Positions 1 to 64,000 of a DNA stretch of 64,000 nt are shown here, one piece after another. This DNA is from Lactiplantibacillus mudanjiangensis. GTDB taxonomy: Bacteria; Bacillota; Bacilli; Lactobacillales; Lactobacillaceae. The stretch lies in contig NZ_BJDY01000007.1 in NCBI RefSeq assembly GCF_005405385.1, positions 124,001 to 188,000 on the forward strand. The letters are read 5' to 3'. A model generated the notes under the pieces. The model had not been told where the DNA came from and did not search any database. It saw nothing but the letters and a program-made list of their open reading frames with translations. The position numbers and the translations under genes were made by a program. How positions within the stretch are numbered: position 1 is the stretch's first letter; every line of letters begins with the position of its first letter.

Positions 1-1097
1 AAAAATGAATTCGTCAACGGTTTTAATTTTGTTAAAACCACAATCGGTTGTTTCCGTCCAGGTTCAGTTGTAATCGTTAATTCCCGATTAGCCGCCGCTT
101 GCAAGATCTCGGCTGCCAATGCCCGCGTATCAGGTCGGCGTGTCCGCCATAGTGATTGCGCAACTGCTGGCGTCACCGCTGGCACCTCAAACGAATGGTT
201 AATTGGTATTGGCCGTTGATGGCGATTAGCGGGGTGTCGACGAAGCCACCACCAAATGCCTATTAAAGCCATCATTAAGCTGCCAACCGCCGCACCATAA
301 ATCACCCGGCGAATCAGTTGTCGACGTTGCCGCCGCTGATTGGCGGCTTTTGCTAAGGCTGCTTCTTGTTTGCGAACTGCAGCCAATCTTTTTTTGGAAC
401 TTGTCCGTGAATTCGTTGCCGTGACACTGGTTGGAAAGACGAGGTGACTCTCGACAAATTGATTGGCAGGATTGCGAGCCACGGTCATCACAACCCGTCC
501 TGCTTGACGGTTAACTTGCGTCTGACCAGCTAAAGGACCATGTGTCCACGCTTGCAAGGCCGTGATCTTTTTGGCCGGCAATTGCACGGTTAATTTGACG
601 TTCTTTAACGCCACATCCCACCCAGTCCCAATAATCTTCCAATTAAGTTCGGCGGTATCTGCATAGTTGGTCACTACCCCATTGAGCCGATAGCGATAAG
701 TCACCTGCAACTGATCGCCATCGCTCACCTGACGATACAGTTTAAAACGCATTTGTTTACTCGTTTTAGTCAGTTGATACGTATTATTAGCCCCGGTCTG
801 ATTGGCTTGAGCAATTTGGCTTTTACCTTGATTCAAGCGACTCGTGACTTGTTCAACCTGGGCGCCTTTTAATCCTCGTAAATCCTGGACATTAAAAACA
901 CCATGATAATCATCATCGAATTCATACGTCATCGCTTGTGTGACCTTGGCATTGCCATTTTTTTGAACATCAATATGGACATTATAATGATTAATTGTAT
1001 AGTCTGCGTGGGCGATCAGTGGTACCCCAAGTAGGCACACACCCCAGGCACTGACTAGACTCATCACAACTAGCCACCAACGTTTTGTTAACCGCAT
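1..1097 (-). CDS. DUF2207-type membrane protein, C-terminus cut by window edge
   Basis: This frame is open from an ATG at 1097 to the window edge, about 365 codons. The protein begins MRLTKRWWLVVMSLVSAWG, a signal peptide or first membrane segment ending near AHA. An extracellular beta-rich region follows (DYTINHYNVHIDVQKNGNA, then YEFDDDYHGVFNVQDLRG), then a basic linker, a transmembrane segment (IYGAAVGSLMMALIGIWWWL) and a cytoplasmic part. This plan and the YEFDDDYHGV-like motif are typical of DUF2207 predicted membrane proteins, whose function is unknown. The gene is divergent from the UvrA-like gene. The ribosome site is weak (GGGGAT just upstream). Family assignment is from recall, not a search. 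Confidence 0.75.
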   Translation of the reverse strand, partial: MRLTKRWWLVVMSLVSAWGVCLLGVPLIAHADYTINHYNVHIDVQKNGNAKVTQAMTYEFDDDYHGVFNVQDLRGLKGAQVEQVTSRLNQGKSQIAQANQTGANNTYQLTKTSKQMRFKLYRQVSDGDQLQVTYRYRLNGVVTNYADTAELNWKIIGTGWDVALKNVKLTVQLPAKKITALQAWTHGPLAGQTQVNRQAGRVVMTVARNPANQFVESHLVFPTSVTATNSRTSSKKRLAAVRKQEAALAKAANQRRQRRQLIRRVIYGAAVGSLMMALIGIWWWLRRHPANRHQRPIPINHSFEVPAVTPAVAQSLWRTRRPDTRALAAEILQAAANRELTITTEPGRKQPIVVLTKLKPLTNSF

Positions 1098-1240
1098 CGT
1101 TATCCCCTACTTTCCCCCATTTACTGCCAAGTGTATCAATCCCCGGTCAACGCCGCAAGTGGGACCCTTTCCATGGGCAAATCTGGCGGTCTGTTGTAGC
1201 ATAGACTTATCAGCTTAACTTATCGAAAGGGGTTTTCTCA

Positions 1241-3754
1241 GTGTCAGCTACAACTATCCCAACACATATTAAAGTTCGTGGGGCCCATGTCAATAATTTA
1301 AAAAATCTAGATGTAGACATTCCCCTCAATAAATTCGTGGCCATCACCGGCCGTAGTGGCTCTGGCAAGTCATCCCTCGCTATGGGCGTACTCTATGCCG
1401 AAGGGGCCCGACGCTACTTAAATGCACTCTCAACGTTTACTCGGCGACGCATCAATCAAGTTGGCAAAGCCGCCGTTGACGACGTGCAATACTTACCGTC
1501 TGCCTTGGCTTTGCGACAACGACCACAAGTCCCCGGCGTCCGTTCCACTGTCGGCACCATGTCTGAAAGTTTAAACATTTTACGGCTGGTCTTCTCACGA
1601 CTTGGTTCACCAGTCTGTCCTAATGGGCATCGCGTGCAACCAACGTTAGCCATCGCTGAAAATGATGGTTACGTGACCTGTCCGACTTGCGGCGTGACGT
1701 TTAGAGCGTTCGGCGCTGAAGACTTTGCGTTCAACTCCAACGGTGCTTGTCCAACTTGCGGTGGTTTAGGTGAGGTTCGCCAACTCGACCCGAATCGATT
1801 AATTGCTGATCCCACCCAAACCATTCAAGAAGGTGCTGTAGCCTCCTGGCACCTTCCCGGTCGTAACTTCATGCCGATTGTCGCCAATGCCCTAGGAATT
1901 CCCATCGATGTGCCATATCAAAACCTCAGTGATACGGACAAAGAAAAAGTCTTACACGGCCCGAAACAGACCGTTGCCATTAATATTCCAAGTGCCAAGG
2001 GCAAAATTTTCCACATGGATAACGCCGTCTATGAAAATGCCTTTGCTGCCGTTGAAGATAGTCTCGCTACCACCAAAAATGAACGAACCATCAAACGACT
2101 CAATCGCTTCTATACCTTCGATACGTGTCCAGATTGTCATGGTTCTCGGTTCAAGCCAGCCTTGTTAACCCAATTACTTAATGGTCAAAACATTGCCGAA
2201 ACCAGTGACCTCACCGTGGCTGGCTTGCATCAATTTGCCACGACAATCGTCAACTGGTTGCCGGATGAGATGCACGACCTTGGTCAATCGTTAGTCGACG
2301 AACTATTATTAAGTCTCAAACCAATGGAAGATTTAGGCCTAGATTACCTAACCTTAAGTCGTCCTGGTGCTACTTTATCGACTGGTGAACTCCAACGCAT
2401 TCAATTAGGTCGGACACTTCGCAGTGCCACAACCGGGGTGCTCTATGTCCTTGATGAACCTTCAGTAGGGCTCCACCCGGCCAATGTTCAGGGGTTAATT
2501 AAAGCTTTTCGTGAATTAATCGCCCAAGGTAATTCAGTCGTGGTAGTCGATCATGATACCAGTATCATTGATGCAGCCGATTACGTCTTAGAGATCGGTC
2601 CAGCTGCCGGTAAAGGTGGTGGCACTTTGGTTGATCAAGGTACGGTCGCTGAGATTCGCCAACAGCCCACGTCACTCATTGCCCCATTTTTAAACGGCAC
2701 TGCGACTTTACGTGAACGGCCAGTCCTCAATGAAACTGACTTGTGGCAAAAAGGGCAACTTGAACTTGAAGTCGCCCATCGATTTAATATTCAAGACATC
2801 ACCGCTCACTTTCCTAAAAACCGCTTAACGACCGTGACGGGCATGAGTGGTGCTGGTAAAACAACGTTAATCTTGGATAGTTTGATCCCAGCATTAACGG
2901 CGACCGCAAAACATGAACCGTTACCAACCCACGTCAAAAGCTTCCATAATGATCATATCCGCCATGTCGTGGAAGTCGATTCCGTTCCCGTTGGTAAAAA
3001 TGTCCGGTCAACGGTAGCGACTTATACCAATATTTTGGATCACTTACGTCGCTTATTTGCGGCCACGCCGGCAGCTAAAGCTCACGGTTGGACGGCCAGC
3101 GAATTCTCATATAATGTCGCAGCTGGTGCTTGTCCCATGTGTGGTGGGACCGGTCAGATTTCATTAGATGTTCAGTACCTCCCCGACATCACGGAAGTTT
3201 GTCCACAATGTCACGGGCAACGCTATAATAAAGATGTCCTTAGTGTGACCTGGCATGACAAGAATATCGCTGAGATTTTAGCACTTTCTGTTGATGAAGC
3301 TTTACCATTTTTTGCGGAAGAGACTAGCATCACCAATACCTTGCAGATTCTACAATCAATGGGTCTTGGCTATCTTTTGCTTGGCGAAAGTACCCCTGCA
3401 CTTTCAGGCGGTGAAGCCCAACGACTGAAGCTGACCTCTCGTATCGGTAAACGCCAAAACGGGACCTTATTTGTCTTTGACGAACCTTCAGTTGGGTTAC
3501 ACCCATTGGATATTCAACAGCTGATCAAAGTATTCGACCAACTGATTCAACAAGGTGCGACAGTGATTGCGATTGAACATGACTTAGATGTCATTGCCAA
3601 CGCTGATTACGTGATTGATATGGGTCCAGCTGGTGGGATCGATGGTGGTCACATCGTCGCAACCGGTACACCAATGGCCGTTAGTGACAATCCAGATAGC
3701 ATCACCGGGCACTATTTAAAGCAACATTTGGCTCGTTTTAATGAATCGAATTAA
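1241..3754 (+). CDS. UvrA-like ABC ATPase (short UvrA paralogue)
   Basis: This protein has the double ATP-binding-cassette design of the nucleotide-excision-repair damage sensor UvrA. Walker A motifs are GRSGSGKSS (residues 37-45) and GMSGAGKTT (near 533). Signatures are LSTGELQRIQLG and LSGGEAQRLKL, and each half has a DEPSVGLHP Walker B. Zinc-finger cysteines are CPTCG...CPTCGG in the first half and CPMCGG...CPQCHG in the second. At 837 aa it is about 100 residues shorter than canonical UvrA, and the stretch where UvrA binds UvrB is missing. It therefore resembles the UvrA2 / drug-resistance-associated paralogues rather than the housekeeping gene. The start is GTG at 1241, preceded by AAAGGGG. 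It is monocistronic and ends one base before repeat copy R1. Confidence 0.9.
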   Translation: MSATTIPTHIKVRGAHVNNLKNLDVDIPLNKFVAITGRSGSGKSSLAMGVLYAEGARRYLNALSTFTRRRINQVGKAAVDDVQYLPSALALRQRPQVPGVRSTVGTMSESLNILRLVFSRLGSPVCPNGHRVQPTLAIAENDGYVTCPTCGVTFRAFGAEDFAFNSNGACPTCGGLGEVRQLDPNRLIADPTQTIQEGAVASWHLPGRNFMPIVANALGIPIDVPYQNLSDTDKEKVLHGPKQTVAINIPSAKGKIFHMDNAVYENAFAAVEDSLATTKNERTIKRLNRFYTFDTCPDCHGSRFKPALLTQLLNGQNIAETSDLTVAGLHQFATTIVNWLPDEMHDLGQSLVDELLLSLKPMEDLGLDYLTLSRPGATLSTGELQRIQLGRTLRSATTGVLYVLDEPSVGLHPANVQGLIKAFRELIAQGNSVVVVDHDTSIIDAADYVLEIGPAAGKGGGTLVDQGTVAEIRQQPTSLIAPFLNGTATLRERPVLNETDLWQKGQLELEVAHRFNIQDITAHFPKNRLTTVTGMSGAGKTTLILDSLIPALTATAKHEPLPTHVKSFHNDHIRHVVEVDSVPVGKNVRSTVATYTNILDHLRRLFAATPAAKAHGWTASEFSYNVAAGACPMCGGTGQISLDVQYLPDITEVCPQCHGQRYNKDVLSVTWHDKNIAEILALSVDEALPFFAEETSITNTLQILQSMGLGYLLLGESTPALSGGEAQRLKLTSRIGKRQNGTLFVFDEPSVGLHPLDIQQLIKVFDQLIQQGATVIAIEHDLDVIANADYVIDMGPAGGIDGGHIVATGTPMAVSDNPDSITGHYLKQHLARFNESN

Positions 3755-3755
3755 T

Positions 3756-3990
3756 CACCTACGTCAGCTAGTGATAGATTGACTCATGAACTATCCAAAC
3801 AACATCAAATATAGCCGAGAGTTCGTTCACTCAGGGCCCAGCCGTGGGGACTCTTAGCAATTTATCGCTTAGAGTCTGGCGCTTTTGAAACGCGGTTTTA
3901 GCAGTTCAAAACGACGGTTAAGGCCGCCCTTTGGCTTAACCGGTTCACCCACAGTGTTCCGGCCCTGAGTGAACGAACGGTAGGCGGCAA
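3756..3990 (+). repeat. Dispersed hairpin-rich element, copy R1 (arm 1 deleted)
   Basis: A shortened copy of the recurrent intergenic element. It keeps the CACCTACG left core and a fragment of arm 1 (CAGCTAGTGAT), then a complete arm 2. Arm 2 has a basal stem CACTCAGGGCC/GGCCCTGAGTG, the hairpin GACTCTTAGCAATTTATCGCTTAGAGTC and the apical hairpin GGTTAAG/CTTAACC. The right core is CGGTAGGCGGCAA. Basal and apical stem sequences differ from the other copies but still pair. It lies between two convergent genes. Confidence 0.85.
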
Positions 3991-4006
3991 ACAAATCCAA
4001 ATAGCA

Positions 4007-4045
4007 AAAGCCCCCAGCAATGATCGTTCAATTGCTGGGGCTTTA
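4007..4045. terminator. Bidirectional intrinsic terminator
   Basis: A hairpin with arms AAAGCCCCCAGCAAT and ATTGCTGGGGCTTT is flanked by A- and T-rich ends. It lies between the convergent UvrA-like and MFS genes and can serve both. Confidence 0.8.
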
Positions 4046-4049
4046 TTTG

Positions 4050-5294
4050 CTATTTTTGCTGATTCAAATGTGGCAAAGATAAGAAAATCACGAGTCCAAC
4101 CAAGAATAGGACACTTAATGAAGCGGCCCCAATCGTTGATTTGCCCGTCATTTGGGTGACAATCCCGACGAGGACTGGCCCCATCACAGCGGAAAACTTT
4201 CCAAGGATATTGTAAAAGCCGAAAAACTCACTCCCCGTTTGCTTAGGAATCAAACGACCAAAGTATGACCGACTCAAGGCTTGAATCCCACCTTGGCTAG
4301 TCCCAACTAACACCGCTAAAATCCAAAAATCAACTGTTGAGTTTAATCGTAAGGCATACAAACAAATGCCTAAATAAATGACAATACCGATTAAAATACC
4401 GGTTCGCGTCGACGTTTTATTCGCCAACCACCCGTAAAGTAGTGAAAACGGAAAGGCCACCAATTGAACAACTAATAACACAATCATTAGTGTCGTCGTC
4501 GTAATGCCCATATCCATCCCGATTGACGTCGCCATGGTAAAGATTGTATCGACACCATCAATATAGAAGAAATACGCCACTAAAAACCAAGCTGCTGCTT
4601 TATATTGCCGAATATGCTTCAACGTTTGCCAAACCCGTTTAAAACTAGCCGTAATCGGATGGGCACTAGGTTTCAAGGCATACACTTGATGAACATTTTT
4701 TAAAATTGGCACATAAAAGATAATCCACCAAGCCGCCGCTAACACAAAGCTCCAGCGGGCTACGCCATAGCTAGACAACAAGCCAAAGCCACTCGTTAAC
4801 TGTAGGACTAAGAACAAGATAAAGGCTAAGACGCCACCGAGATAGCCGAAGCCGTACCCATACGATGACAAACGATCCATATCTTTATTAGGGGCCACAT
4901 CGGTTAAGAAACTATCATAAAACAAGTTACCACCGGAATAGCCAATAATCGACAAAATATAAATGCCCAACAACCACCGCCAAGCAGTTGGTGGCGCAAT
5001 ACTTAGGCCTAGCGTCATGACCATCCCAACTATCGAGAACAGGTTTAATAGGCGTTTCTTAGCTTGTGGGTAATCCGCTAAAGCCCCTAATACCGGTGCT
5101 AGAATTGAGACCAATAGTGTGCCAAAACTATTGGCATAGCCCCAATAGGCCGTCGCATTAGCCGGGCTAACCCCGTCAGCTTGCGCAATCGCTTTAAAAT
5201 ACACCGGTAACACGGCGGTGGTGACAATAATACCGTAGCCGGAGTTGGCCCAATCATAAAAGATCCAACTCCACTGCTGCTTATTAAACTTCAT
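4050..5294 (-). CDS. MFS transporter, UMF1 / Atg22-like family
   Basis: A polytopic membrane protein of 414 aa, about 12 hydrophobic segments. Its N-terminus, FNKQQWSWIFYDWANSGYG, is characteristic of the UMF1 (vacuole-effluxer Atg22-like) branch of the major facilitator superfamily. GNLFYDSFLTDVAP and GTSQGGIQALSRSYFGRLIP also fit that branch. The substrate is unknown; the family is implicated in amino-acid or small-metabolite efflux. An upstream in-frame ATG at 5318 exists. I chose the ATG at 5294 because AAGGAGG lies just before it. The start overlaps the 3' end of the upstream phosphodiesterase gene by 11 bp, so the two are probably translationally coupled. Confidence 0.8.
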   Translation of the reverse strand: MKFNKQQWSWIFYDWANSGYGIIVTTAVLPVYFKAIAQADGVSPANATAYWGYANSFGTLLVSILAPVLGALADYPQAKKRLLNLFSIVGMVMTLGLSIAPPTAWRWLLGIYILSIIGYSGGNLFYDSFLTDVAPNKDMDRLSSYGYGFGYLGGVLAFILFLVLQLTSGFGLLSSYGVARWSFVLAAAWWIIFYVPILKNVHQVYALKPSAHPITASFKRVWQTLKHIRQYKAAAWFLVAYFFYIDGVDTIFTMATSIGMDMGITTTTLMIVLLVVQLVAFPFSLLYGWLANKTSTRTGILIGIVIYLGICLYALRLNSTVDFWILAVLVGTSQGGIQALSRSYFGRLIPKQTGSEFFGFYNILGKFSAVMGPVLVGIVTQMTGKSTIGAASLSVLFLVGLVIFLSLPHLNQQK

Positions 5295-6591
5295 CAGGGC
5301 CCTCCTTAAAGACAGCATTTAAGGCATGACCTGCCAAGGGTTGTTTGAATTTCAACCCTAACAAACGTGCAAAAGTTGGCGCTTCGTCTACCAAGTTAGC
5401 ACGATCAATACGGACCCCAGCTTTAATGGCTGGACCGTTTAAGACTAGCGTGGTTTGATAATCGGGCTTATCAGGATCATATCCATGGACGCCATGATAC
5501 CGATCCGGTTGTCCTAACGTATCTGGATGTACCGGTTCCACAATTAATGGCCGCCGACTTTCATCGGTAAAGTAGTAACCTTCCTTGGCCTCTACCATCA
5601 ACGTGCAAGTCGGATCGGCCCCACGTTCAGCAGCGGCGGCACCATCAATCACGTTTTCCACCCCAGGGACTTGTTCGATCATTGCTTTTAAGGTTGCGAT
5701 ATCATCAAAACCTTGTGTATAGATGTAGGTTGAACCATCCGTTGACTTCGCCATCACCGTCCAATCGCTTTCGAACGTTTGATCAGCACGCGGCCTTAAC
5801 CACCCTTTTTGGGCGAATAACGTATTGAGATGGATCATGTGATCAACATTAATCTGATAATGATCGCCTAAAACAACAAAGTTCGTATCCACAAACGTTC
5901 CCGCTTTTTTCGTGGCCTGAATCAATTGTCCGACATGCTTGTCTAGCCGATGCAACCCGGCCATGGCTTCTTTAGAACGCACCCCATAACGATGCCGCAT
6001 ACTGTCCATATCAACTAAGTGAATCATGGTCAAGTTAGGTTTTTGATTAACCAACGTGTCCACGGCACAGGCCGTAATGAATTCATCGAGTTGTGGTTGT
6101 TGAATACCGCGCCGCAAATGACCATAACGATGATTCATTTTCAGTAAAAACCATGGCGAACTTGCTTTAAGTGAAACTAGTACTTGGTTCGTCCAAATTC
6201 GGTTTGGAAAAATTTCCGCCAAATTATATGTAATTTTACTACCGGCTGTGACAGGCCATAAAAAGGCCGCGGTCGTTAATTTCTTTTGGCGTGCCAAATC
6301 GTATAGCGTTGGCACCTTCACATCTTTTTGATACCAAAACCAATCTGGTGAACGTCGTGTTGGTTGTAATTTCGTATTATTGATAATCCCGTGAGTCTTC
6401 GGATATTGTCCGGTCACAATGGTCGTATGTGACGGATAAGTTAAGGTTGGATATACCCCGGTAACCGCCTTAACCCAAGCGCCATCCGTCATTAACTGAT
6501 TCAAAACTGGTAATTCAGCCCGATGCTCGCGTAGATCACGAAAACCTAAGGCATCCAACGAAATAATCACTAAGTGCTGATTAGTCGCCAT
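5284..6591 (-). CDS. Alkaline-phosphatase-superfamily phosphodiesterase (type I nucleotide pyrophosphatase-like)
   Basis: A 435-aa member of the alkaline phosphatase / type I phosphodiesterase-nucleotide pyrophosphatase fold. Candidate metal ligands and nucleophile: ISLDALG at the N-terminus, TLTYPSHTTIVTG (the family nucleophile Thr/Ser region), VDMDSMRHRYG, VVLGDHYQ and GVHGYDP. Such enzymes cleave phosphodiester or phosphomonoester substrates; the actual substrate cannot be read here. No signal peptide or membrane anchor is visible, so it is probably cytoplasmic. AGGAG precedes the ATG. It is first in a two-gene operon with the overlapping MFS transporter, hinting that the two handle a common metabolite. 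Confidence 0.8.
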   Translation of the reverse strand: MATNQHLVIISLDALGFRDLREHRAELPVLNQLMTDGAWVKAVTGVYPTLTYPSHTTIVTGQYPKTHGIINNTKLQPTRRSPDWFWYQKDVKVPTLYDLARQKKLTTAAFLWPVTAGSKITYNLAEIFPNRIWTNQVLVSLKASSPWFLLKMNHRYGHLRRGIQQPQLDEFITACAVDTLVNQKPNLTMIHLVDMDSMRHRYGVRSKEAMAGLHRLDKHVGQLIQATKKAGTFVDTNFVVLGDHYQINVDHMIHLNTLFAQKGWLRPRADQTFESDWTVMAKSTDGSTYIYTQGFDDIATLKAMIEQVPGVENVIDGAAAAERGADPTCTLMVEAKEGYYFTDESRRPLIVEPVHPDTLGQPDRYHGVHGYDPDKPDYQTTLVLNGPAIKAGVRIDRANLVDEAPTFARLLGLKFKQPLAGHALNAVFKEGPDEV

Positions 6592-6719
6592 TGGAAATCA
6601 CTCCTTTATTTAAATAAAACCGACGATAACTAACTGTATCGATAAGTTAAATTATACCGCAGAATTTCGATTGCATGTCAGTCCCATACAAAAAGGCCAC
6701 CCATAACAGGCAGTCTTTC

Positions 6720-7556
6720 CTAAAATGATTCATCTTTCGGCAATAAGGCTTGTCGTTGTAACCAATGCAAAGCCATCGTCACCCATTCCGCCGCTGGTGC
6801 ATTTAAATAGGCCGGTTTAGTCGGGTGTGTCGTCACATGATCAGCTAAGGCCAATCCATGCTTTCCATCACCAAACAGATGATATTCAACTGGTACCCCT
6901 GCTCGTAATAGAGCCTGTACATACCGTAACGAATTTTCGGCCGGGACTAGTGCGTCAGTGGCCGTTTGCCAAACGAAGGCTGGTTTAGCAGCTGATGTTA
7001 CGGTCTTTTGAGCAGCCCACAACGTTTCGTCGGGGGTAATTTGTTGCCGAGTAGCCGCATCGGTTGGAAACCCTACCGTTAAATCAATCGCCGGATATCC
7101 CAAAATAATGGCCGCATGCTGCCCCTGACCTTGGTCTAATTGATATTGGCCGCGTAACGTGGCATTGGTGGCGATACTATTATAAGTTGCCACCACATGA
7201 CCGCCAGCTGAAAAGCCGGCCAAAATCAGACGTTGACAATCGACATGGTGTTGCTCAGCCTGTTTGGTAATCCAGTTTAGGGTCTCGGCTATTTGCTGTA
7301 TGGCAGTTGGATAAACGGTTTTATCTGCCGTTATCACTTGATATGGCAAGACAATTGCATGCATTCCTGCTGCCAAAAAACGTAACGCAATCGGGGTCGT
7401 TTCACGTTCCGAGTGATAGGTAAAGCCACCGCCAGGACAAATAATCACGACCGGATAGTCGACCGTTGCCTTAAAATCTGCAATTTGATCGAGCCAATAC
7501 GCCGTCACTTTAAATGAGCCACTTCTACCTGCTATCGTTGCTGCTTCAATTTGCAT
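6720..7556 (-). CDS. Alpha/beta hydrolase, acetyl-esterase-like
   Basis: A 278-aa alpha/beta-hydrolase. An oxyanion-hole motif CPGGGFTYHS follows the second strand. The nucleophile elbow is GFSAGGHV. The C-terminal HGLAL supplies the probable catalytic histidine, with Asp in TDALVP a candidate acid. This pattern fits small cytoplasmic esterases that deacetylate sugars or xylan fragments. The start is supported by AGGAGG upstream. It is divergent from a GntR/UTRA regulator at 7731, which may control it. Substrate is unknown. Confidence 0.8.
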   Translation of the reverse strand: MQIEAATIAGRSGSFKVTAYWLDQIADFKATVDYPVVIICPGGGFTYHSERETTPIALRFLAAGMHAIVLPYQVITADKTVYPTAIQQIAETLNWITKQAEQHHVDCQRLILAGFSAGGHVVATYNSIATNATLRGQYQLDQGQGQHAAIILGYPAIDLTVGFPTDAATRQQITPDETLWAAQKTVTSAAKPAFVWQTATDALVPAENSLRYVQALLRAGVPVEYHLFGDGKHGLALADHVTTHPTKPAYLNAPAAEWVTMALHWLQRQALLPKDESF

Positions 7557-7730
7557 GGCTTGTTTCCTCCTAAGTTAATCCGCAAGTTGTTCACGCTTAC
7601 ATTATAAATTTAATAACCGATGACCGTCAATTTTATTCGCACAAATTTTTGTATTTATTCGCTTATTTATATATAAAAGCCTTTACATTTGTTATACTAG
7701 AACTATCTTAATGATCACGAAGGTGACGAC

Positions 7731-8453
7731 ATGGTAGAAAAGACTTTTGAATCCATTTACACCACACTAAAAGACCGGATTTTGGCCGGTAAATACAGTA
7801 TTAAAATGCGACTCCCCATCGAAGACGACTTAATTGCCGAATTTGAAGCCAGTCGCTACGCCGTTCGCAAGGCGATTCGCCAATTGGCCGATGATGGTTT
7901 AGTCTACAGCGTTAAAGGGCGTGGGGTCGTGCTATTAGAGCATACCCCGCAAACCCAACAGTTTAATTTAAATTTGGGTCAGTTGGCCGGCATCAAGGCT
8001 TTAAATACTGATAAGACCTTAGATTATCGAACTGACGTGGTTAGTTTTACACAAGAGATTGTCGATGCTGATCTAAGCACTAAAACGGCTTTTGAAATTG
8101 GCATTCCCGTTTATGCGATCAAACGCGTCCGGCTATTTAATGGCAAACGAGCAGTGATTGATATCAACTACTTCAATGCGCAACTCACTCCCGGTATTAA
8201 TGCTGAAATTGCCCGTAAATCCATCTATCATTATCTCCAACACGACTTAAAGATTAAAATTGCAGTCGTCAAACGGATGCTTCGAGTAGATTCCGCCGAA
8301 ATGGTCGATTTAAAATACCTCGACCTCGGTCAGAATAATTGTGTGGGCAACATGATTAGCATTGCCTTCAATGATACTGGCCGCCAATTCGAATATACCG
8401 AATCCCATTTCATTCCTAATGAATTTGTCTTCAACCAATTAATTCGTAATTAA
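7731..8453 (+). CDS. GntR-family transcriptional regulator (HutC type, UTRA domain)
   Basis: A 240-aa repressor-type protein. An N-terminal winged helix occupies about residues 5-70 (KMRLPIEDDLIAEFEASRYAVRKAIRQLADDGL). The C-terminal UTRA effector domain (about 90-235) has IPVYAIKRVRLFNGKRAVIDINYF. UTRA domains bind sugar phosphates or other small metabolites and release DNA. The divergent alpha/beta hydrolase is the obvious candidate target, about 170 bp away. An AAGGTG-like site precedes the ATG. Confidence 0.85.
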   Translation: MVEKTFESIYTTLKDRILAGKYSIKMRLPIEDDLIAEFEASRYAVRKAIRQLADDGLVYSVKGRGVVLLEHTPQTQQFNLNLGQLAGIKALNTDKTLDYRTDVVSFTQEIVDADLSTKTAFEIGIPVYAIKRVRLFNGKRAVIDINYFNAQLTPGINAEIARKSIYHYLQHDLKIKIAVVKRMLRVDSAEMVDLKYLDLGQNNCVGNMISIAFNDTGRQFEYTESHFIPNEFVFNQLIRN

Positions 8454-8465
8454 AATTTACAAAGT

Positions 8466-8495
8466 AATTCCCACGAGTCAGTGACCGTGGGAATT
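8466..8495 (+). terminator. Intrinsic terminator after the GntR gene
   Basis: The hairpin arms are AATTCCCACG and CGTGGGAATT with a 10-nt loop, just after the stop codon. The T tract is poor (CTTAATTATT). Confidence 0.55.
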
Positions 8496-8583
8496 CTTAA
8501 TTATTACAGGGGTTTTACTAATTATTTTTGTCCAGTGGTTGCACTTGTTTCAAATCATTTTGACATATATATTCGAACAAATA

Positions 8584-8611
8584 TTGACTATTTGATGTTT
8601 CGGATTATAAT
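8584..8611 (+). promoter_or_regulatory. Strong sigma-70-type promoter with no ORF downstream
   Basis: TTGACT at 8584-8589 and TATAAT at 8606-8611 are separated by 16 nt. No ORF with a ribosome site follows; instead there is a compact structured segment ending in a hairpin plus T tract. Confidence 0.6.
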
Positions 8612-8617
8612 AATGGT

Positions 8618-8745
8618 TATAAAAGCTAATGGGGGTTAGCTTTTGAACCTATCAACAAGTTAGGCTGGTCGGTTTGGGGGATTACAAGGTCATAGGAGTT
8701 CAGTTGTCACCAGCTTAACCCAAACGCTACGTTGGTGATTTTTAT
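8618..8745 (+). ncRNA. Candidate small RNA A (about 130 nt)
   Basis: Downstream of the promoter at 8584-8611 lies a perfect hairpin (AAAAGCTAA / TTAGCTTTT around 8630-8655). A G-rich stretch follows, then a weak terminator: TCACCA (8707-8712) pairing with TGGTGA (8733-8738) and then TTTTTATTT. There is no credible ORF. It matches no RNA family I can name. The evidence is promoter, structure and terminator only. Confidence 0.4.
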
Positions 8746-8818
8746 TTAATCAAATTCGGTCAACAACCAAACGTAATTCGTTGGCTCGTGAATTCATGAA
8801 CAATTTGGTCGACAATTT

Positions 8819-8847
8819 TTGGCAATTTAGTTAATCATCGATATACT
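8819..8847 (+). promoter_or_regulatory. Second orphan promoter
   Basis: TTGGCA at 8819-8824 and TATACT at 8842-8847 with a 17-nt spacer. It lies ahead of a second structured non-coding stretch. Confidence 0.5.
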
Positions 8848-8853
8848 ATTCAC

Positions 8854-9022
8854 CATATAAGTGCTAGATGATTGATCAAATCAATTTATCACTTAGAATG
8901 CGGTTAAGGTCAGGGAGCATTAGCAATCACGTTTGGGGACGTTATCATGATTAGATCATGAACTGATTGCTAAATATAAGCATAAAAAAAGTAGCCTGGA
9001 AAAATTTCCAAGCTACTTTTTG
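8854..9022 (+). ncRNA. Candidate small RNA B (cloverleaf-like, about 170 nt)
   Basis: The predicted transcript starts after the promoter at 8819-8847 and ends at the strong hairpin at 8984-9021. A TAAGTG/CACTTA stem comes first. A perfect 10-bp stem follows, TTAGCAATCA (8920-8929) with TGATTGCTAA (8964-8973). It encloses two hairpins: ACGT...ACGT, and TCATGAT/ATCATGA (8945-8961). No ORF is evident. The 3' end is convergent with the surface-protein gene. Confidence 0.4.
8984..9021. terminator. Bidirectional intrinsic terminator
   Basis: The arms AAAAAGTAGC and GCTACTTTTT are extended by TGG/CCA. It serves the surface-protein gene on the minus strand and possibly candidate RNA B on the plus strand. 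Confidence 0.8.
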
Positions 9023-9047
9023 ATTAAACATTAGTTATCAAAATCGT

Positions 9048-11252
9048 TTAGTGGCGCCGTTGACGTCGAGCAGCAAAGCCACCCAGTGTTAACGCACTAG
9101 CCAAAACTAAACCGAGCATTGAAGCAGTCCGATTTTGCGTTTCATCAGTTTGTGGCAAACCTTTACCTTTTAGCGCTGCGACTACCCGAGCACGTAAGGC
9201 TTCCAGCTTAGCAACCAAGGCTTGGTCGCCATTAGCTTTAGCCTGAGCAATAGCTGCATCTAACTGTGATAACAGTGCTTCTTCCGCCGCTGCCTGTTCA
9301 TCAGCAGGTAATGCTAATGCTTCATCAAACTTATCTTCAAAACTTTCTTCAACCGCTTGATCATAATCTTCGGAATAGAGATGTTCTTCTTCATCCGGTG
9401 TTTGTTCATCAGGAACCGCCGTATTGGGATCTTCGGAATCCTCAGGTTCATCAACATCGGTTGGTGTTTCTGGTTCTTCAGTTGTTGGTTCTTCTGGTTC
9501 TTCAGGATCAGTTGGCGTTTCGGGTTCTTCAGTTGTTGGTGTTTCTGGTTCTTCAGGTTCTGTTGGAACTTCTGGAACTTCTGGCTCTTCAGTTTCTCCT
9601 GGTTCATCAGGGAACTCAGGATCTGGATCTGGCTCTTTAGGATCATTCTCATTATCTTTGTTATCTTGTAAATCCCAACGATGAGTTTCAGCTTTAACCA
9701 CTACTTTATTGGCAATAATATTACCATCTAAGTTTTGGTTAGCAATCACTTCAGCGGATGGTGCCAACACGCTACCTTGGAAGGCCGCATTAACATTGAT
9801 TGTGCCAGCGTATTGCTTATCACTGGCCGTTGAATCAAAGAAGTTCCAAAGTAAATGGTTATCCCCAAAGTCTTCGGTTTCATGATTATTTCGATCGGAA
9901 CCATCATCATAAACAACCTTAATTTGTGAATTAACATTGTAATCAGCTTGGCCTTCCGTATCAACATTGATAATAATGGTATTCCCATCTTTATCTGAAG
10001 AAAGTCCCTTGATCGTCAATGGTGTATTGCCAGCAAGCACATCGGCTGATAAATTAATCACAATTTGACCATTTTCATCAGGTTCTAGATCACTCACGTC
10101 AATGACCCGATTATTCATATCCGTGAAGTCACTATTGGTGTAACTCACATTACTGTCTTTAACCGCTAAAGCGGCGTTAGTCTTCTTTAATTGTGCAAAT
10201 TCTTTTTCAAAATCAATATAAACATTGCCAGCTTTATCTTGATAGACTTCTTCTGCTAGCAAATGATCAATATAGGTGCCATTAACCATGGGCCGGTTGG
10301 GATTGCTAACATCGATTTCAATACCTTCACCAAAGATAACCTTATTGACACGAGTATCCCCATTAGATACAAAAGAACTATTCGCGATGTTGGTAATATT
10401 TTGAATATATGAAATATCTTTATCAAGCAATTCTTCGATAATATTGGTCCCAAAGTTAACGTTACCAATTAAGTTACCAACCGCGATATTCCCATTCGTA
10501 TGTGCATTTAATTCAGCTTCATTCGCAAAAATATGGAATTGCGATGAAATGCCTAAGATATTGTGCAAATCAGCATAATCATCATAAACTGAACCACCAT
10601 CTTGCACGGCATCATTGACCGCAGCAGTCACTTTAGCATTTGATTTAAACGTCCCAAAATCAGAGGCTGTTGAACCCAGATCAATACTAGTTGTTTGAAC
10701 TTTTTGAGCGGCATCGCTAGCATCAGCAGTTTGATCTTGAGTATCCGTTGTTGATGTGGTTTTAGCTGGTGTTTGCACATCAGTTTTAGTCGATTCTGCA
10801 GTCTTGGCCGTATCCGTTTGAGCCGTCTTAGCTTGATTCTGATTAGTCGTATCCGTCTTGTCAGCAGTCACCTTAGTGGTATCTGCGCTCGTTGCTGGCG
10901 TTTGACTTGATTGGTCGTCCTTAACGTCAGTTTGACTTGATTGACTACTTTGATTGGATTGACTATCAGCCTGTTCATTACTAGATTGACTGGCATCTTT
11001 AGATTCACTCGTCGCGTTGTCATCAGTTGTAGCCGCTTGTTTTTGAGTCGTAGCCGTTGACTTCAACGTTACCGTACTCGACTCACTTGTTGAACTAGCG
11101 TCATTTGCTTCAACGTTACTGTTACTACTATCGGCGTTAGCATCAGCTTGCACCGTAACGCTCGCCCCACCTAACGTTAATAATACCGCACAGGCAAACG
11201 CCCACTTACGGCCAATTTTGTACATCTTAAAATGCGTCCGTTTACTTTCCAT
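9048..11252 (-). CDS. Sortase-anchored surface protein with choice-of-anchor-A-like domain
   Basis: A 734-aa cell-wall protein. The N-terminus is a KxYKxGKxW-type signal peptide (FKMYKIGRKWAFACAVLLTL, ending near VQADA). A Ser/Thr/Gln-rich low-complexity stalk covers about residues 40-190. A globular region from about 195 to 530 starts DLHNILGISSQFHIFANEAE and contains GNIAVGNLIGNVNFG and QGSVLAPSAEVIANQNLDGNIIANK, which fit the choice-of-anchor A (collagen-binding-protein-like) domain. Acidic Pro-Glu-Thr repeats (EEPETPT) span about 535-620, followed by an Ala-rich coiled segment. The protein ends with LPQTDE, a hydrophobic helix and RRQRRH, the L. plantarum form of the sortase A signal. It is probably an adhesin. 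The gene stands alone between two terminators or hairpins. Confidence 0.88.
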   Translation of the reverse strand: MESKRTHFKMYKIGRKWAFACAVLLTLGGASVTVQADANADSSNSNVEANDASSTSESSTVTLKSTATTQKQAATTDDNATSESKDASQSSNEQADSQSNQSSQSSQTDVKDDQSSQTPATSADTTKVTADKTDTTNQNQAKTAQTDTAKTAESTKTDVQTPAKTTSTTDTQDQTADASDAAQKVQTTSIDLGSTASDFGTFKSNAKVTAAVNDAVQDGGSVYDDYADLHNILGISSQFHIFANEAELNAHTNGNIAVGNLIGNVNFGTNIIEELLDKDISYIQNITNIANSSFVSNGDTRVNKVIFGEGIEIDVSNPNRPMVNGTYIDHLLAEEVYQDKAGNVYIDFEKEFAQLKKTNAALAVKDSNVSYTNSDFTDMNNRVIDVSDLEPDENGQIVINLSADVLAGNTPLTIKGLSSDKDGNTIIINVDTEGQADYNVNSQIKVVYDDGSDRNNHETEDFGDNHLLWNFFDSTASDKQYAGTINVNAAFQGSVLAPSAEVIANQNLDGNIIANKVVVKAETHRWDLQDNKDNENDPKEPDPDPEFPDEPGETEEPEVPEVPTEPEEPETPTTEEPETPTDPEEPEEPTTEEPETPTDVDEPEDSEDPNTAVPDEQTPDEEEHLYSEDYDQAVEESFEDKFDEALALPADEQAAAEEALLSQLDAAIAQAKANGDQALVAKLEALRARVVAALKGKGLPQTDETQNRTASMLGLVLASALTLGGFAARRQRRH

Positions 11253-11437
11253 ACATACACCCCACTAAAAAATTATAGTTCCCTAAAATCCTTTTAATCA
11301 CCCTTTATTCTCACGCTTTTTCCGGCAATATTCAACCGTTATTAATGAATTATTTTGTATAAAATCATAATTAATTTGTTGATCTCAAAATCATCTATGT
11401 TTAAATAAATAGACCAATTTAACTTACTTTGAACAGT

Positions 11438-11486
11438 GTTAATTGGCACAGCGCCTTAGGTCCAAATAACAACTGTACCAATTAAC
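11438..11486. other. Inverted repeat between surface protein and cupin genes
   Basis: A 9-bp inverted repeat, GTTAATTGG (11438-11446) and CCAATTAAC (11478-11486), has a 31-nt loop. It lies upstream of the surface-protein gene and downstream of the cupin gene. It could be a terminator without a T tract or a regulatory stem. Confidence 0.35.
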
Positions 11487-11542
11487 TGAGCGACAAAAAA
11501 ACTGATCATCTGCATAACACAGACAATCAGTTAACTACTCCT

Positions 11543-11833
11543 TTATTTCAAAATTGATTTGATAACCATTAGTTCGCTATCCATTATGGCCGTCAATTGA
11601 TGCTTTTCATTAGGCCGCATTTGAACAATTCTACCCGGATAAATGATGGCTGTTTGTGACTCACTCGCAAACGTGACCTTTCCTTTAATGGGGACCACAA
11701 TGACCTCATAATTCACAAAATGTTCAGGTGTTGCTTGTCCAGCCGCTAACACCAAATGAGTGACAACTTGCGATGGTGTTTCGACGAGATTCTCAAATAA
11801 TTTAATATCCGTTTGACCAGTATAGACTTGCAT
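11543..11833 (-). CDS. Small cupin-domain protein
   Basis: A 96-aa single-domain protein with a cupin beta-barrel pattern: HLVLAAGQATPEHFVNYEVIVVPIKGKVTF as first motif and IYPGRIVQMRPNEKHQLTA as second motif. The usual metal-binding set G(X)5HXH is only partly kept (PEHF and EKH), so metal binding is uncertain. Its role is unknown; small cupins often act in sugar-phosphate or secondary metabolism or as sensors. The ATG is preceded by AGGTGA. It is divergent from the SorC regulator. Confidence 0.7.
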   Translation of the reverse strand: MQVYTGQTDIKLFENLVETPSQVVTHLVLAAGQATPEHFVNYEVIVVPIKGKVTFASESQTAIIYPGRIVQMRPNEKHQLTAIMDSELMVIKSILK

Positions 11834-12017
11834 CTTGTCACCTTCACCTACTTTTAAGATAGTGTCAGTATGACGGATTCAACCGGCAAGTCAAGATTAC
11901 CGCGTACACAATTAAACATCTCCCAAGCTAAGCCGACCGATTTGAAATTTAATGCGTCGCGACTCATTAATCGTTATACTAACAATTGAAAACGTGACCA
12001 CAAGGAGGTTTTCTCAA

Positions 12018-12968
12018 ATGAACGATAATCGCCGGCGTCTACTCGCCAAAGTCGCTTATCTCTATTATGTTCGCGATTATACCCAGGCTCAAATCGCGGC
12101 TGAATTAAATATTTATCGCACGACCATTAGCCGGATGCTTAAGCAGGCCCGTGAAACCCACGTCGTTGATATTAAAATCAACGATTTCAATACCGATCTC
12201 TTTAGTCTAGAAGAACAGTTACAACAACGTTATCACCTAAAAAACGCCGTGGTGATTGCTAATGAACCGCATGCCGATCATCAAGCTAAGGAACAGCGGT
12301 TGTCCTACGAAGCGGCCTTATATTTAAAACAAATCATCAAACCACACAATATCGTTGGCTTTGCTTGGGGCTCGATCTTGGCCGGCATGATTGGTCAATT
12401 ACACCATCCCATTCAAACCGATGCGACGTTTGTGCCCTTAGTTGGCGGTCCCAGTCCTTCTAATTCTCAATACCACGTCAATGGGATCGTTTATGATGCC
12501 GCTCGAGCTTTTGGTGGACACAGCCGTTTTGTTGATGCGGCCGCAGTGCAAGAATCGCAATATATTCGTGATGGCATTACGGATTCGCAATACTTTCGTG
12601 AAATCAAAACTTGTTGGGATAGTCTCGACATTGCCCTCCTCGGGATTGGTGGCCCCTTAACCAACACCAGTAGCCGCTGGCGTGATTTACTGACAACTGA
12701 AGATCGGGCTTTGTTGAAAGACCGCCAAGCCATCGGGGACTGTTGCTGCACCTTTTTTGATAAACACGGTAAAATTTTACGCGGTGACTTGTTAAATCGA
12801 ACAATTGCCATCCCGTTACCACAACTCAAACAAGTGCCAAATTCAATCGCCATTGCCCGCTCACTCACGAAAGCCCCATCTATCTTAGCGTTGCTCAAGA
12901 TGGGCATTTTAACCACTTTGATTACCGATGCCGAAACCGCACAAAGAATCTTAGATTTAGATCAATAG
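12018..12968 (+). CDS. SorC/DeoR-type sugar-binding transcriptional regulator
   Basis: A 316-aa regulator. The helix-turn-helix is near the N-terminus (YTQAQIAAELNIYRTTISRMLKQARE, about residues 20-45). A SorC-type effector domain related to sugar-phosphate isomerases follows (FAWGSILAGMIGQL, FVPLVGGPSPSNSQYHVN, LLGIGGPLTNTSSRW). A longer reading from an ATG at 11952 is possible. I chose the ATG at 12018 because AAGGAGG sits 9-10 nt upstream of it. The next gene on the same strand, an aldolase 154 bp away, is its likely target. SorC proteins usually respond to phosphorylated sugars. Confidence 0.85.
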   Translation: MNDNRRRLLAKVAYLYYVRDYTQAQIAAELNIYRTTISRMLKQARETHVVDIKINDFNTDLFSLEEQLQQRYHLKNAVVIANEPHADHQAKEQRLSYEAALYLKQIIKPHNIVGFAWGSILAGMIGQLHHPIQTDATFVPLVGGPSPSNSQYHVNGIVYDAARAFGGHSRFVDAAAVQESQYIRDGITDSQYFREIKTCWDSLDIALLGIGGPLTNTSSRWRDLLTTEDRALLKDRQAIGDCCCTFFDKHGKILRGDLLNRTIAIPLPQLKQVPNSIAIARSLTKAPSILALLKMGILTTLITDAETAQRILDLDQ

Positions 12969-13122
12969 CACATATGTGCAATTCGAAAGAAGTACCTTTC
13001 GTTCGTAAGCGGTCGTTAGTGGTCCAGACCGACTTAGTACTTGAATTCAATTTCAATTTCATAGGCAGCGTTTTCATTTCCAGTTATATTAAGAGTGTCA
13101 AAAAATAACAGGGGTGAAAATC

Positions 13123-13806
13123 ATGGAATTCTTATTAGATACAGTACACATTGATGATATTAAAAAATACGCTGGGATTATCCCATTGAGCGGCGTCACA
13201 TCAAATCCTTCAATTGTCAAAAAAGAAGGTAAAATCGACTTTTTCAATCATATGCGCGCCATTCGCCAAATCATTGGCATGGATGCGACGTTCCACATTC
13301 AAGTTGTGGGTCAGACCACCGAAGCGATGATTACGGATGCTCACACGATTTTGGAAAATGTCGATGACCATGTTTTCATCAAGATTCCAACCAATGAAGC
13401 CGGTTTGGCTGCCATCAAACAATTGAAACAAGAAGGTGTCAATGTCACCGCTACCGCCATTTATACCAAGTTCCAAGGCTATCTTGCAATGGCTGCCGGC
13501 GCCGACTATTTGGCTCCTTACTACAACCGGATGGTTAATATGAATATCAATGCTGACGAAGTAATCGGCGAACTTGCCGCTCAAATTTGCCGCGAAGGTC
13601 GTTCCACCAAGATTTTAGCCGCTAGTTTCCACACCGTTCAGCAAGTTAACTCAGCCTTTGAGATGGGGGCACAAGCCGCAACCATGAGCGCCGACATCTT
13701 CAAGACCGCCCTAACCGCACCAGCGATTGGCGCTGCCGTTAAAGACTTCACGACTGATTGGGAATCTATTTACGGCGTTGGCACCACCGTTAACTCATTA
13801 AAATAA
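13123..13806 (+). CDS. Fructose-6-phosphate aldolase / transaldolase-like (FSA family)
   Basis: A 227-aa protein of the small transaldolase (FSA/TalC) family. The hallmark GVTSNPSIV is at residues 24-32. The Schiff-base lysine lies in VFIKIPT (Lys87, close to Lys85 of E. coli FSA). GADYLAPYYNRM and KILAASFH are also conserved. These enzymes perform reversible aldol reactions, such as dihydroxyacetone plus glyceraldehyde-3-phosphate giving fructose-6-phosphate, or act as transaldolases. The in-frame GTG at 13114 overlaps the ribosome site (GGGGTG), so ATG 13123 is preferred. It is probably controlled by the preceding SorC regulator. Confidence 0.88.
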   Translation: MEFLLDTVHIDDIKKYAGIIPLSGVTSNPSIVKKEGKIDFFNHMRAIRQIIGMDATFHIQVVGQTTEAMITDAHTILENVDDHVFIKIPTNEAGLAAIKQLKQEGVNVTATAIYTKFQGYLAMAAGADYLAPYYNRMVNMNINADEVIGELAAQICREGRSTKILAASFHTVQQVNSAFEMGAQAATMSADIFKTALTAPAIGAAVKDFTTDWESIYGVGTTVNSLK

Positions 13807-13815
13807 TCTGTTTAT

Positions 13816-13857
13816 AAAAAGTCACGCTAACTATTTTCAGTTAACGTGACTTTTTTT
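13816..13857. terminator. Intrinsic terminator after the FSA gene
   Basis: The arms AAAAAGTCACG and CGTGACTTTTT are strengthened by TAACT/AGTTA and followed by a T7 tract. Confidence 0.85.
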
Positions 13858-13870
13858 AATAATCAAATAA

Positions 13871-14335
13871 CAGTTGAAAGTTATTTTTTACAATATTCAC
13901 AACAGGAAAGTTACTGATCAAAAGCAGATCAACTTGCCACCTACCGTTCGCCCACCTTGAGCCGGAACGCTGTGGGCGGACCGATTCAGCCACAAAGCGG
14001 TCTGAACCGTCGTTTTGAACCACCAAAATCGTGTTTCAAAAGCGCCAGTCTCTAAGCGATAAATCGCTAAGAGACTCCCACGGCTGGGCTCAATGTGGGC
14101 TCACTCTCGGCTATAATAGTGATCACTAATTGATTAGTATCCACGTGATAACCGGAGTCAGGCAGTGATGGCGCCGGCCGTGAAAACATCGTTAGTCCGG
14201 GTGATTTTTCCGGGCTTACGATGTGGACGACTTTTGAGACTAGCGGTTTTAGCTAGGCTCAAAAGCGAGGCGAAAGCCCGCATTTTGGCTGGAGCCGGTC
14301 CCACAGCCGGCAGAATCACTGGCTGACGCAGGTGG
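13871..14335 (-). repeat. Dispersed hairpin-rich element, copy R2 (both arms complete)
   Basis: A near full-length copy in reverse orientation that fills the gap between the FSA and GH1 genes. A terminal-repeat relic (CAGTTGAAAG) is at 13871-13880, and the cores are 13933-14335. Reading its own plus sense, arm 1 spans CCAGTGATTCTGCCGGC to GCCGGCGCCATCACTG. It has internal hairpins CTTTTGAG/CTCAAAAG and a TCCGG/CCGGA stem. Arm 2 contains AGTCTCTTAGCGA/TCGCTTAGAGACT and GGTTCAG/CTGAATC. The far terminal repeat is not recognisable. Confidence 0.85.
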
Positions 14336-14395
14336 CTAACTTAGCATGACATAAGCCAATAATGTTAAAGCTTCTACTACCCTATTAATCTTTAA

Positions 14396-15784
14396 TTAGT
14401 CAAATTGGTTCGTTTGGCTCAATTGATTAAACCAAGCGGCTGATTTCTTTAACGTTTTCGTTTGCGTGTGTAACTCATCGCGAATCAAACCGTAGCGATT
14501 ATGATACGCATGATTCCACGACCAACAGTCAATCGCCGTCCAGACGAAGTAGCCCTGACAATTAGACCCAGCCGCGATCCCTTTGGCTAAAGCTTGCAGA
14601 TGATGACGCATAAAGTCAATGCGGTAATCATCTTGGACCACGCCTTGTTCGTCTAAGAACCGTTCTTCGTTGGCAACCCCCATCCCGTTTTCTGACACAA
14701 ACCACGGAATGTTATGGTAGTTTTCTTGAATGTTTTTGGCAATATCAGTTAAAGCTTCTGGATAAATCTCCCAGCCACGATCGACATTCATGATGCGACC
14801 AGGCATGTCATATTCTTTGAAATAAATATCTGGTAACCACGGTTGCAAGCTCTGTGGTGAAATATCTGGCCGCTGTACCCGAAATGGATGGTAGTAATTT
14901 ACCCCTAAACAGTCGACCGTGTTAGCCTGAATAAGCGCCAATTCGTCCGGCGTGGCCTCCCACAAAACCCCATCACGGTCTAACGTTTCAACCAATTTAG
15001 CTGGAAAATGACCTAAAACCGCTGGATCTAAGAACAAATTATTCGACCACAGTTCAGCAAATTCCGCAGCAGCCACATCAGCTGGATCGTCTGAGGCTGC
15101 GTACGCTGGTGTTAAGTTCAGAATAATTCCAATTTTGTGATCATCTTGGGGACAACATTGTCGAAAAGCCGCGATTGTTTTAGCCGACGCCAAGTTCATG
15201 TTATACGCCACTTGCACCGCCTTAGGGCCATCAATGACTTGTGGATAATGCCAACCATACAAGTATTGCCCATCGACCACGACTTTAGGTTCATTAAACG
15301 TATACCAGTTTTTAACGCGGTCACCAAACAATTTGAAACATTGTTCGGCAAACTTAACAAATAACTCAACGACATGTTTGGATTCCCAACCACCATACTT
15401 TTGGTAGAGTTCAACTGGTAAGTCAAAGTGGTGTAAATTCATATAAGGCTCAATGCCTTGGGCTAGCATCGCATCAATCACATGATTGTAATAAGCCACT
15501 CCGACGGGATTCAAACTCGCCGTTTCAAAGTCATCAATTAATCGAGTCCATTGAATAGATGTTCTTAACCCATGAATTCCTGCTTGGGCCATTAACGCTA
15601 AATCACTCGCGTAATCATGGTAAAAATCAGATGCGACATCTGGGCCAACGCCACTATCAAACGCCATCGGTTCCGTTGCGAACCAATAATCAAATACATT
15701 TTGATGTGGCTTTTGGAAATTACCTTCAGTTTGGGGGCCAGATGTCGCCGCACCCCAAACAAAGTTCGTTGGAAAAGTTGGCAT
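14396..15784 (-). CDS. Glycoside hydrolase family 1 enzyme
   Basis: A 462-aa GH1 (beta/alpha)8 barrel. The acid/base Glu165 is in TFNEPKV and the nucleophile Glu365 in SENGMG. The N-terminus NFVWGAATSGPQTEG is a GH1 signature variant. GH1 includes beta-glucosidases, phospho-beta-glycosidases and beta-mannosidases. It is the last gene of the GH125-GH38-ROK-GH1 operon, 29 bp after the ROK gene, so I infer it may cleave the Man-beta-1,4-GlcNAc core link or a related beta-linked sugar released from mannose-rich glycans. The sequence alone does not establish that. No signal peptide, so it acts in the cytoplasm on imported oligosaccharides. Confidence 0.85.
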   Translation of the reverse strand: MPTFPTNFVWGAATSGPQTEGNFQKPHQNVFDYWFATEPMAFDSGVGPDVASDFYHDYASDLALMAQAGIHGLRTSIQWTRLIDDFETASLNPVGVAYYNHVIDAMLAQGIEPYMNLHHFDLPVELYQKYGGWESKHVVELFVKFAEQCFKLFGDRVKNWYTFNEPKVVVDGQYLYGWHYPQVIDGPKAVQVAYNMNLASAKTIAAFRQCCPQDDHKIGIILNLTPAYAASDDPADVAAAEFAELWSNNLFLDPAVLGHFPAKLVETLDRDGVLWEATPDELALIQANTVDCLGVNYYHPFRVQRPDISPQSLQPWLPDIYFKEYDMPGRIMNVDRGWEIYPEALTDIAKNIQENYHNIPWFVSENGMGVANEERFLDEQGVVQDDYRIDFMRHHLQALAKGIAAGSNCQGYFVWTAIDCWSWNHAYHNRYGLIRDELHTQTKTLKKSAAWFNQLSQTNQFD

Positions 15785-15813
15785 ATCGTTAACACCTTTC
15801 TGTTAGTCTGAAG

Positions 15814-16695
15814 TTAAACTGCTGCATAAGTCTGCTCAAAATCAACGACCGCCCCACGTAAATTGGCTTCATCGTGATAGTCACACGGCACAATTGTTGG
15901 TTTGACAGACGCGATTTCAACCCGTGCCCGGATTTTTTCAATGGCTTGTTCAATCCCAGGGATCAAGGCCGGGTTATTAGAAATTGCCCCGCCAATGACC
16001 ACCTTTTCAGGATCAAAACTGTATTGCAAATTATAAATCGCTAGCCCTAAAGCATCGTACATCGTTTGAATCGATGCTTGTGCGTCAGTATCACCTTGCG
16101 CGGCTAAATCAAAGAGTTGCTTACCATCGATGTTATCTACTTCTGGACGGACGGCTAAATAACGGTTAACAGCTTGAGGAGCCGTTCCGAGTTCACTTAA
16201 AATATGTTCGCCGTCCATCAGCATGAACCCAAATTCGCCACCGAATAGATGTGCACCATGCCACACTTGATGGTTCACAATCACCGAACCCCCAACGCCA
16301 GTACCAATCACCAGAAAGACTAAGCTATCGACATCACGCCCAGCGCCACTGGCTAATTCAGCTAAAGCAGCACAGTTGGCATCATTTTCAATGCTTACTG
16401 GTAACCCAAAAGCCGCCGCAAGTTCCGCTTGAATTGGAAAATTATGAATATAAGGTAACGCGCTGGCACCTTCGATCACGCCGGTTAGTTTATTCACGGC
16501 ACCTGGCGCGCTGATGGCTACACCTTCAATAGCCCGTTGCCGTTTCATCGTGTTCACTTCAGCCGTTAATAATTCGAAAAAGTCTGCCTTAGTTTTAGGC
16601 GTTGCAATCGCATGGTGATCTTGAATAGCTTGCCCATCCCAAGTTGCAAACTTAATGGTCGTGCCGCCAACGTCAATAATGCCTAATTTTTGCAT
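15814..16695 (-). CDS. ROK-family sugar kinase
   Basis: A 293-aa ROK protein. The phosphate-binding N-terminus is IDVGGTTIKFA, the sugar loop is SIENDANCAALAE, and adenosine contacts are GTGVGGSVI. The classical zinc signature CxCGxxGCxE is absent; the corresponding region reads HLFGGEFGFMLMDGE. It has no helix-turn-helix, so it is a kinase and not a NagC-type regulator. The likely substrate is a hexose freed by the neighbouring mannosidases (mannose, or GlcNAc/ManNAc). It lies 10 bp downstream of the GH38 gene. ROK-GH38-GH125 adjacency is also seen in streptococcal N-glycan loci, from recall. Confidence 0.85.
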   Translation of the reverse strand: MQKLGIIDVGGTTIKFATWDGQAIQDHHAIATPKTKADFFELLTAEVNTMKRQRAIEGVAISAPGAVNKLTGVIEGASALPYIHNFPIQAELAAAFGLPVSIENDANCAALAELASGAGRDVDSLVFLVIGTGVGGSVIVNHQVWHGAHLFGGEFGFMLMDGEHILSELGTAPQAVNRYLAVRPEVDNIDGKQLFDLAAQGDTDAQASIQTMYDALGLAIYNLQYSFDPEKVVIGGAISNNPALIPGIEQAIEKIRARVEIASVKPTIVPCDYHDEANLRGAVVDFEQTYAAV

Positions 16696-16705
16696 CTGGT
16701 ATCCC

Positions 16706-19399
16706 TCATTTTTGCGCCAATAACAGCGTTTTGATTTCAGCCGGTCCTAGCTGATCAACAGGCACTGTCGGTAACGCTTCTTCAAAGAAGTTCACCGCGC
16801 TGGCTTGCCAATCTGCCCGTTTCACCTGTAATGTAACCGGTTGCTTATCTAGATTATACCCGCGCAACGTCACGCCGTCAGTATTATTTGCTCGTTTTAA
16901 ACTGGTAATGGCTAATTCTGGCGTTTGATTAGTTAAATATTGGCCGGCAACTGGTAACTCACCAGTATGGGCTGTTGTCTGCATCACACTAAATGGCACT
17001 TGGAAGTCGCGTGCACGTTGATAACTAGCCAACCGTTGGTCATCGCTATCATCATGTAATTCAAAACTATAGTCACAACTAATGGGGCCTTGGCATTGTG
17101 CTTCCGGTGTTGCAAAGTAACCCCAGTCGCCCATTTCGCCAACGCAACGTAACAAGGTAATGGCAATGGTACGACTGTCTGGTAGAATTTCATACTCATT
17201 GAGACCAATGTTACCAACAGTTAGGCCATCATTGGCATCATGTAAATTCACAAAAGCTTGTTGGTGTTGCGGATTCGTTGGATTCTGCCAAGTTGCGGCC
17301 GGACGATTAGGTCGTGTGACCACCTCAAAAATAGATTCAGCGTCGTTCGTCATCGTCGCTAATTCAGTTTTAAATAAAACACGCAGACGATGATCACGCA
17401 TTTGGTTATTAAACGTTGATCGACATTGGACTTGGCGACTGTCCCGACTCAATGTGACCGTGGTGGTGATATCTAATGGTCGAACATCGCTAGATCGTTT
17501 TGCGGTCCGGTGAGTGATATCGACCACGGCTTGCTGCTCAACCAACAACTGATCATCAGCTGAGACCGGTACTTGTAAATGATGGACAAATTCCAAGGTA
17601 ACTCCGACATCATCCGCATGGACCACCCGCCAATCAAATGGAAAATCAGTTGACAAGATGGCCTGGTTATCGGCCGTTTGCTTGTAAATATATTCATTGC
17701 CCATGTCACCAGTATCTTCAAAGACGAGTAACCCTTGATATTTCCGACCGGTCTCACGATTGGTAACCGTTAAGCTCCCATTTTTAGCAACCTGAATATT
17801 TACCCAATCATTCGCAACAGTTTGCTCATCAACCACTAAGCTTGGCAAAGCTGGAGTTGACGTAACCGCTGGTGCTAAAGCTAAGACTTGCCAGCCAAAT
17901 GCCGGTAACGCTGTGACAGCCACCGTAATAGTGAGTTCAATCGCTTGATAAGCGACACGGAAGCGGTCTTTAGGCAGATCATAATGAAAGTCAACTTCCG
18001 ATTTTTCCAGTCTAAATGGGACAGGTTGACCTTTTGAATCAACGACTTGTAAAGTTGGTAATTTTTTTAACTCAGCCATTAATTCAGCGCGTTGTGACTG
18101 AATGGTGCCCGCTTCACTAAAGTTACGTCGAGCCCATTCAATCGTCACGGTCACACGCCCCGTCTTGGCAGTGCCACTTGTATTCACAACCACAAACGGC
18201 TTCGCATCGGCATTAAAACCAGTAGTCGTGATTCGATTAGCCAGCACCGTTAAGGCATCTTGTGCAATATAACGGCCAACCTCACTCGACTTGGCAAAAC
18301 GCGTCAACATTTCACGATGAACCTCATCCACTGAACAACCGCAAATACTATCATGTGGATGATTTTGTAACAATAATTTCCAAGCATAGCGGAACCGATC
18401 ATGTGGATAATCCGCTGCCAGATAAGCCATCGTTGCTAATGGTTCCGCCACACTATCTAGGAGTCGTTCATTGACCGTATTTTTTTGCTTCAAATAAACA
18501 CGACTAGACGCCGTGTTCGCCAACGTATACCAACCATCCGTTTCTTGACTCGTTAATTCATCATGAATCGTACTTAAGTCGGTTGGCAGATCAGCTTTCA
18601 AGGCAGCCAAATAATCATTGAAATTAGAATGAATAAATTCATAGTCGGGATATAGGTCGTTGGCAACTTTAATGGCGGCCGTCACATCGCTTTGAACCGG
18701 TTGGTGATCGACACCATTCATCATTAATAGGTTATCGGTAGCCGCATACTTTTCAGCATCCTCTAATTTTTGATCCCAGTAAGCTTTAGCTTGGGCCCGA
18801 TCTACCGGAATTTCGTTACCATTGCTATACCAGTTAGCAAAAAGCAACCCCATGATCTTCGTGCCATCAGGACCTTGCCACCACATTTCTGAATATTGGG
18901 ACGCGTAGTTGGCATCACTCACTTGGTTATTAAATCCAGTTGGGGTGACGCCACGCCCAAAGGCCGCTGTGTCCAAATTCGCTAGTTGCATCATTTGTGG
19001 GGTTTGTCCCATATTACCAAACGTATCTGGGAAGTAACCTAACTTTACTTCTTGTCCGTATTCACGCGCCTGATCACGACCGATGATCATGTTACGAACA
19101 TTGGCTTCCGGGCTAATCAAGAAATCATCTTGCAAGATATAGAACGGACCGATTTGTAATTTGCCCGCTGTAATGGCCGCAGCCAATTCAGGTTTGCGTT
19201 CGGGTCGTACCGCTAAATAATCATCTAGGGCAATCATCTGACCATCTAGATGAAAACTATCAAAGTCAGGATCATTTTTAAAGATATCTAATAAGTTATC
19301 GATCAAGGTCACTAACCGCATGTGATGTTGTTCAAATGGCATGTACCATTCACGATCCCAGTGGCTGTGCGAAATAATAAATACTTTTTTCTTAGTCAT
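16706..19399 (-). CDS. GH38 alpha-mannosidase
   Basis: A 897-aa family 38 alpha-mannosidase. Zinc-binding residues are in SHSHWDREW (from residue 10), and the nucleophile Asp125 is in GYFPDTFGN. Other family motifs are MNGVDHQPVQ and LLQNHPHDSICGCSVDEVH, the latter carrying further metal and substrate ligands. The C-terminal half has the expected beta-sandwich composition. No signal peptide, so it is cytoplasmic. GH38 enzymes remove alpha-1,3-, alpha-1,6- or alpha-1,2-linked mannose from N-glycan or mannan fragments. A GTG at 19408 would overlap the upstream TGA; I prefer ATG 19399 with AGGGTGA six bases upstream. It is coupled tightly to the GH125 gene. Confidence 0.92.
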   Translation of the reverse strand: MTKKKVFIISHSHWDREWYMPFEQHHMRLVTLIDNLLDIFKNDPDFDSFHLDGQMIALDDYLAVRPERKPELAAAITAGKLQIGPFYILQDDFLISPEANVRNMIIGRDQAREYGQEVKLGYFPDTFGNMGQTPQMMQLANLDTAAFGRGVTPTGFNNQVSDANYASQYSEMWWQGPDGTKIMGLLFANWYSNGNEIPVDRAQAKAYWDQKLEDAEKYAATDNLLMMNGVDHQPVQSDVTAAIKVANDLYPDYEFIHSNFNDYLAALKADLPTDLSTIHDELTSQETDGWYTLANTASSRVYLKQKNTVNERLLDSVAEPLATMAYLAADYPHDRFRYAWKLLLQNHPHDSICGCSVDEVHREMLTRFAKSSEVGRYIAQDALTVLANRITTTGFNADAKPFVVVNTSGTAKTGRVTVTIEWARRNFSEAGTIQSQRAELMAELKKLPTLQVVDSKGQPVPFRLEKSEVDFHYDLPKDRFRVAYQAIELTITVAVTALPAFGWQVLALAPAVTSTPALPSLVVDEQTVANDWVNIQVAKNGSLTVTNRETGRKYQGLLVFEDTGDMGNEYIYKQTADNQAILSTDFPFDWRVVHADDVGVTLEFVHHLQVPVSADDQLLVEQQAVVDITHRTAKRSSDVRPLDITTTVTLSRDSRQVQCRSTFNNQMRDHRLRVLFKTELATMTNDAESIFEVVTRPNRPAATWQNPTNPQHQQAFVNLHDANDGLTVGNIGLNEYEILPDSRTIAITLLRCVGEMGDWGYFATPEAQCQGPISCDYSFELHDDSDDQRLASYQRARDFQVPFSVMQTTAHTGELPVAGQYLTNQTPELAITSLKRANNTDGVTLRGYNLDKQPVTLQVKRADWQASAVNFFEEALPTVPVDQLGPAEIKTLLLAQK

Positions 19400-19404
19400 T
19401 TTAG

Positions 19405-20694
19405 TCACCCTTCAATGTTAAAACCCAATGTGTCTAGCAATAATTCGCAATACATCATGTTGGCCCAAGAGAACCATTCCCGGGTAAACTGGTGATCGTC
19501 ATTCACATCAAATGATTCATGCATCAAGTCCGTCCCACCAGTCGTTTGAACCAACGTCTGTAATGCTTGATGTTGCTGCTCAGTATCCGTCGTGGTGAGT
19601 CCAGTCATGGCAATGGCAATTGGCCAAATGTAATTAACTGGTGTATGAGGACTGCCTTGTCCAGCTGCCAGCGTGCCTTCGTAGTAATACGGATTTTCTG
19701 AGCTCAACAACGTCTGTCGCGTCCGTTGATAAGCGGCATCAGTCAAGTCGCAGTAACCAAGATAAGGCGCACTCAAAAGACTTGGCACATTCCCATCATC
19801 CATTAACTTCGCTTGACCGAGGCCATCAACTTCATACGCATAAACTTGTTCACCTTTGGCATTCGTCGTATAGCCATACGTTTCAATCCCCTCACGCACT
19901 GACGTTGCTAAAGCTTTAGCGCGCGCCACAATAGCCGGATCGTCTAAAATTTGACTAAAGATGTCTTGTAAATAACCTAAAATCACCACGGCAAACATGT
20001 TTGCAGGCACCAAATACCCATATTCACAGGCATCATCACTTGGGCGAAATCCGGACCAAATCATGCCGGTATCGGCAACTGGCGTCCCGCGACCATCGCG
20101 AACCAATGAATCTTCAGGGCGATCTTCGGTCCGTTCAAATCGATATGGTGAGGTTTCATGATGTTGCTCAACCTCAAAAGTAGTTAACAGTGCTTTGACA
20201 CCGGTTACAAAACGATCATCAAATTGCGCCGTTGCCCCCGTATTTTTATACAACAAGTAAGCTAATTGCACGGGATAACACAGAGAATCAATTTCAAATT
20301 TACGTTCCCAAATCCAGGGACCCATATCGGTTTTGTCACTTTGGTGGCCCTGACCATTGGCGGTTTCATTGAACGCATTGGCATACGGATCTAACGTCAT
20401 ATTAAAGAATTGGCGTTGCACAATCCGGACGATTAAATCCCTAATTCCAGGATGCTCACGCGCCAAAGCTAAATAAGGTCTGACTTGGGCCGTGGAATCA
20501 CGTTGCCACATAGCGGGAATATCACCGGTCAAAATAAAAGCAGTGCCTAATTCATCATCTGAAATAGTGGTTGCGAGTGTATTTAAAAACGTCTTCTCAA
20601 AAACGGTTCCCCATTTAGGATTTAACGGTTGGCTCAACTGGTTGATCTTTGCAACAAAGTCTTGAACTTGTTCATCGACATAATTAGTGGTCAT
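19405..20694 (-). CDS. GH125 exo-alpha-1,6-mannosidase
   Basis: A 429-aa glycoside hydrolase family 125 protein (formerly DUF1237). Recognisable family segments are PAMWQRDSTAQVRPYL, MIWSGFRPSDDACEYGYLVP (the region with the general acid Asp) and HESFDVNDDHQFTREWFSW (the region with the general base Glu). GH125 enzymes cleave alpha-1,6-linked mannose with inversion. No secretion signal. The ATG at 20724 lacks a ribosome site; the ATG at 20694 has GAGGTGA at the right distance. It is the first gene of the operon that continues with GH38, ROK and GH1. Its promoter region carries the TGATATATCA operator. Confidence 0.9.
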   Translation of the reverse strand: MTTNYVDEQVQDFVAKINQLSQPLNPKWGTVFEKTFLNTLATTISDDELGTAFILTGDIPAMWQRDSTAQVRPYLALAREHPGIRDLIVRIVQRQFFNMTLDPYANAFNETANGQGHQSDKTDMGPWIWERKFEIDSLCYPVQLAYLLYKNTGATAQFDDRFVTGVKALLTTFEVEQHHETSPYRFERTEDRPEDSLVRDGRGTPVADTGMIWSGFRPSDDACEYGYLVPANMFAVVILGYLQDIFSQILDDPAIVARAKALATSVREGIETYGYTTNAKGEQVYAYEVDGLGQAKLMDDGNVPSLLSAPYLGYCDLTDAAYQRTRQTLLSSENPYYYEGTLAAGQGSPHTPVNYIWPIAIAMTGLTTTDTEQQHQALQTLVQTTGGTDLMHESFDVNDDHQFTREWFSWANMMYCELLLDTLGFNIEG

Positions 20695-20712
20695 TTTGTT
20701 CACCTCATCAAT

Positions 20713-20723
20713 TTGATATATCA
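20713..20723. promoter_or_regulatory. Palindromic operator 1 (TTGATATATCA)
   Basis: This is a perfect palindrome, TGATATATCA, within AATTTGATATATCATTT. The same 17 nt recur upstream of the ABC-ATPase gene at about 34129-34145. It lies just downstream of a TATAAT-like -10 on the minus strand, ahead of GH125. It is the probable binding site of the divergent GntR/LacI-type regulator at 20844. Confidence 0.65.
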
Positions 20724-20752
20724 TTTTATGCTATTATAGCATGCTGGTCGCT

Positions 20753-20811
20753 TTTGTATATATCAAATACACGTTTTTTCTTTCTATTTTCGCTGACAAA
20801 TGATATATTAA
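20753..20811. promoter_or_regulatory. Two further operator-like sites in the divergent mannosidase promoter region
   Basis: TTTGTATATATCAAA (20753-20767) and AAATGATATATTAA (20798-20811) resemble the palindrome at 20713. The second overlaps the probable promoter of the regulator gene, suggesting autoregulation. Confidence 0.45.
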
Positions 20812-20843
20812 CTATAAACAATAACCAACGGAAGTGACTCACA

Positions 20844-21914
20844 ATGCCAAAAAGCGAACCGATGTATCTCAAAATTTATAATCACTTAAAAACGCAAATT
20901 AAAACGGGCGACCTTAAAGCTGATCAACAATTACCAACCGAGCTTCAACTAGCTAAGACTTATGGGGTCAGTCGGATTACCTCAAAACGGGCCTTAACTG
21001 AACTTGAAAGCCAAGGGCTGATCTATCGTCAACAAGGCAGTGGCAGTTTCGTACAGTCAACGGCTGCGACAACGTCAACCATTAGCAAACAAGTTCTACT
21101 AGTCCTCCCATTTCCAACCGATGCCGGACTTGGTGACTATGCGGCTGGGGTTAGTCAAGCGGCCCAAAAGCAAGGGTATCAAGCGCTAACCATGGACCCT
21201 GATAGTTTCAATCAGCTCCCACTAGCGACTATTCAAGCAACCTACGCGGGCGTTATTTATTTGTCTCAAGATCTCTATCAAGATGCTGAACATTTATATG
21301 AACTCAAGTTAGCCGGTATTCCACTAGTTTTGCTTGATAAACAACTGCCTGAATTGGACCTGCCAGTCGTGTGTGCCGATAACCTTAACGGCGGTCGTTT
21401 GGCTACTGAACACCTGATTAGCTTGCATCACCAAAAGATTCTCTTCTATGCGCAAGCAGAACAAGCCGTTTTTCCAAGTTCAGTCTATGAACGTTACTTT
21501 GGATATTTAACCGCACTCAAAGCAGCTCAATTACAGCCAGCCGCGGCTTTAGCTAACCTACCTGAGTTACATGCTTACACGGCTGACCAATGGGTACAGT
21601 ATCTAAAAGACACGCAAATTACCGCCATTGTCGTTGAAAATGATTTAGTTGCCATTAAATTAATGAATCAACTCCGCGCTGCCGACCCAGCGCTTAGTCA
21701 ACGTTTATCGGTCGTTGGCTTTGATAATATCCAAGCTGCCAGTTTAACGTATCCAGCGCTAACCACGATTGCTCAAGACTTTACTGGCATCGGCGCCCAA
21801 GCAGTCGATTTACTTTTAAGTTCAACGCCAGCACCAAAATTAACCAAGTTACCTGTTCGTTTGATTACCCGCGATTCCACGCGGCCAATGGTCCCTTATT
21901 CAAAGGAGGATTAA
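20844..21914 (+). CDS. GntR-HTH / LacI-type effector transcriptional regulator (AraR-like architecture)
   Basis: A 356-aa regulator. An N-terminal GntR winged helix spans about residues 5-70 (DLKADQQLPTELQLAKTYGVSRITSKRALTELESQGLIYRQQGSGSFV). It is fused to a LacI/periplasmic-binding-like sensor domain (LVLPFPTDAGLGDYAAGVSQAA, VLLDKQLPELDLPVVCADNLNGGRLATEHL, SVVGFDNIQAASLTYPALTTIAQD). This is the AraR architecture, typical of repressors that are released by a sugar. It is divergent from the GH125-GH38-ROK-GH1 operon and followed after 3 bp by GH92, so it is the probable local repressor of mannose-glycan use. The likely effector is mannose or a manno-oligosaccharide (inference). Confidence 0.88.
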   Translation: MPKSEPMYLKIYNHLKTQIKTGDLKADQQLPTELQLAKTYGVSRITSKRALTELESQGLIYRQQGSGSFVQSTAATTSTISKQVLLVLPFPTDAGLGDYAAGVSQAAQKQGYQALTMDPDSFNQLPLATIQATYAGVIYLSQDLYQDAEHLYELKLAGIPLVLLDKQLPELDLPVVCADNLNGGRLATEHLISLHHQKILFYAQAEQAVFPSSVYERYFGYLTALKAAQLQPAAALANLPELHAYTADQWVQYLKDTQITAIVVENDLVAIKLMNQLRAADPALSQRLSVVGFDNIQAASLTYPALTTIAQDFTGIGAQAVDLLLSSTPAPKLTKLPVRLITRDSTRPMVPYSKED

Positions 21915-21917
21915 CTC

Positions 21918-24047
21918 ATGCAAATTGATCAACTTGATATTCGACAAGGCACCGCCAACACCCCACAACGGTCACACGGTAACTGTCTACCGTACGTCGG
22001 CGTGCCATTTGGGATGAACTATTTTAGTGTGCAAACCGATGGCTCAGCTGGCAGCTGGTTCTTCCAGCCTGACAGTCCTCGTTTTGAGGGCATTCGGCTG
22101 ACTCATCAACCTAGCCCTTGGATTGGCGACTATTGCTATTTCTTAATGACCGCGGTTCAATGGCAATCGTCAGCAACTAAACCCGATTTGGTCGGTAATT
22201 ATCGGCCAACTGCCGCGACGTTCAATGCCCATCATTTGGCGTTAGTCGATGACCATTTCCGTGTCCGAACCGAGCTAACCCCCACCGCTTACGGCGCTGC
22301 TAGTCGTTATCAGTTTGATCAATTGATTGCTGAGCATCATGGCCTTGCCATTCAATTGCCAGACCAAGGCAGCTTCATGTTGACCGCTACTGGAATTGAC
22401 CTTTATACCAATGATTATCACGGTGGCGAAGATCCCGATTTGAAGCTCTATGCTTCCCTCACCTTACCAGACATTGATTTGGCTCATTCTGGCTATTATG
22501 ATCACGATCAACAATGGCATGCGACTACCCAAGCCACTGGTCAAAACTTAACCATCTTAATTGCAACAACTGCAATGACTTTTGAAACTCGTTTAGCCAC
22601 CTCTTACGTCAGCGCTGATCAAGCTACGTTAAATCGCACACGGCTTAGCGATCAATCATTTGAAACCCTATTAAATGAAAGCGCTGACCAATGGGCTCAC
22701 TATCTCAACCGGGTGACGGTAACTGATCATCACCCCGCTACGGTGAAGACATTCTACACTTGTTTATATCGACTATTCCTGTTTCCACAGCGATTTTACG
22801 AACTTGATGCCAATCAACAACCCATTCATTACGACACCACCGCGCACCAATCTAAGCCAGGGCTCCTTTATACAAATAATGGTTTCTGGGACACCGCTAA
22901 AACGGTCTACAGTTTGTTTACCATTTTGGCACCTGAACTCTTGCCGAAGTTTCTCAAAGGCTTCTTAACCAGCTATCAAGAAACCGGCTTTCTCCCTCGC
23001 TGGTTGGCCCCAGATGAACGTGGCATGATGCCCGGGAACTTGGTAGATTCAGTCATTGCTGAGAGTGCCAAAAAAGGCTTGGCTAAAGACTTAATGCCAG
23101 CGTTACTAGCCGCTATGCAGGCCAGTGACACCGCGGCAACCAACACCCGCTATGGTCGCCAGGGCGCGGACGCATACGAGAAATACGGTTATATTCCGGC
23201 CGATCAATACAACGAAAGTGTGAACTGGACCCAAGACTACTCCTATAGTGATTACTGCATCGGTCAAGTTGCCGATGTTTTAGGCCAGTCAAAATTGGCG
23301 ACCAACTATTGGCAACAATCTCATCGTTACTTGGCACTCTTAGACCCCCAAACCGGCTTTTTGCGGCCGAAAAATGCTGATGGGTCGTTTAAACCCAACT
23401 TCATCCCTGATCGCTGGGGCACCGATTATACAGAAGGCAGTGCTTGGCAAAATAGCTTTGCGGCGGTCCACGATCTGCCAACTATGATTGACGCTTTCGG
23501 TGGTGACACTAAATTTAACGCTCAATTAACTAAGCTATGCAACACCGCACCTTCTTATCAAGTTGGTGGCTATGGCATGGTTATTCACGAAATGGCCGAA
23601 ATGGCAGCAGTTGATTACGGTCAACTCGCAATTTCAAATCAACCTAGTTTCCATCTGCCATACCTATTTGCAGTTGCCGGTCATCCTGAAAAAACACAAG
23701 TCACCGTTAAACAGTTACGTCGGCTCTTCAATGCTAGCCCAACCGGTTTCCCAGGTGATGAAGATAATGGCTCCATGGCTGGTTGGTTCATCTTTGCTTG
23801 TCTCGGATTCTATCCGGTCTGCCCAGCCGATGCTGAATATGTCTTTGGGATTCCGGCCTTTGATGAAGTAGTCATTCATTTGGCAGATCACGACTTGACG
23901 TTAACCACGCAAAATAATCATGATCACAACAATTTTGTGCAACAACGTCAACTCGAAACAAGCCCAATGACCGCCAACAAGATCAGCCACGCTGACTTAC
24001 TTAAAGCACATCAGTTGACCACTCGGTTAGGCTTAGTGCCTAGTTAA
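21918..24047 (+). CDS. GH92 alpha-mannosidase (exo-alpha-1,2-mannosidase-like)
   Basis: A 709-aa family 92 enzyme. Motifs are GNCLPYVGVPFGMNYFSVQT and IRLTHQPSPWIGDY in the N-terminal beta domain, then TNNGFWDTAKTVYSLFTI, YIPADQYNESVNWTQDYSYSDYC and FPGDEDNGSMAGWFIFACLGFYP in the (alpha/alpha)6 domain. The GDEDNGSMAGW segment carries the expected catalytic acidic residues. GH92 enzymes are calcium-dependent exo-alpha-mannosidases, mostly alpha-1,2. No signal peptide, so it acts after uptake. It is co-transcribed with the preceding regulator: 3-bp gap, and AAAGGAGG lies inside the regulator's last codons. Confidence 0.92.
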   Translation: MQIDQLDIRQGTANTPQRSHGNCLPYVGVPFGMNYFSVQTDGSAGSWFFQPDSPRFEGIRLTHQPSPWIGDYCYFLMTAVQWQSSATKPDLVGNYRPTAATFNAHHLALVDDHFRVRTELTPTAYGAASRYQFDQLIAEHHGLAIQLPDQGSFMLTATGIDLYTNDYHGGEDPDLKLYASLTLPDIDLAHSGYYDHDQQWHATTQATGQNLTILIATTAMTFETRLATSYVSADQATLNRTRLSDQSFETLLNESADQWAHYLNRVTVTDHHPATVKTFYTCLYRLFLFPQRFYELDANQQPIHYDTTAHQSKPGLLYTNNGFWDTAKTVYSLFTILAPELLPKFLKGFLTSYQETGFLPRWLAPDERGMMPGNLVDSVIAESAKKGLAKDLMPALLAAMQASDTAATNTRYGRQGADAYEKYGYIPADQYNESVNWTQDYSYSDYCIGQVADVLGQSKLATNYWQQSHRYLALLDPQTGFLRPKNADGSFKPNFIPDRWGTDYTEGSAWQNSFAAVHDLPTMIDAFGGDTKFNAQLTKLCNTAPSYQVGGYGMVIHEMAEMAAVDYGQLAISNQPSFHLPYLFAVAGHPEKTQVTVKQLRRLFNASPTGFPGDEDNGSMAGWFIFACLGFYPVCPADAEYVFGIPAFDEVVIHLADHDLTLTTQNNHDHNNFVQQRQLETSPMTANKISHADLLKAHQLTTRLGLVPS

Positions 24048-24060
24048 CGCTTAAATGAGT

Positions 24061-24460
24061 CACCTCCGCCAACCAGTGATTCTGCCAGCTGTGGGGACCG
24101 GTTCCAGCCAAAGTACGGGCTTCCACCTCGCTTTTGAGCCTAGCCAAAACCACTAGTCTCAAAAGTCGTCCATATCGTAAAGTCCGGGAAAGCCACCCGG
24201 ACTAACGATATTTTCACGGCCGGCGCCATCACTGGCTGGCTCCGGTTGTATTGCGACTACCAATCAATATTGTAATCATCATAACCGAGAGTGAGTCCAC
24301 ATTGAGCCCAGCCGTGGGAGCTCTTAGCGATTTATCGCTTAGAGCTTGGCGCTTTTGAAACACGGGCTTGGTGGTTCAAAACGATGGTCGAGACCGCTCT
24401 TTGGCTCGACCAGTCCGCCCACAGCGTTCCGGCTCAAGGTGGGCGAACGGTAGGTGGCAA
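24061..24460 (+). repeat. Dispersed hairpin-rich element, copy R3 (two complete arms)
   Basis: A 400-bp copy with both arms but without recognisable outer terminal repeats. Arm 1 hairpins are CTTTTGAG/CTCAAAAG and a GTCCGGG/CCCGGAC-like stem. Arm 2 has GCTCTTAGCGA/TCGCTTAGAGC and the apical pair GGTCGAG/CTCGACC, a stem variant not seen in the other copies but still fully paired. It lies between the convergent GH92 and response-regulator genes. Confidence 0.85.
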
Positions 24461-24467
24461 GTACAAG

Positions 24468-24509
24468 AAAAAGATCCTCGCAACGCGTTAACGTTACGAG
24501 GATCTTTTT
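24468..24509. terminator. Bidirectional intrinsic terminator
   Basis: The arms AAAAAGATCCTCG and CGAGGATCTTTTT enclose an inner ACG/CGT pair. It lies between GH92 and the response-regulator gene and closes the ABC/two-component operon. Confidence 0.85.
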
Positions 24510-24519
24510 GGGCGCTTGC

Positions 24520-25998
24520 TCAACTAATTTGTAGCTTGCCTTGCCGTTGTTGCCGATATTCTTTCGGTGAAATATCACAGATGACGCGGAAATTTTTATA
24601 AAAGTAGCCACTATTCGTGTAGCCAATTGCCAAAGCAATATTATTAATACTCTCATTGGTTGTCGCCAACATCTGCTTAGCTTGATCAATCCGATATTGA
24701 TTTAAATATTTTGAAAAACTCGTATGAACTTCTTTTTTAAATAATTGCCCTAAATAAACTGGATTAAGATGCAAGCGATCAGCAACTTGGGTTAGTGATA
24801 AATCTTGTGCATATTCTTGTGCCACCATGTCCACTACCCGATTGATATTTTGGGAAAAAGCATAGGCTTGACGTGGTTCGAATTGAACGATCATGGCTTG
24901 GACAGCGGCTTCTAACTCACCAATCGTGGTGGCAACATCAATTGCCGTCAGTTGTTGCTCGTAGTCTCGATTACTCAATGATTGATAATTACTCATCACA
25001 TTCAAGATTAAAAAGGCAATCTGACGAGCATACGATGGTGCAACATGTTCATCACTCAACTGTGCAAAGATCTTTTGTACACTTTGCGCCATCAAGGACT
25101 GATTGGCGACCATCACTGCTTGCTTGAACCCAGCCAACGAAATTTTAGGAATCTCGGCCTGTCGCAACCATTCTGTTCGCGCAGCGTTGGATAAAAATGG
25201 CGCCCGTTCTTCATAGAATTGATAGAGTTCCGCCAGCGTTTGCGCTTGTTCCAAACTTTCGGCTAACCGCTCCATCTGATTGACATGTTGTCCCACCGTA
25301 ATAAACGAGTCACCGGCAATCAATTGATCACGTTCAAGTTGACGCACAAACTGATTCAACGCCGTATGTGTCCCCGCGAAACATAAAATCAATTGATCCG
25401 CATTGGTATAAAACAGTGACTGCTGTTGCTGTTGACAAGCCGCCATCACCGCTTCAAAATCGGCTAAGACATTACAACAAACAACGGTAAATTCATGTTC
25501 ATCAGCGGCAATTCCCGCCCGATCTAATAGATCCGCCATCTGAGTAGTGGTTAATTCGCCGGCCAATAGTCGTTCTGTTTGCATTTCCAAGTAATATCGT
25601 TGACTTAAGGTTTGTTGCTGCCGTTGGGCCAGCTGCTGTTGTACCTTATTTAAAACATCACCTAACTCTTTTGCATTGACCGGTTTCAACAAGTAATCCA
25701 GTGCCCCTAAACGTAGCGCTGATTTCACATAATCAAATTCTTGATAGCCCGACAACACAATCACTGCCGGCACCTGGGGTAAGTGCTGTACAGCTTGCAT
25801 CAAGTCAATCCCCGTCATTTCAGGCATTCGTACATCTGTAATGATTAAATCAACCGACTGCGTTTGGAGTGTCGCCAACGCTTGTTGACCATTTCTAGCG
25901 GTCGCAACGATTTCAAACCCATGTTGTTGCCAATCGATTACTTTGGTCATCCCTTTTAAAATCATGTACTCATCATCGACAATCATCACACGTTCCAT
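24520..25998 (-). CDS. YesN-type response regulator with AraC DNA-binding domain
   Basis: A 492-aa regulator. The receiver domain spans residues 1-120: acidic pocket VDDEYM, phospho-acceptor Asp55 in ITDVRMP, and a Lys in YLLKPVN. A middle region of about 230 residues without a clear fold follows. The C-terminal AraC/XylS double helix-turn-helix has LSLTQVADRLHLNPVYLGQLFKKE and NNIALAIGYTNSGYFYKNFR. The start is ATG 25998, with GGGGG upstream. It is the last gene of the ABC operon, next to its YesM-type kinase. Such pairs typically activate transport genes when extracellular glycans are sensed, so it probably activates this locus. Confidence 0.9.
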   Translation of the reverse strand: MERVMIVDDEYMILKGMTKVIDWQQHGFEIVATARNGQQALATLQTQSVDLIITDVRMPEMTGIDLMQAVQHLPQVPAVIVLSGYQEFDYVKSALRLGALDYLLKPVNAKELGDVLNKVQQQLAQRQQQTLSQRYYLEMQTERLLAGELTTTQMADLLDRAGIAADEHEFTVVCCNVLADFEAVMAACQQQQQSLFYTNADQLILCFAGTHTALNQFVRQLERDQLIAGDSFITVGQHVNQMERLAESLEQAQTLAELYQFYEERAPFLSNAARTEWLRQAEIPKISLAGFKQAVMVANQSLMAQSVQKIFAQLSDEHVAPSYARQIAFLILNVMSNYQSLSNRDYEQQLTAIDVATTIGELEAAVQAMIVQFEPRQAYAFSQNINRVVDMVAQEYAQDLSLTQVADRLHLNPVYLGQLFKKEVHTSFSKYLNQYRIDQAKQMLATTNESINNIALAIGYTNSGYFYKNFRVICDISPKEYRQQRQGKLQIS

Positions 25999-26030
25999 CA
26001 CTCAATTCCCCCTCATCCTGGCAAATCCCA

Positions 26031-27758
26031 TCACTGCGGTAATTTAAAACGTAAACTGACCGTCACACCGCCTAATTCATTTTGTTCAATCATGAGCTGT
26101 GCTGCCGGCCCAAAGTAACCTTGTAGCCGTTCAATCACATTTCGTAAGCCAATAGTAGTGTGTTGTTGTTTAGCAACTAATCCAGCTTCACCACGAACCT
26201 TTGCCCGAACGGCGGCCAATGTCGCTTCATCCATTCCTTTACCATTATCCCGAACTTCCAAGTAAACCGTATGATCAGCGATTAACTGAGCTTTTAAGCT
26301 AATGGCATTATCCATGCGTAAATAATCAATACCATGTGCAAAGTAGTTTTCAACTAACGGCTGAAGACTGAACTTGGGCAGCTCCAAACTGGCTAAGCGC
26401 GGATCAATCTGAACCCCATAGGCAATTTGGTCTGGAAACCGCATTTGGTACAAGTAAATATACTTTTCGACAAACTCAACTTCTTTAGCCAACGTCGTTG
26501 TTGGCGATTGGTCCGTATTGTTTCGCAATAGTGCTGCAAAAGCATAAACGACTTCCGCCAATTCTGGCTCATCTTCAGCCACGGCATACATCCGAATATA
26601 CTCCAACGTGTTATACAAAAAGTGTGGTTGAATTTGCGACTGCAGAGCCTTCATATTAGCAGCCTGTTGTTCAATTTGTAGTTGATAGATTTGATAAATA
26701 TAATGATTGATTTCATCCAACATTTGATTAATCCCAGTTGCCAATGTTTTTAGATCACCTGATTGATTAGGAATCTGCAAGCGTTCATCTAGATCGCCCG
26801 TTCCGACTAACGTCATTGACCGAATCATGCCCTGTAATTGCAGTCGATAACTCCGAAAAGTCATCCACAAGCCGCCCAATAGGATGCCATCAATCAAGAG
26901 TGCTTCTCCTAAGAAAATGACGTTACGCCAAAGATGTGTTCGTCGAATAGCTGTCTTATTAACCAATGCAACGATCTTCTCGCCATTTGCTAATTCAGAA
27001 ACACGATAACGATAGGTCTGATCCACTTGTTCGTTTGATTTTTCTTGGCTACCAAAAGTCTGTCGTACTAATTGTGTCGTTGCAGTGGCTTGTTTGACCG
27101 TAATTTTAGGCCCACGAAATTGGTAAACTGGAATACCCGCTGACGACAAAACCACCAGCTGCAAATTATTGGCTTGCGACAATTTCTTTAGCGAGGCCGT
27201 TAACGCACTTGTTTGATAAACCATATATAAAGTACCGTAGTTTTTTAAATTCGCATTATTTACAAAGGTGTAATTAAAACTAAATTGATCCGTTAAATCC
27301 AATGCTTTAGTCGTTTTATAACCACCTGGATGCTGTCGCGTCGCCACAAAATTTTTATCATAATCGCTCATCGAAATCATGATTTTTCGAATGTCATTGT
27401 TCCCAGTAAAAGCTTGTAAGGTCTCCGTTGGCAAATAGTAAAAAACATCACTATACGCATTGTTTTGGCTATAGGTCAGATAATTAGCTGGGCTGAGTTC
27501 AAAATATTTATATAAATTATCAACCTGATTATTGGTCCCCGTTAAATGCTGTCCAATCTCACGAACTTCACGATCATTGGCGGTCACTTGATCGCCAACC
27601 TTGTCTAGTGCGTTCGTTAAACTTCCATTAATTGCCCGATTATTAGCCACAGTCGTACTAGTCGCCATATAGATCGTAAACAAGCCGATCACCACGCTCA
27701 ACAAAATAGCGTAATAAACCATTAACTGTAAAAAATTATACTTTCGTCGCCATTTCAC
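26031..27758 (-). CDS. YesM-type sensor histidine kinase
   Basis: A 575-aa membrane kinase. It has a TM near residues 12-32, an extracellular sensor of about 230 residues, and a second TM near 280-300 (VIFLGEALLIDGILLGGLWMTF). A HAMP-like linker and the His_kinase domain follow (QSQIQPHFLYNTLEYIRM, phospho-acceptor His in QPHFLYN). The ATPase part has LQPLVENYFAHGI and VRDNGKGMD. The start appears to be GTG 27758; an ATG five bases downstream is in another frame. It is 27 bp downstream of the YesL-like gene and pairs with the adjacent response regulator. A ligand linked to mannose-rich glycans is inferred from context only. Confidence 0.9.
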   Translation of the reverse strand: MKWRRKYNFLQLMVYYAILLSVVIGLFTIYMATSTTVANNRAINGSLTNALDKVGDQVTANDREVREIGQHLTGTNNQVDNLYKYFELSPANYLTYSQNNAYSDVFYYLPTETLQAFTGNNDIRKIMISMSDYDKNFVATRQHPGGYKTTKALDLTDQFSFNYTFVNNANLKNYGTLYMVYQTSALTASLKKLSQANNLQLVVLSSAGIPVYQFRGPKITVKQATATTQLVRQTFGSQEKSNEQVDQTYRYRVSELANGEKIVALVNKTAIRRTHLWRNVIFLGEALLIDGILLGGLWMTFRSYRLQLQGMIRSMTLVGTGDLDERLQIPNQSGDLKTLATGINQMLDEINHYIYQIYQLQIEQQAANMKALQSQIQPHFLYNTLEYIRMYAVAEDEPELAEVVYAFAALLRNNTDQSPTTTLAKEVEFVEKYIYLYQMRFPDQIAYGVQIDPRLASLELPKFSLQPLVENYFAHGIDYLRMDNAISLKAQLIADHTVYLEVRDNGKGMDEATLAAVRAKVRGEAGLVAKQQHTTIGLRNVIERLQGYFGPAAQLMIEQNELGGVTVSLRFKLPQ

Positions 27759-27785
27759 CTACGTCCGCCCCTTACCTATCCTAAA

Positions 27786-28391
27786 TTAAGCTAATTGCCC
27801 TTTTAACGTTTGGTACCAAGGCCGACCAATAAACGCCGTCCAGATTAAAATCGCTGGGACGGTGCCGAACAAAATCAATCCAGGAAACTTGTAAGTGAAT
27901 CCCAAAATAATCACGTAACCCAATACCGTCTTTAAGACATTGAAAAAGTTGCTGAAAAATTGAATAAATGCCAACTTCAACAGATTTATCGTGCTGGTTG
28001 AATAGGCCCCAGCTAACACAATCAGCCCATTAAAGACGCAGATTACAAGAATAATCGCAAAAATAATCACAAAGTCTAATATCAAAAAAATCAGGCCGCG
28101 TAGCCGAACGGAATACCAGAGATTGAAACTAAGCAACACTAACAAGCCAACCCAACTATAAAAATACGCATTACCAACTTTAAAATATTGTTTAAATAGC
28201 TGCCAAGCCGCCTTAAAGCTATCTAATTGGTAATGCCACCCATTATAATGATACAGGTCACTAATCATTAACAATGATGGTCCAATCCCTAGAATCAGTA
28301 AACCACAAAAACTAAATAGCCAAAAGAACAAACTCAATTTAATAATCGTATATAAACGAATAAACGCTTTTTGTAAGCCCGTACTCAACAT
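27786..28391 (-). CDS. YesL-like (DUF624) membrane protein
   Basis: A 201-aa hydrophobic protein with about five transmembrane segments. The N-terminal pattern FIRLYTIIKLSLFFWLFSF plus GPSLLMISDLYHY is typical of DUF624/YesL proteins. These are habitually encoded beside YesMN two-component systems and LplB/YtcP-type oligosaccharide ABC transporters, and their function is undefined. A hairpin-containing gap of 145 bp separates it from the upstream solute-binding gene, so its level may differ from that of the transporter. AGAGGAT precedes the ATG. Confidence 0.82.
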   Translation of the reverse strand: MLSTGLQKAFIRLYTIIKLSLFFWLFSFCGLLILGIGPSLLMISDLYHYNGWHYQLDSFKAAWQLFKQYFKVGNAYFYSWVGLLVLLSFNLWYSVRLRGLIFLILDFVIIFAIILVICVFNGLIVLAGAYSTSTINLLKLAFIQFFSNFFNVLKTVLGYVIILGFTYKFPGLILFGTVPAILIWTAFIGRPWYQTLKGQLA

Positions 28392-28464
28392 TATCTTATC
28401 CTCTTTTCAAAACACTGTCTGTTAGTCGCCCTCAAACTGCGCGGGTTCGCTTGGATAACTACCA

Positions 28465-28500
28465 AAGGCGCTCGCATTTTGCATGCCAGCGCCTCAGTCC
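28465..28500 (-). other. Intercistronic hairpin between solute-binding and YesL-like genes
   Basis: GGCGCT and GCAT pair with ATGC and AGCGCC around a short loop, with one C-C mismatch, in the 145-bp gap. There is no T tract on the minus strand, so it looks more like an mRNA stability or processing stem than a terminator. It could keep binding-protein mRNA more abundant than the downstream signalling genes. Confidence 0.4.
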
Positions 28501-28536
28501 GAGCCTGATAGAGATTGCTCAGACCAACGGTTATCT

Positions 28537-30006
28537 TTATTGTTTAGCTAAAAATTCAGTATATTGTTTCTGTAATAATTTTTGAACCTTGTCATAGCCA
28601 GCAGCCTTCAAAGCTTTGTCCATCTTCTTGATGGTTGGCTTTGGATCGGAAGTCCCAGTATTCAAACCGTCAATGTATTGATTCATGACATTTTGGATAT
28701 TGGTAATTTCAGTTTTTACACTGCTCGTATCTGGTGTGAAACCAAGTAATGGTGATGACTTCGCACTCGCAATACTACTATTCCGTTCTTTAATCATCTT
28801 CGACGTAATATCGGTGGTTGTGTAAAGGTTCTTGTTGTTCCCGGTCATCCAAGCAGCCATTTGATTATCTGAACTATATTTGCTAGTCAATTTAATCTTG
28901 TCGGTACCCGCTTGCTTGTAATCAACACCTTTTTCACCCCAAACTAATCCGTTGAGTAATTTCTTATCAGAGTTAATTAAGCCTAGCACTTTAACGGCTA
29001 ATTTTTTATGTTGTGACCCGTTACCAACAACCCAGTTAAAGACTTGTGATTGTGACACACTCTTCAATGGCATGGTGATCTTCTTTGATACGATTGCATC
29101 CTTTTGACCAGCCGTATTATTTAATTGGAAGTCGCCATAATCAAATGGGCCTTGGGTTTCTTGACGTGCAAACCAAGTTAAACTGTTGATTGGATAATCG
29201 GTGTTACTCGTTGCCGCATCTTGTGAGATATACCCAGCTTCATAGGCTTGATGCATTGCCGTTAAGTTCGCGATCATTCGTGGGTTATCATATTGATTAA
29301 CAATCTTCTTGGTATTACCACCATCACTGACATCAACCCCAAATGGTAAGGTATTGCCTAATGGATAATCAAAGTTCGATTCAACTTTGAACCCTTTACC
29401 GGCCGCTAACGCTACGGTCTTGGCATCTTTAGCATGGAATTGTTTCAAGGCTTTATTCAGTGACGCATAAGAGTTCACCTTACTAATATCGATATTGTAT
29501 TTTTTAACTAACCGGTTGTTAAAGGCAATGACTTGCGTTGAATAGACATTCCCATTAACCGGAAACGCATACAATTTGCCGTTGATTTTATTACCTTTAA
29601 TGTAAGCTGAATCTAATTGCTTGTAGGCCGTTGGTGCGTACTTAGGCAATAGCTTGGTTAAATCAGCATAGGCCCCTTTTTGTGCATTAACGGTATAATT
29701 ATCGGCTTTTGCAATATCGTAATGTTCACCAGATGACACAATAACCGCCATCTTTTGTGAATAGTCACCCCAGCCAATATAGTTGATCTTTAACTTAGCA
29801 TTGGCTTTTTTTACCAATATTTTGTTAGCTCGTTTGATTAATTGATCATAATGTTTAGGCTTGTCCCCGATTTGATACATCGTTAAGGTTGTCGTGCCGT
29901 TTGAGCTTGTATCACTGCTTGATTTTTTGCTTCCACAAGCGGATAACGTTAATGCTAAGCCAGCTGCTAACCCCGTAACAGCGACTACTCTTTGCCATTT
30001 TGCCAT
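28537..30006 (-). CDS. ABC transporter solute-binding lipoprotein (LplA/YtcQ-like)
   Basis: A 489-aa extracellular binding protein. Its lipoprotein signal ends LALTLSAC with lipidated Cys24, followed by a Ser/Thr linker. The family-1 solute-binding fold follows (TLTMYQIGDKPKHYDQLIKRAN, YAFPVNGNVYSTQVIAFNNRLVKKYN). The large size and the downstream permease pair match the LplA/YtcQ group that captures oligosaccharides, often complex glycans. I start at ATG 30006, since the upstream ATG at 30036 would put ten charged residues before the signal peptide. It should supply N-glycan or manno-oligosaccharide substrate to the mannosidases. Confidence 0.9.
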   Translation of the reverse strand: MAKWQRVVAVTGLAAGLALTLSACGSKKSSSDTSSNGTTTLTMYQIGDKPKHYDQLIKRANKILVKKANAKLKINYIGWGDYSQKMAVIVSSGEHYDIAKADNYTVNAQKGAYADLTKLLPKYAPTAYKQLDSAYIKGNKINGKLYAFPVNGNVYSTQVIAFNNRLVKKYNIDISKVNSYASLNKALKQFHAKDAKTVALAAGKGFKVESNFDYPLGNTLPFGVDVSDGGNTKKIVNQYDNPRMIANLTAMHQAYEAGYISQDAATSNTDYPINSLTWFARQETQGPFDYGDFQLNNTAGQKDAIVSKKITMPLKSVSQSQVFNWVVGNGSQHKKLAVKVLGLINSDKKLLNGLVWGEKGVDYKQAGTDKIKLTSKYSSDNQMAAWMTGNNKNLYTTTDITSKMIKERNSSIASAKSSPLLGFTPDTSSVKTEITNIQNVMNQYIDGLNTGTSDPKPTIKKMDKALKAAGYDKVQKLLQKQYTEFLAKQ

Positions 30007-30049
30007 AATAATTTCGCACCTTTCCTTTTTTGACACCTAAAATTTTTGA

Positions 30050-30970
30050 CTATTCTTTGACCCCACCAATAGTTAAACCACGGACAAAATACTTCTGGAA
30101 GAATGGATAGCTCAAAGCAATTGGCGCAACCGAAATTACAACCATCGCCATTTGAGTAGCTTCCTTTGGAATGTTGGCCAGGCCACTCGCATATTGCGCG
30201 CCTTGAGTGGCATTTTGCGATAACATTTCAATGTTGGATTGAATCTGCATTAATAAATATTGCAATGGAACTAAATGGGTATTTTGAATGTAAAGTAACG
30301 CGTTGAACCAGTCATTCCAATAGCCCAGTGCCGCAAACAAACTAATCGTCGCAATCCCGGGTACCGCTAGTGGCAAGACAATTTGGATAAAGATCCGCAT
30401 TTCACTAGCCCCATCAATCCGGGCCGCTTCAATAATTGACTCATTAACTTGTCGTTTGAAGAACGTTCGCATGACGATGATATTGAATGGACTCACTGCC
30501 ATTGGCAAGATCAATGCCCAGATCGTATCTTTCAATTGCAACAGATTGGTCATGACAATATAGTTTGCAACCATCCCTGGTGTGAATAACATCGTGATCA
30601 GACAGAAAATCGTGAAGAAACGCCGATATTTGAAGCTTGAACGTGAAATCGAATACGCATACGTCGAGGTGAAGGTCGCGTTAATTGCCGTCCCTAACAC
30701 CGTGACAAGCACCGTCACGCCCAATGCGTTCATCAATTGACCACTCATTTTACTTAAGTACTCATACCCAGCCGTGCTCCATTGTGACGGCCAGAATTGA
30801 TAGCCATTCGTGACCAAGGAGTGTTCACTAGATAGTGAGATGACAATAATAAAGATCAATGGTAATAAACAAGAGATGGCGAACAGCGCCACTAAAATAT
30901 TAAAGAAGACATTCGCCCCTCGACCAAAAGATCGGATTTCAACGGTCGAAATTTCCTTTTTATGCCACAT
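30050..30970 (-). CDS. ABC transporter permease, YtcP/LplC type
   Basis: A 306-aa membrane protein with six helices. The EAA loop is EAARIDGASEMRIFIQIVLPLAVPG. The N-terminus FNILVALFAISCLLPLIFIIVISLSSE and the C-terminus KYFVRGLTIGGVKE are standard for the second permease of LplBC / YtcP carbohydrate importers. It heterodimerises with the product of the preceding gene, 13 bp upstream. It carries AAGGAGGGG before its ATG. Confidence 0.9.
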   Translation of the reverse strand: MWHKKEISTVEIRSFGRGANVFFNILVALFAISCLLPLIFIIVISLSSEHSLVTNGYQFWPSQWSTAGYEYLSKMSGQLMNALGVTVLVTVLGTAINATFTSTYAYSISRSSFKYRRFFTIFCLITMLFTPGMVANYIVMTNLLQLKDTIWALILPMAVSPFNIIVMRTFFKRQVNESIIEAARIDGASEMRIFIQIVLPLAVPGIATISLFAALGYWNDWFNALLYIQNTHLVPLQYLLMQIQSNIEMLSQNATQGAQYASGLANIPKEATQMAMVVISVAPIALSYPFFQKYFVRGLTIGGVKE

Positions 30971-30983
30971 GTTACACCCCTCC

Positions 30984-31991
30984 TTAGAATAGTGCTGAAT
31001 CTGAATCGATTCGGCGAACGATAAAGTTACTAATCATCAATAAGACGAATCCGACTAACGATTGATACAAGGCCGCCGCACTTGACATCCCAATATCACC
31101 AGTAGACGTTAACCCGTTATAAATATACGTATCCAATACCGATGTCACATTATATAAACTACCAGAATTTTGTGGGACTTGATAGAACAGTCCAAAGTCG
31201 GCCCGGAAGATATTCCCAATGGCTAGAATCGTCATTAAGGTCATCAATGGGACTAACGCTGGAATCGTAACATTCTTAATCTGTTGCCACTTGTTTGCAC
31301 CATCAATTTCAGCAGCTTCAAACAAGGTCGGATCAATCCCCATGGCACTGGCAAAGTAAAGAATACTGTTGTATCCAATCCCTTTCCATGTCCCAACTAG
31401 GAGTAAAATAAATGGCCAGTATTTAGGCGCGTTATACCAACTGATTGCCTTACCACCGTTACCCGTCAATAAGGAATTCAACAACCCTTGACTAGGACTT
31501 AAGAAGGCGTAAACGAAGTAACTAATAATAACCCATGATAAGAAGTAAGGCAGTAACATTGACGTCTGATAAACCTTCGTCAATCGCTTATTTCGTAACT
31601 GGCTCATCACAATAGCAAAGAACACTGAAATGATTAAATTCAACGAAATAAAGCCTAAATTGTAGAGCACCGTATTTCGTGTAATCAGCCAAGCCGCATT
31701 CGAACTGAATAAGAATTTAAAGTTATTGAATCCCACCCAGGGACTGCTTTGTAGACTGGCAATAAAGCCATTCGGATTAAATTGAAAATCTTTGAAGGCC
31801 ACCACATTAGCAAAAACTGGAATGTAGAAGAAGAATAGCATCCAGATGACCCCAGGAATAACGAATAGAACTAACGGGGTGTTATCTCGGACACTGTACC
31901 AAAAGTTTTCACGTCGTTCTTGTTTTCGCCGTGCTTTATCTTCCGGTGTTTCCGGTCGCATTGCGGGCATTTCTGGTTGTACATTTTGCAT
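30984..31991 (-). CDS. ABC transporter permease, LplB type
   Basis: A 335-aa permease. A long cytoplasmic N-terminal tail (ARRKQERRENFWYSV) precedes six helices and the EAA motif EAAEIDGANKWQQIKNVTIPAL. It ends with VGFVLLMISNFIVRRIDSDSALF, typical of LplB. It is the first gene after a 92-bp gap containing a cre-like sequence, so it may have its own promoter in addition to read-through from the ATPase and kinase genes upstream. GGAAAGGAG precedes the ATG. Confidence 0.9.
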   Translation of the reverse strand: MQNVQPEMPAMRPETPEDKARRKQERRENFWYSVRDNTPLVLFVIPGVIWMLFFFYIPVFANVVAFKDFQFNPNGFIASLQSSPWVGFNNFKFLFSSNAAWLITRNTVLYNLGFISLNLIISVFFAIVMSQLRNKRLTKVYQTSMLLPYFLSWVIISYFVYAFLSPSQGLLNSLLTGNGGKAISWYNAPKYWPFILLLVGTWKGIGYNSILYFASAMGIDPTLFEAAEIDGANKWQQIKNVTIPALVPLMTLMTILAIGNIFRADFGLFYQVPQNSGSLYNVTSVLDTYIYNGLTSTGDIGMSSAAALYQSLVGFVLLMISNFIVRRIDSDSALF

Positions 31992-32025
31992 GATTCCCGC
32001 TCCTTTCCTAACTTAACAATTAAAA

Positions 32026-32039
32026 TTGTAGCGCTTACA
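32026..32039. promoter_or_regulatory. Possible cre-like site upstream of the permease genes
   Basis: TTGTAGCGCTTACA lies in the gap between ROK and LplB-type genes. Read on the minus strand (TGTAAGCGCTACAA) it matches the CcpA consensus TGWAANCGNTNWCA except at positions 12 and 13. It is a weak call. Confidence 0.35.
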
Positions 32040-32083
32040 TATTGAGTAACCTAGACACAAATTTAAGGTCTTAGCGTAAATAA

Positions 32084-32965
32084 TTAAGATCCGACCGTCT
32101 GACCAGTCGCAATGAGTTCATTGGCCAATAGTAAGCATCCCGTTAACCCAGCATCATCATTTAATTTAATGCGTTGAATATAATTCATCACATCCGGCGT
32201 TTCCGTGTAATGGCCTAATAAGTTGGTAAAGGCCTCGCGAATCAATGGGAAGAGTTGTTCTTGATGCATCACCCCACCACCGATCACGATTCGATCAGGT
32301 GAATAACTCAAGGTGTAATTCACGCAAGCTTGCGCAATATAAGTTGCCTCTAACTGCCACACTTCTGGTCGATTAGCTAGTTCGGCAGCCGGGGCGTTAA
32401 AACGTTGTTCCAGCGCTGGTCCTGAAGCTAAGCCTTCTAAACAATCCGCATGATAGGGACAAACCCCAGCAAAGTGATCCGTTGGTAAATGTTTAATCAA
32501 GATATGCCCGGCTTCCAAGTGATTGAAGCCGCGGAGAAACTTCCCTTGATAAATAACGCCAGCGCCAATCCCGGTCCCAACCGTAAAGTAAACCAAGTTA
32601 TCAATATCCTTGCCAGCACCCAGTTGATACTCACCGTAAGCCGCGACATTCACATCGGTGGTCCAGTAAACTGGAATATTCAAATGTGTCCGAATATAAC
32701 CTAAAAAATTAAAGTTTTCCCAACCAGCCTTGGGTGTATTGGTAATATAACCAAAGTCACGATGCTTGGCGTTAACCCCAATCGGGCCAAACGACCCAAT
32801 CCCGATGGCCGCGACTGGATGTTGTTTGAAAAACGCCGTCACACCGGCTAACGTTTCCGTTGGCGTCGTGGTTGGAATCCGAATTTGTTCAATAATTTGA
32901 CCCGTTTCATCGCCAATTCCACAAACAAATTTAGTACCGCCAGCTTCAATTGCGCCTAATTGCAT
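32084..32965 (-). CDS. ROK-family kinase, fructokinase / mannokinase type
   Basis: A 293-aa ROK kinase. The ATP-binding N-terminus is LGAIEAGGTKFVCGIG. Motifs are IGIGSFGPIGVN, TVGTGIGAGVIYQG and the zinc-binding segment HILIKHLPTDHFAGVCPYHADCLEGLASGPA. This form (His plus three Cys) is the ScrK/GmuE fructokinase-mannokinase subgroup, distinct from the other ROK protein of the locus at 15814. It probably phosphorylates mannose (or fructose) released inside the cell, giving mannose-6-phosphate. It lies 11 bp after the ABC ATPase gene, in the same operon. Confidence 0.88.
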   Translation of the reverse strand: MQLGAIEAGGTKFVCGIGDETGQIIEQIRIPTTTPTETLAGVTAFFKQHPVAAIGIGSFGPIGVNAKHRDFGYITNTPKAGWENFNFLGYIRTHLNIPVYWTTDVNVAAYGEYQLGAGKDIDNLVYFTVGTGIGAGVIYQGKFLRGFNHLEAGHILIKHLPTDHFAGVCPYHADCLEGLASGPALEQRFNAPAAELANRPEVWQLEATYIAQACVNYTLSYSPDRIVIGGGVMHQEQLFPLIREAFTNLLGHYTETPDVMNYIQRIKLNDDAGLTGCLLLANELIATGQTVGS

Positions 32966-32976
32966 GTTGTCATCCC

Positions 32977-34080
32977 CTATTCAATCGTCAATTCTGTTTC
33001 GGCATCGAAGAAATGGGCCTTACTCATTTCAAACGCCATTTTCACTTGCGAACCTGGTTCGTGATAATCTCGCGCATCGACTTGGGCCACAAATTCATTA
33101 TCCCCAATCTTGGAATATAGCATCGATTCGGCACCCAACAGCTCTGAAACTTGAACCTTGGCGTCAACGACTGCATCCGGCATGGCTTGTAAAGCGACTT
33201 GTTCAGTATGGATATCTTCTGGTCGAATCCCGACCGTTATCTTTTTACCGTCGTAGCCTTTATCGATTAACCCTTTGAGCTTGCCACCTGGTACCGCCAC
33301 TGATAAGCCGGCATCGTTGACCACCCGACCATCTTCTAAACGGGCATCAAAGAAGTTCATTCCTGGTGAACCAATAAAGCCAGCCACAAATTGATTAATT
33401 GGTTCGTTATACAGCTCACTTGGTGTCCCGATTTGTTGGACAACCCCGGTCTTCATGATGACAATCCGATCCGCCATCGTCATCGCTTCAACTTGATCAT
33501 GCGTCACATAAATCATGTTAGTTTTTAACCGCTGATGGAGTTGGGCGATTTGCGTCCGCATTTGAACCCGCAACTTGGCATCCAAGTTTGACAAGGGTTC
33601 GTCTAATAGGAATAATTTTGCATCCCGAACAATTGCTCGACCTAATGCCACCCGTTGACGTTGACCACCAGACAACGCGGCCGGTTTCCGGTCTAAGAAC
33701 TCTTCTAGACCTAAGATTTCGGCCGCATTCTTAACACGCTTATCGATTTCATCCTTGTTCTCATGTTTGATCTTCAAGCCAAACGCCATGTTATTGTAAA
33801 CATTCATATTTGGATACAAGGCGTAATTTTGGAAAACCATCGCGATATCGCGATCCTTAGGCGCCATCCGATTCACCACTTTATCGCCAACGCGGACATC
33901 TCCTTTAGTGATCGATTCCAAACCAGCGATCATGCGCAATACCGTTGACTTCCCACAACCTGAAGGGCCGACAAAGACGATGAATTCATCATCTTTCATG
34001 TGTAAATTAAAATCGGTTACCGAATACTCGGGATTCCCATCGTATTTCTTATAAATATGTTCTAGTGCGATTTCAGCCAT
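32977..34080 (-). CDS. msmK: ABC sugar-import ATPase, MsmK/UgpC type
   Basis: A 367-aa ATPase. Walker A is GPSGCGKST, the Q-loop is MVFQNYALYPNM, the signature is LSGGQRQRVALGRA, Walker B is LFLLDEPLSNLDA, and the H-loop is YVTHDQ. A C-terminal TOBE regulatory domain follows (VGIRPEDIHTEQ, LLGAESMLYSKI). MsmK/UgpC-type subunits energise several sugar importers; here it heads the operon with the LplB/YtcP permeases, which lack their own ATPase. ATG 34080 has GGAAGGAG upstream; the ATG at 34098 does not. Its promoter region carries a cre box and the TGATATATCA operator. Confidence 0.9.
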   Translation of the reverse strand: MAEIALEHIYKKYDGNPEYSVTDFNLHMKDDEFIVFVGPSGCGKSTVLRMIAGLESITKGDVRVGDKVVNRMAPKDRDIAMVFQNYALYPNMNVYNNMAFGLKIKHENKDEIDKRVKNAAEILGLEEFLDRKPAALSGGQRQRVALGRAIVRDAKLFLLDEPLSNLDAKLRVQMRTQIAQLHQRLKTNMIYVTHDQVEAMTMADRIVIMKTGVVQQIGTPSELYNEPINQFVAGFIGSPGMNFFDARLEDGRVVNDAGLSVAVPGGKLKGLIDKGYDGKKITVGIRPEDIHTEQVALQAMPDAVVDAKVQVSELLGAESMLYSKIGDNEFVAQVDARDYHEPGSQVKMAFEMSKAHFFDAETELTIE

Positions 34081-34128
34081 CTTACTGACTCCTTCCACGA
34101 TTAACGATTATGATTGCTTATGCTTATA

Positions 34129-34145
34129 AATTTGATATATCATTT
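34129..34145. promoter_or_regulatory. Palindromic operator 2 (identical to the mannosidase operator)
   Basis: AATTTGATATATCATTT, with perfect palindrome TGATATATCA at 34133-34142. It is the same 17 nt as at 20710-20726, 13 kb away in front of the mannosidase operon, which links the transporter operon to the GntR/LacI-type regulator. Confidence 0.65.
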
Positions 34146-34163
34146 AACACGTTCATTGTAACT

Positions 34164-34177
34164 GGTAACCGTTTTCA
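34164..34177. promoter_or_regulatory. cre box (CcpA site) upstream of the ABC operon
   Basis: GGTAACCGTTTTCA; read on the minus strand, TGAAAACGGTTACC matches TGWAANCGNTNWCA at 13 of 14 positions. It lies about 85-100 bp upstream of the ATPase start. Carbon catabolite repression of the transporter operon is therefore likely. Confidence 0.6.
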
Positions 34178-34339
34178 TAGTCTAGTTTTCGCTAACTAAG
34201 TTAATTATCTTCAACCTTTTGTCTTAAACAGCCCGAATCCCTTCTCTCCCAACCGATGACCACCTGAATTTCTTTATTAAAAATGAACATCAATTTTTTT
34301 ACCTTTAGTTATTTGCTTTAATTTGTACGCAAATTAGAC

Positions 34340-34373
34340 AAAAAAAGGACGCCATTCAACTGAATGACGTCTC
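34340..34373 (-). terminator. Intrinsic terminator after the DUF2798 gene
   Basis: The stem pairs GACGTCATTCA with the complementary CATTCA-GCGTCC side through a 3-nt loop. On the minus strand it is followed by T7. Confidence 0.75.
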
Positions 34374-34403
34374 TGAAAGATCATAATCTTTATTAAGTTT
34401 AAA

Positions 34404-34910
34404 TTAGTCCTCATCTTCCGTAATCGCAGTTTCTTCACGATTAGCGGTTGCTTGTTGCATCTTGCCTAAAACGGCACGAGCAATTGGGCCGACGATGAGT
34501 AGTTGTAACGGTAGGGCGACAATTAAATTAAAGATCCAAGTATGACCATAAGTTGCCAATACATGGGCGCCGCTCAATTCACCTTCCACTGCAATCCCAA
34601 AGAGGGACATGCAGGTTACCATGCCTAAGACCATTAAAACTGAGATAGTAATCCCAATTAAAACGACCCGCTTGCGCATGTAATCATTAATGATATATTT
34701 AAAAGCTAAACCTTTCGCGATTGGTCCAACGACCAACATGTCTAAAATAATTGCCACCAACAATCCTAGTGGATACCCACTTAAGATTGCAAGGATCAAA
34801 CCGTTGCTAAATCCTTGCGCCATCGTGACATTGTAGGCCGTCATAACGAACACCATCAACCCTGCCATGATCGCAGTAAACACAACTTCTTCTTTCCAAT
34901 TACGTGGCAT
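34404..34910 (-). CDS. DUF2798-type membrane protein (two repeats)
   Basis: A 168-aa protein with four hydrophobic helices arranged as two similar halves. Each half has a helix pair ending in a VGPIA motif (LDMLVVGPIAKGLAFKYI and LQLLIVGPIARAVLGKM). This is the duplicated DUF2798 layout. The C-terminus is acidic and cytoplasmic. Function is unknown. AGGAG precedes ATG 34910. It is monocistronic, with its own terminator and with repeat copy R4 upstream. Confidence 0.75.
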   Translation of the reverse strand: MPRNWKEEVVFTAIMAGLMVFVMTAYNVTMAQGFSNGLILAILSGYPLGLLVAIILDMLVVGPIAKGLAFKYIINDYMRKRVVLIGITISVLMVLGMVTCMSLFGIAVEGELSGAHVLATYGHTWIFNLIVALPLQLLIVGPIARAVLGKMQQATANREETAITEDED

Positions 34911-35043
34911 TTCTATTCAACACTCCTATCGTTTGGTTACAGTTGCTTACTATAGCACAACCACTTGGGGTGTCATAAGTAACAATTGTGTAACAAATTA
35001 TAGAGCGTTTTCATAATTCCTTGCATTTCATCAAAATCTATGA

Positions 35044-35409
35044 CAAAAGGTTGAAAGTTAAATGTATTGGTCGAAACCTTACCGACATTGACTTAAGTTG
35101 GATTAAATTTGTCACCTACGCCAGCCAGTGATTCTGCCGGCTGTATTGCAGATGTTAAATCGTTTTGTGATCACGAATATAACCGAGAGCGAGCCCACCT
35201 TGAGCCCGGCCGTGGGAAGCTTTTAGCGATTTATCGCTTAGAGCTTGGCGTTTTTGAAACACGGGGTTGGTGGTTCAAAACGACGGTTCAGACCGCCTTT
35301 TGGCTGAACCGGTCCCACCCACAGCGTTCCGGCTCAAGGTGGGCGAACAGCAGGTGGCAAGCATGACCATATCAACAATTATTGCTAAAAAGTAGCTTTC
35401 AACCTTTAG
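35044..35409 (+). repeat. Dispersed hairpin-rich element, copy R4 (terminal repeats kept, arm 1 deleted)
   Basis: The left terminal repeat is CAAAAGGTTGAAAG (35044-35057) and the right one CTTTCAACCTTTAG (35396-35409). Outside them is a direct repeat CTATGACAAA (35038-35047 and 35412-35421), overlapping the left end, consistent with a target duplication. Arm 1 is reduced to CACCTACGCCAGCCAGTGATTC. Arm 2 is complete, with basal stem GCCCACCTTGAGCC/GGCTCAAGGTGGGC and apical stem GGTTCAG/CTGAACC. Confidence 0.85.
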
Positions 35410-35467
35410 ACCTATGACAAATCGGTCAAAAAAAGCGTTCAGGATTAGCTCCCAAACGCCATTGATT

Positions 35468-35707
35468 TTAATCCGTATATTTACCCACAACCGGCAAGTT
35501 TTGTAATACCTTGCGACCGTGTGGTGAATGCTCATCAATAACTTTAGTTAATTCTTGACCAGCCAAATTGCCATGATGCTTACCACCTGTCCAAGCGGCG
35601 ACTCCAGTCACATCATAAACAACACCATCAACCGCCACATAGGCTGGTTGACCGTCTTGACCATTATATTTTGCTAACGTGGTTTGGTTAAAAGTTTCAT
35701 TACTCAT
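35468..35707 (-). CDS. Stand-alone cytochrome b5-like heme-binding domain protein
   Basis: A 79-aa protein consisting of one cytochrome b5-like heme/steroid-binding domain: FNQTTLAKYNGQDGQPAYVAVDGVVYDVT, then GGKHHGNLAG (candidate first axial His) and DEHSPHGRKVLQ (candidate second axial His). No signal or membrane segment, so it is probably a soluble cytoplasmic electron carrier or heme/ligand binder. The function in a heme-auxotrophic lactic acid bacterium is not obvious. The start is ATG 35707 with AGGAGTGA upstream. Confidence 0.85.
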   Translation of the reverse strand: MSNETFNQTTLAKYNGQDGQPAYVAVDGVVYDVTGVAAWTGGKHHGNLAGQELTKVIDEHSPHGRKVLQNLPVVGKYTD

Positions 35708-35871
35708 TAAATCACTCCTATCCGAATAGCTTAATCATAAACTGTATGCGCTAACAAATGCAAGCAATCCGTTTGACCGCGCCAAATAACCTGTACGGCC
35801 CCACCGCACAGGTTATTTGATTGCTTATTTAATGAACAATTATTGCATTGTGCCTAACTATGGCCACTACT

Positions 35872-36030
35872 TCATTGATTGCGTTGTTCATCATCAATAA
35901 CCCGCGACATCTGTTTAAATGCTGCCAAAATACCTTCACTTAAACGTCACAAGCCTGATGATTCAGCGTTATCACCGTGTTGCTTTGAACCGGGTACTCG
36001 GCTAAAAACAACACCTCATCATCCTCATAG
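35872..36030 (-). pseudogene. Possible degraded coding remnant
   Basis: In the gene-free 487-bp stretch before the EIIA-like gene, two short minus-strand frames give protein-like text. One reads DDEVLFLAEYPVQSNTVITL and then reaches a stop. The neighbouring frame continues SEGILAAFKQMSRVIDDEQ and ends at a stop at 35872. Together they look like the C-terminus of a regulator or enzyme with a frameshift and a stop. I cannot name the family, and the rest of 35708-36194 shows nothing I recognise. Confidence 0.3.
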
Positions 36031-36194
36031 TTGCTGACAAACTAAGAGTTACCCCGCGTGACGACACTTGGTCGTCTACACCTCAGCCACTGCTTAATTT
36101 TTTAACTGACCGTTAAACTCGACTACTGGGCCGTTGCAGTTATTAACACCCCGTTAAACTGCAACCCGCACACATCGTTAACGATGATCCAGTC

Positions 36195-36740
36195 CTAAGC
36201 CTCAACGACCATTGTCCGATCAGGTGGACCAATCGTTGCCACTTCATGATTCGCTGCTAAATCCAGCGTAATCTTCGTGCTAACGGTCCCAGCCGGATCA
36301 ATCAGATTTCGCGGTTGCCACCGCAATGCGCGCATCGCCGCTTGAACAACCGGATTCATCAGAATAACCGATGTCCAGCGATGCACCACCCGTTGTGGAC
36401 AGCGATCAACAACGGCGATCACTTGGCCCGCTTGAACATGATCCCCAACTTTAACCACCAATTTGAAGCACCTTTCAGTCCAAGTCGGACTATCTAGGCC
36501 CAACCGTAACCATAGTGCTAACCCATTTTGTGTCTGAAAAGCTAAGGCTCGCTTTGTTTTAGCAAAATGCATCACCTGACCGGCCATCGGTGCGACCATT
36601 TGATCCGGTTGTGGAATCACACCACAACCGGAACCAAGTAAGCCCCGCGAAAAAGCCGTGCACGTCACTGGAACTAATCCCATCACCATTCCAAACTTGG
36701 GCGCCACTACTGGAACAATTGTACTTGTTGTCACTGACAC
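36195..36740 (-). CDS. EIIA-Glc-like protein lacking both active-site histidines
   Basis: A 181-aa protein with the fold signature of a glucose-family PTS EIIA domain: PQPDQMVAPMAGQVMHF, NGLALWLRLGLDS, VKVGDHVQAGQVIAVVD, and a C-terminal TKITLDLA strand. In E. coli EIIA-Glc, His75 (NHAF) and His90 (VHFGID) carry the phosphate. The aligned positions here read KRALAF and LRLGLD, so both appear to be Arg. It therefore cannot work as a normal phosphocarrier and may be a binding or regulatory paralogue, or a decaying gene. GTG 36740 is preferred because AAAGGAA lies eight bases upstream. An in-frame GTG at 36749 is too close to it. Confidence 0.65.
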   Translation of the reverse strand: MSVTTSTIVPVVAPKFGMVMGLVPVTCTAFSRGLLGSGCGVIPQPDQMVAPMAGQVMHFAKTKRALAFQTQNGLALWLRLGLDSPTWTERCFKLVVKVGDHVQAGQVIAVVDRCPQRVVHRWTSVILMNPVVQAAMRALRWQPRNLIDPAGTVSTKITLDLAANHEVATIGPPDRTMVVEA

Positions 36741-36901
36741 GGGAGCCACTTCCTTTAGGCTAACTAGCCCAAACCAACCATCGTCATATTAGTTGATGGC
36801 TTCAACGATACTTACTATGATGACTGTACCATATTTTGACTAAATTTACCTACTTTCTAAACTGATTGTCAAAGGTTTACAAATGTTAACATTAGTTCAT
36901 A

Positions 36902-37410
36902 AAGGTAATGAACAAACATAACGGTAAAAAACTATGCTAATAGTCACCTCCGTCGGCCAGTGATTCTGCCGGCTGTGGGGACCGGTTGCAGCCAAAGTGC
37001 GGGCTTCCACCTCGCTTTTAAGCCTAGCTAAACCCGCTAGTCTCAAAAGTCGTCCACATCGTAAAGTCCGGGAAAACTACCTGGACTAACAATATTTTCA
37101 CGGCCGGCGCCATCACTGGCCGACTCCGGTTATATCGTAACCGAGTAATCACTAATATAGCCGAGAGTGAGCTCACATTGAGCCCAGCCGTGGGAGCTCT
37201 TGGCGATTTATCGCTTAGAGCTGGGCGTTTTTGAAACACAGGTTGGGTGGTTCAAAACGACGGACCAGACCGCCTTTTGGCTGGTCCGGTCCGCCCACAG
37301 CGTTCCGGCTCAATGTAGGCGAACGGTAGGTGGAAAGTAAGTCTAAGTTTGATTGATGATCACTTATCATATCAACGATTATTGCTATATAAATAACTTT
37401 CAACCTTTAG
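36902..37410 (+). repeat. Dispersed hairpin-rich element, copy R5 (both arms complete)
   Basis: The core runs from CACCTCCG at 36945. The right terminal repeat CTTTCAACCTTTAG is at 37397-37410; the left end is degenerate (ATAAAGGTAATGAAC near 36903). Arm 1 has CTTTTAAG facing CTCAAAAG, an intermediate A-C mismatch. Arm 2's apical stem is GGACCAG/CTGGTCC, a paired variant unique to this copy. It lies upstream of the EIIA-like gene and downstream of the diguanylate cyclase. Confidence 0.85.
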
Positions 37411-37418
37411 TAATTAAC

Positions 37419-37453
37419 AAAAAAAGCCTATGGCAGTATTCCCCCATAAGCTC
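37419..37453 (-). terminator. Intrinsic terminator after the GGDEF gene
   Basis: AGCTTATGG pairs with CCATAGGCT around a short loop. T7 follows on the minus strand. Confidence 0.75.
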
Positions 37454-37472
37454 TCTCCGTCAATTTTAAAAC

Positions 37473-38603
37473 TTAACTAACTGTGATTCGCATTCGACCA
37501 TTACGTTTTGAATGATACAAATTATGATCAACCCGATTATAAAAATCAGTTGGTGACAAGTCATCTTTTGACATCGCCGAAACACCGACTGAAATTGAAA
37601 TCGGAATTTGTTGATCACCGAAATTAACCGCTAAATGATTCAACGCGATAAAAATCTGCCGCACGATTGTTTGGGTTGATTCAACATCATATCCTGGGAA
37701 CAAGATATTAAACTCTTCCCCACCCGTCCGATAAAGCTTAACTTTCGTATCATTGGCGTTAATGACTGTTTGAACCACATCAGTCGCATGCTGTAACACC
37801 CGGTCACCTGCAAGATGCCCATACGTATCGTTAACGTGTTTAAAATGATCAATATCAAACATCATCATCGATAGTTTCAAGTTATTCCGTGAGCTGTCTT
37901 CAAACAGAAACTTGATTTCGCCAGTATAGGCCGCAAAGTTTTCTGCCTGCGTTAACGCATCATGACTCGCAAATTGCGCTAACCGTAACTTGAACTCACT
38001 GTCTTTAGTCAACATCGTGACGTAGACGTAGAGTAAAACTTCGAAAATAACTAAGTAGACCCATTCTTGCCAATAAGTATCCCAAGGCAGGTTGAATTTA
38101 ACTTTCATCCAGAGCCATAGCACCCCAGCAAATGGAATACCAACACTCATGTAAATCAATGGCGCCAATTTATGATTTTGAAAGTGAATTCGAACATAGT
38201 TCAACACCCAGAAAAACAGCACTAACGTAATTGCGTGTCCCCATGATTGCCAATAACCAATCGATTGGTTAAAGATCATGTAAACTAAGACCACTGGGAA
38301 AAAGAGATAGTAGGGGATATGGATATTCAAGAAGTACGCACAGAAAATCATCGCGATAACTTGAAAATTCATGAATTGCCAGGCATCATTTTGCCCGACA
38401 ATCATCGACTGCATGCTAAAGACAAACACCAGCATGTACAGCACCCCGTGCCATGAATTGATGACATCATCATCAATATTAATATGGCGGTTGTGCACCC
38501 AAGATGTGATCCAATTAAATAATACCCAGTAAAGGGTCAACACTCCTAAAATAAAGAAGATGCTGGTGACAAATGGCGGTACCCGCCAGTAAGACCATGT
38601 CAT
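37473..38603 (-). CDS. Membrane-bound GGDEF diguanylate cyclase
   Basis: A 376-aa protein. The N-terminal half has about six transmembrane helices. The C-terminal GGDEF domain has MMFDIDHFKHVNDTYGHLAGDRVL and active-site YRTGGEEFNILFPG, with GGEEF near residue 293. GGEEF is a catalytically competent form, so it should make cyclic di-GMP. No RxxD inhibitory site is seen five residues ahead of the motif. It lies 17 bp after the EAL gene; together they form a compact synthesis/degradation pair. The membrane half presumably senses an unknown signal. Confidence 0.9.
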   Translation of the reverse strand: MTWSYWRVPPFVTSIFFILGVLTLYWVLFNWITSWVHNRHINIDDDVINSWHGVLYMLVFVFSMQSMIVGQNDAWQFMNFQVIAMIFCAYFLNIHIPYYLFFPVVLVYMIFNQSIGYWQSWGHAITLVLFFWVLNYVRIHFQNHKLAPLIYMSVGIPFAGVLWLWMKVKFNLPWDTYWQEWVYLVIFEVLLYVYVTMLTKDSEFKLRLAQFASHDALTQAENFAAYTGEIKFLFEDSSRNNLKLSMMMFDIDHFKHVNDTYGHLAGDRVLQHATDVVQTVINANDTKVKLYRTGGEEFNILFPGYDVESTQTIVRQIFIALNHLAVNFGDQQIPISISVGVSAMSKDDLSPTDFYNRVDHNLYHSKRNGRMRITVS

Positions 38604-38620
38604 AGATTAACCTTCCTTAC

Positions 38621-39313
38621 TTAACGATCCTCGCTTGCTCGACACGCCAATGACCGCGCATGTTTGACGGCTAATTGGGGTTTACCATAGTAATATCCTT
38701 GATGTAAATCAATCCCCAATTGCTGTGCCATCTGCTGATCTTGTTCATCTTCGACCCCTTCTAATATCAAGTCGAGATGATGTTCTTGGGCAATCGTGTT
38801 CCAAAAAGCAAGCGCCGTCGGAATTTGATTAGCTTTTCCGCTCATCCGCAAATTTTGCATGGCAAATTTAATCTGATCAACAAACGGCAACGCATTTTTA
38901 ATGTTGTCATAGGTATTAGATCCCGTACCAACATCATCAATGCTCAACTTGATTCCATATTGATGGAAGAGCATGCTGTACTTTTGAATTTCAGCTAACG
39001 TGGCACTTTCGGTCAGTTCAATCGTTAGTGCGGCCGGATTCAATCGTTTTTTCAAGTAAATAATCGTGCCAATCATCAGATCATCTTCAGCTTGTTCCCG
39101 ATTCAGATTCAAGGCTAATACTTGATTAGTTGCTTTCGTCGCTAATTGCGTTGCTAGCTCTTCTAGTAAATGTGCTTGTTTGTCTAAAGGGAGTTCCGTA
39201 AACTTTTCTGGAACGGCCCAGTGACCATGACTTTCCTTACGTAACAATAGTTCATAACCAAAAATTGACTTTTGACGTTGATCAACTTGTGGTTGAACAA
39301 AAAAGCGATACAT
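38621..39313 (-). CDS. EAL-domain cyclic di-GMP phosphodiesterase (stand-alone)
   Basis: A 230-aa single EAL domain. The signature is a variant, YELLLRK, instead of EALLR, but the key residues seem present: Glu in ELLLR, Asn in LALNLNRE, Glu in TIELTESA, the Asp pair in LSIDDVGTG, Lys in VDQIKFAM, Glu in LILEGVEDEQ and Gln in HQGYYYGKP. It is therefore probably able to linearise cyclic di-GMP. There is no membrane segment. It is first in a two-gene operon with the membrane GGDEF protein. Confidence 0.88.
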   Translation of the reverse strand: MYRFFVQPQVDQRQKSIFGYELLLRKESHGHWAVPEKFTELPLDKQAHLLEELATQLATKATNQVLALNLNREQAEDDLMIGTIIYLKKRLNPAALTIELTESATLAEIQKYSMLFHQYGIKLSIDDVGTGSNTYDNIKNALPFVDQIKFAMQNLRMSGKANQIPTALAFWNTIAQEHHLDLILEGVEDEQDQQMAQQLGIDLHQGYYYGKPQLAVKHARSLACRASEDR

Positions 39314-39459
39314 CTTATAAAGGACCTCATTTCATCAATGACTAAAGTGTCAATATATATTAACACACTATTAGTATAGCCTCTTATAACTAAAATTTCG
39401 ACCTTAAATCCCGAATTTTAGCTCAAATCTATCATTAATTTGTACACAACTAACCAGTT

Positions 39460-40059
39460 TTAAACTTGACCACCAAGCAATGTGCCCATCACATAGGTGA
39501 TTAACGCTGTCGCGACACCAACCAAAATGTTTCGTAGAATCACTTTTCGAACTGGCACTGCCGCGTGTCCCGCGCTCACAGTGGCATTCAACGATAATGC
39601 AATCATCATCGCCAACACGGTGTTAATTAAGCGCCAGCTTGGACTTGATAGACTAATTGCTAATAATGGAATTAAGGCACCGAACATAAATGAAACCATC
39701 GACATCCCCGCTGCATGTAATGGATTCAAAACATCCCGTTTCTGGATCTTCGTTTGTGTTAAATCAATCACTTGATGATCCGCCACAGCTTGCAATTGTA
39801 ACTTTTGTAGTTGGACATCACGTTGTGCACTGACAGAGACGTATTCGCCACCCGCCATTGAGCAAGCCCCGGCAACCATCCCAGAAATGCCACTAATCAG
39901 TAAAGTGGTGTTACTCAGATCAGCCCCAACGGCTCCAAGCACGATCCCTGAAACGGAGATAATCCCATCGTTAGCACCCAAAATACCCGCTCGTAAAACA
40001 TTCAAATGATCCCAGAAATATGAATACCGTGTTTGCCATTGCTTTAAAACTTGTAACAT
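39460..40059 (-). CDS. VIT/CCC1-family membrane transporter
   Basis: A 199-aa protein of the VIT (vacuolar iron transporter / CCC1-like) family. It has DHLNVLRAGILGANDGIISVSGIVLGAVGA, ISGISGMVAGACSMAGGEYVSVSAQRD and C-terminal helices. The family moves Fe2+ or Mn2+ in eukaryotes; bacterial members are poorly characterised but are presumed metal transporters. It is shorter than plant VIT1 and has about five TM helices. GAGGAG precedes the ATG. Monocistronic. Confidence 0.85.
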   Translation of the reverse strand: MLQVLKQWQTRYSYFWDHLNVLRAGILGANDGIISVSGIVLGAVGADLSNTTLLISGISGMVAGACSMAGGEYVSVSAQRDVQLQKLQLQAVADHQVIDLTQTKIQKRDVLNPLHAAGMSMVSFMFGALIPLLAISLSSPSWRLINTVLAMMIALSLNATVSAGHAAVPVRKVILRNILVGVATALITYVMGTLLGGQV

Positions 40060-40131
40060 TATTTACTCTCCTCATTTCTGATTATAATTAGACGTTTAAA
40101 TATGACGGTAAAACCTTTAAGTCGTGCTTAG

Positions 40132-40470
40132 CCACCTCCGCCAGCCAGTGATTCTCTGCCGGCTGTGGGGACCAGTTCCAGCCAAAAAGCGGGCTTCCAC
40201 CTCGCTTTTAAGCCTAGCTAAAACCGCTAGTCTTAAAAGTCATCCACATCGTAAAGTCCGGGAGAATCACCGGACTAACGATGTTTTCACGGCCGGCGCC
40301 ATCACTGGCTGGCTCCGCTTGTATTGCAAATACCAATAAATCGCGTATCACCATCACAGCCAAGAGTGCCTCCACATTGAGCCGAACCGCTGTGGGCAAA
40401 CGGCAGATAGCAAGTCGCTCTACTTTTGATCAGTGATCATTACCAAAGTCAACTTTCAACCTTCATTTAG
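40132..40470 (+). repeat. Dispersed hairpin-rich element, copy R6 (arm 2 mostly deleted)
   Basis: It has a complete arm 1 with the hairpin CTTTTAAG...CTTAAAAG; both sides have changed relative to CTTTTGAG/CTCAAAAG in other copies. Arm 2 is reduced to its base (CCACATTGAGCC then GCTGTGGG and CGGCAGATAGCAAG). The right terminal repeat is degenerate (CTTTCAACCTTCATTTAG, ending 40470). It lies between the VIT gene and nrdG. Confidence 0.8.
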
Positions 40471-40519
40471 GGTCAAAAAAAGCATGGCCTGGCCGTTGCC
40501 CAGCGCCATGCAATTTTAT

Positions 40520-41068
40520 TTACCGTTTTAACTTATCCCAAATCACAACCTCATTGGCTGCTAAAGACTTGGGGACATCAATAATCCGTTGGTTGGAACT
40601 GCCTCGGAATTGAAGCGTCAAATCCATCTTATCTTGTAAGAAACGCCCATCGACCAAAATATCGATCAACGATAACATTTTAAGCTTGTCATCCGAATCC
40701 TTTAGCAATTCGTCCCAAGTGTAGCCAGACCAAGACCAGATATCTTTGGTATGACCGAACTCTTGTCGAATACGTTCACAAATCCGAATACCAACTTGCG
40801 TATTCAAGAACGGTTCGCCACCTAGTAAGGTTAACCCTTGGACATATGATTGACTCAAGTCCTCGATAATTTGATCTTCCAATTCCTGAGTATACGGTTG
40901 CCCATAGTGGAAATTTTGCGCGGCCACGTTATAACACCCTGGACAACGGAACGGACAACCACTTAAATAAAGTGAACACCGAACCCCTTCACCATCAACA
41001 AAGTTAAAGGCCTTATAATCAGCGACGTATTGTTCACTTAACTCCTCTGCCAGCCATTCTTTCGGCAT
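40520..41068 (-). CDS. nrdG: Anaerobic ribonucleotide reductase activating protein NrdG
   Basis: A 182-aa radical-SAM activase. The iron-sulfur motif CX3CX2C is in SGCPFRCPGC, and the SAM-binding GGEP in LTLLGGEPFLN. The WSWSGYTWDELL region is typical of NrdG. It installs the glycyl radical on NrdD. The upstream in-frame ATG at 41101 lacks a good site; I chose ATG 41068 (MPKEWLAEELSEQYV), which overlaps the end of nrdD by 35 bp, so the two are coupled. Confidence 0.93.
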   Translation of the reverse strand: MPKEWLAEELSEQYVADYKAFNFVDGEGVRCSLYLSGCPFRCPGCYNVAAQNFHYGQPYTQELEDQIIEDLSQSYVQGLTLLGGEPFLNTQVGIRICERIRQEFGHTKDIWSWSGYTWDELLKDSDDKLKMLSLIDILVDGRFLQDKMDLTLQFRGSSNQRIIDVPKSLAANEVVIWDKLKR

Positions 41069-43256
41069 CGGATTGTTTGGTCCTTTCATAGCGCGCGGCA
41101 TTTTTAATCATCTCCGGAGACATATTTTTTTCACGTGACGCAATTTCAACATGACGACCATGAACCATCGGCCGTTGTTGTGGATTGCCTAAATAACCAC
41201 AAGTCCGCTTAACCACATCACAATATTTTGGATCATGATTACCACATTGTGGGCAAACAAAGCCACGCGCGGTCGCTTTGAATTCCCCTTTAAAGCCACA
41301 CTTGAAGCATTGATCAATGGCCGTATTTGTTCCCAAGTAACCGACATGATCATAAGCCCAATCCCATACGGCTTCCAAAGCTTTTGGATTCTGGGTCAAG
41401 TTTGGATATTCACAATAATGAATAAAACCACCAGAAGCATACTGTGGAAAGTTTTCTTCCATTGTTAGCTTATCAAATGGCGATGGGTGTTTACGAACAT
41501 CATAATGGAAGCTATTCGTATAGTATTCTTTGTCTGTGACATCTGGAATCCGCCCAAACTTTTCAATATCATCACGACAGAACGTATCTGTCAATGATTC
41601 AGCTGGTGTTGAGTATAAACTGTAATGATAGCCACTTTCAGTCGCCCAGTCATCACACTTATCACGCAAGGCTTTGACCACCTTTTCGGCAAAGACCCGC
41701 GCCGCTGGTTGGCTTTCCCAATCGGGACCAAAGAAAGTCGTGCAAACTTCGTAAATGCCAATATAGCCTAGTGAAATGGTTGCCCGTTGGTTCTTGAATA
41801 ATTCATCAACCGAATCGTCAGCCTTGAGTCGCTTACCGAAGGCTCCATACATATAGAGCAATGGGGCATTCGTTGGCTTAGCCTCTTTCGTCCGTTCAAT
41901 TCGATAAGCTAAGGCTTGATGACATAAGCCAAGCCGTTCGTTTAAAATTTCCCAGAACAAGTCAACATCACCATGCGCTGATAAAGCAATCCGTGGTAAA
42001 TTGACGGTCACAACACCTAAGTTCATCCGCCCAGAATTGACTTCGACACCATTCTCATCGCGCCAACCTTGTAAGAAAGAACGACAGCCCATCGGGGTTT
42101 TAAAACTCCCTGTTAATTCCTTGATCTTGTCATACATTAATAAATCGGGATACATCCGCTTAGTCGAACATTCAATCGCTAATTCCTTGATATCATAATT
42201 AGGATCATTAGGACTCAAGTTCAACCCACGTTTGATCGTGAAGATTAACTTCGGAAAAATAGCCGTCCGATGTTCTTTGCCAAGCCCTTTAATCCGAATC
42301 GCTAAGATCGACTTTTGGATTTCACGTTCAATCCAACTAGTCCCAAGACCGAAGTTAACCGTCGTAAACGGCGTCTGACCTTGTGATGAATACAAAGTAT
42401 TGATTTCATATTCGAGAGCTTGCATGGCATCATAAATATCTTTTTTCGTCTTCGCTTTAGCAAAAGCAGTCTGTTTATCAGCGGCCACCCACTTTTTGGC
42501 ATCAGCCAAATGCTTTTGGTAATTGATTTCGGCATATGGGGCCAACAACTGGTCGACCCGGTTTGCTGAACAACCACCATATTGAAGTGACGCCACGTTG
42601 GCAATAATTTGGGCCATTTGTGCAGTTGCCGTTTGAATTGAGCGTGGTGAAGCGACTTCTGCGTTCCCAATCTTATAACCATTTTTGAACATGCCATCAA
42701 AATCGATCAAGCAACAGTTAGTTTCTGGCGTCACCGGTGAATAGTCCAAGTCGTGCCAATGTAAATCGCCCCGTAAATGGGCTTTTGCTACCATGTCAGG
42801 TAACATCTTCAAACCTAACGCTCGACTGGCCGCCCCAGCTTCAAGATCACGTTGGGTATTAAAAACATTACTATCTTTATTCGCATTTTCATGAACAACA
42901 CTGGCATCACGCTGAAACAACTTTTCAATTCGTTCACGAACATTAGTTGCTTGTGAAAAGCGATGTTGTTCTTGCACAAAATAATCTTGATACTTTTTAG
43001 CAGCTAACGGTAACCCAAGTTGTTTAAAAATCGTCATTAAAGCTGGCCGCAATTCTCGCGTTTCAATTTGTGTGGCACCATGATAATGCGCCACTAGCGC
43101 TTGCTTAATCGCTTCGCGTTGCGCGTCATCAGTGACTAATTGCGTTAACACAAAATCTAGTTTATATGGGTGAAAAGCCATTTGTGTGCCGTCACGCTTA
43201 ATCACGGGCAACGCTCTTAATTGGTCTAACACATCCGTCGTTGTTGTCGTTGTCAT
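41034..43256 (-). CDS. nrdD: Anaerobic ribonucleoside-triphosphate reductase NrdD
   Basis: A 740-aa class III ribonucleotide reductase. The N-terminal ATP-cone spans about residues 15-105 (VIKRDGTQMAFHPYKLDFVL). The glycyl-radical barrel includes NCCLIDFDGMFKNGYKIG and MGCRSFLQGWRDENG. A zinc site near the C-terminus has CFKCGFKG and CPQCGNHDPKYC. The radical glycine is in KRTCGYLGNP. It makes dNTPs from NTPs without oxygen, using formate as reductant. ATG 43256 (GTGGGG upstream) is preferred to the far upstream ATG at 43334. It is operonic with nrdG, with NrdR-like boxes about 90-130 bp upstream. Confidence 0.95.
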   Translation of the reverse strand: MTTTTTTDVLDQLRALPVIKRDGTQMAFHPYKLDFVLTQLVTDDAQREAIKQALVAHYHGATQIETRELRPALMTIFKQLGLPLAAKKYQDYFVQEQHRFSQATNVRERIEKLFQRDASVVHENANKDSNVFNTQRDLEAGAASRALGLKMLPDMVAKAHLRGDLHWHDLDYSPVTPETNCCLIDFDGMFKNGYKIGNAEVASPRSIQTATAQMAQIIANVASLQYGGCSANRVDQLLAPYAEINYQKHLADAKKWVAADKQTAFAKAKTKKDIYDAMQALEYEINTLYSSQGQTPFTTVNFGLGTSWIEREIQKSILAIRIKGLGKEHRTAIFPKLIFTIKRGLNLSPNDPNYDIKELAIECSTKRMYPDLLMYDKIKELTGSFKTPMGCRSFLQGWRDENGVEVNSGRMNLGVVTVNLPRIALSAHGDVDLFWEILNERLGLCHQALAYRIERTKEAKPTNAPLLYMYGAFGKRLKADDSVDELFKNQRATISLGYIGIYEVCTTFFGPDWESQPAARVFAEKVVKALRDKCDDWATESGYHYSLYSTPAESLTDTFCRDDIEKFGRIPDVTDKEYYTNSFHYDVRKHPSPFDKLTMEENFPQYASGGFIHYCEYPNLTQNPKALEAVWDWAYDHVGYLGTNTAIDQCFKCGFKGEFKATARGFVCPQCGNHDPKYCDVVKRTCGYLGNPQQRPMVHGRHVEIASREKNMSPEMIKNAARYERTKQSDAERMAGRGVK

Positions 43257-43345
43257 AAAATCCCCACTTTTCAAAAATCGTTCGTTGGCTTCAATTGAGC
43301 ATTGGTACAGTCCTACAATCAATGGTGTTCTCAATCAAATTCGAT

Positions 43346-43390
43346 ACTATATATAGTAGCTCATTTCTCGATTTTTGCCTATATCTGGTT
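43346..43390 (-). promoter_or_regulatory. Tandem NrdR-like boxes upstream of nrdDG
   Basis: A perfect 12-bp palindrome, ACTATATATAGT, is at 43346-43357. A degenerate second copy, TGCCTATATCTGGT, is at 43377-43390. Their centres are 32 bp (three helical turns) apart, the spacing known for paired NrdR boxes. The rest of 43391-43682 is AT-rich, with only a TATAAT (43627-43632) for the divergent lipoprotein gene. Confidence 0.65.
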
Positions 43391-43682
43391 TTTATCCTGA
43401 ATCGCGACAAAGGTAATTGATTCAAGCTTTCATCACGCTAAAAAATACTTTAAATTTATTTGTTATATTACTGAAATTATATAAACGGAATATTTAATTT
43501 AGGGGCTTGATGGCGTATACAACATGCCGATAAAACCAAGCATCAGCTCGAATTTATCGTATCAGATGACAATATTTTTAATGAAAAAAGTTAGGCGTTT
43601 CGGTTCCGTTCATCCGCCACTTCTACTATAATTAAAAAAGTGTGGGGGGCGAACCCTGCTAGCACGGCGGAGGAGAATCAGC

Positions 43683-44192
43683 ATGAAAAATTTACGGGGA
43701 ATGCTCGGCGTCATGGTACTGTTGGCATTGGGATTAGCAGGATGTCAAACAGTCGCCAATGACTCTTTGAATAACAATCAAGATCAAACGGTTCAATCAG
43801 CCACACCTAGTCTAACTGCAGTCAGCAAAGTTCGGAAAACTGACTATCTAGGTCGCTGGGTCAGTACAACTCAAGGGGCCGCACTTTACTTAACAAGCAA
43901 TCAAAAAGCAGCGTGGTTCCAAAAAAATCACACCACGGTCAAGGGACATGTCACCTTAAAGCTAGGTGACAATGGTCAAGCAACCTTGACCCATGCTAAA
44001 TTTGGCACCATCAAAGTGACCTTACAAGATGCCACAACAATGACGTTAACCCGCGGGAAAACCACCTTTAAGTTAACTAAAGATACGGGTTGGAGTCCGA
44101 AACATGGAAAGATTCCAACCAGTACTAAAACGGCGTTGAATGGCACCTCATTAGCAACACCAACACCATTGAAAAAACCTAATTATCAATAA
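43683..44192 (+). CDS. Small secreted lipoprotein, unknown function
   Basis: A 169-aa protein. Its signal peptide ends in the lipobox LGLAGC (Cys21), followed by an Asn/Gln/Ser linker. A small beta-rich domain follows (YLGRWVSTTQGAALYLTSNQKAAWF, GHVTLKLGDNGQATLTHAKFGTIKVTLQDATTMTL). It resembles small beta-barrel stress or lipocalin-like lipoproteins only in composition; no family is recognised. CGGAGGAG gives a strong ribosome site. It has its own promoter (TATAAT at 43627) and terminator. Confidence 0.8.
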   Translation: MKNLRGMLGVMVLLALGLAGCQTVANDSLNNNQDQTVQSATPSLTAVSKVRKTDYLGRWVSTTQGAALYLTSNQKAAWFQKNHTTVKGHVTLKLGDNGQATLTHAKFGTIKVTLQDATTMTLTRGKTTFKLTKDTGWSPKHGKIPTSTKTALNGTSLATPTPLKKPNYQ

Positions 44193-44234
44193 AAAATCAG
44201 CACCCAGTGATATTGACTGAGGTGCTGATTTTTT
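44191..44234 (+). terminator. Intrinsic terminator after the lipoprotein gene
   Basis: The arms AAAAAATCAGCACC and GGTGCTGATTTTTT enclose a 16-nt loop. Confidence 0.85.
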
Positions 44235-44242
44235 ATTGATTA

Positions 44243-44755
44243 CTAAAGGTTGAAAGCTACTTTTTAGCAATAATCGTTGATATGATAAGCATTCATCGAT
44301 CAAAACTAGTCATACTTGCCGCCTACCGTTCGCCCACCTTGAGCCGGAACGCTGTGGGCGAACCGTCGTTTTGAACCACCCAACCCGTGTTTCAAAAGCG
44401 CCAGTCTCTAAGCGATAAATCGCTAAGAGACTCCCACGGCTGGGCTCAATGTGGAGGCACTCTCGGCTATGTTAGTGACTACAAACTTGATTAACATCTA
44501 ACCGGAGCCAGCTAGTGATGACGCCGGCCGTGAAAATATCGTTAGTCCGGGTGATCTTCCCGAACTTTACGATATGGACGACTTTTGAGACTGGTGGCTT
44601 TGGCTAGGCTCAAAAGCGAGGTAGCAGCCCGCACTTTGGCTGGAGCCGGTCCCCACAGCCGGCAGAATCGCTGGCTGGCGTAGGTGACAATTTAATCCAA
44701 CTTAAGTCAATGTTGGTATGGTTTCGATCAATAACATTTAACTTTCAACCTTTAG
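44243..44755 (-). repeat. Dispersed hairpin-rich element, copy R7: MITE-like reference copy with terminal repeats and target duplication
   Basis: A 513-bp element. It has perfect 14-bp terminal inverted repeats, CTAAAGGTTGAAAG (44243-44256) and CTTTCAACCTTTAG (44742-44755), flanked by a perfect 7-bp duplication TTGATTA (44236-44242 and 44756-44762). The right duplication contains the stop codon of the M20 peptidase gene. Inside are both arms in reverse orientation; arm 2 lacks its apical hairpin. There is no transposase-sized ORF. Confidence 0.9.
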
Positions 44756-44759
44756 TTGA

Positions 44760-45905
44760 TTACTTCAAATGAGTCACAAAAAGTTGTTCGTATAATTTGA
44801 TAAAGTCCAAATACATCTGCCGATCAACGTTTTCATCAACTTGATGGGGCGTCATGTTCCCCGGACCAAACATGATAAATGGAAAATCAGCTGATTTGTC
44901 TTTCAACAAGTTCGAGGCATCCGTAACTGCTGGAATGGCTAATTTTGGAATAGGTTCGCCCGCATATGATTCACCAATCTTGGCCGCCAAATCACTCAAT
45001 GGGGTGTCTTTAGGCGCCGCAACCGGATCTTGTGACATGAAAACGCTCAAGTTAACCTGGGCTCCTTGGGCATTTTGTTGATCGACTAATTTTTGCAAAG
45101 CGGCAATGGCCGTCTCATTATCAAACTCTGGAATCGAGCGAATATTAAGTTCAGCATGCGCTTCACCTGGAATCGAGTTCACCTGGTTACCACCTTGTAA
45201 AACCGTACTATTGAAAACCAGCTTTCCTAATAAATCGCTGGTACGATCACTATCACGGAAAACATGGTTCGCTTGTGCCAAAATATCAATCAACGGATCT
45301 AATGCATTGTAGCCGGCCTCCGGCATTGAACTATGCGCCGTTTTACCTTGTGACGTTAATTCAATATCAATCGACCCCTTATGCGCATATGCAATATTAT
45401 AGCCAGACGGTTCACCAATCAATAAGGCATCAACATCGTCCATCGTCCCCGCTTCATAGAATGCCTGTGAACCAGTTTCGCCGACTTCTTCAGCAATCGT
45501 TGCCATTAAACGAATACGGCCATTTTTCAATGTGTGTGCCGCTTCAATTTCAATCATAGCAATGACCATTGCGGCCAAGCCTGATTTCATATCCGTCGCA
45601 CCACGACCATACAACTTGCCATCGCGTTCAGTTAACGTAAACGGATCACTCGTCCATTTTGAGATATCACCCGGTGTCACCACATCCATATGACCAGAAA
45701 TACCCAAAATCGGCCCAGTCGTCCCGATTTCGGCAAGCAAATTAGCTCGGCCATCGCTAACGGCCATGAGTTGCGCATCAATCCCATGATCGGCAAACAA
45801 CTTTTGTAAATATTGTGCCACCAATGCTTCATGATCGTTAACGGATTCAATGTGTACCAAGTCCGCTAAAATTTGAACTTTTTCTTCATCACTAAATACT
45901 GCCAT
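44760..45905 (-). CDS. M20-family metallopeptidase, ArgE/DapE type
   Basis: A 381-aa zinc peptidase/deacylase. Metal and catalytic motifs are ISGHMDVVTPGD, GRGATDMKSGLAA, ATIAEEVGETGS and LIGEPSG, plus MFGPGNMTPHQVDE near the C-terminus supplying the last His. The dimerisation domain sits between (KGSIDIELTSQGKTAHSSMPEAGYNA). Members deacylate N-acyl amino acids (N-acetylornithine or succinyl-diaminopimelate); the exact substrate is not readable. Its stop codon lies in the target duplication of element R7. It is divergent from the deformylase-like gene. Confidence 0.88.
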   Translation of the reverse strand: MAVFSDEEKVQILADLVHIESVNDHEALVAQYLQKLFADHGIDAQLMAVSDGRANLLAEIGTTGPILGISGHMDVVTPGDISKWTSDPFTLTERDGKLYGRGATDMKSGLAAMVIAMIEIEAAHTLKNGRIRLMATIAEEVGETGSQAFYEAGTMDDVDALLIGEPSGYNIAYAHKGSIDIELTSQGKTAHSSMPEAGYNALDPLIDILAQANHVFRDSDRTSDLLGKLVFNSTVLQGGNQVNSIPGEAHAELNIRSIPEFDNETAIAALQKLVDQQNAQGAQVNLSVFMSQDPVAAPKDTPLSDLAAKIGESYAGEPIPKLAIPAVTDASNLLKDKSADFPFIMFGPGNMTPHQVDENVDRQMYLDFIKLYEQLFVTHLK

Positions 45906-46123
45906 CTATTAAGCCCTCCTCAAAACCTGATGTCTCAAGTTTAACGCAATTTGGGCTAACAGGGGGTAATCTTGTACTTTAAATCGCTGTTAAAATGAGG
46001 CCTATACACCTCACGCCAGCTTACCTCCCCCAGTATAGAACCCGCCATTTTCTTAACTTGCGATCGACATAAAATCACGCCTATAATAGACCTAAACTTA
46101 TCAAGAAACTGAGGCTGTTATTT

Positions 46124-46534
46124 ATGATTAAACCGATCGTTCATGATCCTAACCAATTGGCTCATCCAGCCGTTCCCGCCACCAAAGCGGACTTACCACT
46201 GGCCACCGACCTTTTAGAGACCTTAAAAGCCCATGCCAACGAGTGCGTCGGCATGGGGGCTAACATGATTGGTAGCAATAAGGCCGCCATTGTCGTTCAA
46301 ATGGGACCATTGGCAGTTGTCATGTTTAATCCCGAAATCATCAACAAGCATGATGCTTATCAAGCGACCGAGGGGTGTTTATCACTAACCGGTGAACGCT
46401 CGACAACACGTTACCATCAAATCACCGTCAAGTTTCAGGACCGCAACTTCAAGCCACAGCAACAACAATTTTCTGATTGGATCGCCCAAATTATCCAACA
46501 TGAAATTGATCATTGCCACGGTATTTTGATTTAA
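46124..46534 (+). CDS. Peptide-deformylase-like protein
   Basis: A 136-aa member of the peptide deformylase family. Motif 2 (EGCLSL, metal Cys) and motif 3 (QHEIDHCHG, HExxH) are intact. Motif 1, normally GxGLAAxQ, reads GMGANMIG, so the conserved Gln is missing. It is shorter than the housekeeping enzyme (about 185 aa in Gram-positives). It may be a metallo-hydrolase with altered specificity or a weak secondary deformylase. It lies 27 bp ahead of the ApbE gene, so the two are probably co-transcribed. Confidence 0.8.
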   Translation: MIKPIVHDPNQLAHPAVPATKADLPLATDLLETLKAHANECVGMGANMIGSNKAAIVVQMGPLAVVMFNPEIINKHDAYQATEGCLSLTGERSTTRYHQITVKFQDRNFKPQQQQFSDWIAQIIQHEIDHCHGILI

Positions 46535-46561
46535 AGACTACTAATTATAAGGACTGATCAC

Positions 46562-47563
46562 ATGACTACTTTAAACGATGCCGGTCAACCGGCGATTTCC
46601 GAACTGGCACAACAACGTCGCCACGTCTCACATTACGCGTTGGGAACCGATATTGATTTAACACTTTTTGGTAGCGATACGAACGACTACTTGACCCAAG
46701 CCAACCAGCTCATTGATCAATATGAAGATCGACTAACGGTTAATCGACTCCATTCAGAAGTCATGGCGATTAACCATGCCGCGGGTCAGCATCCGGTTCA
46801 AGTCTCAGCGGCCACGTATTCGTTAGTTAAACAAGCCATTTTACTCAGTCAACAACACTTTGGCTTTAATGCGTTAATCGGCCCACTCGTCAAACTTTGG
46901 CGGATTGGCTTCGATGATGCTCAACTACCAACCCAGGCTGAAATTGACGCACGTTTAAAACTCGTTGATCCTTTTAGCGTTGAACTAGACGACCAGCTCT
47001 TTAGTGTTTATTTAACCCAAGCTGGGATGGAGCTAGATTTAGGTGGTATCGCTAAGGGCTACATCGCCGATCGTATTCAAGACTACTGGGAAGCTTTTGG
47101 TCAGCGCGCTGGCATGATTAATCTCGGTGGTAACTTGTTAATGGTTGGCGACTCACCGCTACATGACGATCACCAATGGCGTGTGGGCATTCAAAATCCA
47201 CTGTCTCCACGTGGTAATGCGATTGCCAGCGTTAAAATTGGCGCTTGTTCGGCTGTGACTAGCGGTATCTACGAACGCCATTTTGAAATCAACGGTCAAT
47301 CCTATCATCACATTTTAGATTCAAAAACGGGTTATCCACGGCAAAACGATTTGCTTAGTGTAACGATTTTTTCTAAAAAATCTATCGATGGTGAAATTGA
47401 AACGACCCGTCTCTTCTTCGCCGGTCAACCAGAAGATAACTGGGGTATTGATCGCGATGACCTGTATGGTGCGATCTTTGTCACCAAAGAAAAGAAACTT
47501 GAAATCGTTGGTTTAGCAGATGCAACTGTGACACTGCTTGATCCAGAATTTGAAATTGCTTAA
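46562..47563 (+). CDS. apbE: ApbE-family FAD:protein FMN transferase
   Basis: A 333-aa ApbE-like flavin transferase. Motifs are GFNALIGPLVKLWRIG, LDLGGIAKGYIADRI, INLGGNLLMVGD and the Mg-binding/catalytic HHILDSKTGYPRQNDLLSV. The family attaches FMN covalently to Thr/Ser of flavoproteins such as NqrB, RnfG or extracellular reductases. Here no lipobox or signal is seen, so it is probably cytoplasmic, as for lactobacillar paralogues that flavinylate fumarate-reductase-like proteins. No such target is encoded nearby. AAGGACTG precedes the ATG. Confidence 0.88.
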   Translation: MTTLNDAGQPAISELAQQRRHVSHYALGTDIDLTLFGSDTNDYLTQANQLIDQYEDRLTVNRLHSEVMAINHAAGQHPVQVSAATYSLVKQAILLSQQHFGFNALIGPLVKLWRIGFDDAQLPTQAEIDARLKLVDPFSVELDDQLFSVYLTQAGMELDLGGIAKGYIADRIQDYWEAFGQRAGMINLGGNLLMVGDSPLHDDHQWRVGIQNPLSPRGNAIASVKIGACSAVTSGIYERHFEINGQSYHHILDSKTGYPRQNDLLSVTIFSKKSIDGEIETTRLFFAGQPEDNWGIDRDDLYGAIFVTKEKKLEIVGLADATVTLLDPEFEIA

Positions 47564-47569
47564 GCGAAG

Positions 47570-47602
47570 CACCGCCATTGTGACTCAATGACGGTGTTTT
47601 TT
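47570..47602 (+). terminator. Intrinsic terminator after apbE
   Basis: CACCGCCATTG pairs with CAATGACGGTG and is followed by T6. Confidence 0.8.
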
Positions 47603-47610
47603 ATTACTTC

Positions 47611-48090
47611 CTAAAGGTAAATTAAATATGTTGGTCGAAACCTTACCAACATTGACTTAAGTTGGATTAAATTGTCAACCTACGCCAGCCAGTGATTTTG
47701 CCGGCTGTTGGGACCGGTTCAAGCCAAAATGCGGGCTTTCACCTCGTAAGCCCGGGAAAACCACCCGGACCAACGATATTTTCACGGCCGGTGCCATCAC
47801 TGGCTGACTTCGGTTATATCGCAAACAATCACCATCATAACCGAGAGTGAGTCCACATTGAACCCAGCCGTGGGAAGCTCTAAGCGATTTATCGCTTAGA
47901 GCTTGGCGTTTTTGAAACACGGGGTTGGTGGTTCAAAAACGACGGTTCAGACCGCCTTTTGGCTGAACCGGTCCGCCCACAGCGTTCCGGCTCAATGTGG
48001 GCGAACGGTAGGTGGCAAGTACGACCAGTTTTGATCAGTAGTACTCTTCTCATCAACAATTATTGCTAAAAAGTAGCTTTCAACCTTTAG
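47611..48090 (+). repeat. Dispersed hairpin-rich element, copy R8 (terminal repeats and target duplication)
   Basis: A 480-bp copy. The left end CTAAAGGT (47611, terminal repeat partly lost) and right end CTTTCAACCTTTAG (48077-48090) are flanked by TTACTTC (47604-47610) and TAACTTC (48091-48097), a 7-bp duplication with one mismatch. Its left inner flank (TTGGTCGAAACCTTACC...AACATTGACTTAAG) is shared with R4 and R7. Arm 1 is shortened (the CTTTTGAG hairpin is missing); arm 2 is complete. It lies directly after the apbE terminator. Confidence 0.88.
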
Positions 48091-48154
48091 TAACTTCATT
48101 CAAGTCACCAGTAGCGTGATATAATTGGCCTCATACTAACTAGGGGATGATGGG

Positions 48155-48988
48155 ATGACAAAAATTGCAGTCATGGCGGATGTTCACGGCAATGTTACCG
48201 CCCTCAAAGCGGCGATTGCCGATGCGCAACAACAAGGTTGTACAACTTATTGGTTCTTAGGTGATTTATTCTTACCAGGACCGGGCACGACTGAGTTATT
48301 AACGATGTTAGACGCCTTACCCATTGAGGCTTACGTCATGGGAAACTGGGAGAGCACCTTATTAGAAGCGCTTGATCACCCGTTCAAACCTAGAAATGCT
48401 ATTGATATCTATTACACGTGCCTGGCCGACTACGCCTATCATCGACTATCAACACAGGCTTTACAACGCATTCGACAACTACCACTCGTTCAAACTAAAA
48501 CAATAGCTGGCTTGCAATACCAGCTCACGCACAATGAATTGGCTAAGAATTGGGGCGGTGCTTTGATGCCAACCGAGAATCAACCGGCTTTTGATGACCT
48601 ATCCAGTCGCCAAGCCGACGTGATGGTTTATGCCCATATTCACCATCAATTATTGCGTCAAAGTAGTGCTGGTCAACTGATTTTAAATCCTGGAACCATT
48701 GGCATGCCTTTTCAAAACTGGTCACATTTTGCCACGGACTTACGGGCACAATATGCCATTATTACCCCACAACCATCAGGGGCTGTCCCAGAAGTTGATT
48801 TTCGTCGTGTTGCTTATGATGCTGATGCCGAACTCGCCTTAGCTCAGGCCAAACAATTGCCCTATTTGCCCCTTTACGATGAACAATTGCATACCGGTGT
48901 CGTGCACACACACGATGAACCAACCTTACAAGCCATGACAAAACGGCTCGGCTATGATCAACAACTAGATCAATTATTAAAACCATAA
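48155..48988 (+). CDS. Calcineurin-like metallophosphoesterase
   Basis: A 277-aa dinuclear metallophosphoesterase. Ligand motifs are MADVHGN (DxH), FLGDLFLPGPG (GD), MGNWEST (the GNxE form instead of GNHE) and VYAHIHHQLL (GHTH-equivalent, with Gly changed to Ala). LILNPGTIGMP is the usual C-terminal motif of the YfcE/MJ0936-like group. It probably hydrolyses a phosphodiester or phosphomonoester; the substrate is unknown. It is monocistronic between R8 and its terminator. Confidence 0.85.
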   Translation: MTKIAVMADVHGNVTALKAAIADAQQQGCTTYWFLGDLFLPGPGTTELLTMLDALPIEAYVMGNWESTLLEALDHPFKPRNAIDIYYTCLADYAYHRLSTQALQRIRQLPLVQTKTIAGLQYQLTHNELAKNWGGALMPTENQPAFDDLSSRQADVMVYAHIHHQLLRQSSAGQLILNPGTIGMPFQNWSHFATDLRAQYAIITPQPSGAVPEVDFRRVAYDADAELALAQAKQLPYLPLYDEQLHTGVVHTHDEPTLQAMTKRLGYDQQLDQLLKP

Positions 48989-49035
48989 ATAAGGTAGATC
49001 ATTTTGCATTGCTGCAAGATGGTCTACCCTATTTG
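48985..49035 (+). terminator. Intrinsic terminator after the phosphoesterase gene
   Basis: The stem is AAATAAGGTAGATC with GGTCTACCCTATTT, plus an inner TTGCA/TGCAA. Confidence 0.75.
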
Positions 49036-49040
49036 TTTTC

Positions 49041-49108
49041 ACAATTTTTGGCAATCTTCGTTGAGGTGTTTTCCAATCAAAAATGATCATGCTTGCCACC
49101 TGATGTCG
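49041..49108 (-). repeat. Remnant of the dispersed element's outer flank (R11)
   Basis: The segment CAATCTTCGTTG, then TTCCAATCAAAA...GATCATGCTTGCCACCTG closely resembles the outer flank of copy R9 (CAATATTCGTTG...CCAATCAAAA...CCTTACCACCTG) but has no arms. It is probably a decayed end. Confidence 0.5.
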
Positions 49109-49124
49109 TTTGAAGCTTACCGAT

Positions 49125-49424
49125 TTAATGATGAATTAAATGATCATTAGGTGCTGACTCATCCGTCACTTGGGTTCGATGCAAGACTTGCTGCACCCAC
49201 TTTTGTGAATAACCATACTTTCGCGCTAACTTCTGCTGATTATGACCATTATATTCGGCTAGCACCTGCTGAGCAGCTAATTGGCGATCATACAAATGTG
49301 TGGGGATCGTCATTTGCATGCCTTTATATTGTTGATAAATTTGCAGCATCGGTTCAACACCAATGAGGTCGCTCAAACCGCGATAAAATTGATGTAGGGC
49401 CGTCACATCGATTTCTTCTGTCAT
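49125..49424 (-). CDS. Mor-family transcriptional regulator, paralogue 1
   Basis: A 99-aa protein similar to the DNA-binding half of Mu middle-operon regulators (Mor/C family): an N-terminal dimerisation helix region (LHQFYRGLSDLIGVEPMLQIYQQYKGMQMTIPTHLYDR) and a C-terminal helix-turn-helix (NQQKLARKYGYSQKWVQQVLH). It is clearly paralogous to the genes at 62526 and 62911. No phage genes surround it, so it is a domesticated chromosomal regulator. ATG 49424 follows AAGGAG; the GTG at 49436 lies too close to that site. It is divergent from the broken WYL gene. Confidence 0.75.
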   Translation of the reverse strand: MTEEIDVTALHQFYRGLSDLIGVEPMLQIYQQYKGMQMTIPTHLYDRQLAAQQVLAEYNGHNQQKLARKYGYSQKWVQQVLHRTQVTDESAPNDHLIHH

Positions 49425-49582
49425 TTGTACGCACACTCCTTACGTTTACCTTTATTGTAATCAGTTCAACCGCCTTTCGATACAGCACTTTGTCTAGTCC
49501 TTTTACTTGAAAACGTCATCTAAAACAACCATTGAACGTGGTAAACTAATGACAAAACTGGTTTTAATGAAAAGAGAGCCTT

Positions 49583-50596
49583 ATGACTGAACTAAATACC
49601 CGTCGACAATTAGAAATGTATCAACAGTTACTAACCGGTAAAACACTTAATAAAACTGACCTTGCAGCTCACTACGGCGTTGACCCACGCTCCATTCAAC
49701 GTGACTTTCAAGCGTTAAAAGCTTTCGTGACCGTTGCTAATCCATATCAAACACTGACTTATCATCGTGCTCGTGGTGGTTACCAGCTCACCACCGATCA
49801 ACATGAACTCTCGGCTCGTGAGATTATCGTCATTGCCAAGGTTTTACTCGCCAGCCGCGCCTTTGCTAAGCAAGAACTCGATAGCATGCTGGATGGCCTG
49901 TTGCGTCTCATTAAACCCGCGGAACAAAAAACGGTACTGCCTATTATTAAAAACGAGCGCTTCTTCCATTAACCTGTTCATCACGACCAACCGTTGCTCA
50001 CCTTGCTAACTGATCTTAGTCACGCGATTGAGCATCAGACTACCTTGCAACTGACCTATCATCGTTCTGACAATCAAGTCGTTCAGCGAACCGTGTTGCC
50101 AGCAGCCTTGATCTTTTCAGAATATTATTTTTATGTCGCCGCCTATAATGCCAAGTATCAAACAACACTCTTTTATCGCGCCGATCGCATCCAAGCCTAT
50201 CGCCCAGCTGACACGGTGATTCAGCGAACCCGTGCGGAACGTTTTGAAGATGGTCAATTTCGGCAACGTATTCAATTTATGTACCCCGGTCAACTACTAA
50301 CGTTAACGTTTCAATTCTGGGGCATCGTTGAAGCGGCGTTGGATCGGCTCCCAACTGCTAAAGTTATACACCGGTTTCATGCCGATGGGACTGCCGAACC
50401 TATTAAAAATGAACAACATCGCAACCAACAACCAGCCGCCGGTGGTAGTGTCGTCATCACTGCTGAAGTTTACGGAGCTCGCGGAATTACAATGTGGCTC
50501 CTTAGCCAAGGCGCCAACGTCAAAGTACTGGCCCCAGCGTCATTGGTGACCTCATTTAAACAAGAATTGGCTAATATTCAAGCTCGCTATAATTAG
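49583..50596 (+). pseudogene. WYL-domain transcriptional regulator interrupted by an in-frame stop
   Basis: Two segments in the same frame are separated only by a TAA at 49970-49972. Residues 1-129 form a DeoR-type helix-turn-helix (NKTDLAAHYGVDPRSIQRDFQAL) and linker. The rest is the WYL effector domain (LQLTYHRSDNQVVQRTVLPAALIFSEYYFYVAAY, LLSQGANVKVLAPASLVTSF). Without the stop the protein would be 337 aa, the normal WYL-regulator length. A CAA-to-TAA change would explain it (RFFH-stop-PVHHD). No frameshift is needed, so the loss looks recent. An internal restart near 49994 could yield the WYL half alone. Confidence 0.85.
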
Positions 50597-50909
50597 CTGA
50601 ACATTATTTTTTGCAATATTCGTTGATTTTGCAAATATTCTCCAATCAAAATAGTTATCCTTACCACCTGCCGTTCGCCCACCTCGAGCCGGAGCCAGCC
50701 AGTGATGGAGCCGGCCGTGAAAACATCGTTAGTCCGGGTGGCTTTCCCGGGCTGACGATGTGGACGACTTTTGAGACTAGCGGTTTTAGCTAGGCTCAAA
50801 AGCGAGGCGGAAGTCCGCATTTTGGCTGGCGCAGGTCCCACAGCCGGCAGAATCACTGGCTGGCGCAGGTGACAAATTTAGCCTGCCGTAAGTGTTTTTC
50901 AAACTTTAG
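50597..50909 (-). repeat. Dispersed hairpin-rich element, copy R9 (arm 2 deleted)
   Basis: It begins directly after the WYL stop codon (CTGAAC, degenerate terminal repeat) and ends TTTTCAAACTTTAG (50909). Approximate 7-bp flanks are TAATTAG and TGATTAA. Arm 1 is complete in reverse orientation; arm 2 has collapsed to its base (GCCCACCTCGAGCCGG). Confidence 0.8.
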
Positions 50910-50914
50910 TGATT

Positions 50915-50966
50915 AAAAATAGTCGCGTGACTCAACCTCAATTGGTTAAATCACACGACTATTTTT
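50915..50966. terminator. Bidirectional intrinsic terminator
   Basis: AAAAATAGTCGCGTGA pairs with TCACACGACTATTTTT. It serves the GntR gene on the minus strand. Confidence 0.8.
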
Positions 50967-51675
50967 AACGTTGTAAATCCATCATAAAGTAATTCAAATC
51001 ACCGCGATACTTGGCGATTGAATATTCAACTGGCGTACCTTGGGCCGTCAATCCTTGCGTGTGGAAATAAAATAACGGCTCATCAACGGCGACATTTAAT
51101 AAATCAGCAGTCGTTTCATCGGCCTTCAACACATCTAACCGTCGCCGCACCCGTTCAACAGCTGCTTGTTGCTGGGTTAATGTGTCATACAGTGAAACGG
51201 TTGTAAAATCAACCGTTGCTAAATCTAGTCCATCTGTTGGAAGATAACTGGTTAACAAAACAACCGGTTGTCCATTCGCATAACGTAATCGCACTAATTT
51301 ATAGACAACCGCCGTTACTGATAGTTGTAACTTACTGGCAACCTCAGCCGTAGCTGGTTCCGTTTTAAATAAGAGCACCTTGGTCTGTGGTTGCAACCCT
51401 TTGTCCGCCATTTCCGCATCGTAGCCCTCAATCACTTGCGTAAACGCCTGAGCGATCTTGGCTTGCTTAACCATGGTGCCTCGCCGCTTGCGTTTCTCTA
51501 GCAACCCCTGTTCAACTAAGGTCTGGATTGCTTGGCGTACTGTTGGCCGACTCACCTGATAAGTCGCCATGAGATCAACTTCACGTGGAATCAAAGTTTG
51601 GGGCGGATAGGTGCCGTCTTGAATCTTCGTTCGCAAGTCTTGTTCAATTTGAGTATGCTTGGCGATACTCGTCAT
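50965..51675 (-). CDS. GntR-family regulator with UTRA domain
   Basis: A 236-aa regulator. The winged helix is IPREVDLMATYQVSRPTVRQAIQTLVEQGLLEKRKRRG (about residues 30-70). The C-terminal UTRA effector domain spans 85-235 (VYKLVRLRYANGQPVVLLTSYLP, LFYFHTQGLTAQGTPVEYSIAKYRGD). ATG 51675 has GGGGTGG upstream, so the MTKRGGI extension is dropped. An 8-bp inverted repeat in its own promoter suggests autoregulation. It lies 64 bp downstream of deoC on the same strand; deoC and/or the aldo/keto reductase gene are possible targets. Confidence 0.85.
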   Translation of the reverse strand: MTSIAKHTQIEQDLRTKIQDGTYPPQTLIPREVDLMATYQVSRPTVRQAIQTLVEQGLLEKRKRRGTMVKQAKIAQAFTQVIEGYDAEMADKGLQPQTKVLLFKTEPATAEVASKLQLSVTAVVYKLVRLRYANGQPVVLLTSYLPTDGLDLATVDFTTVSLYDTLTQQQAAVERVRRRLDVLKADETTADLLNVAVDEPLFYFHTQGLTAQGTPVEYSIAKYRGDLNYFMMDLQR

Positions 51676-51694
51676 GATGCCACCCCTTTTTGTC

Positions 51695-51720
51695 ATGATA
51701 TATTGATCATACTATATCAT
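51695..51720 (-). promoter_or_regulatory. Inverted-repeat operator ahead of the GntR/UTRA gene
   Basis: ATGATATA (51695-51702) and TATATCAT (51713-51720) form a perfect 8-bp inverted repeat 20-45 bp upstream of the start. This is the expected place for autoregulation. Confidence 0.5.
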
Positions 51721-51739
51721 AAAACCCTCAGTGGCAGAA

Positions 51740-52477
51740 TTATTGATCAACTTTAGGATACGGCCGATCAATGTCAATCTGAGTCACATGATCCACGGTC
51801 ATGCGCGCCTTTAATGCGTCGATAATTTTGATGCCAGCACTACAACCGATGCGATCCGCTCCCGCCTTAATCATCGCCAAAAAATCATCGGAATTACGGA
51901 TACCACCGGCCGCTTTGACCTTCACGGTATCGCCAACAACTGATTTCATGAGCGTCACATCAGCCACTGTAGCCCCACCAGTCCCAAAACCAGTTGATGT
52001 TTTAATAAAGTCCGGTCGCACAACTTTAGCAATTTCAGCTAGTTGCTTCGTTTCAGCAGTTGTTAAATAGCAATTCTCAAAAATCACCTTACAAGGCACT
52101 TGATGTGCGTGACAAGCTGCAACTAGCTGCGTCATCTCGTCTTGCACATAATCCCAGTTGCCATTCTTGACCTCAGTTTGGTTCACGACATAATCAATTT
52201 CATTAGCGCCATTTTTGATCGCATCTTCCGTATCAAACACTTTTGACGCAATACTCGTTTGACCAAGCGGAAAACTAATTGCTGCCCCCGTATCAATATC
52301 AGTTCCGGCCAATTGTGCCGCACATATTTGGGACTGGACTTGATTAATGGCGACCATTTTAAAATGATATTGTTTGGCTTCATCACAAAGCTTTCGCATA
52401 TCAGCTGCCGAAGCATCCGTTTTCAAGTTAGTATGGTCAATCATCCGGGCAAAATCATCAATTGTATAAGCAGGCAT
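51740..52477 (-). CDS. deoC: Deoxyribose-phosphate aldolase DeoC
   Basis: A 245-aa class I aldolase. The Schiff-base lysine is in [10 protein letters not shown] and the activating Lys in [20 protein letters not shown] and NEIDYVVN are also conserved. It splits 2-deoxyribose-5-phosphate into acetaldehyde and glyceraldehyde-3-phosphate in nucleoside catabolism. ATG 52477 is chosen because GGAGAGG, which would otherwise encode MERIK, is its ribosome site. No other deo genes adjoin it. Its promoter carries the box shared with the aldo/keto reductase gene. Confidence 0.93.
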
Positions 52478-52503
52478 TTTTATCCTCTCCATTTCAATAA
52501 GTC

Positions 52504-52544
52504 ATTACATATTAGATGTTAGCGATTTCTTTTAGAATTGTCAA
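52504..52544 (-). promoter_or_regulatory. deoC promoter with downstream TAATATGTAAT box
   Basis: On the minus strand, TTGACA (52539-52544) and TAACAT (52516-52521) are 17 nt apart. One base later comes TAATATGTAAT (52504-52514), covering the likely start site. An identical box with the same spacing is seen at the aldo/keto reductase promoter. Confidence 0.6.
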
Positions 52545-52552
52545 CTGCTCAA

Positions 52553-52597
52553 AAAAATAGACTATCCAGTCTTTAAAAGGCCGAATAGTCTATTTTT
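52553..52597. terminator. Intrinsic terminator between aldo/keto reductase and deoC
   Basis: AAAAATAGACTAT pairs with ATAGTCTATTTTT. It ends the aldo/keto reductase transcript, so deoC depends on its own promoter. Confidence 0.8.
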
Positions 52598-52609
52598 AAT
52601 GTGTGAGGC

Positions 52610-53452
52610 CTATGCCATCGTTGTTGATTTTTGTAACCAGGCTTCATCTTGAGGATCGGATGATCCGCGTTGGTTACGATCTAAACCAGCGATCTTTGCC
52701 ATTTCAGCTGGTGTTAAAGCAAAATCAAACACATCGATATTTTGTTGAATCCGCGCTTCATGAATGGACTTCGGAATCACAATTTCACCACGTTGTAAGT
52801 GCCAACGTAAAATGACTTGGGCAGTACTCTTATTGTAAGCAGTCGCAATATCTGCTAAGACTGGATTGGTCAAAACATCACTCTTCCCTTGACCTAATGG
52901 GCCCCAGGCTTCATGACGAATGTTCAAATCATGCAATAAGCCATGTAACGTGCCTTGTTGGAAGTAAGGATGCGTTTCAATTTGATCCACAACCGGTAAA
53001 ACTTTAGCGCTAGCCAATAATTTTTCCAAATGTGGTTGTTCAAAGTTGGATAACCCAATCGCTTTAATTAACCCTTCGTTGTAAAGGTCTTCCATTGCCC
53101 GCCACTTTTCAGTGTAGCCTTCACTTGGCCAATGAATTAAATACATGTCTAAATAGTCCATTTGGAGCCGTTTTAGACTGGCTTCAAAGGCCCGTTTCGT
53201 GTCATCATAAGTGGTGACATTGTCCCATAGCTTCGAGGTCACAAATAAATCTTCGCGCTTAACGTCAGCATCAGCTAAGGCCTGACCAACACCATCTTCG
53301 TTATGATAAATCTTGGCGGTATCAAAATGCCGATAGCCCGCAGCCAACGCAGCATTGATTGAATTTTTTAAGCTATCATCATCCGCAACTTTAAAGACAC
53401 CTAGGCCTAGTTGGGGAATCTTAACACCATTATTTAAAGTGATTGTTTCCAT
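52610..53452 (-). CDS. Aldo/keto reductase (2,5-diketo-gluconate-reductase-like)
   Basis: A 280-aa NADPH-dependent reductase. The catalytic tetrad sits in FDTAKIYHNEDGVG (Asp, Tyr), FVTSKLWD (Lys) and MYLIHWP (His). The cofactor loop is IPKSIHEARIQQN. Substrates are aldehydes or ketones; lactobacillar members are broad. Sharing an operator-like box with deoC, it might reduce acetaldehyde or another aldehyde formed in deoxynucleoside breakdown; that is inference. It is a single-gene transcript ending at the terminator at 52553-52597. Confidence 0.9.
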   Translation of the reverse strand: METITLNNGVKIPQLGLGVFKVADDDSLKNSINAALAAGYRHFDTAKIYHNEDGVGQALADADVKREDLFVTSKLWDNVTTYDDTKRAFEASLKRLQMDYLDMYLIHWPSEGYTEKWRAMEDLYNEGLIKAIGLSNFEQPHLEKLLASAKVLPVVDQIETHPYFQQGTLHGLLHDLNIRHEAWGPLGQGKSDVLTNPVLADIATAYNKSTAQVILRWHLQRGEIVIPKSIHEARIQQNIDVFDFALTPAEMAKIAGLDRNQRGSSDPQDEAWLQKSTTMA

Positions 53453-53481
53453 GTGGATAACCTACCTTTATTTAATTTGTT

Positions 53482-53522
53482 ATTACATATTAAAGCATAC
53501 CTGATTTATCGTTAATCATCAA
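53482..53522 (-). promoter_or_regulatory. Aldo/keto reductase promoter with the same TAATATGTAAT box
   Basis: On the minus strand, TTGATG (53517-53522) and TATGCT (53494-53499) are 17 nt apart. TAATATGTAAT (53482-53492) follows after one base, exactly as at deoC. Confidence 0.55.
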
Positions 53523-53537
53523 GTAATCGTTTTCAGT

Positions 53538-54542
53538 CTAATTATCCTGTTCAATCTGATCCAAAATTTTGCGAACATCATCGGTCGTTTGCGTTTGCAT
53601 CAAGTCATTGCGAATTTCTGCGGCGTGGCGCATGCCGCGCACATAAATCTTGAAGAACCGTTGCAATGGCGCAAAGTGACCTTGAATCCCCATCGCTACA
53701 AATTGATCGTATAGATCTAATTGGTAACGTAATAAACCTAATAATTCATGGGTCGAATGTGGTTGTGGGTCTTTTTCAAACGCATAGGGATTCGTAAAAA
53801 TTCCCCGACCAATCATCACACCATCAACGCCGGGATGTTCCGCTGCCAATTTGACACCGGCTTGATAGTCCGCCACGTCCCCATTAATTTGTAGGAGGGT
53901 TTCCGGTGCTAGCGTATCGCGCATTTGCACTAAATTATCAATTAATTCGTAATGCGCTGGGACTTTACTCATTTCTGCGCGAGTCCGCACGTGCACTGTT
54001 AAGACGGGCACTTGTTGTTTCAATAAGAATGGAATCCAGGTTTCGTATTCATTTAAATCATCAAAACCTAGCCGCGTTTTGACGGTCACTGGCAAATCGC
54101 TTTGACGCGCGCCGTCAATGACGGCTTGTGCGCGATCAAAATGTCGAATCAAGTCACTACCACTGTGGTTTTTAATGACGGCCATATCGGGGCATCCCAT
54201 GTTTAAATCAATCGCTTCGTAACCAAGACGTTGCACTTCTTGTGCCGCCTTAGTAAAGTCACCGCCATCATTCCCCCAAAGTTGAACAATGGGTTTTGGC
54301 TGTTCAGTCGGATCAATATATAACCGCCCGCGGGTGGTAAACTTCGCTTTCGGATGGGTAATGCTTAACGCATTCGTAAACTCCGTATAAAATACATCAG
54401 GTGCCGCTGCTTTCATCACAACTCGCCGAAAGACTGAACCAGTCACGGCTTCCATCGGGGCCAAACTAAAAAATGGTCGCTGCTCCTGTTTTGCTTTGGT
54501 GGCAATCCGTTGCCAGTACGCTGACTGGGTCACGTCCATCAT
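53538..54542 (-). CDS. dus: tRNA-dihydrouridine synthase
   Basis: A 334-aa FMN enzyme of the Dus family. FMN-binding motifs are LAPMEAVTGSVFR and the C-terminal GVDGVMIGRGIFTNPYAF. The catalytic Cys is in INLGCP-equivalent LNMGCPD; other motifs are KNHSGSDLI and VTVKTRLGFDD. It reduces specific uridines in tRNA D-loops with NADPH. It differs from the Bacillus DusB set (the QTKTEVLD-type start is lacking), so the subgroup is left open. Two adjacent ATGs; GAGGAG suits either. Confidence 0.9.
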   Translation of the reverse strand: MMDVTQSAYWQRIATKAKQEQRPFFSLAPMEAVTGSVFRRVVMKAAAPDVFYTEFTNALSITHPKAKFTTRGRLYIDPTEQPKPIVQLWGNDGGDFTKAAQEVQRLGYEAIDLNMGCPDMAVIKNHSGSDLIRHFDRAQAVIDGARQSDLPVTVKTRLGFDDLNEYETWIPFLLKQQVPVLTVHVRTRAEMSKVPAHYELIDNLVQMRDTLAPETLLQINGDVADYQAGVKLAAEHPGVDGVMIGRGIFTNPYAFEKDPQPHSTHELLGLLRYQLDLYDQFVAMGIQGHFAPLQRFFKIYVRGMRHAAEIRNDLMQTQTTDDVRKILDQIEQDN

Positions 54543-54622
54543 CTCCTCTAAAAATCTAATCTCTTAACTATAGCGAGTTTTACCTATGAAACGCAAGCAT
54601 TAAGCCAGCAAATAAAAAGAGA

Positions 54623-54733
54623 GTGCGACAAAAGACGGTTTGCTACCGAGCATAGCCTAGGCATACGAGTGATTGTGTATTTTCAATCGTTCGTATGCCG
54701 TAGCTCGGTTGCATCGTTAGTCTTTTGTCGCAC
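54623..54733. repeat. Long imperfect inverted repeat (111 bp)
   Basis: GTGCGACAAAAGAC (54623-54636) pairs with GTCTTTTGTCGCAC (54720-54733). Inside, ACCGAGC/GCTCGGT, GGCATACGA/TCGTATGCC and GATTG/CAATC also pair around a short loop. The whole segment folds into one long stem. It lies between the Dus gene and a small membrane-protein gene, and resembles a repeated intergenic hairpin or strong transcription barrier. Confidence 0.75.
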
Positions 54734-54765
54734 GTTTCGACTATAAATATTCGGAGATAACAAAA

Positions 54766-54789
54766 GAGTTTGGTTTTTGTCCCAAACTC
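54766..54789 (-). terminator. Intrinsic terminator after the small membrane-protein gene
   Basis: GAGTTTGG and CCAAACTC form the stem. TTTTG follows on the minus strand. Confidence 0.7.
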
Positions 54790-54805
54790 CCGATAATAGC
54801 TAAAC

Positions 54806-55000
54806 TTAGTGAATCCACATGAGCGCCAAGATCAATAATCCGATCATCAACGCAATGTTTAAAAATTCTGTCCGTAAACCAGTGAGTTTAATCGAGCCAA
54901 ACGACACGCCCGCAGTCGCATCCATATATCGGAAGAAAACCCCACTCAATAAAATCCCAATTACCAAGACAACCAAAAATGCTAAACTAGTCGCAATCAT
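54806..55000 (-). CDS. Small two-helix membrane protein, unknown
   Basis: A 64-aa protein with two hydrophobic helices (ATSLAFLVVLVIGILLSGVFF and EFLNIALMIGLLILALMW) and a short polar loop. GAGGAG lies 8-9 bases before ATG 55000; the TTG at 55009 would overlap it. It is divergent from the LysR gene, so it could be under LysR control. No family recognised. Confidence 0.65.
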   Translation of the reverse strand: MIATSLAFLVVLVIGILLSGVFFRYMDATAGVSFGSIKLTGLRTEFLNIALMIGLLILALMWIH

Positions 55001-55215
55001 CAAACTCAACTCCTCTAAATTATTTTTTTAAAGCGGTTTCTCAAACCACGTTCATTGTGGACCAGGTCCCCGTTTCAAGCAAGTTTTTAACGACAAAAAT
55101 CAGTAGTTCTTAGTGATTTTTTATTAAGTAAACTTAGCGGTTCAGGACGGATCTAACATCCCGTGTTAGAATAGAACTTAATCTTAAACTAACGTCTTTT
55201 AAGGGGTGACTTTCG

Positions 55216-56115
55216 GTGACAATTAATGATATCCAAGCGTTTATTATGGTCTACGAGTTACGGCATATTTCTAACGCTGCAGTTGAACTGCATATGTCCC
55301 AATCGGAACTTTCTAAACGCATGCGCGCAGTTGAAAATGAATTAAATATTCAACTTATTGATACTTACAACAAACGCCGGTTGCAAATCACCCCGGCCGG
55401 TGAAACGTTCTATCACCATGCCCAAACCATGATCGCCGATTACGAGTCAATGATGCACGACTTAGCCCCTAATCGACCAAATCAAACGAGCAAGCTAACA
55501 ATTGGGTCGATTCCAGTATCCGGTCAATATAACATTGCCCAAAAGATTGCCAGCTTTAGTAGCCTACAGCCAGAAGTTGAGTTAAAACTCATCGAGGATG
55601 AAGGTGATCATGTTCGGCAACGCTTACTCGATGGCGAATTTCAAGCTGCGATTATTCGCGATACTCAGACCAGTAGCCTACAGCCAACCGAATTTCAAAA
55701 ACAACCATTGTTAGCGGATGAACTCAAAGTCATCTTGCCCGCTAACCACCCCCTTGTGCAACAAAAGCTCATTCGGTTACACGATCTCGCACATGCTCAA
55801 ATGGTGAGTTTACCAGCTGGTTCAGGCGTTTACGAACTCAGTATGTCTTTATTTGCGCGGCAGAACTTAACGCCGCATATTTTCTTTGAAAGCACTCACA
55901 TTGAAACATTATTAGGCATGTTGCCAAATAGCGATAACGTGACGTTACTTTTTAAACAATCCGTGACACCATTTATGACCGATGACGTCGTTATGCGTTC
56001 CCTCGCCATTCCAGTCATGAGTCAGTTACAGTTTGTTTATCCACAACGCGACGGTAATCAGCTGATGACTGACTTGATTGACTATTTAACGGTGAATGCC
56101 ACCGTGACTAATTAA
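55216..56115 (+). CDS. LysR-family transcriptional regulator
   Basis: A 299-aa LysR protein. The N-terminal winged helix is ISNAAVELHMSQSELSKRMRAVENELNIQLI. The periplasmic-binding-like sensor starts at LTIGSIPVSGQYNIAQKI. The start is GTG 55216, preceded by AAGGGGTGA. LysR regulators of gallate/tannin genes (TanR type) are known in L. plantarum. This one is 2.6 kb from gacP and 4.1 kb from lpdC, with unrelated genes between, so a link is possible but unproven. The divergent small membrane-protein gene is the closest target. Confidence 0.85.
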   Translation: MTINDIQAFIMVYELRHISNAAVELHMSQSELSKRMRAVENELNIQLIDTYNKRRLQITPAGETFYHHAQTMIADYESMMHDLAPNRPNQTSKLTIGSIPVSGQYNIAQKIASFSSLQPEVELKLIEDEGDHVRQRLLDGEFQAAIIRDTQTSSLQPTEFQKQPLLADELKVILPANHPLVQQKLIRLHDLAHAQMVSLPAGSGVYELSMSLFARQNLTPHIFFESTHIETLLGMLPNSDNVTLLFKQSVTPFMTDDVVMRSLAIPVMSQLQFVYPQRDGNQLMTDLIDYLTVNATVTN

Positions 56116-56142
56116 CTGGCGGTTTGAGTTATGCTAAATATG

Positions 56143-56445
56143 CCACCTACGCTAGCCAGCGATTCTGCCGGCTGTGGGGACCGGTTCCAGCCAAGATTCG
56201 GGCTTCCACCTCGCTTTTGAGCCTAGCCAAAACCACTAGTCTCAAAAGTCGTCCACATCGTAAAGTCCGGCAAAATCATCCGGACTAACGATGTTTTCAC
56301 GGCCGGTGCCATCACTGGCTAGCTCCGGTTATCATGCAGATATTAATTAATCAGTGATCACTATCCTAACCGAGAGTGCCTCCACATTGAACCGGTACGG
56401 CTCAATGTGAGTGAACGTTAGGTGAAGTTACTTTTTAGCAATTAA
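56143..56445 (+). repeat. Dispersed hairpin-rich element, copy R10 (arm 2 collapsed)
   Basis: Arm 1 is complete (CTAGCCAGCGATTCTGCC to GCCATCACTGGCTAGC; the GCTAGCC/GGCTAGC base has changed on both sides relative to GCCAGCC/GGCTGGC). Arm 2 is reduced to a single stem, CCACATTGAACC facing GGCTCAATGTG. The right flank TTACTTTTTAGCAATTAACC resembles the interior of R7 and R8. Confidence 0.8.
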
Positions 56446-56500
56446 CCTAATTTAGCGTAAACTAGGATCAGAACTATCAAAAAGAGTGGGGTTGAAAAGT

Positions 56501-57151
56501 ATGTTAAAAGATAATCAAATTGTGTGGGCCATTCATCAGATGGAAGCGGACATCGGCCCAGTTGGACCATCATTGGATTCACGGACACCGTTTCAATACT
56601 TAGTTTCAGTGATTTTAAGTGCTCAGGCCACCGATGTTTCGGTAAATAAAGTCACACCAATATTATTTGCCAAGTATCCGGAACCCAAAGATCTAATGGT
56701 CGCTGATGTAACTGATGTCGAAGCCATTATCAAGAGCGTTGGCTTATTCCATAACAAAGCAAAAAACATTATCAAGACTGCCCGGATCGTGCATGAAGAG
56801 CTAAATGATGTCGTGCCAACCGATCGCAAAGGCATTATGGCGTTGCCAGGGGCTGGGCGTAAAACAGCGAATGTCGTTTTGAGTGATGTCTTCGAACAAA
56901 ATACCTTTGCCGTCGATACTCATGTCTCTGCCATTTCCAAACGACTTCATTTTGTTGATCAAGCCGCCACACCGTTACAAGTCGAACAAAAAATCGTTGG
57001 CGTGCTACCGGCTGAAGAACTACATCAAGCTCATCACACGATGATTGAATATGGCCGTAAGTATTCAATGAAACTCGCCCCTGATAAAGAAGTTTGTCAA
57101 TTAATTATTGATTGTGACAAGCTCAATGAGGAAAATGAAGGGCTCGCTTAG
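56501..57151 (+). CDS. nth: Endonuclease III-like DNA glycosylase without the Fe-S cluster loop
   Basis: A 216-aa HhH-GPD DNA glycosylase/AP lyase. The helix-hairpin-helix is MALPGAGRKTANVVLSD (catalytic Lys) and the catalytic Asp is in FAVDTHVSAISKRL. Typical endonuclease III ends with four cysteines holding a [4Fe-4S] cluster; here the C-terminus (KLAPDKEVCQLIIDCDKLNEE) has only two, so the cluster is lost. It should still remove oxidised pyrimidines or nick AP sites, and is probably a second paralogue beside a housekeeping Nth elsewhere. ATG 56501 follows GTGGGG. Confidence 0.88.
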   Translation: MLKDNQIVWAIHQMEADIGPVGPSLDSRTPFQYLVSVILSAQATDVSVNKVTPILFAKYPEPKDLMVADVTDVEAIIKSVGLFHNKAKNIIKTARIVHEELNDVVPTDRKGIMALPGAGRKTANVVLSDVFEQNTFAVDTHVSAISKRLHFVDQAATPLQVEQKIVGVLPAEELHQAHHTMIEYGRKYSMKLAPDKEVCQLIIDCDKLNEENEGLA

Positions 57152-57152
57152 C

Positions 57153-57197
57153 AAAAATAATCCACAACCAATATTGCTTGGTTGTGGATTATTTTTT
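57153..57197. terminator. Bidirectional intrinsic terminator
   Basis: AAAAATAATCCACAACCAA pairs with TTGGTTGTGGATTATTTTTT, a 19-bp stem between convergent genes. Confidence 0.9.
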
Positions 57198-57594
57198 ACT
57201 TTTTAAGTTTGATCACGATTAACCACGGGATCGAAATAAGCATTAACCCCCAACGTTTCAGCCATACCCCGACTAAGCTAACTAGCCCCGCAAAGCCAGC
57301 CAGCTCACGTTGTTGGGAGGCATTACCTTGCGCATTATTCATATCAGAAATACCTAAAGCTTTTTCACCAGCTTTACGTCCCATATCAGGTTGGTTAAAT
57401 CGATCTAATGACCGAGTTGCTCGCAGTTTTGGCCGTTTCGTCAGCAACCATGGATAGGTGATCAAAAAACTAATGACGCTAAAGCCCAAAACACCCCACC
57501 GCCAAATGGACTGCTCAATTTGCATCCCAACATACACCGTCATGAGCACCCCAGGGAAGCCTAATAAGTAATCATCCAACAGCCACTTTTTCAT
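57196..57594 (-). CDS. Hypothetical membrane protein (132 aa)
   Basis: It has an N-terminal pair of hydrophobic helices (YLLGFPGVLMTVYVGMQ and WGVLGFSVISFLITYPWLL), a polar middle (RSLDRFNQPDMGRKAGEKAL) and a final pair (LAGFAGLVSLVGVWL, WGLMLISIPWLIVI). It resembles small DUF3784/SdpI-like membrane proteins only loosely; function unknown. A longer frame from 57711 is open, but GAAGGGAGC sits before ATG 57594. It is divergent from the CPBP gene. Confidence 0.65.
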   Translation of the reverse strand: MKKWLLDDYLLGFPGVLMTVYVGMQIEQSIWRWGVLGFSVISFLITYPWLLTKRPKLRATRSLDRFNQPDMGRKAGEKALGISDMNNAQGNASQQRELAGFAGLVSLVGVWLKRWGLMLISIPWLIVIKLKK

Positions 57595-57730
57595 TAATTT
57601 AGCTCCCTTCATACGACGAATAAACATCAAATAGTGACGTTTAAGTCTTTGAACGTTTTCTTCGCCAGTAATCGATATAATAAAATAAATAATATGGTTC
57701 AACTGATCCATCTTTCGGGGGACGTTTCAC

Positions 57731-58399
57731 ATGCTGACAAAAGGATTCAATTTTTTAATGCACTTGTTTATTGGTTTTTTATTATTATTCTTGATGCAAC
57801 TGCCAGTGTTAGGTGACATTTATTGGTCTGATTCAGAGAACAGTCATAATGTTAATATCTGGGGGCATTGGCTCGCACTAATTGGCCTAACCATGCTTAC
57901 CTTTTGGGCGCTATGGTCAATTTATCGAAAGCATCATCCTGCAGATCTACACATAATCACCTGGCGGCAACTTGCATTAGCCTTGGGGACCGCAGTGCTA
58001 TCCGTATTAGCACAAATGCTTATCTCCACAATCTTTGCTGGTGGTGCAAGCACCGAGGATCAAAACTATGAGATTATCAACTTAATACATAGTCGGCTTG
58101 GTTTAATCACCTTAATTTCAGCTAACATTATCAGTCCAGTATTGGAAGAACTGTTTTTTAGAGGCATCGTCCAAGGTTTCTTCAACCGATACGTCAATAT
58201 CTGGATCGCCGTGATCATCACAAATATCTGTTTCGCTTTTGCCCACGGCTACAGTGGTGTGAACACAGTTGGGATCTTCATTACCGGTTGTTTATTCTCA
58301 GCGATCTACCTCAAAACCAAAAACTTAGGTACCTCGATGTTCGCCCACAGCGCCACTAATTGGCTAGTCACATTAATCAATCTGCTCCTCCTCAAATAA
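57731..58399 (+). CDS. CPBP-family intramembrane metalloprotease
   Basis: A 222-aa membrane protein with about six to seven helices. It carries the CPBP/Abi motifs EELFFRG (motif 1, near residue 138), CFAFAHG (motif 2, His) and FAHSATN (motif 3, with His and Asn). Family members are CAAX-prenyl-protease-like glutamate/metal intramembrane proteases, in lactobacilli often tied to bacteriocin immunity or surface-protein processing. No bacteriocin genes are seen nearby. Confidence 0.88.
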   Translation: MLTKGFNFLMHLFIGFLLLFLMQLPVLGDIYWSDSENSHNVNIWGHWLALIGLTMLTFWALWSIYRKHHPADLHIITWRQLALALGTAVLSVLAQMLISTIFAGGASTEDQNYEIINLIHSRLGLITLISANIISPVLEELFFRGIVQGFFNRYVNIWIAVIITNICFAFAHGYSGVNTVGIFITGCLFSAIYLKTKNLGTSMFAHSATNWLVTLINLLLLK

Positions 58400-58402
58400 T
58401 TT

Positions 58403-58442
58403 AAAAACTAGGCTAATTCGAACTTGAACTGGCCTAGTTTTT
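58403..58442. terminator. Bidirectional intrinsic terminator
   Basis: AAAAACTAGGC and GCCTAGTTTTT form the stem, between convergent genes. Confidence 0.8.
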
Positions 58443-58443
58443 A

Positions 58444-58629
58444 TTATTTGGCTTCAGGTTTAAAGAAAATTGCGTGGACAATCAATCCCAGTGAAACTAG
58501 TGTAAACGCCGCTTCAACGTACCAGTTTAAACTACTAAAATTAATTTGGGTGACCGCTGTCCGCACACTTAATAACAAGATCACCAATCCCCACCAAAAA
58601 TCAGATACCTTATAAAATTGCAGGTTCAT
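58444..58629 (-). CDS. Small membrane protein, unknown (61 aa)
   Basis: It has two hydrophobic helices (FWWGLVILLLSVRTAV and YVEAAFTLVSLGLIVHAIFF) and ends in KPEAK. ATG 58629 has GGGGAGGGG seven bases upstream, a very strong ribosome site that favours it over the frame's earlier start at 58662. It sits downstream of gacP on the same strand, 107 bp away, and could be the last gene of the gallate operon. Confidence 0.6.
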   Translation of the reverse strand: MNLQFYKVSDFWWGLVILLLSVRTAVTQINFSSLNWYVEAAFTLVSLGLIVHAIFFKPEAK

Positions 58630-58736
58630 CTTGACCCCTCCCCGATTTGTTAAGCTAAGCATACGCTAATTTTTTAAACAAAAAAAGCCCGCCAATCAAC
58701 CGAAACAACCGATTAATCAACGAACTCAATTTTAAT

Positions 58737-60116
58737 TTAAGCTAAACCAACTAAGTGGAACCAGAACATTTCAATCAACGCGATGATAAAGATCACACCA
58801 GTCATTGGAATCCCTAAACGCATGACATCGGCTTGGGTATAACCACCACCAGTATCAGGATCGCTCCCAACAAGCACTGCCAAGTTGTGGAATGGCAAAA
58901 TGTAATGCAAGTTGGTGACCGTGAAGACTAACAATGACACGGCTAAGGGACTAATGCCCATATGCGCCGTTGCGGTCACAAACGCTGGAATCGTAATTCC
59001 CATCACAGCGATAACAGAACCCATGAACATGTGAATAATCATAGCAAAAACGGTAATAAAGATTGCTAACAAATAAATATTGGTTGGCAAATTACTTGGG
59101 ATAACCGTATTGGCAATCCACTTATTCATCCCAGTAACCGTCCCAACATCCCCAATCGCAATGGCAGATGTTAAGAAGACCAACACATTAACGGGCACAC
59201 CTTCCCATGATTTAGCGGTTAAGATCCCGCCAATCACTGGCATACTCATCATTAAGGCCACAATTAAGGTTAACCAACCCACATCTAAGCCAGTAATCCC
59301 ACTTGTTAACCATAAGGCAATCGCGATCACTAACCAGACAATGGTCCGAATTTCTTTACCCGTCATCTTACCCATTTCGGCTTGTTTAACCTTCAAGGCA
59401 GCGACATCAATGTGGACTTCTTGACTAGGTTTGAACATGAACAAGAAAACAAACATCGTCAAGACGGCCGCGATAATCATTGGCACACCCATATAAACAA
59501 AGTAAGACACGAAGTTTACGTGAACACCAGAATCGGCAACGGCTAAGGGGTTCAATGACGTATCACCAGTATAGAACACCCCGGATAATGGACATGACGC
59601 CGCAAAGACGGCCAACCCTAATTTAGCTAAATCCCGTTTTGGCATATGAGCAGTTTCTGCTACGACGGAAATCACTGACATGATCATAAATGCCCGTGGC
59701 CATGGATGGGGAATGAGTAAGGCCAAGATAAAGGTCAAGGCGAAGATGGAGATGACAATCCCTTTCCAACTTCGGACAAACTTGATGATAAAGGCATACG
59801 CAATCCGTTGACCTAAGCCAGATTCATTAACGGCACCGGCAATTAAGTAAGCCCCAATGACCAACCACATAATCGATCCGGTCCACGCCGATGAGAACAC
59901 CTGACTGGGCGTTGCCACATTGCAAATAATTAATAGCATTAAATAAAGCCCACCGACGAAAGCTGGTTGGGCGATTTGCATCGCCCACCAAACAACCGTC
60001 ATTAAACTCAAGGCTAAATCCATCTGGCCCTTAGCAGAAAGGCCTTGGATGGGAAGCAGATAGATAACCGCAAACACGATTATCCCACTAAAAAAGCCAA
60101 TCGACTTTTTATTCAT
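58737..60116 (-). CDS. gacP: Gallate permease GacP (SLC13/DASS-type carrier)
   Basis: A 459-aa carrier with about 12 helices, of the divalent anion:Na+ symporter (CitT/DASS) type. Characteristic segments are WWAMQIAQPAFVGGLYLML, WLVIGAYLIAGAVNESGLGQRIAYAF and LHYILPFHNLAVLVGSDP. Its place 110 bp downstream of lpdC, the gallate decarboxylase gene, matches the lpdC-gacP arrangement described in L. plantarum, where it takes up gallic acid. An intercistronic hairpin separates the two genes. Confidence 0.85.
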   Translation of the reverse strand: MNKKSIGFFSGIIVFAVIYLLPIQGLSAKGQMDLALSLMTVVWWAMQIAQPAFVGGLYLMLLIICNVATPSQVFSSAWTGSIMWLVIGAYLIAGAVNESGLGQRIAYAFIIKFVRSWKGIVISIFALTFILALLIPHPWPRAFMIMSVISVVAETAHMPKRDLAKLGLAVFAASCPLSGVFYTGDTSLNPLAVADSGVHVNFVSYFVYMGVPMIIAAVLTMFVFLFMFKPSQEVHIDVAALKVKQAEMGKMTGKEIRTIVWLVIAIALWLTSGITGLDVGWLTLIVALMMSMPVIGGILTAKSWEGVPVNVLVFLTSAIAIGDVGTVTGMNKWIANTVIPSNLPTNIYLLAIFITVFAMIIHMFMGSVIAVMGITIPAFVTATAHMGISPLAVSLLVFTVTNLHYILPFHNLAVLVGSDPDTGGGYTQADVMRLGIPMTGVIFIIALIEMFWFHLVGLA

Positions 60117-60146
60117 GACGAAAACACTCCTCCCATTAACACAGTA

Positions 60147-60191
60147 AATCCGCCATTCCAGCGGTGATAATGCCAGTTGGGATGGCGGATT
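60147..60191 (-). other. Intercistronic hairpin between lpdC and gacP
   Basis: A perfect 10-bp inverted repeat, AATCCGCCAT (60147-60156) and ATGGCGGATT (60182-60191), lies in the 110-bp gap. No T tract follows on the minus strand. It could be an RNA stability element or leaky terminator setting unequal decarboxylase and permease levels. Confidence 0.55.
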
Positions 60192-60226
60192 CAGAGGTTA
60201 ATAGCTTGTTTTTAAATGATTAAATT

Positions 60227-61699
60227 CTATTTCAAATACTTTTCCCAGTCTGGCACTTCCATGAATTGGGCCCGTTCAAATTGGTCTTTCATATCAAATG
60301 GCACCGTGCCATCGATGACTAATTTTGAACTCATCCCACGGAAACGAATAGACTTAGGATCATATTGTGGACGTTCAGATGGATCTAATGGATGGTTCCG
60401 CATACCAGATAAGACCATTAAGTCTTGGTCAGCTTGGAAACGCGTATTCATCGTCCAGATCACATCATTCATGTCGAAGATATCCACATCTTCATCCACT
60501 AAAATAACGGTCTTCAATTCCTTGAATGCTGAGAAGGCTAGCAAGGCTGCTTGACGTTGAATCCCTTCATCAGCTTCGTTTTCCTTGTGGATTTGCATGA
60601 TGGTCATTAACTTCCCACCACCTGCTGGCGGATTATAAACGTTTAAGACTTTACCAGGAATGGCACGGTCAACTAACTGTAAGATACTTGCTTCAGTTGG
60701 AATCCCAGCCATGCTGACATGTTCTTCGGAAGGTCCGATCACACTTTGCATGATGGCATTTTCACGATGAGTCACGGCCGTTACTTTAATCACTTGTAAG
60801 GCTGGATTAGCATCGCCATCATAACCAGGGAATTCAGGCATTGCTTTACCTGTATGGGTGTTGATATCTTCTTGAATACGTTCGTTAGGCATGATGTAGC
60901 CTTCCAACGTATATTCAGAACGCGCAATCGCTTTTTCATCAACGGTAATCCCATCAACTAATTGCACGGCTTCATTCCGAATGGCACCGGCAACACCTAA
61001 TTCGTTATAACCAAATGGCGTGGTAGGTGGCTCGAAAGTGGCCCCAATGGTTACGGCTGGGTCCAAACCAATATTAATCGTGATTGGCATTGGCTTATTA
61101 GCGGCTTCGTATTCTTCCGCAAACGCCCCAATATGCCGACCACCAGGCATGATGTAAATACCTAATTTATCTTTATCTTCTAAGACCATCCGATGAATGG
61201 TGACATCACTCTTGGATTTGTCCATGCTAGAACCAAAGACCACCCCAACAGTGATGTAAGGACCAGCATCTTGTGGCGTATTAGTTGGTGCGGCCACTAA
61301 TTTCCGAATATCAAAGCCTTCATCAGTTGCTTTATAAACGACTTCATGAGCAGGCGCATCAGCTTCAGCTACGGTGACCGGTGCAATTGGATTAGAAACA
61401 GATTCATTCATGAATTGACCTAATGTCTTGAAATCATGATGGAACATTTTCCCAACCCGTTGCCGACTAGCCATTAACCCAGTTAAGACACGCGTATCTG
61501 GAAAGCCTTTAACGTTGTTAAACATCATCGCTGGGCCTTCTTGAGTTGGACGTTGAACCGTCCCACCAGCACCGATATAACGATAAACACCAGAAAGTTC
61601 AGCGTTTGGATCAACAGGGACATCTGTTTCGTGATAATTCTTTGGATCATCTTTGAGTTCATCAAGCACTCGCCGTAGATCCCATGGTTGTTCTGCCAT
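60227..61699 (-). CDS. lpdC: Gallate decarboxylase catalytic subunit LpdC (UbiD family)
   Basis: A 490-aa UbiD-type decarboxylase that uses prenylated FMN. It matches the lactobacillar LpdC pattern: WDLRRVLDELKDDPKNYHETD, AMMFNNVKGFPDTRVLTGLMASRQR and IHRMVLEDKDKLGIYIMPGGRHIG (metal/prFMN region). PGYDGDANPALQVIKVTAVTHREN and VLVDEDVDIFDMNDVIWTMNTR (catalytic Glu/Asp region) also fit. It converts gallate and protocatechuate to pyrogallol and catechol. In L. plantarum the partner genes lpdB and lpdD lie elsewhere, and neither is present in this window. AAAGGAGATG precedes the ATG. Its leader carries a candidate attenuator. Confidence 0.92.
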   Translation of the reverse strand: MAEQPWDLRRVLDELKDDPKNYHETDVPVDPNAELSGVYRYIGAGGTVQRPTQEGPAMMFNNVKGFPDTRVLTGLMASRQRVGKMFHHDFKTLGQFMNESVSNPIAPVTVAEADAPAHEVVYKATDEGFDIRKLVAAPTNTPQDAGPYITVGVVFGSSMDKSKSDVTIHRMVLEDKDKLGIYIMPGGRHIGAFAEEYEAANKPMPITINIGLDPAVTIGATFEPPTTPFGYNELGVAGAIRNEAVQLVDGITVDEKAIARSEYTLEGYIMPNERIQEDINTHTGKAMPEFPGYDGDANPALQVIKVTAVTHRENAIMQSVIGPSEEHVSMAGIPTEASILQLVDRAIPGKVLNVYNPPAGGGKLMTIMQIHKENEADEGIQRQAALLAFSAFKELKTVILVDEDVDIFDMNDVIWTMNTRFQADQDLMVLSGMRNHPLDPSERPQYDPKSIRFRGMSSKLVIDGTVPFDMKDQFERAQFMEVPDWEKYLK

Positions 61700-61802
61700 C
61701 GAATGTCATCTCCTTTGAAATTTACAAGTTCATCATACGTCCAGACGAAAGCGGGTTCAATTCTAAATCGGCAGGTCTATTATTCATGGACGGAATAATA
61801 AA

Positions 61803-61846
61803 AACTAGTCGGTTACGTTCAGTTATCCACTGGTCACCGACTAGTT
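61803..61846 (-). promoter_or_regulatory. Candidate attenuator in the lpdC leader
   Basis: On the minus strand, AACTAGTCGGT and ACCGACTAGTT form an 11-bp stem followed by TTTTATTATT, about 100 bp before lpdC. Just upstream in the transcript lies CTAGTTTTTATTT (61861-61872), which can pair with the AACTAG of the terminator's 5' arm to give an alternative hairpin. No gene ends here that would need this terminator. Confidence 0.5.
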
Positions 61847-61957
61847 ATCCCCCACTGATAAATAAAAACTAGACCAATTTAAGCACTTATCCCCTAACTT
61901 ACACACATAATCACTGATTTAACACTAAAGAAAGCGATTATCCATTAGTTATCCACA
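61823..61957 (+). promoter_or_regulatory. Cluster of five DnaA-box-like sequences upstream of lpdC
   Basis: TTATCCACT (61823), TTATCCCCC (61845), TTATCCCCT (61887), TTATCCATT (61938) and the exact DnaA box TTATCCACA (61949-61957) all read in the same direction. Spacings of 22, 42, 51 and 11 bp are close to whole helical turns. Confidence 0.45.
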
Positions 61958-62013
61958 GGTAGGCAATTAAAATAAGTTTATCGCCTAAAAGTTATGAACA
62001 TCCCTGACCAAAC

Positions 62014-62046
62014 AAAAAAAGCAACCTGTTAACAGATTGCTTTTTT
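62014..62046. terminator. Intrinsic terminator after the 31-aa gene
   Basis: AAAAAAGCAACCTGTT pairs with AACAGATTGCTTTTTT. Confidence 0.85.
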
Positions 62047-62055
62047 CAAAAACTA

Positions 62056-62151
62056 TCACTTCAAGGTCTTAGCTAATTTGACTAAGCTCATGATCGCTAC
62101 GATCAATAACCCGGCTGTGGTCGCCGTTTGTGTTAATGGTTTTAATTTCAT
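62056..62151 (-). CDS. 31-aa single-helix membrane peptide
   Basis: ATG 62151 to TGA 62056 encodes a 31-residue peptide beginning MKLKPLTQTATTAG. A helix (LLIVAIMSLV) follows, and a basic tail (KLAKTLK). CGGAGTG, seven bases before the ATG, overlaps the end of the preceding gene, whose stop codon lies only 5 nt upstream. The two are therefore translationally coupled, and a terminator follows directly. This strongly suggests a real small gene. Function is unknown; it might be a small regulatory or accessory subunit of the neighbouring membrane protein. Confidence 0.6.
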   Translation of the reverse strand: MKLKPLTQTATTAGLLIVAIMSLVKLAKTLK

Positions 62152-62156
62152 CTTGA

Positions 62157-62429
62157 TCACTCCGAATCCTGTTGTGCTAACCACTGTTTAATCCCATAAA
62201 TGAGACTAAAGATCAGGGTTAAGACCAACCATCCAATCCCAATCACCGCTAAAAATAGGCCTAATAATTGCCCCCGCAATGGCCAACTCGCAACCTGCCA
62301 ATCATGCCAAAGGCCATTCAAAATCGGTCGGTGACGCAATAAATCAATGGGTATTTTTAAAAAGGCCAACATTAGACTATATCCAATCCAGCGAATGGCC
62401 CTGAGCATCCCCCGTTTTAGTACTTGCAT
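62157..62429 (-). CDS. Small membrane protein, unknown (90 aa)
   Basis: It has an N-terminal amphipathic/hydrophobic stretch (AIRWIGYSLMLAFLKIPIDLL), a polar Trp-rich middle (GLWHDWQVASWPLRG) and a strong helix (LLGLFLAVIGIGWLVLTLIFSLIYGI) before a charged tail. AGGGGG precedes ATG 62429. It is the first gene of a two-gene unit with the 31-aa peptide. No family recognised. Confidence 0.65.
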   Translation of the reverse strand: MQVLKRGMLRAIRWIGYSLMLAFLKIPIDLLRHRPILNGLWHDWQVASWPLRGQLLGLFLAVIGIGWLVLTLIFSLIYGIKQWLAQQDSE

Positions 62430-62525
62430 CGTCGCGTCCCCCTAACGTTAGCTTCAGTATAACGTAATTGACCGACCACGTAAAAAGGTGCTGGTTAAAC
62501 GACAATACCGTCAACCATCACCCTT

Positions 62526-62813
62526 TTAGTGCGAAGAAACTGCTTCGCGACTCCTTTTAGCCGTTCGTAAAACTTGATCAACCCAGCGCCGTGAATACCC
62601 ATACTTTGCTGCCAAGACTTGTGAATTCGGCCGTGACTCACCCAGTTGGCTAATTCGAGTGGCGACAATTGCACTGTCATACAAATGTGCGGGAATATTT
62701 AACCGCATTCCCCGGTACTGCTCGAAAAATTGCATGGTTGCTGGTAATCCAATCAAGTCGCTCATTGCGTGCATCAATGGATGAAATGCTTGACTATCCG
62801 TTGGTAACGTCAT
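62526..62813 (-). CDS. Mor-family transcriptional regulator, paralogue 2
   Basis: A 95-aa protein with the same layout as the regulator at 49125: helical dimerisation part LMHAMSDLIGLPATMQFFEQYRGMRLNIPAHLYDS and helix-turn-helix NSQVLAAKYGYSRRWVDQVLR. AAGGAGGAG precedes the ATG. It lies between the tannase gene and the small membrane proteins, next to a further paralogue at 62911. A role in controlling the tannin genes is possible but speculative. Confidence 0.75.
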   Translation of the reverse strand: MTLPTDSQAFHPLMHAMSDLIGLPATMQFFEQYRGMRLNIPAHLYDSAIVATRISQLGESRPNSQVLAAKYGYSRRWVDQVLRTAKRSREAVSSH

Positions 62814-62910
62814 GCGCGGACTCCTCCTTATGGTACTTGTTCATTATAGAAAAGCACCCTGACAACGACTAGGCACTTATAACTAGTCATTTTCCTTGTA
62901 ACTGTCCCGA

Positions 62911-63156
62911 TTAATCACGTAGCATGCGTTTAACCCACCGTTCCGAATAGCCATAAGTACGTGCTAGCTCACGACTATTGTGCCCATTATATTCTGCTTT
63001 GATAATTGGAATGAGTTTTTGCCGGTTATATAAATGGGTCGGAAACGTCACTTGAATCCCAGCTTGTTGCTTAAAAATTTGTGCCACTTTTTCTGCGCCC
63101 ACTATCGTGTAAAGATCTGCATAAATCTCGTTAAGTGCCGCTACATTAATTGTCAT
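62911..63156 (-). CDS. Mor-family transcriptional regulator, paralogue 3
   Basis: An 81-aa protein: LNEIYADLYTIVGAEKVAQIFKQQAGIQVTFPTHLYNR, then the helix-turn-helix NSRELARTYGYSERWVKRMLR. The conserved core THLYxR...YNGHN...LARxYGYSxxWV is shared with paralogue 1. ATG 63156 has AAGGAGG upstream; the longer frame from 63210 has no such support. It lies just downstream of tannase, after its terminator, on the same strand. Confidence 0.75.
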   Translation of the reverse strand: MTINVAALNEIYADLYTIVGAEKVAQIFKQQAGIQVTFPTHLYNRQKLIPIIKAEYNGHNSRELARTYGYSERWVKRMLRD

Positions 63157-63236
63157 TTGACTCGCCTCCTTTTGATTTGATGCTTCTAGCATATCAAGTT
63201 GTCTAGACAAAATATGTCTACTTAAATAATTGAGAT

Positions 63237-63269
63237 AAAAAAATGACTAATCCGAGAATTAGTCATTTT
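63237..63269 (-). terminator. Intrinsic terminator after the tannase gene
   Basis: AAAATGACTAAT and ATTAGTCATTTT form the stem. T7 follows on the minus strand. Confidence 0.85.
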
Positions 63270-63277
63270 GTGCCACG

Positions 63278-64000
63278 CTATTTTTGACAAAGCCGATCAA
63301 TCCACGCAAACAATTGATCTAAATCATAATCACCACTGTGCGGCGTGTCCCATGGCAATGCGAAATCGACATCCAAACCACGATTTTTTAACAACGTCGC
63401 TAAAATCATCGGGATCGCAAAGGCCGTATCACGATCCGCAGCGCCATGGCGGATTCGCCAATGTGGCGCGATCGACCGTGTCGATTGCGTTTCACTTAAA
63501 TAAGTCACCGGATTAACCGCGGCAATCAATTCAGCCGGCGCGAGAACCGCGCTGACCTGTGTATGGGCCTGTGCAAAAGCCGTAAAGTGCTTAGCTGGTG
63601 TCGTCTTATCACCAAACAATGATGTTTCCGGACTACTGAGGGCTAAGTCATCAAAGGCTGGCACGGCCTTCATTCGGGTTAATGATGTTAGATATGCCGT
63701 GACATCCAGATCAGTAACCTGACCATCACTAACCGTAAAGCCCGCATACTTATGCACATCAACCCCTGCATCGACCGCGCGTTGACCAGCTGCCATCAAA
63801 TAATCTCGCATTAAGTCTTTGAATGGCCCATTACCCTGATCATCTAGCGTCAATGGTTGACCATTTTCAGCTGTTAAGTGAAGTCCATTTAAATAAGTAA
63901 TAAAATCAGCTTTCAACGTTGTGGATAACTGTTGTTGCTCAACCGTTAACGTCCCTTGCCAAGGAGTAAAGGTCATTTTACCATCACTCATCGCCATCTT
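63278..64000 (-). CDS. tanB: Tannase (tannin acyl hydrolase) TanB, C-terminal half, cut by window edge
   Basis: The frame is open through the window edge, giving about 240 C-terminal residues of an alpha/beta-hydrolase that match L. plantarum tannase as I recall it. Motifs are FITYLNGLHLTAENGQPLTL, SLTRMKAVPAFDDL, HWRIRHGAADRDTAFAIP (catalytic Asp region) and FALPWDTPHSGDYDLDQLFAWID (catalytic His). The serine lies outside the window. The enzyme hydrolyses gallate and protocatechuate esters and galloyl-glucose, and the released gallate can then be decarboxylated by LpdC. Subgroup TanB rather than TanA is inferred, because this part shows no secretion features. Confidence 0.88.
   Translation of the reverse strand, partial: KMAMSDGKMTFTPWQGTLTVEQQQLSTTLKADFITYLNGLHLTAENGQPLTLDDQGNGPFKDLMRDYLMAAGQRAVDAGVDVHKYAGFTVSDGQVTDLDVTAYLTSLTRMKAVPAFDDLALSSPETSLFGDKTTPAKHFTAFAQAHTQVSAVLAPAELIAAVNPVTYLSETQSTRSIAPHWRIRHGAADRDTAFAIPMILATLLKNRGLDVDFALPWDTPHSGDYDLDQLFAWIDRLCQK

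Follow-up and report, generated by a model that had tools for sequence, protein, structure and literature searches.

The stretch at 24061-24460 of the 64-kb window, that is, of the whole piece of DNA analysed here, holds one copy of a dispersed repeat and raises the question of whether such a repeat is selected as a folded molecule. Comparison with weak matches in related species resolves the element body into two inverted homologous arms of ~190 nt each. Each arm is a cloverleaf, in which an outer stem P1 (for example GCCAGCCAGTGAT / ATCACTGGCTGGC) surrounds the hairpins P2, P3 and P4. The full cloverleaf, the homology of the inverted arms and the kinship with miniature transposons (MITEs) described below had escaped the original prediction. 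Read in arm-sense, the commonest fixed letters are GGGGACCGG..AGCC..CGGTCT..CCTCGCTT..AAGCC..AAGTCT..GACGTCC, and the stems vary. Pairwise identity amounts to 0.66-0.72 in the spacer as against 0.91-0.93 in the arms. R1, a covariance model of the arm core (142 positions, 37 pairs, built from 21 hand-picked arms), detects 15 arms in the window, distributed over ten element copies, the copy at 24 kb included:

24061-24255, plus strand: 24-kb copy, arm 1, cloverleaf P1-P4; R1 match 24079-24228, 118 bits
24256-24287, no strand: 24-kb copy, spacer, variable, as seen in the alignment
24288-24463, minus strand: 24-kb copy, arm 2, inverted homologous module; R1 match 24303-24434 (-), 79.8 bits
3811-3990, plus strand: partial copy, arm 2 alone; R1 match 3833-3964 (-)
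13932-14343, minus strand: full twin-arm copy, arm 1 at 14169-14316 (-), arm 2 at 13960-14092 (+); a search for a terminal repeat pair around it found none
35044-35409, plus strand: MITE with terminal repeats (366-bp TIR pair), arm 1 deleted, arm 2 at 35201-35334 (-)
36942-37410, plus strand: twin-arm copy, arm 1 at 36963-37112 (+), arm 2 at 37179-37310 (-), right terminal repeat at 37397-37410
40130-40389, plus strand: copy retaining arm 1 (40153-40301) and the spacer, with most of arm 2 gone
44243-44755, minus strand: MITE with two ends, CTAAAGGTTGAAAG at 44243-44256 and CTTTCAACCTTTAG at 44742-44755, duplication TTGATTA; arm 1 at 44519-44668 (-), arm 2 at 44342-44448 (+), internally deleted
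47667-48090, plus strand: copy with an internal deletion in arm 1 (47695-47796, +), arm 2 at 47859-47992 (-), right terminal repeat at 48077-48090
50660-50880, minus strand: copy with arm 1 at 50706-50853 (-), arm 2 deleted
56135-56393, plus strand: copy with arm 1 at 56162-56311 (+), arm 2 gone

Short direct repeats at 9439-9600, inside ORF 9048-11252 (-), are a separate matter and look like a repetitive protein stretch.

The starting point was the claim that both sides of the stems change together between copies, and a string check found the stem pairs in question among the ten window copies. The apical stem of arm 2 reads GGTTCAG/CTGAACC at 35 and 47.6 kb, GGTTAAG/CTTAACC at 3.8 kb, GGTCGAG/CTCGACC in the 24-kb copy and GGACCAG/CTGGTCC at 37 kb, and the base of the same arm is CCACCTTGAGCC/GGCTCAAGGTGG at 35 kb and CACTCAGGGCC/GGCCCTGAGTG at 3.8 kb. 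The arm 1 hairpin, CTTTTGAG/CTCAAAAG in five copies, is CTTTTAAG/CTTAAAAG at 40 kb; the middle hairpin occurs as GACTC/GAGTC at 3.8 kb, as AGCTC/GAGCT at 24, 37 and 47.6 kb and as GTCTC../..GAGAC at 14 and 44 kb. There are also counter-examples that had not been pointed out before: the copies at 14, 24 and 44 kb have CCACATTGAGCC/GGCTCAAGGTGG and the copy at 37 kb has CTTTTAAG/CTCAAAAG, with one pair broken in either case.

Alignment A2 comprises the best 150 of 166 R1 matches in 77 named Lactobacillaceae loci and was fitted to R1, which leans towards the structure; in this alignment 93.1% of 5298 pair cells hold standard pairs, compared with 35.6-47.5% when the partners are slid. The covariation score is 0.548 as opposed to 0.137 for shuffled and 0.05-0.10 for slid partners, and 34 of the 37 pairs have changed on both sides. 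That covariation exceeds what phylogeny leads one to expect is borne out by the cross-genus arms: against a tree-based null built from a FastTree tree, parsimony change counts and 25 simulated alignments, an imitation of R-scape and not the program itself, 24 of the 37 structure pairs, in P2, P3 and P4, pass at E<=0.05 and no other column pair does (9453 tests). In alignment A3, the 87 arms of the own genome alone, 2 of 36 pairs pass at the same threshold, again with no other column pair. The covariation within the own genome is suggestive, and the proof rests on the cross-genus arms. P1 lies mostly outside R1 and was judged by duplex energies, given as medians since the means are spoiled by N runs: the two flanks of an arm form a more stable duplex with each other than with the flanks of other arms, both among 146 arms (-26.2 versus -15.0 kcal/mol) and among the 87 own arms (-16.7 versus -12.8 kcal/mol). 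Furthermore, in arms chosen by a pattern in the P2 region and at the start of P3 (77 of 81 instances are in A2), 1646 of 1766 cells of P3 and P4 are Watson-Crick. A C.T mismatch is retained in both P2 and P3 (A2 columns 37/51 and 72/106), each letter being present in at least 92% of the arms. Compensatory change is thus genuine and extends over the whole family, which makes selection of the fold very probable.

The z-scores of the fold energy of single arms lie between -5.5 and -6.3, and arm 1 of the 24-kb copy, with -5.9 as DNA on the plus and -6.2 on the minus strand, adopts the same cloverleaf as DNA of either strand and as minus-strand RNA (z ~-6). The idea of the whole element as one folded transcript was dropped: the arms are inverted, which speaks against the full 400 nt folding as one transcript, and in the 403-nt RNA fold the two arms pair with each other. 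The claim that the element is selected for its fold is supported by covariation above the tree expectation and by outer-stem flanks pairing best with their own partner. The wider proposal, in which the folded molecule may be RNA, single-stranded DNA or a cruciform and the paired changes come about by selection or by hairpin-templated correction, is partly supported. Rfam 15 gave no match at gathering thresholds in the whole window and, for 23900-24600 at E<=5, three weak matches, none of them over an arm. At 24461-24509 (-), a weak match to ctRNA_p42d (25 bits, gathering 50) resembles a terminator hairpin beside the 24-kb copy.

The mispairs bear on the strand that folds. On the arm-sense strand A-C cells outnumber G-T cells in A2 (185 versus 82) and A3 (77 versus 25); in the own genome the counts are 58 versus 6 for arm 1 and 19 versus 17 for arm 2, and in P3 and P4 of the pattern-selected arms the asymmetry is nearly absent (42 versus 36). 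Single-step events from Watson-Crick pairs, again in arm-sense, lead to A-C more often than to G-T (80 versus 34, p 2e-5; 43 versus 21, p 0.008). In unpaired columns G>A exceeds C>T and T>C does not exceed A>G per base, so that no such bias is seen there overall; the A-C excess may nevertheless be partly mutational. Since A-C on the arm-sense strand corresponds to a G-T wobble on the opposite one, the strand that tolerates wobbles reads outward in both arms. The folded strand is therefore more likely the one that runs, 5' to 3', from the element's centre towards its ends; this is a lead and not a proof, and the wobble asymmetry of ~2:1 in events is weaker than expected for ordinary RNA.

The arms are part of elements that have the ends of DNA transposons. 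In a flank alignment of the own copies, many are bounded by the ends CTAAAGGTTGAAAG ... CTTTCAACCTTTAG, ~65-75 nt outside the arms, and many have target duplications of ~8 bp at these IS4-type ends when read by eye. The 14-mer end occurs 132 times in the own genome with at most one mismatch (63+69; reversed control 0), a 17-mer version with one mismatch is present in 12 of 21 genus genomes, and 51 of 86 own arms have such an end within 140 nt at <=2 mismatches. TIR pairs 193-555 bp apart enclose MITEs in the own and related genomes, and deletion derivatives of 193-439 bp retain both ends and duplications. One clean insertion, with the duplication ACAACAAC, has its empty site in a close relative, and in syntenic stretches of 40 and 80 kb several elements are present in one of G016 and G004 and absent from the other, where the absence may be a loss. 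Two 1.5-kb elements with CTAAAGGTTGAAAG-type ends carry pieces of a DDE transposase, and in all eight fetched loci (L257 being identical with L203) the IS4-type transposase is flanked by MITE ends 1460-1567 bp apart at <=2 mismatches; in L260 it is intact, with 451 aa and a match to NF049925 of 481.6 bits. Both terminal inverted repeats shared with an IS and a target duplication of the length typical of the family are accordingly present in the repeat family. At E<=1e-20 the IS4-type transposase has no counterpart in the own genome, and 9 of 23 family genomes with this transposase show no arms. The 24-kb copy (L001, 24061-24463) has no IS4-type end within 85 nt at <=2 mismatches and, classed by its arms, appears to be a decayed relative of the MITEs that has lost its ends rather than an intact MITE.

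A second set of ends accompanies the arms in other species. Twenty twin-arm copies of ~380 nt from G017 lack the IS4-type end in all 40 flanks at <=3 mismatches (control 0) and end in ACGCTTGGTGCTAGTTG instead, with duplications of 7-9 bp that are clear by eye in part of the copies. With <=2 mismatches this 17-mer is found 83+96 times in G008, 90+91 in G017, 11+10 in G014 and 3+3 in G009, the controls being 1+0 in G008 and 0+0 in G017. G014 possesses a 958-bp IS with the same ends and a 289-aa IS982 transposase (NF033520, 222 bits); copies in G008, G017 and G009 share the AC-type ends with this IS982 element and have duplications within the 6-9 bp of that family. These MITEs are mostly 388-405 bp long. 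In 28 loci R1 found 47 arms, spread over 24 of them: both arms in 20 of 20 G017 copies, two arms in each of L313, L327 (both G008) and L337 (G009), and a single one in L311 (G009), so that G009 has arms between IS982-type ends at two loci; the IS loci L315 and L328 and the end pairs L323 and L336 had none by R1. Most of these arms are without P2 or P3 and fold into three-way structures, in which 93.2% of the cells are paired and the covariation score is 0.267 compared with 0.094 shuffled and at most 0.065 slid. Since the two types of MITE differ in their ends and both carry arms, the arm module is what they have in common. The ends and duplications resemble those of IS4 and IS982 insertion sequences, and transposases of these families would therefore presumably move the corresponding MITEs in trans. 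An IS that itself carries arms was sought in L203, L205, L315, L328, L323 and L336 and not found; for the IS4-type loci L203 and L205 the search was made with R1, and L258-L264 lay outside it.

Several known systems invite comparison. The ISPepr1 subgroup of IS4 is described with lengths of 1500-1600 bp, YT-AA-YTT---A ends and 7-8 bp duplications (PMC2266710). By these features the present elements are similar in their CTAAAGGTTGAAAG ends, the ~8-bp duplication and a partner IS of 1460-1567 bp, and differ at end position 7, which is G here and Y in the subgroup as described there. From IS4-family MITEs they are set apart by a body of two inverted ~190-nt cloverleafs, which was not found in IS loci L203 and L205. 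ISLpl4 of L. plantarum, a member of the IS982 family, is given as 985 bp with 292 aa and an 8-bp duplication (PMC7335449). End pairs of the sequence ACGCGTGGTGCTAGTTC are located 985-988 bp apart in L323, L335 and L336, the length of ISLpl4. The likeness to the IS982 family lies in the AC ends, the 958-bp IS, the 289-aa transposase and the 7-9-bp duplications; the difference lies in the arms that the MITE carries, which are of the type found in IS4-type MITEs and for the most part lack one hairpin each. BOX, RUP, SPRITE, Correia, ERIC and bcr repeats likewise have many intergenic copies with stable folds and are, or are thought to be, mobilised by ISs. They are shorter, with one main hairpin, and we know of none that forms an inverted pair of cloverleafs with such covariation. 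Shared with REP/BIME repeats and TnpAREP and with IS200/IS605 ends are a folded single strand, a conserved mismatch and inverted pairs; the unit here is ~190 nt long, not a palindrome of 20-40 nt, and is not classed with REP/BIME. IS200/IS605 insertion leaves no target duplication, so that an element of this type is ruled out by the duplications present, and the ends are inverted repeats of DDE transposases. Parvovirus-type hairpin ends and Streptomyces telomeres have palindromes nested in a long stem, one per end and inverted; the present element, in contrast, is integrated and has target duplications. A search of the literature and Rfam yielded no account of a twin-cloverleaf module carried by IS4-type and IS982-type MITEs.

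The family is abundant and patchily distributed. In the own genome (G000, 3.29 Mb) blastn with the 24-kb copy listed 41 matches, query included, 40 of them near full length and 86-100% identical (40 scored of 225 first-look candidates), and with R1 all 150 scored of 893 first-look candidates matched. Should the window, which has 15 arms in its 64 kb, be typical, extrapolation gives ~770 arms for the own genome, or several percent of its DNA, in bacteria related to food. R1, with up to 150 candidates scored per genome, detected arms in 19 of 21 genus genomes, those without being G001 and G002; a scan of the family under stricter filters, limited to 15 scored candidates in each genome, found arms in 51 of 201 genomes and 12 of 40 sampled genera. 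Hosts among the matches listed include Lactiplantibacillus fabifermentans, xiangfangensis, herbarum and daowaiensis, several Levilactobacillus, Companilactobacillus huachuanensis and Lactobacillus sp. HBUAS51381. Plasmid and phage collections gave no blastn match to the 24-kb copy. Between distant species the arms group by genome and not by locus in a tree, as expected for bursts. G005, G015, G019 and G003 (L092-L095) yield only weakly scoring arms and, like G001 and G002 with none, look as if the family had died out there. Of 83 listed pairs <=500 nt apart, 78 run sense-then-antisense, five in the same direction and none in reverse order. Spacers of the own genome are short, and those of L. 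fabifermentans and others measure up to ~500 nt; their interiors are mostly unrelated. Arm pairs of L. fabifermentans (L112-L189) have 170-500 nt of largely unique DNA between them, in some cases with what looks by eye like a terminator hairpin.

The best explanation overall, which we hold to be probable if far from certain, is that these are miniature transposons of Lactobacillaceae with a body of twin inverted cloverleafs whose fold is recognised by a factor that aids their spread. The folded strand of each arm would be bound by some protein or RNA helping the element to spread, and because the fold helps spread, source copies that keep it would be those that leave descendants. The outward strand could be the one that carries the transferred 3' end at the end of a DDE transposon, or it could be a transcript leaving the centre. 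With age, copies would shed their ends and persist as fixed DNA between genes, the copy at 24061-24463 being a case in point. Our best guess at the mode of action is thus a cis-acting single-strand structure that would promote spread, with the outward strand folded. On the other hand, the 193-bp L225 has both arms largely deleted and still possesses good ends and a duplication; elements of this kind indicate that an inserted element does not absolutely require arms in order to exist, although the deletion may be later.

A second difficulty leads to an alternative that we regard as unlikely, namely that the host keeps the arms in place as RNA or DNA sites, for example as 3'-end RNA structures or chromosome-organising sites, with the MITE ends as the route of arrival. 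In seven own copies without terminal repeats the outer flanks are at the random level (identity 0.559 and 0.529, random 0.530) and the arms are as similar as in copies with ends (0.920 and 0.909), in a comparison of 11 copies with and seven without ends in which sampling favoured good arms, a strict pattern passed over 15 of 37 edge-defined copies and four one-ended copies were left out. Arms thus seem to be kept, homogenised or spread in the absence of ends, and arms ~0.91 identical beside ends at random level are not easily predicted by pure selection at the source. The window arms are likewise 0.86-0.97 alike with or without ends (arm 2 at 3.8 kb, with 0.78-0.88, is the exception), and by eye five of the eight convergent gene gaps in the window hold arms. 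Arms of L. fabifermentans have unrelated flanks (0.256) and an IS4-type end in 1 of 63 cases at <=2 mismatches (control 1 of 63), or 4 versus 1 at <=3, and in 2357 cells show 66 A-C, 44 G-T and 35 other mispairs. Both this set and that of the own genome, however, were picked by arm similarity or arm pattern. Orthologous arms of close species are not clearly slower than their flanks (1569 of 1685 versus 1087 of 1193 sites; the flanks are partly coding and one of seven cases is not anchored). The clustering by genome and the genus genomes with no arms (two of 21) or weak ones also speak against upkeep by the host.

One gap illustrates how far position can be relied upon. Between a convergent GH/AraC gene pair (window 21918-26001; L245-L256) arms are present in all seven loci with AraC as neighbour and in none of five where it is not (E<=0.01, one of these arms being weak). 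These arms are mostly species-specific in sequence, and G016 has two elements in a row. In the tree the G004 and G016 arms are orthologous, and the G014 arm groups with other G014 arms, so that a shared position alone is no proof of vertical inheritance.

Somewhat less likely still is hairpin-templated correction, in which stem mismatches are repaired from the other side or by template switching and no selection of the fold takes place. Parsimony counts of direct changes from one Watson-Crick pair to another versus changes from Watson-Crick to mismatch are 452 versus 228 in A2 and 91 versus 101 in A3, and deletions and some orientation flips occur, as is known for palindromes. Direct double changes also build up on long branches, however, and blind correction should erase the C.T mismatches of P2 and P3, which are kept; it also leaves the conserved letters of loops and junctions unexplained. 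That the paired changes merely reflect shared ancestry of a few subfamilies is very improbable: many variants of the own genome are subfamily-shared, where just two pairs surpass the tree-based null, yet the cross-genus set passes at 24 pairs and nowhere else.

Selection of the fold through its benefit for spread is thus retained as the preferred reading. It may be extended to the more tentative, though quite conceivable, proposal that the twin cloverleaf is a free-standing, fold-selected module adopted by at least two unrelated families of DDE transposons and present a hundred to several hundred times per genome, a single-strand passenger or helper of MITEs that would outlast their ends and turn in place. 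Bacterial MITEs are usually seen as function-less remnants of ISs; here the body is the widely conserved part. With this module one can put to a concrete test the idea that selection in a DNA transposon may act on a folded single strand, and the module also has a bearing on assembling and annotating lactobacillus genomes.

Orientation can be compared at orthologous sites. G004 and G016 gave no element-length inverted match. In the two close species G008 (L269/L270) and G017 (L271/L272), twin-arm elements that share a site are oriented oppositely, clearly so at 9453-9827 and 30709-31106 of the joined G008 stretch. A comparison of L279 with L287-L289 shows a partial flip at L279 19464-19827 and a further weak match at the contig end. 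The breakpoints of the flips are near the arm tips and not clean. Between G008 and G017 the twin element at L279 4913-5262 is collinear, as are two single arms, and there is one mixed case.
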